A stretch of DNA of 33,335 nt from Desulfobacteraceae bacterium (lineage in GTDB: Bacteria > Desulfobacterota > Desulfobacteria > Desulfobacterales > JAABRJ01), in NCBI GenBank assembly GCA_022340425.1, contig JAJDNY010000064.1, positions 1 through 33,335 on the forward strand, written 5' to 3'. The position numbers and the translations under genes are program-made. Shown here one piece after another: positions 1 through 33,335 of this stretch (positions are counted from its first letter, which is position 1; each line of letters opens with the position of its first letter). The notes under the pieces were generated by a model. The model saw only the letters and a program-made list of their open reading frames with translations, made no database searches and was not told the origin of the DNA.

Positions 1-464
1 GCCACCGTGCTGATCACCCAGGTCAGGTTGGCGAAATAATTGAGCACCAGGGCGCGCGCCACCCCCCAGTCGCCGCTGCTGAAACGGGCGTGGTTGACGG
101 CAAAGCTTTCGTCGGTAACCCCGTAGGCAAACAGGAGGAGCTTCTTGCGGGAGGCGGTCTTGAGAAAAACCGAGAGGGAGGAACTCATCAGCAGGTGGCG
201 CAGGTTGACCGTGAAGGTGGTCAGGATGATCGCCGCCGGCGCGGCCCCGTTGGCCATCATGGAAACGGCGATGAACTGGGAGCTGCCGGCAAACACCAGT
301 ACCGACATCAACGCCACCGCGGCCGGTGAAAGACCGGCCTTTTGGGCCAGCACCCCAAAGGCCAGGCCGATGGGGATATACCCCATGGAGATCGGCCAGG
401 CGGCGCGCACACCGGCGCGAAGGGCTTTGGCGCGGGGATCGGGTTTATTTGTCGCAACAGCCAT
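1..464 (-). CDS. azlC: AzlC-family branched-chain amino acid exporter subunit, partial (cut by window edge)
   Basis: The minus-strand frame is open from an ATG at 464 to the window edge and gives about 154 residues of a hydrophobic protein. It opens with a short charged N-terminus ([15 protein letters not shown]). Then come features typical of AzlC: a [18 protein letters not shown] segment, a [13 protein letters not shown] segment and a [13 protein letters not shown] segment, ending in a GVTDESFAV motif. AzlC forms an inner-membrane permease with the small AzlD subunit, and the family is linked to export of branched-chain amino acids or analogues. An azlD gene would be expected just beyond the left edge but cannot be seen. 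No clear Shine-Dalgarno precedes the ATG, so the exact start is uncertain. The gene diverges from the EF-G gene. Family assignment is confident; the substrate is not known. Confidence 0.85.
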
Positions 465-653
465 GGCCAGGGTGGGGACTGCGCTGAGTCGCCTTTGGGG
501 CGGGCTGGGGTTTCAGGTCACGGCGGCTTGCATACCTCAGGATGGTCCGGGAGACAAGCCCAATTTGACCGCGGCGGGGAAAGTCCGATTTCGACCTTCG
601 GGCTGCGTCTCCAAGTCCCTGGTTCCTCAAATTTGCCGAAGGCAAAAAAACAA

Positions 654-682
654 TTGACAAACTCGCTCTTAATCTATATTTT
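654..682 (+). promoter_or_regulatory. Sigma-70-type promoter of the EF-G leader
   Basis: A perfect TTGACA at 654-659 is followed after 17 bp by TATTTT at 677-682; an overlapping TATATT at 675-680 would give 15 bp. Transcription would begin near 688-690, about 125 nt before the EF-G ATG. The 351-bp space between azlC and the EF-G gene (465-815) holds only this promoter, the terminator at 723-762 and a short upstream ORF. Confidence 0.6.
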
Positions 683-696
683 TCTTTGTTCCGTTA

Positions 697-819
697 ATGA
701 GCTTAGACAATTTTGTTCCGAGCCCCCATCTGGTCTCCGCCTCCAAATGGGGGGTTTTTTTTATGGGATCCGACCTCGTCAACAGGAGAGAGTTCCGCGC
801 ACAAGGGATATCAAAATGA
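697..819 (+). CDS. Possible 40-residue leader ORF overlapping the EF-G start
   Basis: An ATG at 697 opens 40 codons ([17 protein letters not shown]...) that read straight through the terminator hairpin at 723-753. They stop at a TGA (817-819) which overlaps the EF-G start as ATGA. With the predicted start of transcription near 688-690 the ORF would be almost leaderless, and I see no Shine-Dalgarno. It could be a leader peptide whose translation opens the hairpin and couples to EF-G, or simply chance. Existence of the ORF is seen; translation is inference. Confidence 0.25.
723..762 (+). terminator. Intrinsic terminator inside the EF-G 5' leader (attenuator candidate)
   Basis: CCCCCAT (723-729) pairs perfectly with ATGGGGG (747-753). 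An inner TGG/CCA pairing extends the stem and eight T's follow (755-762), which is the form of a rho-independent terminator. It sits about 35 nt after the predicted start of transcription and 54 nt before the EF-G ATG. No plus-strand gene lies upstream for it to end, so it most likely controls read-through into the EF-G gene. Confidence 0.75.
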
Positions 820-2900
820 AAACCGAAATTCACAAAGTCAGAAACATCGGCATCAGTGCCCATATCGACTCGGGTAAAACCACCCTGACCGAGCGTATTC
901 TCTATTACACCAACCGCATCCACACCATTCACGACGTCAAGGGCAAGGACGGCGTCGGTGCCACCATGGATTCCATGGAGTTGGAAAAGGAGCGGGGCAT
1001 CACCATCGCCTCGGCCGCCACCTACTGTGAATGGCGGGGCCACGAGATCAACATCATCGACACGCCGGGGCACGTGGATTTCACCATCGAGGTGGAACGC
1101 TCCCTGCGGGTTTTGGACGGCGCCATTCTGGTGCTCTGCGCGGTGGGCGGGGTCCAGTCCCAATCCATCACCGTCGACCAGCAAATGAAGCGCTACAAAG
1201 TGCCGTGCATCGCGTTTGTCAACAAATGCGACCGCAGCGGGGCCAATCCGGCGCGCGTCACTCAACAGCTGCGCCAGAAGCTCGGCCACAATGCCGTGGC
1301 GATGCAGTTGCCCATCGGCCTGGAAGCCGACCTCGAGGGGGTCGTGGACCTGATCGAGATGAAGGCGCTCTACTTCGACGGCCCCAACGGCGAGACCGTG
1401 CGCACCGAGGAAATCCCGGCCCAGCTGCGGGAACAGGCCCGGGAGGCCCGGGAAGCCCTGGTGGATGCCGCCTCGATGTTCTCCGACGAACTGATGGAGG
1501 CCGCCCTGGAAGAGGCGGTCACTCCCGCGCTTCTCGTTGCGGCCGTCCGCAAGGGGGTTCAGACCCGTGAAATTACGCCGGTTTTCATGGGCTCCGCTTA
1601 CAAGAACAAGGCCGTTCAGCCGCTGCTGGACGCGGTCACCCGGTATCTGCCCTGCCCGATGGACGTTCAAAACGAGGCCCTCGACACGGGAAAAGACGAG
1701 ACCCCTGTGACGTTGAGCAACAACCCCGGCGATCCCGTTGTCGCTCTGGCCTTCAAGCTGGAGGACGGTCAATACGGCCAGCTGACCTATATCCGCGTTT
1801 ACCAGGGCATGCTCGCCAAGGGCGCCAGCGTGGTCAATGCGCGCACCGGCAAAAAACTCAAGATCGGTCGTCTGGTGAGGATGCATGCCAATCAGATGGA
1901 GGACATCGAGACCATTCCGGCGGGCTATATCGGCGCCCTTTTCGGGGTGGACTGCGCCTCCGGGGACACCTTCACCGCGCCCGGGCTGAACCTCTCGATG
2001 ACCTCGATGTTCGTGCCCAGCCCGGTCATCTCGCTGGCCATCGTACCCAAGGACAACAAGAGCCAGATCAACATGTCCAAAGCCCTCAACCGCTTCAGCA
2101 AGGAGGACCCCACCTTCCGGGCGTTCGTGGACGAGGAAACCAATGAAACCATCATCGAGGGCATGGGCGAACTTCATCTGGATGTCTATGTGGAACGCAT
2201 GCGGCGCGAGTACAAGGCCGAAGTCACCACCGGTCAGCCGCGGGTGGCCTACCGCGAGACCATCACCCGGCGGGCGGAATTCAACTACACCCACAAAAAA
2301 CAGACCGGCGGCTCCGGACAGTACGGCCGGATCGCCGGCTATCTGGAGCCTTTCGCCGATGAGGATTTCGTTTTCGAGAACATGGTGACCGGCGGCGCCA
2401 TCCCCACCCAGTTCATCCCGGCCTGCGAAAAGGGCTTCAGGGGCTGTATGGCAAAGGGGCCCAAAATGGAATTTCCGGTGACCGGCGTCAAGGTGGTCAT
2501 CAACGACGGCGCCTCACACTCGGTGGACTCCTCCGAAATGGCCTTCCAGGCGGCGGCCCGCGGGGCTTTCCAGGATGCCTACGCCAAGGCCCAGCCGGTG
2601 ATCTTGGAACCCATCATGAAAGTGGTGGTGGAAAGCCCCACCGAATTCCAGGGAGGCGTCATGGGTTCTCTCAACCAGCGCCGGGGCATGATCGTCGGCG
2701 CCCAGGACGAGGGGCCGATGTGCGTGATCGAGGCCCAGGTGCCCCTTTCGGAAATGTTCGGCTATTCCACGGTCCTGAGGTCCTCCACCCAGGGCAAGGC
2801 CCAGTTCACGATGGAATTCTCGACCTACCGCCAGGTGCCGCAGTCGATCACCGAAGAACTGGTCAAAAAGGCCTCCGAAAACAAGAAAAACGTCGCCTGA
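816..2900 (+). CDS. fusA: Elongation factor G, spdEFG1/mtEFG1-like
   Basis: The 694-residue product is a full-length translational GTPase. It drives ribosomal translocation, and some EF-G paralogues also help recycle ribosomes. The P-loop AHIDSGKT lies at residues 15-22. The switch I region [12 protein letters not shown], the G3 motif DTPGH and a G4 motif NKCD (commonly NKMD or NKLD) follow. Domains II-V end in a normal C-terminus with the [12 protein letters not shown] segment. The stretch [17 protein letters not shown], the phrase [12 protein letters not shown] and [17 protein letters not shown] resemble the EF-G subfamily shared by spirochaetes, planctomycetes, deltaproteobacteria and mitochondrial EF-G1. 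The ATG at 816 was chosen because the fold begins there and AAGGG lies about 8 nt upstream; the longer open frame has no EF-G homology. Whether this is the only EF-G in the genome cannot be judged, and no str-operon ribosomal genes are adjacent. Confidence 0.95.
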
Positions 2901-2954
2901 CCGGAGATGGACAGTTTCGGAATTTATCGCCGCTCTGACACCACTAACCCTCCG

Positions 2955-2980
2955 CGGCCCGGAGCCGTTTCGCCGGGCCG
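2955..2980 (+). repeat. GC-rich hairpin between EF-G and the P-loop gene
   Basis: CGGCCCGG (2955-2962) and CCGGGCCG (2973-2980) form a perfect 8-bp inverted repeat with a 10-nt loop. No T-run follows, so it is not a classical intrinsic terminator. It may stabilise the EF-G mRNA end or weaken read-through into the gene at 3018. Confidence 0.5.
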
Positions 2981-3017
2981 GGGGATGGTTGTCTACATAA
3001 AGGAAAGGAGCTTCAAC

Positions 3018-3719
3018 ATGCTCAAAAGGGATCTCATCCTCCGCAACCCCCTGCGCCTGATGGGTCATGAAACCGACGACATCCTGCCGCCGGGCGGATT
3101 CGGTGCCGTGCTGGCCCGCGCCGGCGTCGGCAAAACGGCCCTGCTGGTACAATTGGCCCTCAACAGCGTGCTGCGCGGCCGCAACGTGCTGCACATCAGC
3201 CTGCGCGACCCCGTCAAAAAGGTCTGCCTGTGGTATGAGGAGGTTTTCCGGAACATCGCCACCCATTACAAGGTCAGCCAGATGGACCAGCTCTGGGAGG
3301 CCATTTTGCCCTACCGCTTCATCATGACCTTCAATGCCGAGGATTTCAGCGTGGCCAAACTGGAGCAGCGCATCGCGGACCTGACCGAACAGGACATTTT
3401 CCTGCCGCAAATGGTGCTTTTCGACGGCTATCCCTTTGAAGGCGCGGTTTTTGAGCCGCTGGCGGAGCTGAAAAACCTGGCCCGCGCCAACGGTTACCTC
3501 ACCTGGTTTTCGGTACGCACCCACCGCCATGACCAACCGGCGCCCGATGGCCTGCCCCCCGTCTTCAGCCCGGTGGAGAGCCTTTTTGATGTCGCTATTC
3601 AGCTGCAGCCGCAAAACGACGGCGTGTACATCCAGGCGCTCAAGGGCGGCAGTCCCGGGGACCAGGCCCCAAAGCTGTTTCTGGACCCGGCCACCATGCT
3701 GATCCAGGACGCGGCCTGA
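3018..3719 (+). CDS. P-loop ATPase-like protein of unknown function
   Basis: The 233-residue soluble protein starts at an ATG preceded by a strong AAAGGAG about 7 nt upstream. A Walker A motif (ARAGVGKTA) lies near residues 33-41, after a GGFGAVL strand as in RecA/KaiC-type ATPases. A hydrophobic strand ending in Asp (QMVLFDGYPF, about residue 135) could be the Walker B. I see no signal peptide, membrane segment or DNA-binding motif. It lies 117 bp after the EF-G gene on the same strand, so read-through is possible. The overall look is that of a RecA/KaiC-like single-domain ATPase kept in deltaproteobacteria, but I do not recognise a named family and assign no function. Confidence 0.8.
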   Translation: MLKRDLILRNPLRLMGHETDDILPPGGFGAVLARAGVGKTALLVQLALNSVLRGRNVLHISLRDPVKKVCLWYEEVFRNIATHYKVSQMDQLWEAILPYRFIMTFNAEDFSVAKLEQRIADLTEQDIFLPQMVLFDGYPFEGAVFEPLAELKNLARANGYLTWFSVRTHRHDQPAPDGLPPVFSPVESLFDVAIQLQPQNDGVYIQALKGGSPGDQAPKLFLDPATMLIQDAA

Positions 3720-3737
3720 TCGTAGCACAACGGTGCA

Positions 3738-3803
3738 GGGGGGGCGGGGGATTTTTTTCGGACCTATTTTTGTTCTTCGCCCCTTAAGGTCCCCGCCCGC
3801 CCC
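3738..3803 (+). repeat. Long imperfect inverted repeat between the P-loop gene and the DUF554 gene
   Basis: A G-rich arm near 3738-3750 faces a C-rich arm near 3791-3803. Nested inside, GGACCT (3760-3765) pairs with AGGTCC (3787-3792), and a run of seven T's (3752-3758) sits in the left half. This could fold in RNA and may end the upstream transcript, although the T-run lies inside the structure. Function is unclear. Confidence 0.35.
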
Positions 3804-3841
3804 ACTTCTGCGCCTCGGCCCAATGCCGGCGGGAGCGGTTT

Positions 3842-4528
3842 GTGATCGGAACCATCGTCAACACACTGGCCATCGTCGCCGGCAGCATCCTCGGCCTGCT
3901 GTGCCGGGGGGGCATCCCGCAGGCTTACAACCAGACCGTGATGCAGGCCATCGGCCTGGCGGTGATCCTGATTGGTTTCAAAAGCGCGCTGAAAGCCGAC
4001 GACCTGCTGCTGGTGATTTTCAGCCTGACCATCGGCAGCGTGCTCGGTGAGGGGCTCAAAATCGAAGCTCGCCTGGAGCGGCTCGGGCAATGGCTGCAGC
4101 GGCGCATGGCGCTGGCAGGCGACGGGATCGCCAAGGGGTTTGTGAGCGCCAGCCTCCTTTTTTGCGTCGGTTCGATGGCCATCGTGGGGTCCCTGGAAAG
4201 CGGACTCACCGGCAATCACCAAACCCTTTTCGCCAAATCCGTTCTCGACGGCATCACCGCCATCATTTTCGCCTCGGCCCTGGGCATCGGCGTGATCTTT
4301 TCGGCCGCGGCCGTTTTTCTCTACCAGGGGCTGATCACCCTGACCGCCTCCTTCATCAGAGAATTCCTGGTGCCCCCGGCCATCGACCAAATGACGGCCG
4401 TGGGCGGGGTGCTGATCATCGCCATCGGGATCAACATTCTGGAAATCAAGCGGATACGGGTGGGGAATATGCTGCCGGCAATTTTTCTGCCGTTGGTCTA
4501 TTTCATTCTCAGGCAGCTGTGGGCATAA
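3842..4528 (+). CDS. DUF554 family integral membrane protein
   Basis: The 228-residue product starts at a GTG with GGGAG about 8 nt upstream. It is almost wholly hydrophobic with about six or seven membrane segments. It carries the hallmarks of the DUF554 (YdfK/YqgA-type) family: an N-terminal GTIVNTLAIVAGSILG segment, a QAIGLAVILIGFKSAL segment, SLTIGSVLGEGLKIE, a central CVGSMAIVGSLESGL and a DGITAIIFASALGIGV loop. The family is a predicted inner-membrane transporter or channel with no proven substrate. It stands alone, with GC-rich structure upstream and a hairpin downstream. Family call is confident, function unknown. Confidence 0.9.
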   Translation: MIGTIVNTLAIVAGSILGLLCRGGIPQAYNQTVMQAIGLAVILIGFKSALKADDLLLVIFSLTIGSVLGEGLKIEARLERLGQWLQRRMALAGDGIAKGFVSASLLFCVGSMAIVGSLESGLTGNHQTLFAKSVLDGITAIIFASALGIGVIFSAAAVFLYQGLITLTASFIREFLVPPAIDQMTAVGGVLIIAIGINILEIKRIRVGNMLPAIFLPLVYFILRQLWA

Positions 4529-4547
4529 AGGTCGCCAGACCGGGTGG

Positions 4548-4566
4548 GCAGGCCCGAGGGGCCTGC
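4548..4566 (+). repeat. Perfect 8-bp hairpin between convergent genes
   Basis: GCAGGCCC (4548-4555), a GAG loop and GGGCCTGC (4559-4566) form a very stable hairpin 20 bp after the DUF554 stop. It faces the convergent minus-strand gene at 4642. No T-run follows on either strand. It probably acts as a shared 3' end structure. Confidence 0.5.
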
Positions 4567-4641
4567 TGCGGGATGTCCCGGGGTCTTTGGCCTTCGAAGG
4601 TTTGGCCTATCGGCGGGGAGTTCAGGTAGACTCCCGCGGGT

Positions 4642-5013
4642 TTATTTGATCCAGGAAAACACGGCAGTTCCCAGCACCAGCAGGATGATGCCCGCCATGC
4701 GGTATGTCTGATCGTCGGCCTGCTGCAGATACCATCGCCGGATCTTTACGAAAAGCCCCCGCGGGTTGACGAAGAGCAGGAGGCCCTTGGCCACCGCCAA
4801 TCCCGCCAGGAGCACCACGAACCAAAAATTCTGGCTGGCGCCGGCCGAGAGCAGCAGCAGCACCCCCACCCCAAAGGCCAAGGCGCCGAAAATTTGGGGG
4901 CTCATGTTTTCCAGCAGGGTGGCCAAAAATTTGCGGCAGGCGGTAGTGTAGAGTACCAGGCAAACCCCCGATGCAATCCAGAACAAGCTGATGACCATCA
5001 GAACCCATTTCAT
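4642..5013 (-). CDS. Small inner-membrane protein of unknown function
   Basis: The 123-residue product starts at an ATG with a good AGAGGAGA ribosome-binding site. It is predicted to span the membrane about four times: MKWVLMVISLFWIASGVCLV, then IFGALAFGVGVLLLLSAG, FWFVVLLAGLAVAKGLLLF and a final GIILLVLGTAVFSW. A basic stretch (KIRRWYLQQ) separates the last two. It lies 59 bp downstream of cheX on the same strand, so both are probably on one mRNA. I do not recognise a named family; a longer open frame upstream in this phase is a shadow of cheX. Confidence 0.75.
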   Translation of the reverse strand: MKWVLMVISLFWIASGVCLVLYTTACRKFLATLLENMSPQIFGALAFGVGVLLLLSAGASQNFWFVVLLAGLAVAKGLLLFVNPRGLFVKIRRWYLQQADDQTYRMAGIILLVLGTAVFSWIK

Positions 5014-5072
5014 CGTGCTGTCTCCTCTGGGTAAAAGTTCCCGGTTTCGCGGCGCGCCGCGTTTCCAACTTA

Positions 5073-5546
5073 TCAGCCGGCCACATCTTCCCGCCAGCAG
5101 AGCTCCACGGTCAGACCGCCGAGCGGCCCGCTCAGCGGGACAGCGACCACCGCCACCCCGGATGTTTGGCCGGGTAGAGGCCCCTGCCCCATCACCACCG
5201 CATCCGGCCGGACATCGATCCGGGGCGATACATCCGCAAGTTTTTGCGCCGCCTGGCCTGAGACCATGTTGACGATCTCCCCGACGGCATCCTGGATGTC
5301 CCGGTTCACCTCCTGCAAGTCCTCCCCCAGCATGCGGGAGACGATCTGAAGCACGCAGCCGCGCTGGAAGCTCAGGGCAGCGCTGCCGCTCACGCCCCCC
5401 GAGAGCAGGATAACCCCTGTGACCTCCCCGCTGGGCGCGGGGTCGGTTTTCAGGCGCGGCTTCTGAACCGTGAATTGCGCGCCGCCGAGGGTGGCCAGCA
5501 CGTGGCAGGTGGCGTCGATCAGGATGTTGATGATGGTGGCCTGCAT
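5073..5546 (-). CDS. cheX: CheX-like chemotaxis phosphatase
   Basis: The 157-residue protein matches CheX, which dephosphorylates CheY-P. The start is placed at MQATIINILIDAT, where the family begins, with AGGAA about 11 nt upstream. The diagnostic E-x-x-N motif is present in VGEIVNMVSGQA, with Glu90 and Asn93 as the expected catalytic pair. A GEVTGVILLSGGVSGSAALSF strand set precedes it. It is a paralogue of the CheX at 10982-11443. No CheA, CheW or receptor gene is nearby, so it may serve a distant chemotaxis cluster or a non-chemotactic two-component pathway. The likely promoter is at 5663-5692. Confidence 0.88.
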   Translation of the reverse strand: MQATIINILIDATCHVLATLGGAQFTVQKPRLKTDPAPSGEVTGVILLSGGVSGSAALSFQRGCVLQIVSRMLGEDLQEVNRDIQDAVGEIVNMVSGQAAQKLADVSPRIDVRPDAVVMGQGPLPGQTSGVAVVAVPLSGPLGGLTVELCWREDVAG

Positions 5547-5662
5547 GCGTGCCGAAATTCCTGTGGATCTTCCCGGGAAGCCGGGCGAAGCCGGCCGATC
5601 GCCACCAAAGATAGGGAGAACGCCCCCAAAGGCCTGCCACCGTCTATCGAGCAGCCGGCTGC

Positions 5663-5692
5663 AAAATAGCCAAAACCCATCAAGGGTGTCAA
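5663..5692 (-). promoter_or_regulatory. Sigma-70-type promoter of the cheX/membrane-protein pair
   Basis: On the minus strand TTGACA (5692-5687) is followed after 18 bp by TATTTT (5668-5663). Transcription would start about 110 nt before the cheX ATG. The match at -35 is perfect and position and strand fit. Between this and the promoter at 5907 (5693-5906) I see nothing codable. Confidence 0.55.
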
Positions 5693-5906
5693 GGAAATAG
5701 CCGGCCACCCCCGTTTCCGGCCGCAAGAGACGCTAAAGTTGCGCCGTCTGTCTGCCGAAGACAAACCGCAACCGGCGCCTTCAGCAGCCCGGAAGCTCGG
5801 CCGCCGGCTGTTGCGGCAGTATCACGGATAACGCCCGGACCGCTTACGCCGCGGCATCGGCCATGCCCATGCCGCCGGCGGCCGGGAGCGCTTCAAAAAA
5901 ATAACC

Positions 5907-5935
5907 TTTACAAACCAGCGGGCTTCCCCTATGCT
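5907..5935 (+). promoter_or_regulatory. Sigma-70-type promoter of the PHP-domain gene
   Basis: TTTACA (5907-5912), a 17-bp spacer and TATGCT (5930-5935) form a good consensus promoter. The leader to the GTG at 6121 would be about 178 nt. It is very GC-rich, with runs of C and G near 5960-6030 able to fold. No known riboswitch was recognised in it. Confidence 0.6.
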
Positions 5936-6120
5936 AGTTCGGGTTTGTCTCAGGGTCGGTCCCCGTTTTGCCTGGGGGCCGCCCCCGGGTTTCGGGCCTG
6001 CGCCCCGGCCGGAGCTTGCCGGGGGTGCCGCCAGGTGCCCGTTTTTCCTGCCTGATACGCGTCTCGCCAGTGCGGACAACCGGCGAGGGATAACCATCAT
6101 CCGATAAAAGAAAACAGAGC

Positions 6121-7044
6121 GTGAACGCCCTAAACCGCATCCAGTTTGAAAAACCCGATCTGGCCGCCCTGACCCAGAGCGCCACCGTGGTGGATATGCA
6201 TTTCCACACCCGCTACTCCGATGGCCTCAACAGCGTGGCTGCCGTTGCCCAGCGAGCCCAGAAACTCGGTATCGGGATTGCCATCACCGACCACAACGCC
6301 ATCCAGGGCGCCGTTGAGATCAGCCGCTACTGGAACCTGCTCACCATCCCGGGCATCGAAATAACCTCCCGTGAAGGCACCCACCTCCTGGTCTATTTCT
6401 ACGATATCAAAAGTCTCAAGCGCTTCTACACCCGGGACGTGCAGCCATTCATGGGACCGGAGGTGATGAGCGCCATCAGTCTGGGCATGGAGGAGATCAT
6501 CCGGCGCGCCCGCGCCTTCAAGACCGTGATCATCTTTCCGCACCCATACTGTGCCGTCTATACGGGCATCTGCAACCTCCAGTTCCCCCCCGAACGGCGC
6601 CAGCACCTCCTGGATCTGGTGGACGGCGTCGAGGTGATCAACTCCGAGAACCTCAACAAATGGAACCTGCGCTGCGCGTTGTTGGGCTTCAACCTCAGCA
6701 AGGCCATTACCGGCGGCAGCGACGGCCACACCCTCTACCACATGGGCCGGGTCGTCAGCTACGCCCCGGGACGCAAAAACCGCAAAACGTTTCTGGATGC
6801 GGTGCGCAACGGCGAAAACAAGATTGTCGGCAAGGAAATTGACCTGTTGCGCAAGATGACCTCCAACGGCCTGAAGTTCAAGACCAACTTTCGAAATTGC
6901 CCGGACCTGCTCGAACGAAATTTCAAATACAGCTGCATGGCCATCAATTCCCGCTCGAAACGCCTGAAAGCCTGTATCCTGCGCTCCCTGAACGAAAAGA
7001 TCCGCAAAAGACGCGAAAAAATCGCACCGTATCCGGCCCACTGA
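6121..7044 (+). CDS. PHP-domain metal-dependent phosphoesterase
   Basis: The 307-residue protein has the metal-binding motifs of the PHP superfamily. HFHTRYSDG (His27, His29) comes first, then ITDHNA, PGIEIT with its metal-binding Glu, FPHPY, and a C-terminal GGSDGH. These fit a di- or trinuclear metal site such as that in YciV/RNase AM-type 3',5'-nucleoside bisphosphate phosphatases, though the exact substrate cannot be told. The last 80 residues are basic (LNEKIRKRREK) and could bind nucleic acid. Translation starts at GTG in a weak ribosome-binding context (ACAGAGC). The gene stands alone and converges on the MetF-MetV gene. Confidence 0.88.
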   Translation: MNALNRIQFEKPDLAALTQSATVVDMHFHTRYSDGLNSVAAVAQRAQKLGIGIAITDHNAIQGAVEISRYWNLLTIPGIEITSREGTHLLVYFYDIKSLKRFYTRDVQPFMGPEVMSAISLGMEEIIRRARAFKTVIIFPHPYCAVYTGICNLQFPPERRQHLLDLVDGVEVINSENLNKWNLRCALLGFNLSKAITGGSDGHTLYHMGRVVSYAPGRKNRKTFLDAVRNGENKIVGKEIDLLRKMTSNGLKFKTNFRNCPDLLERNFKYSCMAINSRSKRLKACILRSLNEKIRKRREKIAPYPAH

Positions 7045-7154
7045 GGACGCGCGGTTCCGCACACGGCGCCGTCGCCCCCCGGTTGCGCCGCCCGTCGGGC
7101 AAACCCTGGGAGAAACCCCGCGGGCGCCGGGCGCGCCCTGCACCGTTTCCGCTA

Positions 7155-8744
7155 TCAGGCCGGCCCTTCAGGGGCCAGGTCGCGGCGCGGGTCCTCGCCG
7201 GAGAGTCTGCAGGTCGCCGCAGTGCAGAATTGGGTGATCTCAAGCGAGGCGCTCTGATGATCGCGGCCCAGATAGAAATTGAGCCATGAGGAGGTGCGGT
7301 TGAGCTCCCACATGCGCGGCGGCACGCATTCGCTGGCCATTTGCTGGGCCTGCCCGACCGAAACCCAGCGGTTGAAAGCCCGATACCAGACGCAGCGTCG
7401 CTCCGGCCGCACCTCGCACATGCTGCCGCGACTGCCGCCGCAGGCCCCGTTGCGGGTGTGTTTGGGGCACTGGGATTCGGGGCACAGAAAGGCCACGTGC
7501 TGAATCGCGCAATCCCCGCAGCGCTGGCAGCCCAGAAACACCTTTTTGAGCGGGTCTTCGGTCAGGTGCATCAGCAGTCGCCCGATGCGCCGGCGATCCA
7601 GCTGGCGGCAAACCGACATCATCAGGCCCGACCAGGGGGCGTCGCGGGTGAACAGCAGCCGGTGCATCTTCGCCAGGCAATGAAAAAGGGCTTTGTCCAC
7701 AGCCGGCAGATGGCTGGCCGCGCCCAGCGGTTTGGCCACCGGCGATTCGCCGGGAGTTGGGCGGGAGTAGACGTAAAATCCTTTTGGGATGGGGTAGTCG
7801 AATTCGGATAAAAACTCCTGCCAGCGGTCTTCCAGGGCCGCCATCCGGTCCAGGACGCCCGCCACCGTCTCAAAGCTTCGATGAATGCCACCGATATGGA
7901 TTCCGCGATAGCCCAGCCCCTTTAAAACCACCCCCAGCCGCGCGGCCCGCTCGACGGCGGCACGCCGCCCCGCGGCCTTGTCCTGCCATTCGGCGCGTAC
8001 CTCACCCAGCAGTCGGTCGGACACAACGGCACCCGGCACGCGCCCCTGGTTCATGATCCGAGCGGCTCCCGGCGAAAGCACGTAAAGCGAGGCTAGGGTC
8101 GGGCAGCTGATACCATGGCGTTCCTGAATGCGCAGCAACTCGGCAAACTTGCGGGCATCATAGCCCAGCTGGGTGATCAGAAACTGGGCGCCGGCCCCGA
8201 CCTTCTTGCACATTTTGGCGTATTGGGCGTAGGTCTCGCCCTCCGTCTGTTTGAAGGGGGAGACCGCACAGCCGACAAAGTATTCCTCAGGATCACCGGA
8301 AGCCTGGTTGCGTTCGCTGAGCATGGCGAGCATGCAGGTGAGGTTGACCGAATCCAGATCGAAGACCGGGGCCCCCTGGCCACCGAAGCCCTTGCCGGAA
8401 TAATCGCCGGTCAAGGCCAGGATGTTTTTAATCCCCATCATGGCCAGCTGCAAGGCGCGGCTTTCCATCCCCACCCGGTTCATGTCCCGGCAGGTGAAAT
8501 GGACGATGACATCCATGCCCAGGCTGAAGATCTGGTGCCCTAATGCGTCCGGGCTGAGGGAAGGATTGCCGCCGGGGTTGTCGGTAATCGAAACCGCCGA
8601 AATGCGGCCGTCTGCAAACGCATCCCTGGCAATGCCCATGACGGTGTCCACACTGCGCCCCCGGGATTCGGTCCCGGGGACAAGCTCCAGGGTCACGACA
8701 AAACGCGTCGGGTCGGCGATGTCGTCCCTAAAAATCCTCAGCAT
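7155..8744 (-). CDS. metF: Methylenetetrahydrofolate reductase with fused MetV-like Cys-rich domain
   Basis: The 529-residue product begins with a MetF TIM barrel (about residues 1-330). VTLELVPG, AVSITDNPGG, the HFTCRDMNR strand and ILALTGDYSG mark the FAD/folate site, and FLITQLGYD follows. The C-terminal part contains a cluster of cysteines near residues 404-440 (CQRCGDCAIQH, CPESQCPKH, GACGGSRGSMCEV). This matches the MTHFR C-terminal/MetV-type domain, usually a separate subunit in acetogens. MetF reduces methylene-THF to methyl-THF, feeding methionine synthesis or the methyl branch of the Wood-Ljungdahl pathway; the fusion suggests the latter. GGGAGGAG precedes the ATG. No other pathway genes are adjacent. 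Catalytic assignment is firm, pathway role inferred. Confidence 0.92.
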   Translation of the reverse strand: MLRIFRDDIADPTRFVVTLELVPGTESRGRSVDTVMGIARDAFADGRISAVSITDNPGGNPSLSPDALGHQIFSLGMDVIVHFTCRDMNRVGMESRALQLAMMGIKNILALTGDYSGKGFGGQGAPVFDLDSVNLTCMLAMLSERNQASGDPEEYFVGCAVSPFKQTEGETYAQYAKMCKKVGAGAQFLITQLGYDARKFAELLRIQERHGISCPTLASLYVLSPGAARIMNQGRVPGAVVSDRLLGEVRAEWQDKAAGRRAAVERAARLGVVLKGLGYRGIHIGGIHRSFETVAGVLDRMAALEDRWQEFLSEFDYPIPKGFYVYSRPTPGESPVAKPLGAASHLPAVDKALFHCLAKMHRLLFTRDAPWSGLMMSVCRQLDRRRIGRLLMHLTEDPLKKVFLGCQRCGDCAIQHVAFLCPESQCPKHTRNGACGGSRGSMCEVRPERRCVWYRAFNRWVSVGQAQQMASECVPPRMWELNRTSSWLNFYLGRDHQSASLEITQFCTAATCRLSGEDPRRDLAPEGPA

Positions 8745-9132
8745 CGGCTCCTCCCATCGGGGTCGACCGCGGGTCCGCGCAGGTCCCGGCAGGCCTTCCG
8801 CAGCTCACTCCCAAATAGCCCCCATGTCGAATTTATATTGTAAGTTTAACGCGCCCGGCCTTTAAAATACAAGCAGGATGTGACACTGATTTTCCAGGAG
8901 CCCCAAACGCCTGGCGGGGTCCTTTTGAGGTCCCGTTAAACGGTCAAAAGGACGGCCGCGGCCCCAAGCCGGTGCGCAAAAAAAAGCCCGGGAGCAGAAG
9001 TCCCGGGCACAGCGTAACAGGCATTGCCAACCCCCCGGCAAACCGGGAGTTGAAAAATCAGCGCACCTCACCCTAGCATCGCGGCGGCCACCTCCCAGCC
9101 GGTGGGCGCATGCCGGTTGTCGAAGGCCCCGG
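8745..9132. other. Intergenic region with the metF promoter area and a minus-strand terminator
   Basis: This 388-bp stretch has no credible gene. An AT-rich island at 8830-8872 contains weak minus-strand promoter elements (TTGTAT, 17 bp, TTAAAC; also TACAAT and TATAAA) that could drive the reductase gene. The rest holds the terminator listed at 8978-9008. Confidence 0.5.
8978..9008 (-). terminator. Intrinsic terminator of the gene at 9133-9555
   Basis: Read on the minus strand, GCCCGGGA and TCCCGGGC form a perfect 8-bp stem around a 7-nt loop, followed by eight T's. It lies about 125 nt after the stop of the hypothetical gene. It insulates the metF promoter from that transcript. Confidence 0.85.
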
Positions 9133-9555
9133 TCAATCGGGGAACTTGAGGGAAACCTTTTCCCCGCCATCCTCGGATTTGAAGGAGATCTTGACCTCCA
9201 GGCTGCTGTCGCGGATTCCAAGCGCCAGTGGGGTCTTCCCCTTTTGGGTTTCAATGTGGGTGATTTCTCTCAAGGCCCCGAAAATTTTTTCACCGATGGC
9301 TTTTCCCGGAGACGGCAGTTCCGCGGTGCGGTACTTTGCGCTGACCTTGACATCCCCCTGGGGGGTGCGGGAAATGGTGATTTTCTTGGCCCCGTTGTTG
9401 ACCCCGTGCAAAGCCGCCAAGGCCACCCATTTCAAGGCGCCCTCCTCCTGATCGGCCTCGTTGCGAACTTCCGACATTTCCTTCAAGGGGTCGGTGCTGG
9501 CGTAACAGTCGCACAGTTCCTGAACCTTGAGGTGCAGATTTCTTTTTTCCTTCAT
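9133..9555 (-). CDS. Conserved-looking small soluble protein of unknown function
   Basis: The 140-residue hydrophilic protein has a near-consensus AAAGGAGGG ribosome-binding site before its ATG, and its own terminator at 8978-9008. It is therefore probably a well-expressed single gene. It opens with a charged helix (MKEKRNLHLKVQELCDCYASTD) carrying a Cys-Asp-Cys, followed by an acidic segment and a beta-rich half (KKITISRTPQGDVKVSAKY, SLEVKISFKSEDGGEKVSLKF). There is no signal peptide or membrane segment. I do not recognise a family. Confidence 0.78.
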   Translation of the reverse strand: MKEKRNLHLKVQELCDCYASTDPLKEMSEVRNEADQEEGALKWVALAALHGVNNGAKKITISRTPQGDVKVSAKYRTAELPSPGKAIGEKIFGALREITHIETQKGKTPLALGIRDSSLEVKISFKSEDGGEKVSLKFPD

Positions 9556-9995
9556 GTGACCCTCCTTTCACTGCCGTACAATCCGGCGCTGGCATCCCCT
9601 CAAGCTGAGGACGACCATCTGCAGATGCCAAAGATTTTGATGTGAAGACTGATCTGTAGAATTGTACTTCAGAAGAGTAAAACAGATTTGGCTATGTTCA
9701 AGCGGCTTGCCACTTTTTGACTCCGCAACCCAGTGCGCGTGGTATCCCGGGACGGGGTGCGCACGCCATGGGCAGCGCCCGTTTTAGTGCTGCGCCCGCG
9801 ATGGCGCAAGGGGTTAGAACGGTTCGGGCAGGGATTCGGGGCACATTTTGAATTCGGATGGGATGGGCCGGCAGCGGCGAACTGCACAGCGCAAAACGAC
9901 AGGCTGTGGGGAAGACGAGGCCATGAGCCTCAAATACCCTGCCGGCAGGGCACCCGGCGGCCGCTTAACCCGGGAGACGGCAGGCGCCCGGCGGT
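9556..9995. other. Intergenic region without a recognisable gene
   Basis: The 440-bp stretch contains only short, poorly coding frames. A minus-strand TACAAT near 9660 may belong to the promoter of the gene at 9133-9555. A perfect 14-bp palindrome CCCTGCCGGCAGGG lies at 9937-9950, 46 bp after the cheY-like stop, without a T-run. Confidence 0.5.
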
Positions 9996-10421
9996 TTAAA
10001 AGTCCACGCCGGTCTCGACCTCACCAGGGCCACCGTCAGGGTCTTCAACGCCCAGCAGGGATATTATTTTTTGACGAATGGTCTCTGGGGTAAAGGGTTT
10101 TTTTACGTAGTCGGCGGCCCCTTGGGCCAGAAACGCTTTGACCTTTTCGCGGCTGCCTTCGGTGGTGACCACCAGCACCGGGATGGCTCGCAAAATGTCA
10201 TCCTTTTTCATTTCCTGGAGCAGTTCCATCCCGTTCATTTCCGGCATGTTGTAGTCCGTAATGACCAGATCCATCCACTCCGTCTGCAGCAGATTCAAGG
10301 CCTCCCGCCCGTTGACGGCTTCAAAGAAATGGGCGTTGGCGAAACCCGAGGCCTTGATGGTTTTGATGATCACCGTGCGCATGGGCAATGAATCATCCAC
10401 GATCATGACGTTCACAGACAT
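9996..10421 (-). CDS. CheY-like single-domain response regulator
   Basis: The 141-residue protein is a lone receiver domain with a short acidic tail rich in Gly and Glu. The acidic pocket VMIVDDS, the phosphoacceptor Asp56 in ITDYNMPEMNG, Thr in VVTTEGS and Lys in YVKKPF are all in place. It lacks an output domain, so it signals by protein contact. TAAGGAGGG precedes the ATG. It is the last gene of a cheX-cheY-cheY cluster, 82 bp after the canonical CheY. The divergence between the two suggests different partners. Confidence 0.9.
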   Translation of the reverse strand: MSVNVMIVDDSLPMRTVIIKTIKASGFANAHFFEAVNGREALNLLQTEWMDLVITDYNMPEMNGMELLQEMKKDDILRAIPVLVVTTEGSREKVKAFLAQGAADYVKKPFTPETIRQKIISLLGVEDPDGGPGEVETGVDF

Positions 10422-10503
10422 ACTCCCTCCTTACCCCGTGAACCTTCAGCCAGGGTCTGGTCTTGCAAAAAAACCAGCGACGGCCGAAGACTGCCGCGCC
10501 CGT

Positions 10504-10878
10504 TTACCCCAGGATCTTGGCCAGTTTCTCGGTGATCACCTCTTCGGTGAATGGCTTGACCACATAGTTGGAGACCCCGGCCTGGACCGCCTCGATGATG
10601 TTCTGCTTCTGTGCTTCGGCGGTCACCATCAAAAAAGGCAAGTCTTTGAAAGCGGTGTTGGCACGAACCGCTTTGAGGAATTCGATGCCTGTCATTTTGG
10701 GCATGTTCCAGTCGGAAATGACCAGATCGACTTTTTCCTTCTCCAGCACTTTGAGGGCGTTGCTGCCATCATCGGCCTCGATGATATCGGTAAACCCGAT
10801 TTTTTTGAGGATATTCTTCAATATCCGTCGCATTGTGGCAAAATCGTCCACGATTAAAATCTTGATTGTCGTATCCAT
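10504..10878 (-). CDS. cheY: Chemotaxis response regulator CheY
   Basis: The 124-residue protein is a typical CheY. ILIVDDFATMRRI, phosphoacceptor Asp56 in ISDWNMPKMTG, Thr in MVTAEA and Lys in YVVKPF are present. The sequence SDWNMPKMTGIEFLK is close to that of flagellar CheY proteins that bind the motor switch. AAAGGAT precedes the ATG. It lies 103 bp after cheX and before a second CheY-like gene on the same strand. Confidence 0.93.
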   Translation of the reverse strand: MDTTIKILIVDDFATMRRILKNILKKIGFTDIIEADDGSNALKVLEKEKVDLVISDWNMPKMTGIEFLKAVRANTAFKDLPFLMVTAEAQKQNIIEAVQAGVSNYVVKPFTEEVITEKLAKILG

Positions 10879-10981
10879 CCATTCGATCCTTTTGCGCCAA
10901 GAAAACGTCTGTTGCCGCCGGCCGGGGCCTATAGCTGGGATGGCTTCGCCGCCGGTGCATGTCGATCCAGCGGGGCCGGCA

Positions 10982-11443
10982 TCAGGACTCCAAACAGACC
11001 TCGAGGGTAAACCGCCCCGCCTCCGTTTGAAAGGGAATCGCGATGATAGGGCCGCGGGTGATGTGGCTGATGCGATGATTTTTGCCGGTAATCACCGAGG
11101 GAATCGCGCCGTTGAAGAGCCGACCGGCTTGCTCCAACTCACGCCGTGCCTGGCCGGAAATCATGTTGGTCAACTCCCCCACGGCATCCGTCACATCGCT
11201 GTTCAGATCGGTCATTTCTTCGCCGAAGAGGTTGGAGACGATTTTAAGGATGCTGCCCTCATCGAAAGTCACTGAAATGGTGCCGTTGGCCTCGCCGGTC
11301 ATGCCGATAACGCCGGTCACATCCCCACAGGCCACATCGTCCACCTTAAGATAGGGTTTGCCGGCCCGCGATGAAACGGAAGCCATCGTCTTGAGTACAT
11401 TGAGGGTTGCGTTGATGATCGGGTTGATGAGCGCTGAATCCAT
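10982..11443 (-). CDS. cheX: CheX chemotaxis phosphatase
   Basis: The 153-residue protein (start MDSALINPIINAT, with AAGGACA upstream) has the CheX fold. The catalytic E-x-x-N motif is in VGELTNMISGQA, with Glu90 and Asn93 at exactly the same positions as in the paralogue at 5073-5546. CheX removes phosphate from CheY-P; the CheY gene directly downstream is its likely substrate. A longer open frame upstream lacks family similarity and a ribosome-binding site. The FDEGSILKIVSNLFGEEM segment is typical of the family. Confidence 0.93.
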   Translation of the reverse strand: MDSALINPIINATLNVLKTMASVSSRAGKPYLKVDDVACGDVTGVIGMTGEANGTISVTFDEGSILKIVSNLFGEEMTDLNSDVTDAVGELTNMISGQARRELEQAGRLFNGAIPSVITGKNHRISHITRGPIIAIPFQTEAGRFTLEVCLES

Positions 11444-11661
11444 TTTCTGTCCTTGAAACCGCCGCCCTTCAGAAAACCTTGCAGGTCCGCAGACCCGATT
11501 TCCGTGTTGGGCCGCTTCTCGAAGCCGCTGCGACGCACATAAATTGACCGGCAAACCCCCGGGACGGCTATAAAGGCTGCCGCGCAGAATACCACCCGAA
11601 AGTTATGCATTTTTTCGGGGTATTTTTCGCTTTACTTATGGCTTGAAATTCGATGAACTAT

Positions 11662-11689
11662 TTATCGTCCGCCCCTCATGGCGACTTAA
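11662..11689 (-). promoter_or_regulatory. Candidate sigma-28 (FliA) promoter of the cheX-cheY-cheY cluster
   Basis: On the minus strand GACGATAA (11669-11662) matches seven of eight bases of the sigma-28 -10 consensus GCCGATAA. TTAAGTCG lies 12 bp upstream, against an expected TAAAGTTT at about 11 bp. It is about 220 nt before cheX. The 361-bp region 11444-11804 holds nothing else certain; an in-frame TTG at 11730 could lengthen the gene at 11805. Confidence 0.35.
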
Positions 11690-11804
11690 TAGCCGCAGCG
11701 CCGACCACGGGGGACGATAAAGGCAGCTTTTGAACATCGCTTCCCTGGATTTCTCCCAGGCCAGCGGGCGCAGAGCGCAAAACCTTTTCCCGGAGACGCA
11801 CCCC

Positions 11805-12149
11805 ATGACCCCTTACGAGCTTTCCAAAACCCTTCACAAGGATCTCTCGCCGGTTGCCCCCCGCCTGTCGGCGGCTCTCAACCGGGCCTTGACCCAGATC
11901 GGGGAGGGCTCCCTGCTGGTGGGACTTGGGCCCGGCAGCCATCGAGATGAGGCCGTCACCTTTCAGGAAACCGAGGTGATCGCCCTGCAGCGGGAGGAGC
12001 CGGCCGCTCTGATTCTGAAGATATCCCAGGCACTCTCCCTGCTGGAGGCCCACTCGCGCTGGAAGGTGGTGATCGACAAAAAACCATCGCGCCGAAAAGA
12101 TCGGCTCGAGCTTTTGTATACCATTTCCCGTTCCGGGGATCGCTGTTGA
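11805..12149 (+). CDS. Small soluble protein of unknown function
   Basis: The 114-residue product starts at an ATG with GGAGA about 7 nt upstream. A TTG start at 11730 would add 25 residues but has no ribosome-binding site. The protein is mixed alpha/beta with no signal peptide: MTPYELSKTLHKDL, then a LSAALNRALTQIGEGSLLVGLGPG stretch, and a basic C-terminus (VVIDKKPSRRKDRLEL). It lies 46 bp before the lipoprotein gene on the same strand, so they may be co-transcribed. No family recognised. Confidence 0.6.
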   Translation: MTPYELSKTLHKDLSPVAPRLSAALNRALTQIGEGSLLVGLGPGSHRDEAVTFQETEVIALQREEPAALILKISQALSLLEAHSRWKVVIDKKPSRRKDRLELLYTISRSGDRC

Positions 12150-12195
12150 AAGGATCGGCGGCCGGGGCGGGCCAACCCAACAGGGAGACATTCCA

Positions 12196-12537
12196 ATGCA
12201 GCCCAAGCGCCTGCCGTTTTGGCCTTGTTTACTGGTGCTGGTGCTCTCCGCCTGCGTTTCTCTCAAGGGCCGGGTGCCCGATGGCGTCGTGGATTACCGC
12301 GACCTGCGCCGTCAGGACCTGATTGCCAAGCTAAACACGCTTCAAGCGCGGCTGGACAGTACTGAGAAAAGCCGACGCAAGTGCTCCCTGGCCTACGGCG
12401 CTCTCCAACGCCAATTCCAGGAACTCCAGGCGCAAAATCGCAGCAACGCCCTTCGCATCAAGGCCCTGGAGTCGGAGTTGGCGGAGATCAATTTTGCCTT
12501 TGAAATACTGCGCAAGGAGCAAAAACCGGGAGGGTAG
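12196..12537 (+). CDS. Small coiled-coil lipoprotein
   Basis: The 113-residue precursor has a lipoprotein signal: basic MQPKRL, a hydrophobic core and the lipobox LSAC, so lipidation is predicted at Cys20. The mature part is almost entirely heptad-like (LIAKLNTLQARLDSTEK, then ALQRQFQELQAQNRS and ALRIKALESELAEINFAFEIL). This indicates a long periplasmic coiled coil anchored to a membrane. GGGAGA precedes the ATG. It ends 13 bp before the 131-bp palindromic element. Similar short lipoproteins can act as envelope spacers, but no function is assigned. Confidence 0.8.
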   Translation: MQPKRLPFWPCLLVLVLSACVSLKGRVPDGVVDYRDLRRQDLIAKLNTLQARLDSTEKSRRKCSLAYGALQRQFQELQAQNRSNALRIKALESELAEINFAFEILRKEQKPGG

Positions 12538-12550
12538 GGGTCGCGACAAG

Positions 12551-12681
12551 AAATAATTCCACAATATGGCGAAGGATTTTGGTTCGTCATCAAGGCACAT
12601 CCGTTGGCGCATATCGAGATATGTGCCGGCGGATGTAACGACGAGGACGGGCCAAAAGACAAGCAAGATGTGGAATTATTT
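12551..12681. repeat. 131-bp palindromic element (MITE/REP-like)
   Basis: Perfect 13-bp terminal inverted repeats (AAATAATTCCACA at 12551-12563 and its complement at 12669-12681) are centred on the same point as an internal 40-bp hairpin (12597-12636). The hairpin pairs 19 bp with a GA loop; its only departures from Watson-Crick are three G-T wobbles. Blocks between the ends and the core (TTTTGG/CCAAAA, CGTC/GACG) also pair. The whole is thus one large imperfect palindrome. It has no coding content and lies between convergent genes, where it could also stop transcription. No second copy was found in this window. Confidence 0.8.
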
Positions 12682-12955
12682 TTTGCCGAGGCCCTGAAAG
12701 AAGGGGTGGGCGGTTTCCGGGTCGAGCCCGGTGGATGGCGAGAACCGACGCCGGCAGGCGCTATCGGCGGCGTCGGATTGGGGCGGGGCACTGCCGGCAC
12801 GCTGGCGCGGGGCGAATTCAAAGTTCCTTTCTCATCCCGGCCGCCATGCCCCCGGCCGGGTCGGTGGCCGGCAATTCCAGGATCGGCAAGGACTTTCGGC
12901 CTATGGCCGCTTTGGCACAGATCAAACCCCGCGCCGGGTGTGTCACCCGAAAACC

Positions 12956-13243
12956 CTATTGGCCGGCATTTATCCTGTCCCGCAATTTGCCCGAGCACTT
13001 GAAACCGACGACTTTGCGCGGCGGCAGGATCATTTCATCCCCGGTTGCCGGGTTTCGCCCTCGGCGCGCCTTTTTTTCATGAACACAGAATTTGCCGAAT
13101 CCGCTGATCAACACGTCTTCCCCTTTGCCCAGGGCGGATTTGATCAACTCCAGGAGCGACTCGACCGCATCGATGGTCTTCTGTCTTGAAAACCCGAAGC
13201 TCTCCTGAATAGAATCGACAATGTCGTGCTTGGTCAAGGCCAT
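12956..13243 (-). CDS. ihfA: Integration host factor alpha-like DNA-bending protein
   Basis: The 95-residue protein belongs to the HU/IHF family. MALTKHDIV at the start, the SGFGKF turn and the DNA-contacting arm RRGRNPATGDEM with its intercalating Pro are all present. The C-terminal VVGFKCSGKLRDRIN resembles IHF-alpha more than HU. It bends DNA in the nucleoid and assists recombination and transcription, probably as a heterodimer with a beta subunit encoded elsewhere. The ATG at 13243 was preferred because GGAGGAAA lies at the right distance; an upstream in-frame TTG would bury that site in the gene. It converges on the palindromic element. Confidence 0.92.
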   Translation of the reverse strand: MALTKHDIVDSIQESFGFSRQKTIDAVESLLELIKSALGKGEDVLISGFGKFCVHEKKARRGRNPATGDEMILPPRKVVGFKCSGKLRDRINAGQ

Positions 13244-13628
13244 AAGGCGTTTCCTCCACAATGCTCAGGGTTGGCGGATGAGGCGCTTTTTTTCAGATTT
13301 GAGTGCATCGCATAATATTCCCAATTAATCAAGTCCTTTGGAACCAATCGACTCCAAATTCACAGAAGAACACGCACCAGCCGCTTTGCCCGAGGCAAGC
13401 CGCCGACCAGTGGTGAAGACGCCCCCTCGCAATCATAGGGCGCGCCGGCCTTGACGGTTCATTGCCGCTGCCGCATCGCGGACGGTCCCGGAAATCAGGG
13501 CCCGGGAATGCTGCGGTGGTTCAAAAGCCCTCGGAAAATCGGGGGAGGAGGTTGCCGCAAGATTGGAGGTGCTCTAAACGGCCGGGCAGAGCGCATGGGG
13601 CCGGTTGCAGGCTGCGGCAGCGTCTGCA
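13244..13628. other. Intergenic region upstream of ihfA
   Basis: The 385-bp stretch includes an AT-rich island at 13285-13345, which probably holds the ihfA promoter, though no clean -35/-10 pair stands out. The rest is GC-rich and shows no credible gene, tRNA or terminator. Confidence 0.5.
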
Positions 13629-14216
13629 TCAAACAAATGACCGCAGCACACCGGCTGCAGCCGCGGCGCTTCCCACCGCAAGGGTGACCTTGGCCGCCAA
13701 TCGAGGAAGAGGACCGGCCTCCGGCGCAACGCCTGGATGCTGGCGCCAACTGCGCCAGCGCTTCGTGAGGTGGTAGCCCAGATTGATGCAGCGCTGCAAC
13801 ACCAGCCCGCCATAACAGCCCGCGCCGGCTAACGCACCCAGAACGATGCCCACGATCAAAAGCACCAGAACGACGCCGGCAAACTGCAGCGCCGAAAGGC
13901 CACCGCCCAGCGCCCCATTGCCGGCATGCACAAGGGTCAGCATCAAGTCGGAAAACATGCTGAAGCCCAGACATGTCAATGGAACGCTGGCAAGGGACAG
14001 AAAGGCGACCCGGTAAGGCTCCTTGAGCGAAAGGGTCGATATAATGATGCCGGCAGCGGCGGCCAATCCCATAAAGCTCGCCGAATGATGCAGTATCTCC
14101 GAAAAGGTTTCCCAGCGCAGGAAAAGAAGGTTGAAGAAAATCAGGCTGAAGAGAATCGTCAGACCAAAAATAAGGCCGGGACTCCAGAAGTTTTCGGCGG
14201 TTTGACTACCGTGCAT
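13629..14216 (-). CDS. Integral membrane protein of unknown function
   Basis: The 195-residue product starts at an ATG with GGAG about 7 nt upstream. It has four likely membrane helices: SPGLIFGLTILFSLIFFNLLF, SASFMGLAAAAGIIISTL, then VAFLSLASVPLTCLGFSMF, and FAGVVLVLLIVGIVLGALAG. A basic loop (HLTKRWRSWRQHPG) and a C-terminal hydrophobic stretch (LAAKVTLAVGSAAAAAG) follow, the latter perhaps a fifth helix. No family motif is recognised, and it stands apart from its neighbours. Confidence 0.72.
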   Translation of the reverse strand: MHGSQTAENFWSPGLIFGLTILFSLIFFNLLFLRWETFSEILHHSASFMGLAAAAGIIISTLSLKEPYRVAFLSLASVPLTCLGFSMFSDLMLTLVHAGNGALGGGLSALQFAGVVLVLLIVGIVLGALAGAGCYGGLVLQRCINLGYHLTKRWRSWRQHPGVAPEAGPLPRLAAKVTLAVGSAAAAAGVLRSFV

Positions 14217-14726
14217 GTCGGGTCTCCGGGCCGCAGCCCCTTTCCAATCCGTTACGGCTCATTTTGCGGGTCAGCGCCGGCTCTGCCCCAAGGGATCCCG
14301 GGTGTCTCGGGCCTTGCCGAAACAAGCGCCGGCGTGCAAACCAGCGCCGCAGCACCCGATTTCCGACCGCAATCTTGCGGACGGTGCAGTGACGGCGAAT
14401 GCCAAAAGAGCGAAGACCTGGTCCAGAGGCGCTTGCGGCTCTGGCGACACCTATCTTTTACGCGCGTTTGCCTTTGGACTGCAAGTAAAATTTTTCGCTG
14501 GCGACCAGCGAGCTGGACGCGGGCAACAGACCGATAGCCCTGCAAGGATGAGAGACCGACAACATGACCGGGGCGAGGCACAGCGGCTGGGCGCTACGGC
14601 AGAGGTGAGGCCTCCCCCTGCACGACTGGGGGGCGGCCGAAAGGCCTGCCCCCGTCACGGGGGGCAGGTTTCCTTCCATAGTGAAATGCGCCAAACGGCC
14701 TGAAACGCCTTCGTCATGCTGGTCGT
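14217..14726. other. 510-bp intergenic region with hairpins
   Basis: No credible gene is seen. Two strong hairpins occur: TCGCTGG-CGA-CCAGCGA at about 14494-14510, and CCTGCCCCC (14645-14653) pairing with GGGGGCAGG (14660-14668). The second lies about 60 bp after the stop of the minus-strand gene at 14727 and may end it, although no T-run follows on that strand. The region between 14380 and 14620 could be a structured transcript but matches no RNA class I know. Confidence 0.45.
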
Positions 14727-14957
14727 TTAGAGCAGTTGACCGATTTCGATCCCCAATGCGACGCACTTCTCGCCCTCCATACAGGCGGCCGCATCCCGAT
14801 CCTCCAAGTAGTGTTGCACACGTTTGCCCTTGTATTCCAAATCCACCACCCAGGCCTTTTTTTCATCGCTCCAGGAGACCGTGGTGTCGATTCCGCAGGC
14901 CCCGATTTGGGGATAGATCTCGCGAATTTTGGCGCACAGTTCTTCTTTGTCGTACAT
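14727..14957 (-). CDS. Small cysteine-containing protein of unknown function
   Basis: The 76-residue protein has a textbook AAGGAGGT ribosome-binding site before its ATG. It is acidic, with four cysteines (ELCAKI, GACGID, AACMEGEKC) and a central beta pair (DTTVSWSDEKKAWVVDLEYKGK). The look is of a compact, possibly metal- or thiol-dependent protein that I associate with sulfate-reducing bacteria, but no function is known to me. It is 58 bp downstream of lpdA on the same strand and could be part of that transcript. Confidence 0.78.
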   Translation of the reverse strand: MYDKEELCAKIREIYPQIGACGIDTTVSWSDEKKAWVVDLEYKGKRVQHYLEDRDAAACMEGEKCVALGIEIGQLL

Positions 14958-15015
14958 GTCCTACCTCCTTGTGCTGTTGGGTTGCTGCACGTCTGCCGCC
15001 CCCGCCGGCGGCGGC

Positions 15016-16449
15016 TCAAGACCGTCGAAGGCCTTTGGTCCGTCGAAAATGGGTGGCAGTGCCATAATATACGTCAGCGCTCTCTTTGAGGGTCTCGCTC
15101 AAGGTCGGGTGGGGGTGAATCGAAAGGCCAATGTCGGCCACACTGGCATTCATTTCAATGGCCAACACCGCTTCGGCGATCAACTCCCCCGCACCGGGGC
15201 CGGCGATCCCGACGCCCAGCACCCGCTCGGTAAGGGGATCGACCACCAACTTGGTGAGCCCGTCGCTGCGTCCCAGGGTGGCGGCGCGCCCCGAAGCCGC
15301 CCAGGGGAAACGGGCGAGCGCGACCTCCAGGCCCTGTTCACGGGCCTGGGTTTCGGTGGTTCCGGCCCAGGCAATTTCCGGGTCGGTGAAAACCACCGCC
15401 GGCACCGCCAGCGGCTCGTAAAGGGCCTCACGACCGGCAATGACCTCGGCCGCAACCCGGCCTTCATGGACCGCCTTGTGGGCCAGCATCGGCTCGCCGA
15501 CCACATCTCCAATGGCAAAAATACGGGCTTCAGCCGTTCGCCGGCGGCGATCCACCAGAATAAAGCCCCGCTCATCGCATACGACCCCGGTATTCTGCAG
15601 ACCCAGCCCCGCAGTGTCGGGCCGACGGCCGACCGCCACCAGGACCTGGTCGAAAAGACGCACCTGTTCACCGTCCTTCCCGGTTCTCAGGACAGCCTTG
15701 AGACCGTTTTTCTGGGCTTTGAGCGCCTGCACGGTCGTGTTTTTGAAAATCGCCTCCAGCCGATCGGAAAGCCGTTTTTCCAAAAGATTGACCAGGTCGC
15801 GATCAACTCCCGGCAACAGCTGCGCGGTCATTTCGGCCACCGTCACCTTTGACCCCAACGCCGCGAAGACCGTGCCGAGTTCCAGCCCGATGTAGCCCCC
15901 CCCGACCACCAGCAGTTTTTTTGGCACCTGGGCCATTTCAAGGGCGCGGGTGGAATCCAGGATGCGGTCATCGCCGATATCCAGTTGGGCCAGGCGCACC
16001 GGCACGGCACCGGTGGCGATGACGGCATGCTCAAAGACCAGCCGCCGGTCGTCGCCACCGCCTGCCCCGCTGACCGCCAGGGTGCGGTTGTCCAGAAAGA
16101 CGGCGGTGCCTTGAAAGTAAGTGATCCGCCGCTGCCGCACCAGACGCCCAAGACCGTCGGTCAGTCCTGAGACCACCTCGTTTTTCCAATCCCGCAGCCG
16201 GTCGATGTTCACCTTGGGTTTTCCGAAACTGATCCCCCAGGCCTCCGCTTCGCCGGCTTCGGCGATCACGCGCGAGACATGCAGCAGTGCTTTGGAGGGT
16301 ATACACCCGTGGTAAAGGCAGACGCCACCCGGATTTTTCGCGGGATCGATCAGGGTGACCGTCAGGCCGAGATCGGCGGCCATGAAGGCGGCAGCGTACC
16401 CGCCGGGGCCGCCGCCGATGACGGCCAGTTGGGTGGTGTCATCGGTCAT
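15016..16449 (-). CDS. lpdA: Dihydrolipoyl dehydrogenase (E3)
   Basis: The 477-residue flavoprotein reoxidises the dihydrolipoyl group of E2 and passes electrons to NAD+. It shows the FAD-binding GGGPGG at residues 12-17, the redox disulfide Cys44/Cys49 in CLYHGCIPSKAL and an NAD-binding VVGGGYIGLELG. The C-terminal HPHPTLSE carries the active-site His-Glu pair. The tyrosine and histidine inside the CxxxxC loop are a mild departure from the usual CLNxGC. The ATG at 16449 overlaps the aceF stop as ATGA, which fixes the start and indicates translational coupling. It is the last core gene of the pyruvate dehydrogenase operon. Confidence 0.95.
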   Translation of the reverse strand: MTDDTTQLAVIGGGPGGYAAAFMAADLGLTVTLIDPAKNPGGVCLYHGCIPSKALLHVSRVIAEAGEAEAWGISFGKPKVNIDRLRDWKNEVVSGLTDGLGRLVRQRRITYFQGTAVFLDNRTLAVSGAGGGDDRRLVFEHAVIATGAVPVRLAQLDIGDDRILDSTRALEMAQVPKKLLVVGGGYIGLELGTVFAALGSKVTVAEMTAQLLPGVDRDLVNLLEKRLSDRLEAIFKNTTVQALKAQKNGLKAVLRTGKDGEQVRLFDQVLVAVGRRPDTAGLGLQNTGVVCDERGFILVDRRRRTAEARIFAIGDVVGEPMLAHKAVHEGRVAAEVIAGREALYEPLAVPAVVFTDPEIAWAGTTETQAREQGLEVALARFPWAASGRAATLGRSDGLTKLVVDPLTERVLGVGIAGPGAGELIAEAVLAIEMNASVADIGLSIHPHPTLSETLKESADVYYGTATHFRRTKGLRRS

Positions 16450-17837
16450 GACGAATTCTCCGTGTTTCCGCCAAGATGAAGGGTGAAAGGGTGTTTCAGA
16501 CAGTCGCACACCCATCGCAGGAAGCGCGCCGCATCGGCCCCGTCCACCACCCGGTGGTCGTAGGAGAGCGACAGCGGCAGGATCGTTCGCGGCCGGAATT
16601 CGTCGTCTGTCCACCGCGGTGCGGTGGCCGAGCGGCTGACCCCCAGCACCGCCACCTGCGGCCAGAGCACGATGGGGGTAAAACCGGTGCCCCCGATACC
16701 CCCCTGATTGGAGATGCTGAAGGTCCCTCCCTCCAGCTCATCCGGTTTGACCTTCCGGCTGCGGGCGCGCTCGGCCAAATCCGTGATGGCCACGGCCAGT
16801 TCGGTGATGGACTTGGCGTCGACATCCTGAATCACGGGTACCAGCAGCCCGCGGGGGGTGTCCACCATCACCCCGATGTGGATGTAGTGCTTCAGAATCA
16901 GCTGTCCGCTGCCCATGTCGATGCTGGCGTTGAAACGGGGAAAGCGCTTCAGCGCCGCCGCGCAGACCTTGGCCAGGATGGCCGTGACGGTCAGTTTGCC
17001 GCCGGCGGCTTCCACCGCCCGTGCGTTTTGTTTCATAAAGGGTTCGAGGCCCGTAATGTCCGCACTGTCGAACTGGGTCACATGGGGAACGGCGTGCCAT
17101 GCGGTGACGGTAGTCTCGGCGGTGAGGCGCCGCACGGTGGACAGCGTCATGGTTTCAATCCGGCCCCAGCGGCTGAAATCGGGCAGCGGCGGCGGCGCGC
17201 CGGGGCCTTCAGCGGCGCGGTCACCGGCCGTGAAACGCGCCTTGACATGGGCCTTGACATCGGCCTCGCTGATCCGACCGCGGGGCCCGCTGCCCTTGAC
17301 GGCGTGAATGTCAACGCCCAGTTCACGGGCCAGCCGCCGCACCGCAGGAGAGGTGGGCGCCGGGGGGCGATCCGCTTCTTCGGCGGCATCCCCCTTTTCC
17401 GTTTCGGCGTCCGCTGCCGGCTGCCGGCCTTTCGAACCCCCGTCCACGGTTTCGGCCGGGGCCCCTTCCCCGGAGGCTTCCGCGGCAGGCTCCAGTTCTT
17501 GCGGTTCGCTGCCGACTTCCGCCCCGGACGCCCGCGCATCGGCATCAGGCGTACTTTGGGCCCCCTTTTCAACCGCCGGTGCTTTTTCCCCCGTGCCGCC
17601 CTCGGTTTCGACCCGCGCGATAACGTCCCCGACCCTGACCTCGTCGCCGCTCTGGACCAGCAATTCGGTCACTTTGCCGGCCACCGGCGACGGAATTTCA
17701 ACCACCGCCTTGTCGGTTTCCAGTTCGATGAGCGGGTCGTCCACCGATACCGTGTCCCCGACCGCAACCAGAACGCCCACGACACTGCCGGAAGTCACGT
17801 TTTCACCGATTGCCGGTACCTTGATGTCTTCAACCAT
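16446..17837 (-). CDS. aceF: Dihydrolipoamide acetyltransferase (E2) of pyruvate dehydrogenase
   Basis: The 463-residue E2 core enzyme has three parts. A single lipoyl domain carries the lipoylated Lys near residue 42 in ETDKAVVEI. A long Glu/Ala/Pro-rich linker follows, with an E3/E1-binding domain around residues 162-198 (PAVRRLARELGVDIHAV, GSGPRGRIS). The catalytic domain ends in SYDHRVVDG (about residues 424-432), with the catalytic His. E. coli AceF has three lipoyl domains; here there is one. GGAAGGAG precedes the ATG. It lies 14 bp after aceE and overlaps lpdA by 4 bp. Confidence 0.95.
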   Translation of the reverse strand: MVEDIKVPAIGENVTSGSVVGVLVAVGDTVSVDDPLIELETDKAVVEIPSPVAGKVTELLVQSGDEVRVGDVIARVETEGGTGEKAPAVEKGAQSTPDADARASGAEVGSEPQELEPAAEASGEGAPAETVDGGSKGRQPAADAETEKGDAAEEADRPPAPTSPAVRRLARELGVDIHAVKGSGPRGRISEADVKAHVKARFTAGDRAAEGPGAPPPLPDFSRWGRIETMTLSTVRRLTAETTVTAWHAVPHVTQFDSADITGLEPFMKQNARAVEAAGGKLTVTAILAKVCAAALKRFPRFNASIDMGSGQLILKHYIHIGVMVDTPRGLLVPVIQDVDAKSITELAVAITDLAERARSRKVKPDELEGGTFSISNQGGIGGTGFTPIVLWPQVAVLGVSRSATAPRWTDDEFRPRTILPLSLSYDHRVVDGADAARFLRWVCDCLKHPFTLHLGGNTENSS

Positions 17838-17851
17838 GCCAGCTCCTTCCG

Positions 17852-20530
<2,679 letters not shown>

Positions 20531-20644
20531 CGTGTCGATCCCCCAATCAGCGCTGCCGGCCAGAGCCCCCCAGCCCGCAGCAATCTGGTGAAGAAATTTG
20601 ATAAAGCAGTAAAAGGTCGAAAACCGTCAAATTTCGGCCGTGAC

Positions 20645-20690
20645 GCCTGGCCGACCTACCTGGAGGGTGGCACCTGCCGTTCGGCCAGGC
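20645..20690 (-). promoter_or_regulatory. Inverted repeat in the leader of the pyruvate dehydrogenase operon
   Basis: GCCTGGCCGA (20645-20654) and TCGGCCAGGC (20681-20690) form a perfect 10-bp stem around 26 nt. It is about 115 nt before the aceE ATG, inside the roughly 300-nt leader predicted from the upstream promoter. It could be an RNA regulatory hairpin or a repressor operator. I did not recognise a TPP or other known riboswitch. A second possible minus-strand promoter (TTGACG near 20630) lies just downstream of it. Confidence 0.5.
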
Positions 20691-20838
20691 AGAAAAGTTA
20701 TGGTTGCGCCAGACCAAAGGCAAGTCCTGACCCGCACGGCGGGAGGTTTGCAACGTCCATAAAGCGTGGCGCCCGAAGCGGCATCGACGGGGGCCAAGCG
20801 CCTCCTGCGGCAACCGGAATTTTGCAGTGACCCTTGGT

Positions 20839-20867
20839 ATTTGAACGATTTAACGGCCAATTGTCAA
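20839..20867 (-). promoter_or_regulatory. Sigma-70-type promoter of aceE-aceF-lpdA
   Basis: On the minus strand TTGACA (20867-20862), a 17-bp spacer and TCAAAT (20844-20839) form a good promoter, giving a leader of about 300 nt before aceE. The 625-bp region between aceE and the zinc-ribbon gene (20531-21155) contains this promoter, its divergent partner at 20970-20998 and two inverted repeats, but no gene. Confidence 0.6.
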
Positions 20868-20969
20868 CCGCCAAAAGGGGCGGCACCATTTGCCTTCGGG
20901 TCCGGTTCGGGGACGCTTTGGGCAAAACAGATTCGTCAATATTTCAAATAAGATATAAAAAATTCGACG

Positions 20970-20998
20970 TTGACAATCACCCCCCGCCCCGCTAAATT
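20970..20998 (+). promoter_or_regulatory. Sigma-70-type promoter of the zinc-ribbon/coiled-coil genes
   Basis: TTGACA (20970-20975), a 17-bp C-rich spacer and TAAATT (20993-20998) make a near-consensus promoter. Its -35 box is about 100 bp from that of the divergent aceE promoter. The leader to the ATG at 21156 would be about 150 nt and includes the inverted repeat at 21058-21095. Confidence 0.65.
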
Positions 20999-21057
20999 GT
21001 TTTTAGTACTCTTTCTTTTGCCCTCGCCCAGCCCCACCCCGGAGCTGTAAGGCGATA

Positions 21058-21095
21058 CCGGTCGACACCCCCGCTGCCCGAATGGTGTCGACCGG
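21058..21095 (+). promoter_or_regulatory. Perfect 12-bp inverted repeat, operator or leader hairpin
   Basis: CCGGTCGACACC (21058-21069) and GGTGTCGACCGG (21084-21095) are exact complements separated by 14 nt. Each arm itself contains the palindrome GTCGAC. It is about 55 nt downstream of the predicted start of transcription and 60 nt before the zinc-ribbon gene. Without a T-run it is not a terminator. A dimeric repressor site or an RNA hairpin are both possible. Confidence 0.6.
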
Positions 21096-21155
21096 CGCCG
21101 CGTCCCCATCGTTCCGGCCGTGGGTGGAATGCCCAGCAGGCAGGCGGACAGGCCG

Positions 21156-21455
21156 ATGAACCACAAGAAACCGGATCAACAAACAGCCGCCGGTTCTCAC
21201 CCAGCCCCCTGCCCGGTCTGCGGGGCGCAAAACCGCGAGAGCTGCGGCGCCCTCGAGAAGCTGGGAATCCGCAGCCTGGAGGCAGACCACCGTGAGGTTT
21301 GCCCGGTCTGCGGCAGCGATTACGCCCTGGTGGTGTGGGCGCGAGGCTTTAGAATGTGTGAACTCTGTTTTGAAAACATCGAACAGGCTTTGAGAATCTT
21401 GCGGCACAAACACAAAAAACGCCTGGAGCGGATCCTCTTGGAGCTCGACCGCTGA
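21156..21455 (+). CDS. Double zinc-ribbon protein of unknown function
   Basis: The 99-residue protein carries three CxxC pairs: CPVCGAQNRESC, CPVCGSDYAL and MCELCFENIEQ. These could bind one or two zinc ions in a rubredoxin/zinc-ribbon-like fold. A basic helical tail (RHKHKKRLERILLELDR) follows. An in-frame ATG at 21129 is an alternative start with a weak GGTGG upstream; neither start has a strong ribosome-binding site. It lies 92 bp before the coiled-coil gene on the same strand and is probably in one transcript with it. I do not recognise the family; DNA, RNA or protein binding are all possible. Confidence 0.7.
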   Translation: MNHKKPDQQTAAGSHPAPCPVCGAQNRESCGALEKLGIRSLEADHREVCPVCGSDYALVVWARGFRMCELCFENIEQALRILRHKHKKRLERILLELDR

Positions 21456-21547
21456 GAGGCCGCGGGAGATAGCGGCAGCCGCCCACGGCCCGGCGCCCGA
21501 TCCCCGGAGGCGGCCGCCGCAAATCCATGCCGGCAAGGGAAAACGCG

Positions 21548-22753
21548 ATGGATGAGACATCCGACAAGTTGATCAAATTCCCCGAAAGGGTGAACCGCAT
21601 TCTGGCCAAGTACAGCCGGCAATACGAGGCCATCAACCGCATCGGGCGTCTGTGGGACTCCGCGTCCGACCCCTTGGCCGACGACGCCCCCCGAGGCGGC
21701 GGGAACCGCGGGCGGCGTTTCATGGAACAGGTCCAGTCCAGCAATTTCGACGCAACCTATCTTCAGAAGGTGGTCGAAGAGATCAAACTGATCGAAGAGA
21801 GCCTGAAAACCCTGATTGCGGCCCGCACCCGGAAAATCGTCGAGGAGCGGGTGCCGGTGGAAAGAGAGCGGCCGGTGGCCCACGGCCTGGTGCGCAGGCT
21901 GCTGGTGAAGCTGGGCTGGCTGCGGCAGAAAATGGAAACCTTCACCGATTACGAAGTCGTCCGCAAGGAGGTCCCGCGTGAACCCAATGAGGTCGCCATC
22001 TCCGAGTTCAGAGGCATGATCGACCGCTACATCGCAAGCCTCGTCAGTTTAAACGATGGCCTGCGGGGCACCGTTGGCGAGGTGAGCGCCATCGTCCAGA
22101 ATTTGACCGACGTCAGCGACACTTATACCGACCAGATCCACCGCGACCGCATCGCCTACTACAAGCAGATCCGCCACAGCCGAAGCCTGGAGGAGCAGCT
22201 AAGTGAGATCGCGGCCCTGCACGAGTCCTTGAGCCCGCTGAACGCGCGCTATCCCGAGGTCGAAAAGGCCCGGGATCACCTCGAAATGGCGCTCGGCGAC
22301 AGCCAGGGGGTGGAGTTCAAACTGAAAACCGGCATCGACATGAGCGTCAATTACCAGTCCGCCTTGAAAAGCTACCGCCGGCTGATCAACGATTTCAAGG
22401 AACGGGGCGACATCCACGTCAGCATGGTCGAGAAATTCGCCCAGGGGGCCAGCCACATGAAGATCGCCGTGGACAACGTCTCCCAGATCTGTTCGGGGGT
22501 GGCCAAGGTCACCCAGTCGATGATCATGATCGTGGAGAGCATCGAGGGCGGCAACAAGGTCCTCGGGCGTTATGCGGCCCTCATTGGGGACGAGGCCGCC
22601 ACCTCCCCCCAGTGGGATATGGAATACAGCGAATTGAAGGCGGCGGAGGCGATCTACGAGAAAAACAGCGCGGCGCGCCTGCAGCAGCTTGAACGCAACC
22701 GGCGGGAAATCGAAAGCCTGATCAGCCCCAAAGCGCTTCTCAAGGAAGGTTGA
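21548..22753 (+). CDS. Long alpha-helical coiled-coil protein of unknown function
   Basis: The 401-residue protein is soluble and almost entirely helical, with many heptad-like stretches (YLQKVVEEIKLIEESLKTL, then LEEQLSEIAALHESL, and the final ARLQQLERNRREIESL). There is no signal peptide, membrane segment or nucleotide-binding motif. The start at 21548 has AAGGG about 9 nt upstream; an ATG at 21527 would add seven residues but is badly spaced from its GGAGG. A basic, Pro-containing segment in the middle (VPVERERPVAHGLVRRLLVK) may divide two helical halves. It resembles structural or scaffolding proteins in general composition only. No family recognised. Confidence 0.75.
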   Translation: MDETSDKLIKFPERVNRILAKYSRQYEAINRIGRLWDSASDPLADDAPRGGGNRGRRFMEQVQSSNFDATYLQKVVEEIKLIEESLKTLIAARTRKIVEERVPVERERPVAHGLVRRLLVKLGWLRQKMETFTDYEVVRKEVPREPNEVAISEFRGMIDRYIASLVSLNDGLRGTVGEVSAIVQNLTDVSDTYTDQIHRDRIAYYKQIRHSRSLEEQLSEIAALHESLSPLNARYPEVEKARDHLEMALGDSQGVEFKLKTGIDMSVNYQSALKSYRRLINDFKERGDIHVSMVEKFAQGASHMKIAVDNVSQICSGVAKVTQSMIMIVESIEGGNKVLGRYAALIGDEAATSPQWDMEYSELKAAEAIYEKNSAARLQQLERNRREIESLISPKALLKEG

Positions 22754-22795
22754 AACGGCCGGGCGCCCGCCGCAGCGGCCCCGTCCGCAGCCCAC

Positions 22796-23173
22796 TCACC
22801 CCTGCTCCCCGCCCTCTGGGGGGCGTTTGCTCCCGTCCGCTGGGGCCTTTTGGAGGCGCGCGCCAAGCTCGTCGATCCAGGTCTTGTGGAACAGGTAAAT
22901 GCCCCGGTGGTAGGCCGCACGGCCGATCAAATGGGCCCCGACCGGCGCGGTCAAAAGCAGAAACACGATAACCGCCGCAGCCCTCAGGGTGGTCCCCAGT
23001 TCGCCGGCGACCACGGCTTCGGCCGCCAGAATGCACCCCGTTCCCAGGGTCCCGGCCTTGGTGGCGGCGTGCATCCGGATCAGGGTGTCCGGCAGGCGGA
23101 GCATGCCCACCGCGGCCACCAGGCAAAAAATACTGCCGACGATCAGCAGGGCCGCGGCGATGATGGCGCTCAT
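22796..23173 (-). CDS. mrpG: Mrp Na+/H+ antiporter subunit G
   Basis: The 125-residue subunit has three membrane helices. It begins IIAAALLIVGSIFCLVAAVGMLR, then carries the family signature RLPDTLIRMHAATKAGTLG, followed by a long hydrophobic stretch. MrpG is an essential small subunit of the hetero-oligomeric Mrp antiporter in the cytoplasmic membrane. The C-terminus extends about 35 residues beyond the last helix and is charged. Its ATG overlaps the mrpF stop as ATGA. It is the last gene of the operon and converges on the coiled-coil gene at 22753. Confidence 0.92.
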   Translation of the reverse strand: MSAIIAAALLIVGSIFCLVAAVGMLRLPDTLIRMHAATKAGTLGTGCILAAEAVVAGELGTTLRAAAVIVFLLLTAPVGAHLIGRAAYHRGIYLFHKTWIDELGARLQKAPADGSKRPPEGGEQG

Positions 23174-23478
23174 CGTTTCTCCTCCGTGCTCCGCCGCCGG
23201 CGGGAGCGTAGCAGAAAGCGGGACAGGGCGACTGTCCCCAGAAACGCCACCAGGGCGTAAGCGATGGCGACATCCAGAAACGACGCGTCCTCGGAATGGA
23301 TGGCATAGGCCGCCAAGAAAGCGACGATCAAAACCGCGATCAAATCCAGCGCCACGACCCGGTCGGCCGCCTGGGGCCCGCGCACCAGGCGGATAAAGGC
23401 AAGCGCCGCACTGACGATCAGCAGGACCAGGGCCAGCCGGCTGGCGGCCTGAAGGGCTGTTTGGCCGTCGATGATCAT
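23170..23478 (-). CDS. mrpF: Mrp Na+/H+ antiporter subunit F
   Basis: The 102-residue subunit has three helices and the family core RLVRGPQAADRVVALDLI, including the conserved Asp pair. A long basic tail (RFLLRSRRRRSTEEKR) ends it. It overlaps mrpE upstream and mrpG downstream by 4 bases each (ATGA), indicating coupled translation. MrpF is required for assembly and sodium transport in studied complexes. Confidence 0.92.
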   Translation of the reverse strand: MIIDGQTALQAASRLALVLLIVSAALAFIRLVRGPQAADRVVALDLIAVLIVAFLAAYAIHSEDASFLDVAIAYALVAFLGTVALSRFLLRSRRRRSTEEKR

Positions 23479-23948
23479 CGGGTGACCTCCAGCACCAGCC
23501 GCTCCAGCCCGTTTTTGATCCCCTTGCGAAACCCTTCCGGATCGTCCAGAAACATGACATGCACGAACAGGGTGCGGCGGTCTTCGGCAAGATCGATGCT
23601 GAGGGTTCCGGGGGTGAGCGAAATCAGGTTGGCCACCAGCAGGATCTCCAGATCGCTTTGGGCGCTCAAGGGAATACCGACGATCCCCGGCCGGCTGATC
23701 TGCCCGGGGGTCACGACGTCCCACAGCACCCGCAGGTTGGACCGCACCAGCTCCACCAGAAAATAGCAGATCAGACGGGCGGTTTTGGGAACCCGTTGGA
23801 AATAGCGCGTTTCGCCGTAAAGGGGGCGGGTCAGCCACAGCGCCAGGTAGCCGAGGCCGAAGCCGACCAGCAGCCCGGAGAGGGTAAAGCGCCCCTGCAC
23901 CCCGATGAAGCCCAGCGCGATAAAACCGTTGATGAAAAAGAGGTTCAT
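23475..23948 (-). CDS. mrpE: Mrp Na+/H+ antiporter subunit E
   Basis: The 157-residue subunit starts MNLFFINGFIALGF, has two N-terminal helices and the family segment VELVRSNLRVLWDV. A beta-rich cytoplasmic part follows with NLISLTPGTLSIDL, a strong MrpE signature. The ATG at 23948 overlaps the mrpD stop as ATGA, fixing the start. A longer frame running upstream is a shadow of mrpD. Confidence 0.93.
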   Translation of the reverse strand: MNLFFINGFIALGFIGVQGRFTLSGLLVGFGLGYLALWLTRPLYGETRYFQRVPKTARLICYFLVELVRSNLRVLWDVVTPGQISRPGIVGIPLSAQSDLEILLVANLISLTPGTLSIDLAEDRRTLFVHVMFLDDPEGFRKGIKNGLERLVLEVTR

Positions 23949-25444
23949 CGCACACTCCCCAAAACGCTGTGGACGTAAGCGCTCGGGTCCAACAGCTCCT
24001 CGGCCGCCAGCCGGGCCATCTGGAAAAGCTGCTCTGGCGCCAATCCGATCAAGACCGTCAATGCCGCCAGGGCCGCGACGGGGGCCAGCATCCAGGCCGA
24101 AACAGGGCTTCGGCCATCGGCGGGCGGGGGAGCGGCCGCGGCCTTGGGCTTCCAAAACGCCTCGTTCCAGATCTTGGTCATGGAATAAACGGTCAACAGA
24201 CCCACCAGCGCCGCGACCCCGGCCAGAACGAAATGGCCGGCATCCAGGCTGGCCCGGATCAGGATCATTTTGGCCCAGAACCCGGAAAGCGGGGGAAACC
24301 CGGCCAGGGAAAAGGCGGGAATGAAAAACAGCAGCGCCCCGAACCCACGGGTGCGGTACAACCCGCCCAACTCTGCCAGCGCGAACGAGCCGCCCCACTG
24401 CCGGGTCAGCCCGCTGATCAGAAATAGATTGGCCTTCACCACGATATGGTGCAGCAGATAGAAGACGGCACCGGCCAGGGCCAGGGGGGTCAGCAGCCCC
24501 AGGCCGAGGACCATGTAGCCCACCTGGCTGATGATGTGAAACGAGAGAATGCGTCGAACCTCGCTGTGGGCCGCGGCACCCAGCACCCCGGTGACCATGG
24601 TCAGCGCCGCGGCCGCCAGCACCAGGTTCTGCAGCCCGCCGCCGTCCAGGGGAAACAGGAGGGTGAAGGTCCGGATCAGGGCGTAAACGCCCACCTTCGT
24701 CAGCAGGCCCGAAAAAATGGCGGAAACGGCCACCGGCGGGGTGTGGTAGGAGGCCGGAAGCCAAAAAAACAGCGGAAAGAGCCCGGCTTTGATCCCGAAG
24801 GCGGTCAGGAACAAAACCGATACGGTTGCCACCTGGCCGGCATCGACAGCCGCGCGCAGCTTGAGATGCAGGTGGGCCATGTTGAGGGTTCCGGTCATGG
24901 CATAGATCAACCCCAGGGCCGCCAGAAAAAGCAGCGTCGAAATCAGGTTGATGACCACGTAGGTGACGCCGCCGGCCAGCTGTGCGCGGGTCCTGCCGAG
25001 CACCAGCAGGGCGAAGGAGGCCATCAGCATGACTTCGAACCACACGTAGAGATTGAACAGGTCGCCGGTCAGAAATGCGCCGCTGATGCCGCCCACCAGG
25101 ATGTGCAGCAGCGGATAATAGCCCCGCTGCAAACAATCCGCGCCGATCTCGGCCCGCGAATAGAGGCACACGGCCCCGTAAACGACCCCGGTGACCAGGA
25201 CCATCAGCGCGCTGAGGTGGTCGGCCACCAGGGCAATGCCGAAGGGCGCCGGCCAGTTGCCCACGTTGAGAACGGCAATCCCGTGGTGGTGAACCCGCTG
25301 GAGCAGCATGGCGCCCAAGGCCAGGTGCGCGGCGGCGCCCAGGAGTGCTGCGGCGCTCTGGAAATGCGGCCGGCGACCGCCCGGCAGCGAGAGGGCGGCG
25401 ACGGCAAACGGAACGATGATGGGGGCTGCCAGCAATCCGCTCAA
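23945..25444 (-). CDS. mrpD: Mrp Na+/H+ antiporter subunit D
   Basis: The 499-residue subunit is one of the two large proton-pumping homologues of complex I NuoM/NuoN. It has about fourteen helices. VWFEVMLMASFALLV holds the key Glu, FGIKAGLFPLFFWLP and SGLLTKVGVYALIR are conserved, and HHIVVKANLFLISG carries a transport Lys. Translation appears to start at a TTG (TTGAGC) overlapping the mrpC stop as TTGA, with AAGGTGA upstream. The start codon is unusual but the first residues are right for the family. Confidence 0.94.
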   Translation of the reverse strand: MSGLLAAPIIVPFAVAALSLPGGRRPHFQSAAALLGAAAHLALGAMLLQRVHHHGIAVLNVGNWPAPFGIALVADHLSALMVLVTGVVYGAVCLYSRAEIGADCLQRGYYPLLHILVGGISGAFLTGDLFNLYVWFEVMLMASFALLVLGRTRAQLAGGVTYVVINLISTLLFLAALGLIYAMTGTLNMAHLHLKLRAAVDAGQVATVSVLFLTAFGIKAGLFPLFFWLPASYHTPPVAVSAIFSGLLTKVGVYALIRTFTLLFPLDGGGLQNLVLAAAALTMVTGVLGAAAHSEVRRILSFHIISQVGYMVLGLGLLTPLALAGAVFYLLHHIVVKANLFLISGLTRQWGGSFALAELGGLYRTRGFGALLFFIPAFSLAGFPPLSGFWAKMILIRASLDAGHFVLAGVAALVGLLTVYSMTKIWNEAFWKPKAAAAPPPADGRSPVSAWMLAPVAALAALTVLIGLAPEQLFQMARLAAEELLDPSAYVHSVLGSVR

Positions 25445-25827
25445 GGGTTCACCTTTTCGGGCGCCCCGGCTTCGGCGGGGATGGCTTCGGCATCGCTCAT
25501 GTCCTCGGTGTTGACGGTCCCCAGCTCTTGGTGGGCCTTGAAAAACAGAATAAAAACGAAAACCAGGAGCGCAAACCCGATGACGATGGCCGTCAGAATC
25601 AGCGCCTGGGGCAGGCTGTTGGCGACCACCCCGGCCGGAACCTGCGCACCTTCCGGAATCAGCGGCGGGTGGGGGTTCCCCGGCCGGCCGGCAGCGAAAA
25701 TCACGAGATTGACGGCGTTGCTGGCCAGCACAAGTCCGAAGATGAAGCGCACCAGATGCCTGCCGAGCATCAAAAACAGGCTGGCGGCCACCATGGCACC
25801 GCTCAGCAGGGCGAGGACGGTCTCCAC
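25441..25827 (-). CDS. mrpC: Mrp Na+/H+ antiporter subunit C
   Basis: The 128-residue subunit is a NuoK homologue with three helices. LSGAMVAASLFLMLGRHLVRFIFG and LASNAVNLVIFAAG are followed by the family's NSLPQALILTAIVIGFAL. The C-terminus is a soluble acidic tail. The start is a GTG with GGAGG about 9 nt upstream, one base after the mrpB stop. It overlaps mrpD by 4 bases. Confidence 0.93.
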   Translation of the reverse strand: METVLALLSGAMVAASLFLMLGRHLVRFIFGLVLASNAVNLVIFAAGRPGNPHPPLIPEGAQVPAGVVANSLPQALILTAIVIGFALLVFVFILFFKAHQELGTVNTEDMSDAEAIPAEAGAPEKVNP

Positions 25828-25828
25828 C

Positions 25829-26233
25829 TCAAATTTCCTCCAGTCCCAGGACCAGAGTCAAAATGGATCCCAGAACCACCAGAAAAACACCCAGGTCGAA
25901 TACCAGGGGCGTGCCGACGGCCGGTGCGGCGGAGCCCGCCGGCCACCACAAGCCGGTCAAAAAAGGGAGTCCGGCCAACGCCCCCCAAAGGCCCGCGCTG
26001 ATGGCCAGCAGGAGCCCCGTCGCCACCAGGACCAGCGGGTCGAGCCGCAGGGCGCGCCGCACCGGCTGGGGCCCCTCGGCGATGGCAAACAGCGAAAAAC
26101 CGGTTGCAGCCACCAGCGCTGCGGAAAAACCGCCGCCCGGAGCGTTGTGACCCCGAAAGAGGAGATAGACGGCAAAAACGAGGATCAGGCCCACCAGAAT
26201 GCGATTGGCCACCTGGAGGATGAACGAGGGCAT
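25829..26233 (-). CDS. mrpB: Mrp Na+/H+ antiporter subunit B
   Basis: The 134-residue subunit has four helices and the MrpB signature YLLFRGHNAPGGGFSAALV, followed by a TPLVFDLGVFLVVLGSIL segment. AAGGAGGT lies 10 nt before the ATG. It starts 8 bp after the mrpA stop and ends one base before mrpC. As a separate gene it completes the group with the MrpB-like domain at the end of MrpA. Confidence 0.93.
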   Translation of the reverse strand: MPSFILQVANRILVGLILVFAVYLLFRGHNAPGGGFSAALVAATGFSLFAIAEGPQPVRRALRLDPLVLVATGLLLAISAGLWGALAGLPFLTGLWWPAGSAAPAVGTPLVFDLGVFLVVLGSILTLVLGLEEI

Positions 26234-26241
26234 GGCCGCGG

Positions 26242-28470
26242 CTACCTCCTTTCCCGGGAGATCAGGGCGAAGCCGGCCAAGCCAGCGGTTGCGACCACAA
26301 CGATCTCACCGAGGGTGTCCAGGCCCCTGAAATCCACCAGGATAACGTTGACGATGTTGCGCCCGTGGGCCACCAGATAGCTGTTGTGCTCGAAAAAATC
26401 GGTCAACTGGCGGTCCATGACACCGCTGGTTGCCGCCATGCAGAGGACGGCGACCAATGCCCCGGCACCCAGCGCCACCAGAGCATCCACCCAGCGGCCG
26501 GGCAATTCGCCACCGGACTTTTTCTGCAGCGGCGGCAACCGCAGCAAAACGATGGCCACGATGATCAGCGTCAGGGTTTCCACCAGCAGCTGGGTTAGCG
26601 CCAGATCCGGCGCGCCGAAGACCAGAAAGACCAGCGCCGCACCGGAGCCGACCACCCCCAGGGCGCAGACTGCCAGGATCCGGCTGCGGGCTGCCACCAC
26701 AACCCCCACCGCGCCCGCCATAAGGGCCACCAGCAGCCACTGCCAAAAGGGCAGGGACGGCAGGGGCGGCGCTACGAGGCCGCCTTCGGCGTTCAGGAAC
26801 CAGACAGTGGTTGCAGTCAGGGTAAAAACGGTCAGAATCGTCAGCAGATAGCGGTGCAGCGAGCCGTTTTGGATAAACCCCGTCAGCAGCCCAGCGCTTC
26901 GCGCCGTGGCGGCCATGGTCAGGGCGTAGAGCCCATCCGCGGTGAAGGGCATCCCGGCCGCCAGGGCCGCGACCCAGCGCCGGACAGGCCGTCTGACCAG
27001 GTAAAAAGCCGCCCCCAAAACAAGGGTCAGGATGCTCAGCAGGAGCGGGTCGTTGACGCCGTGAAAAAGCTTCAGCCCGGCGTGTTCGGCAACCGGATGG
27101 ATCGCCGAGACGGCCGGTGCCACCAGCCATCGCCCGACCCAGTCGGGGATAAGGCCGAATATTAGGCACAACGACCCGATCGCCGTCGGCCCCAGCCACA
27201 TCCAAACCGGTGCCTCATGGGGCGGGACGGGGGTCGGCAGCGCCTTCCCCAAAAACGGGCGGATCAAAACCGTACCCGCCACAGCGGTCATCAGGGCGTT
27301 GCACAGCACCGCCGCGGAAGTGGCGAAAACCGGAAAAACCTCCTCGGCCAAGGCGCCTTCGTACATGATCTCCTTGCCGACGAAGCCCAGAAAGAGGGGA
27401 AAGCCGGCCATGGACATGGCCGCCGTGGCGGCGCCGAAAGCGGTGGCGGGCATGGCGCGGATCAGCCCGCCGATGCGCCCGATCTCGCGGGTCCCGGTTC
27501 CATGGTCGATGATCCCGACAACCAGAAAAAGCGCCGACTTGTAAAGGGAGTGCACCAGCATGAAGGTCACGGCAGCCGTCAGGGCCGGGGTCGTCTTGCC
27601 CCCCAGAAACATCGTCAGGATGCCCAGAGCCATGATAGTCGTGTAGGCCAGCAGGCGCTTGAGATCGGTCTGCCCCATGGCGAGCACGGCCCCCAGAAGC
27701 GCCGTCACCCCGCCGACGATGACCAGCGTGCCCATCCAGGCCGTGGTGCCGCCGAGCACCGGGTGCAAGCGTGCCAAGAGATAGATGCCGGCCTTGACCA
27801 TGGTGGCCGAATGCAGGAAGGCGCTGATCGGGGTCGGCGCGCTCATGGCGTTGGGCAGCCAGAAATGAAACGGGAATTGCGCGGACTTGGTAAACGCGCC
27901 GGTGAAGACCAATGCGAGAATCGGGAGGTAAAAGACGTGCCCCTGTATGGCCCGGGCGGACTCGGCAAGCGCGGAGAGACGGTAAGTCCCGGCAAGCCCA
28001 CCGATCAGCAGAAACCCGATCAAAAGCGCCAGCCCGCCGGCGCCGGTCACCAGCAGCGCCTGGCGCGCATGCCGGCGGGCGGCGTCGTTTTCGTGGTCAA
28101 AGCCGATCAGCAGGTACGACAGCAGCGTCGTCAGTTCCCAAAAGACAAACAGCGTGATCAGGTTGTCGGCGAAGACCACCCCCAGCATGGCCAGCAAAAA
28201 CAGATGCAGAAAGACGAAGAAGCGGGCGTAATACCGGTTGCCGCGCATGTAGTCGGCCGCAAAAAGAACCACGAAAACGCCGATGCCGCTGACGATCAGG
28301 CCGAAGAAGACGCTCAACCCGTCGACGGCGAAATCGGCGTCGACCCCCAGGCCGGGTGCCCACACCCAGGAGAGGTAAGCGGCCCCGCCGCCAACCACCC
28401 CCGGCACCTGCAGGCACAAGCCCGCAAAAAGCGCCAGCGGCAAGAGGGCCGTCATCCTGCCGGCAATCAC
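26242..28470 (-). CDS. mrpA: Mrp Na+/H+ antiporter subunit A
   Basis: The largest subunit (742 residues) is a homologue of complex I NuoL with about twenty helices. Key motifs are FVFWELTTLLSYLLIG with the conserved Glu, FHFWLPNAMSAPTPISAF, HSATMVKAG and LVHSLYKSALFLV with its transport Lys. The C-terminal third (GAPDLALTQLLVETLTLII, NVILVDFRGLDTLGE) is the MrpB-like extension typical of MrpA. I chose the GTG at 28470 because AGGAG lies 8 nt upstream. An ATG at 28488 would add six residues but has no ribosome-binding site. It heads an operon with all seven subunits, predicted to expel Na+ in exchange for H+ and so support salt and alkali tolerance. Confidence 0.95.
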   Translation of the reverse strand: MIAGRMTALLPLALFAGLCLQVPGVVGGGAAYLSWVWAPGLGVDADFAVDGLSVFFGLIVSGIGVFVVLFAADYMRGNRYYARFFVFLHLFLLAMLGVVFADNLITLFVFWELTTLLSYLLIGFDHENDAARRHARQALLVTGAGGLALLIGFLLIGGLAGTYRLSALAESARAIQGHVFYLPILALVFTGAFTKSAQFPFHFWLPNAMSAPTPISAFLHSATMVKAGIYLLARLHPVLGGTTAWMGTLVIVGGVTALLGAVLAMGQTDLKRLLAYTTIMALGILTMFLGGKTTPALTAAVTFMLVHSLYKSALFLVVGIIDHGTGTREIGRIGGLIRAMPATAFGAATAAMSMAGFPLFLGFVGKEIMYEGALAEEVFPVFATSAAVLCNALMTAVAGTVLIRPFLGKALPTPVPPHEAPVWMWLGPTAIGSLCLIFGLIPDWVGRWLVAPAVSAIHPVAEHAGLKLFHGVNDPLLLSILTLVLGAAFYLVRRPVRRWVAALAAGMPFTADGLYALTMAATARSAGLLTGFIQNGSLHRYLLTILTVFTLTATTVWFLNAEGGLVAPPLPSLPFWQWLLVALMAGAVGVVVAARSRILAVCALGVVGSGAALVFLVFGAPDLALTQLLVETLTLIIVAIVLLRLPPLQKKSGGELPGRWVDALVALGAGALVAVLCMAATSGVMDRQLTDFFEHNSYLVAHGRNIVNVILVDFRGLDTLGEIVVVATAGLAGFALISRERR

Positions 28471-28761
28471 GGAATTTGGCTCCTGCATGGCGTCGCGACC
28501 TTGCTGCGGGGGCTGAAACGGCGACGGCGCGGTGTTGAGACTCTGGCGCCGGATTCAGGGGTGCCGTACCACTCGGGAAAGAATCGCCCGCCTGCGCCGG
28601 GTTGCGTTTCGCCCAAAGACCTCTTCGGCCGGCGTTTAGCGGGGAATGGGCCGATGGAGGGAGGGCGGGAAACATACCGCAAGCAAGACGCGCAGCGGCT
28701 TTTTTTTCGTCGAGACCCTGAAGCCTGGGACCGGCTTCGGCGATTGTGAACGGACCCTTTG

Positions 28762-28790
28762 GATATGCCAAAAAGAGGGGTGGGTGTCAA
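28762..28790 (-). promoter_or_regulatory. Sigma-70-type promoter of the mrpABCDEFG operon
   Basis: On the minus strand TTGACA (28790-28785) is followed after 17 bp by CATATC (28767-28762). The leader to mrpA would be about 285 nt, long enough for an RNA regulator, but I recognise none. It contains GC-rich inverted segments. The space from 28471 to 29047 has no gene. Confidence 0.55.
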
Positions 28791-28929
28791 TCACAACCTC
28801 GTCGGCATGACGCCAATCCTTTTAAAACAGATTGACCGGGCGGCGTGCGGCTGAGGCTTTTTTCAGCGGGGATTTTTCGATTGGCGCGGGGCGCGGCGAT
28901 TATTACGAAAACAACCTGACCGCGGCCAT

Positions 28930-28982
28930 TTATGACACAACCAATTTAATTTATTGACTAAATATTTTATTTTTGAAATACC
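28930..28982 (+). promoter_or_regulatory. AT-rich promoter region of recD2
   Basis: A sharply AT-rich island in an otherwise GC-rich sequence lies 70-120 bp before recD2. It contains a TTGACT at 28954-28959, but no convincing -10 box at the usual distance. It is the obvious place for the promoter; the exact elements are not resolved. Confidence 0.35.
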
Positions 28983-29047
28983 CATCTGGGCCTGGGATTT
29001 TAACGCCCCTTACGCCTGCCGCAAACCGTGCCCTCCCCCTTTTTGAT

Positions 29048-31540
29048 ATGGAAAACAACCAGCGCCAGCCCATCGCAAGGATCAGCGAAACAATTCGCGG
29101 AATAGTCGACCGGGTCACCTACCACAACCCCGACAGCGGCTGGTCGGTGCTGCGGGTCCTGTCCTTGGACAATCTGTACCGGCAGGAAACGGTGATCGTC
29201 CACCAAACAAAGGTTTTCGCCGGCGCCACGATGGAGTTTCGCGGGTTCTGGACGGTTCACCCCAAGTTCGGGCGGCAGTTCAGGGCCACGGAGGCCTTCG
29301 AGAGGAAGCCGGCAACCCTGGCGGCCCTGGAAAAATATTTGGGATCGGGTCTCATCAGTGGGGTCGGGCCCAAAACGGCCAAAAAGATCGTCAGGCACTT
29401 CGGCGACCAAACCCTTGCTGTCTTTGAAGGGGAAATCTCGCGGCTGCAGGAGGTACGCGGAATCGCCCAAAAAAAGCTCCACACCATCAGCGAGGCCTGG
29501 CGCGCGCACCGGGCGATCCGTGATGTGATGATGTTTCTTCAATCCCACGGGATCAGCACCCTCTTTGCGGTCAGGATCTACAAGGCGTATGGGGACAACG
29601 CCATCGCCTATGTAACGGAGGACCCCTACCGCCTGGCCAGCGACTTTTTCGGCATCGGTTTTTTTTCCGCCGACAAGGTCGCCTTGAGTATCGGTCTTGC
29701 GGCTGACAGCCCCCAGCGAATCATGGCCGGGATCCGGCACGTGCTTTCCGCCAGCAGGGAATTGGGCCATTGCTATCTGACGCAATCCCAGATCCGCTCC
29801 CAGGTCCAGGAACTGATCCTGTTGAACGTGACCGATCGCCTGCCGGATCTTCTCGGCCAAATGGTCCGGGAGGGGCTTGCCATGGTCCGGGAGCAGGCCA
29901 CCCCGGAGGGTGTCACCGAGCCTTGCTACTATGCCAAATCCCTGTACTTCGACGAGTTGTATGTGGCGCAAAAACTCGCCGCCATGAGAACCCCGCCGCA
30001 GGTTGACAGTGCGCGAATCGATCGCTGGCTGGATCAATACTGCCGGGTCCGGAACATTTCCCTGAGCGCGGAACAAGCCGATGCCGTAAGGGGGATTGCG
30101 GGCGAACGCTGCTCGGTCTTGACCGGGGGTCCCGGCTGCGGCAAAACAACGGCCACCCTGGTCCTGGTCCGGCTGCTGGAGGCGATGGGGCTGAAGGTTC
30201 TGCTGGCGGCCCCGACCGGTCGCGCGGCGCAGCGTATGACGGATGTGATCGGCCGGGAATCCAAGACGATTCATCGGCTGCTGGAGTGGCAGATCGGCAA
30301 ATTCAACAGAAACGAAGACAACCCGTTGGATGTCGATTTCCTGATCGTGGACGAGTGCTCCATGCTGGACATCAACCTGAGCGCCTCGTTGTTGCGGGCG
30401 GTGCCGAGCCAAAGCCAGGTCCTTTTCATCGGCGATCCGGACCAGTTGCCATCGGTGGGCGCCGGCAACGTGCTGCGGGACATCATCGCCTCACAGAAAA
30501 TCCCCTGCTTCCGACTGTCGAAGGTGTTTCGGCAAGCCCAGGCCTCGCGGATCATCCGCCATGCCCACCAGATCAACCAGGGGGTGATGCCCCACATCGA
30601 TTCCCCGTTTCAAAAACCCGAAATTTGGCAAAACGGGTCCGATTGCCTGTTCATTGACGCCGAGGAAGCCACCGGCGAGCAGCTGAAATTCATCGCCAGG
30701 GTGAAAAGGGCCCTCGGGTCGCCGGCAGAAGCGCCGGATGCCGGCGCCGCATCCGCCCTTTACGAATTCCGCTCGGACGAACCGATAACCGCCTACGAAA
30801 CCGAATGGCGCATTCCGAAAAAATTTCAACACGTCGACCTCGACCTGCTGTTGAAGGCCGGGACCGGGGTTGAGGAACTGCGCACTGTATTAAAAAAGGT
30901 GCACCCATGGTCGTCCCTGCATTACGGTCTGGCCGCTTCGGAGGTGGTCCGGAAGCTTTTTCTGGAATGGATACCGAAATACTTTGGGGACCAACTGGAG
31001 ATTCAGATCATCAGCCCGATGAGGCGCGGAAGTCTGGGAACCCTCAATTTAAACAGGATGATTCAGGAATCGGCCAACCCCCCCCGCAAAGGCAAAAGCC
31101 AACTGCTGGTGGGTGAAAAGACATTAAGGATCGGCGATCGTGTGATTCACCGCCGAAACAACTACGAACTCGGGGTGTTTAACGGCGATATCGGTGTCAT
31201 CAGCGATATCGACAATGAAAAGCTGACCTGTCGGGTGTCTTTTTCCCCCGACGGCAGGCAGGTACTCTACCAGCGCGATCAAATCCAGGAGCTCGATCTG
31301 GCCTATGCCATTACAATCCACAAGTCCCAGGGAAGCGAATTCGGCGCGGTTATCATCCCGGTTCTCACTCAGCACTTCAAAATGCTTTTTCGCAACCTGA
31401 TCTACACGGGACTGACAAGGGCCAGAAAACTGGCCGTTTTGGTGGGAACCCGCAGGGCGCTGGCGATGGCGGTGCGGAATCAGGATACCAGTCAGCGGCA
31501 AACCTCATTGAAAGCGCTCTTAATTGCCATGGCAAAGTGA
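29048..31540 (+). CDS. recD2: RecD2-family ATP-dependent DNA helicase
   Basis: The 830-residue protein is a RecD2-type SF1B 5'-3' helicase without RecBC. Its N-terminal OB-like domain (GIVDRVTYHNPDSGWSVLRV) is followed by a helix-hairpin-helix region near residues 99-119. Walker A GGPGCGKTT lies at about residues 359-367 and Walker B VDECSM at about 433-438. Motif III (GDPDQLPSVGAGNVL), SPMRRGSLGTLNLN and the C-terminal AITIHKSQGSEF motif complete the helicase. About 72 residues at 556-628 have no counterpart in the RecD2 proteins I know (usually about 720-750 residues). MENNQRQPI was chosen as the start because the family begins there; a TTG at 28973 would add 25 unrelated residues. Neither start has a good ribosome-binding site. 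It stands alone. Confidence 0.93.
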   Translation: MENNQRQPIARISETIRGIVDRVTYHNPDSGWSVLRVLSLDNLYRQETVIVHQTKVFAGATMEFRGFWTVHPKFGRQFRATEAFERKPATLAALEKYLGSGLISGVGPKTAKKIVRHFGDQTLAVFEGEISRLQEVRGIAQKKLHTISEAWRAHRAIRDVMMFLQSHGISTLFAVRIYKAYGDNAIAYVTEDPYRLASDFFGIGFFSADKVALSIGLAADSPQRIMAGIRHVLSASRELGHCYLTQSQIRSQVQELILLNVTDRLPDLLGQMVREGLAMVREQATPEGVTEPCYYAKSLYFDELYVAQKLAAMRTPPQVDSARIDRWLDQYCRVRNISLSAEQADAVRGIAGERCSVLTGGPGCGKTTATLVLVRLLEAMGLKVLLAAPTGRAAQRMTDVIGRESKTIHRLLEWQIGKFNRNEDNPLDVDFLIVDECSMLDINLSASLLRAVPSQSQVLFIGDPDQLPSVGAGNVLRDIIASQKIPCFRLSKVFRQAQASRIIRHAHQINQGVMPHIDSPFQKPEIWQNGSDCLFIDAEEATGEQLKFIARVKRALGSPAEAPDAGAASALYEFRSDEPITAYETEWRIPKKFQHVDLDLLLKAGTGVEELRTVLKKVHPWSSLHYGLAASEVVRKLFLEWIPKYFGDQLEIQIISPMRRGSLGTLNLNRMIQESANPPRKGKSQLLVGEKTLRIGDRVIHRRNNYELGVFNGDIGVISDIDNEKLTCRVSFSPDGRQVLYQRDQIQELDLAYAITIHKSQGSEFGAVIIPVLTQHFKMLFRNLIYTGLTRARKLAVLVGTRRALAMAVRNQDTSQRQTSLKALLIAMAK

Positions 31541-31566
31541 GGGGGCAATCGTTTTGAAGGCGAACC

Positions 31567-31642
31567 CCAAGGACCCGGCCTTGGCGCGTTTTGATCCCCA
31601 AAATCAGCGCGCAGTGCAAGGAGGTTGCCAGCGATGGCAACC
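31567..31642 (+). ncRNA. Cluster of three hairpins, possible structured RNA or 3' end element
   Basis: Three stems follow one another: CCAAGG/CCTTGG (31567-31584), GCGC...TTTTG/CAAAA...GCGC (31584-31610) and GGTTGCCA-GCGA-TGGCAACC (31623-31642). The last is capped by a GNRA-type tetraloop. They begin 26 nt after the recD2 stop and precede a promoter at 31716. This could be the recD2 3' UTR, a small RNA or a degenerate mobile element. No known RNA class was recognised. Confidence 0.35.
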
Positions 31643-31715
31643 CGCGCCAGGAGAGTGGGTTATGGCGGGAAGGAGGAAGTGGGACCACCGGGTTTGCCCG
31701 TAACACCGACGGCGC

Positions 31716-31743
31716 TTGACATGGCCAGATCCGAGGCTAGTTT
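31716..31743 (+). promoter_or_regulatory. Sigma-70-type promoter of the lipoprotein gene
   Basis: TTGACA (31716-31721) is followed after 16 bp by TAGTTT (31738-31743). The -35 is perfect, the -10 weak. It lies about 40 bp before the lipoprotein start region at 31785-31797. Confidence 0.45.
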
Positions 31744-31784
31744 GAGACCTGAGGAGTTGATGAATTCAAACTTACCTTGGGGAA

Positions 31785-32258
31785 ATGGGGGGCATTGTGA
31801 AAACGCGAATACTTAACATTCTCCTTTTTCTCTGCACACTCATGGCGCTTGTCGGCTGCAAGCAGCTGATTCTGGGTACAAAAGCCCCTGCGGCCAGAAG
31901 CGTCCGATTGGTGGAAGGCAGCCCCCAGACCGGGACCTGGGCAGCTTCAGAATTTGTCATGCACTATGAGTATCTTTTCAATCGGGCCAAAGAAAACGAC
32001 TTTGGATTGCTTGAATTTTCGGCTTTCATCGAGAAAACGGCCGCCAGACTGGACAGCCTTTCCATCTGGATCTATCTGCTCGACGCAAACGGTAAAATCG
32101 TCGAGTTGAAACGGCTTTACGCTTCCGGCTACAAAGATCCCGCCTATATGGAAAAAAGCCTGGCCCGCAGGCTCACGACCCAGGTGCCTGCTCCTCCGGA
32201 AACAGTCGCCATCAGCTTTGCCTATACGGCAGCGGCGTGGAATGGTGGCAGCAGATAA
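31785..32258 (+). CDS. Predicted lipoprotein of unknown function
   Basis: The 157-residue precursor has a lipoprotein signal peptide: KTRILNILLFLCTLMALVGC, with the lipobox LVGC and lipidation expected on that Cys. The mature part is soluble, with alternating hydrophobic strands and helices (LFNRAKENDFGLLEFSAFIEK, LSIWIYLLDANGKIVELKRL) suggesting a small globular domain. The ATG at 31785 and the GTG at 31797 are both possible starts; the GTG has a G-run at a better distance and gives a cleaner signal peptide. It stands alone, with a promoter at 31716. No family recognised. Confidence 0.75.
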   Translation: MGGIVKTRILNILLFLCTLMALVGCKQLILGTKAPAARSVRLVEGSPQTGTWAASEFVMHYEYLFNRAKENDFGLLEFSAFIEKTAARLDSLSIWIYLLDANGKIVELKRLYASGYKDPAYMEKSLARRLTTQVPAPPETVAISFAYTAAAWNGGSR

Positions 32259-32336
32259 CCGATGACCGCAACTCAAATTAAACGCCTAACCACCCAAAAA
32301 ATTCATCGCATCTTTTTTAAACATGCCCCAATCTCC

Positions 32337-32380
32337 GAGAAAAAAAGAAGCCCCACCTTTCAAACGCGAGAGGTGAGGCT
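32337..32380 (-). terminator. Intrinsic terminator of the AbrB-like gene
   Basis: On the minus strand AGCCTCACCT (32380-32371) pairs with AGGTGGGGCT (32358-32349), one mismatch in ten, around a 12-nt loop. TTC and seven T's follow. It is about 135 nt after the stop at 32516. Between it and the gene (32381-32515) I see no other ORF. Confidence 0.75.
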
Positions 32381-32515
32381 CAATGCGCGCATCCCCGACC
32401 TCGCTGCCCAGCACTGCCGCGAAATAAGGACGGTGGCAAGCGCCGGGATTGCATGAGGCCGGACCAAAGCCCAGGGGATAATCCAATGGGTTTTTGGTTT
32501 TCTGAATTTGCCGGT

Positions 32516-32848
32516 TTAAATCAGTTTCAACGAGATTCCCACTTTGGTCTTGCGTGCCAAAAAAAGGTCCCCCACCTTGAAGCCCAACTCTTCAATCAGC
32601 TCCTTGGGAAGGATCAGACTACCCCGCTTGCTAACGGCTATTTCCTTTTTAACCCCACCTGATGGCTTTCCGCCTCGCGGGCTTTGAATTTCGGGAATTT
32701 CACCGGCCTCCATCAACGCATTGGCATAGGCCAACTTGAGTTGCGTTGAGGTATTAAAGCCGAACTTCTTCATGATGTCGCTTTGGGCAGCCCCCTCCTT
32801 GACCATCTTCACAAGACGCTTTCCATCGACCTCTTTTTTCTTCGCCAT
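32516..32848 (-). CDS. SpoVT/AbrB-like DNA-binding protein
   Basis: The 110-residue protein has two parts. The N-terminal half (GKRLVKMVKEGAAQSDIMKKFGF) looks like a helix-turn-helix or small helical bundle. The C-terminal half (VSKRGSLILPKELIEELGFK, VGDLFLARKTKVGISLKLI) matches the swapped-hairpin SpoVT-AbrB fold of AbrB and MazE-type proteins. It probably regulates transcription as a dimer. AAAGGAGAGG precedes the ATG. No toxin gene is next to it, so a toxin-antitoxin role is not supported here. It has a good promoter (32950-32977) and terminator (32337-32380), so it is a monocistronic unit. Confidence 0.8.
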   Translation of the reverse strand: MAKKKEVDGKRLVKMVKEGAAQSDIMKKFGFNTSTQLKLAYANALMEAGEIPEIQSPRGGKPSGGVKKEIAVSKRGSLILPKELIEELGFKVGDLFLARKTKVGISLKLI

Positions 32849-32949
32849 AAAACCTCTCCTTTTGAATGTGATGGGGTTTCAATTTATGATCGGTATCCAA
32901 TGTGTGAAACGACCGGTAACATAATCGGATATGCTTAATCAATCTTTAT

Positions 32950-32977
32950 TTTATAACTTGTAATGAAATTTTTCCAA
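32950..32977 (-). promoter_or_regulatory. Sigma-70-type promoter of the AbrB-like gene
   Basis: On the minus strand TTGGAA (32977-32972) is followed after 16 bp by TATAAA (32955-32950), in an AT-rich island. The leader would be about 100 nt. The region 32849-33009 holds only this promoter. Confidence 0.5.
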
Positions 32978-33009
32978 CAATCACCCCTCGCCCATAAAAA
33001 TAGACCCAT

Positions 33010-33335
33010 TCATGATGATTTCAGCCTGAAAAGGGCATCCTCAAACCAGCCGTGGTGCACCATTTGAGAAGCCGACACGCTTCCCACCCAAAACACCGAA
33101 TCGTCGAGCGTCCCCTGCATCGTCGATACATGGCCGTTGAAGGTTTTGTCGATAAAAATTTACCCGAGATACCATCATTCCAAACGTGTGAAACATTTCC
33201 GCAGCAGGCCGATATAAAACCTGGCATCATCCGGAAATTTTGATGACGGCGCAAAAAACATTTTACCCCAACGCGCGGTGTTCTGAAGGGAAGGCGCTTT
33301 GATGGGGATCCCGGAGATAGGCCTGGATTTACGCC
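33010..33335 (-). pseudogene. Possible decayed coding remnant at the window edge
   Basis: One minus-strand frame reads coding-like sequence from the window edge (SLQNTARWGKMFFAPSSK, then DDARFYIGLLRKCFTRLE) to a TGA at 33177-33175. A TAA follows five codons later. The same frame then continues as IFIDKTFNGHVSTMQGTLDD and SVFWVGSVSASQMVHHGWFE, ending at a TGA (33012-33010). Both parts have plausible composition, which suggests one gene broken by nonsense changes. The alternative is that the first TGA ends a real gene entering from the right and the rest is chance. No family recognised. Confidence 0.3.

Follow-up and report, generated by a model that had tools for sequence, protein, structure and literature searches.

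ERIC/IRU sequences are short non-coding repeats counted among the bacterial MITEs with terminal inverted repeats (TIR) and target site duplications (TSD); they are intergenic and are transcribed as a long stem-loop (PMC2229807). RUP of Streptococcus pneumoniae is likewise multicopy and non-coding, with terminal inverted repeats and a target duplication, while QMITE2 of Coxiella burnetii (PMC5896051) measures 150-190 bp, forms a long stem, resides mostly in 3' untranslated or intergenic sequence and has relatives in another class. These traits recur in the family described here, including the short, non-coding and intergenic character, the TIR and TSD and the long stem-loop that it shares with ERIC/IRU. 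A palindrome in the window (the whole stretch of 33,335 nucleotides analysed) is very probably one copy of this non-autonomous, MITE-like family of about 157 bp, which inserts at TNA with a 3-bp duplication; a DDE enzyme would mobilise it in trans, and its fold would have a role in its spread. The initial annotation had offered the palindrome as either a mobile element, of MITE or REP type, or a bidirectional terminator: the copies, TNA duplications and empty sites reported below support mobility of the MITE-like kind, and neither the terminator nor the REP type was upheld.

The element occupies 12538-12694 (157 bp), as defined by an alignment of about 45 copies, and starts with GGGTCGCG and ends with CGAGGCCC. 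A covariance model of the family matches the window copy over the same interval, with 163.1 bits on the + strand, on which the element folds best, and 65.7 bits on the - strand. The nested palindrome of 131 bp that had been annotated initially was confirmed in structure, with the perfect 13-bp terminal repeats (AAATAATTCCACA at 12551-12563 and TGTGGAATTATTT at 12669-12681), the nested blocks and the core hairpin all present, but its coordinates were too tight: the inverted arms reach beyond 12551-12681 and comprise 26 nt each (12538-12563 and 12669-12694), 85% complementary. On the + strand, the left arm of this terminal stem, GGGTCGCGACAAGAAATAATTCCACA, carries a conserved AAATAA box and the right arm, TGTGGAATTATTTTTTGCCGAGGCCC, a conserved TTATTT box; the two arms form helix 1. 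Three further parts of the same strand have approximate limits: (i) a conserved left inner motif, the GAAGGATTTTGGTTCGTCATCAAGGC region (12571-12594), defined by near-invariant columns of a 28-member alignment; (ii) a conserved right inner motif, the TAACGACGAGGACGGGCCAAAAGACAAGCAAGA region (12636-12668), which in that alignment and its consensus fold pairs with the left motif through conserved U-G wobbles; (iii) a central hairpin, helix 4 (12595-12635), whose sequence varies and whose pairing is kept family-wide. No ORF reaching 60 aa lies within the 157 bp, which are thus without coding capacity. The element is flanked on the left by TAG (12535-12537), the stop codon of the ORF at 12196-12537, and on the right by TGA (12695-12697), so that the window copy has no identical TSD at its own insertion.

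A single copy conserved at this locus in all relatives would, according to the initial annotation, have favoured a fixed terminator; the opposite was found, with many further copies in the host genome and in relatives. After merging of matches, the host genome (3.97 Mb in 209 contigs) was found to harbor about 45 full-length copies, 76-100% identical to the window copy, and about 10 that are partial or internally deleted. A BLAST search with the 131-bp query returned 40 places on the matching strand, and a terminal pattern gave 107 matches, mostly as inverted pairs, against 0 for the reversed control. Two derivatives of 93 bp (G000:C108:643-736 and 1388-1480) have a common internal deletion, which suggests that a shortened form of about 93 bp has also spread.

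The covariance model, with 12 candidates per genome scored, placed the family in 101 of the 242 genomes of the order to which the window belongs (about two fifths). A search of named genomes with the inner-motif pattern yielded at least 112 matching stretches, mostly from MAGs of Desulfobacterales/Desulfobacteraceae; other carriers among the matches listed are Methylococcaceae, the methanotrophic symbiont of Bathymodiolus japonicus, Methyloprofundus, Hyphomicrobiales, another alphaproteobacterial MAG and Magnetococcales, together with one listed match in a MAG titled Caldisericaceae, which contains two matches. Judged by these relatives, the window itself would come from Desulfobacterales. Six distant genomes gave 99, 94, 68, 40, 36 and 15 matches to the covariance model, and copy number by this measure is high in Methylococcaceae, the Bathymodiolus symbiont, Hyphomicrobiales and Magnetococcales. 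The element had no match in phages, plasmids or viral contigs. Rfam returned no family at gathering score in the window and none at E values up to 5 in 12500-12740, and the open-access literature on bacterial MITEs and REPs, subscription journals being outside the scope, does not describe the family, which is apparently undescribed as far as the open literature searched shows.

Target duplications and empty sites at orthologous loci, both of which the initial annotation had named as marks of mobility, were found. Among the host's own copies with TNA on both sides, the N is identical in 26 of 34 (shuffled mean 10.2), and among copies in relatives with ends defined by the covariance model it is identical in 48 of 54 (shuffled mean 27.4); in neither set did any of 20,000 shuffles reach the observed count. 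Because the N is complementary in just one of the 34 and two of the 54, the 3-bp TNA is a direct target duplication and not an extension of the hairpin. These counts use alignment- and model-defined ends; an end-finder that returned identical TSDs in 98 of 124 cases favoured identity and was excluded as evidence. In distant genomes the TNA duplication was seen in 13 of 18 copies, a figure that is supporting only, as these ends were chosen for TNA and pairing. Moreover, when the joined flanks of seven of the host's copies were compared with the congeneric genome G001, four orthologous sites aligned across the junction without the element. Two of these are clean empty sites: the one corresponding to C15:3024 aligns at 90% identity and has one TCA, and the one corresponding to C137:11980 has one TGA. 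The other two show small differences at the junction. The gene preceding the window copy has no match among the 57 relatives searched, and consequently no empty site can be demonstrated for the window insertion itself.

Many insertions coincide with stop codons. Among 109 intergenic insertions, comprising all copies with usable flanks and with genes called as crude ORFs, 41 fall on a stop codon, as opposed to 22.8 expected from equal use of non-coding TNA sites (z 6.0, about 1.8-fold), and this excess could be taken to mean that the transposition machinery, besides moving the element, actively targets stop codons. Such targeting is doubtful. A TNA always reads as a stop codon on one or the other strand and the duplication rebuilds the codon, so that tolerance at gene ends can yield much of the excess; insertion at 3' ends is also safe, and the gene calls are crude. 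Insertion use drops with distance from the gene end, the nearest TNA being the commonest site. Strong stop-codon targeting, as a first test had given (p about 1e-12), was rejected, since its null was a poor one that included coding TNA; with non-coding sites only, the excess falls from about 5-9-fold to 1.8-fold.

The palindrome in the window folds on the + strand with -76.3 kcal/mol (z -11.3); shuffled sequences average -35.7, and none of 200 reached its stability. On the - strand the value is -58.3 kcal/mol (z -8.3). In 28 diverse members the full length folds as one hairpin, with a constant order of parts: TNA, GG(G), about 10 variable bases, AAATAA, a variable stem and a conserved inner motif near GGATTTTTGTTCGTCTTCAAGGCG, followed by the variable central hairpin, a conserved partner motif near CAACGCAGAAGACGGRCAAAARRCAAGCAAGATG, a variable stem, TTATTT, variable bases, CC(C) and TNA. 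The consensus fold of this alignment comprises 56 pairs, 39 of which show compensatory double changes, including 19 of the 23 pairs of helix 1; in helix 4 both sides have changed in 10 of the 11 pairs. Paired cells amount to 92.8%, compared with 74.7% in shuffles (0 of 500 as high) and 40-50% for partners displaced by 1-3 columns. Columns 48 and 119 pair as a U-G wobble in 26 of the 28 members. Conservation lies in the inner motif, with terminal sequences diverging strongly from one subfamily to another, which is the reverse of a typical MITE.

The G-T wobbles of the core had been read in the initial annotation as a sign of selection on folded RNA or single-stranded DNA. They are real, lie on the + strand and are conserved in part in distant relatives, and the proposal is supported for the family as a whole, though not at a significant level for copies already inserted and resident. 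The paired cells of the 28-member alignment contain 145 G-U and 21 A-C combinations, i.e. G-U wobbles are kept on one strand; counted once per column and type, the numbers are 43 and 17 (p 0.001), or 33 and 10 outside helices 2 and 3. Single-side changes shared by close copies within genomes comprise 118 G-U and 38 A-C, these cells not being independent, whereas the private mutations of resident copies comprise 67 G-U and 49 A-C (p 0.11, not significant); the contrast between the two thus uses non-independent shared cells, and the private ratio of 1.37 leans in the same direction without significance. Since the shared and between-family changes keep one-strand pairing and the private ones do not do so significantly, the fold appears to be selected during spread and not after insertion. 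On the simplest reading of these sequences, one-strand pairing seems to be required of spreading lineages and to decay at near-neutral rates in copies that have become resident, and the folded strand, whether RNA or single-stranded DNA, would serve the spread of the element rather than the host.

A stronger version would make folding of one strand, as single-stranded DNA or RNA, an obligate step of transposition, so that the family would be a hairpin-dependent mobile element that nevertheless makes a 3-bp duplication, and not a passive MITE of the DDE type. The covariation over the full length, including the non-terminal central hairpin, the wobble in 26 of 28 members, the between-family G-U excess on one strand and the ends that vary in sequence while their pairing is conserved are all consistent with this version, which is nonetheless unlikely: the wobble of the inner motif is explicable by left/right asymmetry of an ordinary transposase site, template switching can also keep palindromes matched, and the established single-strand transposases, those of IS200/IS605, are not known to make a target duplication. 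It is similarly improbable that a gene-less family crossing classes relies for its transposition on the full-length fold of one particular strand and combines recognition of a single-strand hairpin with staggered double-strand insertion, its ends tolerating any change that preserves their pairing.

The favoured mechanism remains that of a non-autonomous, MITE-like element, which spreads by insertion into TNA sites with duplication of the 3-bp target. The mobilising enzyme would act in trans and is most likely a DDE transposase of the IS5/PIF-Harbinger type, since 3-bp duplications at sites of this kind are what that group produces; this assignment is a lead, the agreement being limited to the 3-bp TNA target. 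A transposase or RAYT sharing the termini, as envisaged in the initial annotation, was found neither in the host genome nor in genome G050 nor at the loci examined. Paired ends 0.7-3 kb apart were sought in the host genome and in G050 (two contigs, more than 25 copies), and no transposase lay between such ends; paired ends in G050 are 97-262 bp apart, and those of 261-262 bp contain another MITE. The PF01609 (DDE) and Y1 transposase loci examined showed no matching TNA-flanked inverted-repeat ends, and a search for split inner motifs at a set of element loci revealed no autonomous element inside. A REP-like element moved by a Y1 tyrosine transposase (RAYT/TIRYT) is very unlikely: the large hairpins folding on one strand, the 32 Y1 matches in G050 and the RAYT genes on record with long flanking inverted repeats (PMC3733652) fit such a system, but the 3-bp direct duplications are clear, the GTAG/CGTC foot tag is absent, and ten Y1 loci lack element-like ends, eight of them having been scanned with the covariance model without a match. 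The identity of a REP or RAYT-associated repeat was rejected on the length of 157 bp instead of 20-40 bp, the GGG...CCC ends without a GTAG/CGTC tag and the presence of a target duplication. Least probable is a host-maintained RNA element or bidirectional terminator, which the location at gene 3' ends, most often at the nearest TNA, would suit, but which is opposed by the empty orthologous sites in the congener, the private mutations without significant strand-biased conservation and the 0 terminator-like sites (GC-rich stem with T run) in 12400-12900, the last of which, with the empty sites, also led to rejection of a fixed terminator.

Inserts found inside elements comprise integron-like cassettes, a group II intron, another MITE and small inserts. 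At L212 (DAOWOF010000260.1, 380-2640), an insert of about 2 kb interrupts one element within its central hairpin. It carries two genes, for a methyltransferase and an unassigned protein of 293 aa, and behind each gene lies a palindromic tract resembling an integron attC site; these are apparently gene cassettes inside the element. A group II intron (Rfam RF00029, RF01999) of the Bathymodiolus japonicus symbiont abuts the right inner motif of the element at L196 (near 3489-3590) and L210 (near 4394-5210), with its endpoint at the same position at both loci. Three loci of G050 (L243, L244 and L245) have a MITE of about 104 bp (TATAGACCGTCACATAA...TCTATA) inserted inside element copies. Loci L282 (1638-1797), L278 (321-479) and L286 (1563-1743) contain a second palindromic family flanked by TNA (GGGTTCGCCCAAAAATAAGTTCGC...). 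It agrees with the present one in architecture but not in inner sequence, is hit weakly by the covariance model (46-63 bits) and is probably a sister family. A third family, which starts with AGGAACGAGGACGAAATAACTTCC, has the AAATAA box in common with the present element and also forms long central hairpins; it occurs at L305 (3184 onward), L162, L220 and others, sometimes adjoining the present element.

The family is mobile and can now be detected with a covariance model; its carriers are sulfate reducers, methanotrophs and other proteobacteria, in which a genome can contain as many as about 100 copies. Its RNA-like covariation, combined with varying ends and a conserved interior, makes it a natural system in which to ask if a folded strand takes part in DNA transposition. 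Strong hairpins placed right after stop codons may, moreover, alter the expression of upstream-lying genes.

Compared by description, ERIC has TA termini and is enterobacterial, whereas the present family has TNA, a length of 157 bp and a range of Desulfobacterales and other proteobacteria. REP, BIME and TIRtron sequences (PMC3733652) are also high-copy palindromes downstream of genes with strand-oriented hairpins, but differ from it in size, in their foot tag and in making no target duplication. The PIF/Harbinger-IS5 (PHIS) elements share the 3-bp target, C|TNA|G in NuwaII (PMC4482050); however, these elements carry their own transposase gene, NuwaII belongs to eukaryotes and the IS5 target is given as ANT (PMC4482050), so that the TSD is the only link. 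QMITE2 differs by variable direct repeats of 7-11 nt and an embedded GTAG REP, in contrast to the 3-bp TNA of the present family, and RUP has ends in common with IS630-Spn1 and inserts at TA, whereas no autonomous element was found here. Apart from the autonomous partner, of which none was found, and the conservation of the interior in place of the ends, the element falls within the general definition of MITEs of the ERIC and RUP type.
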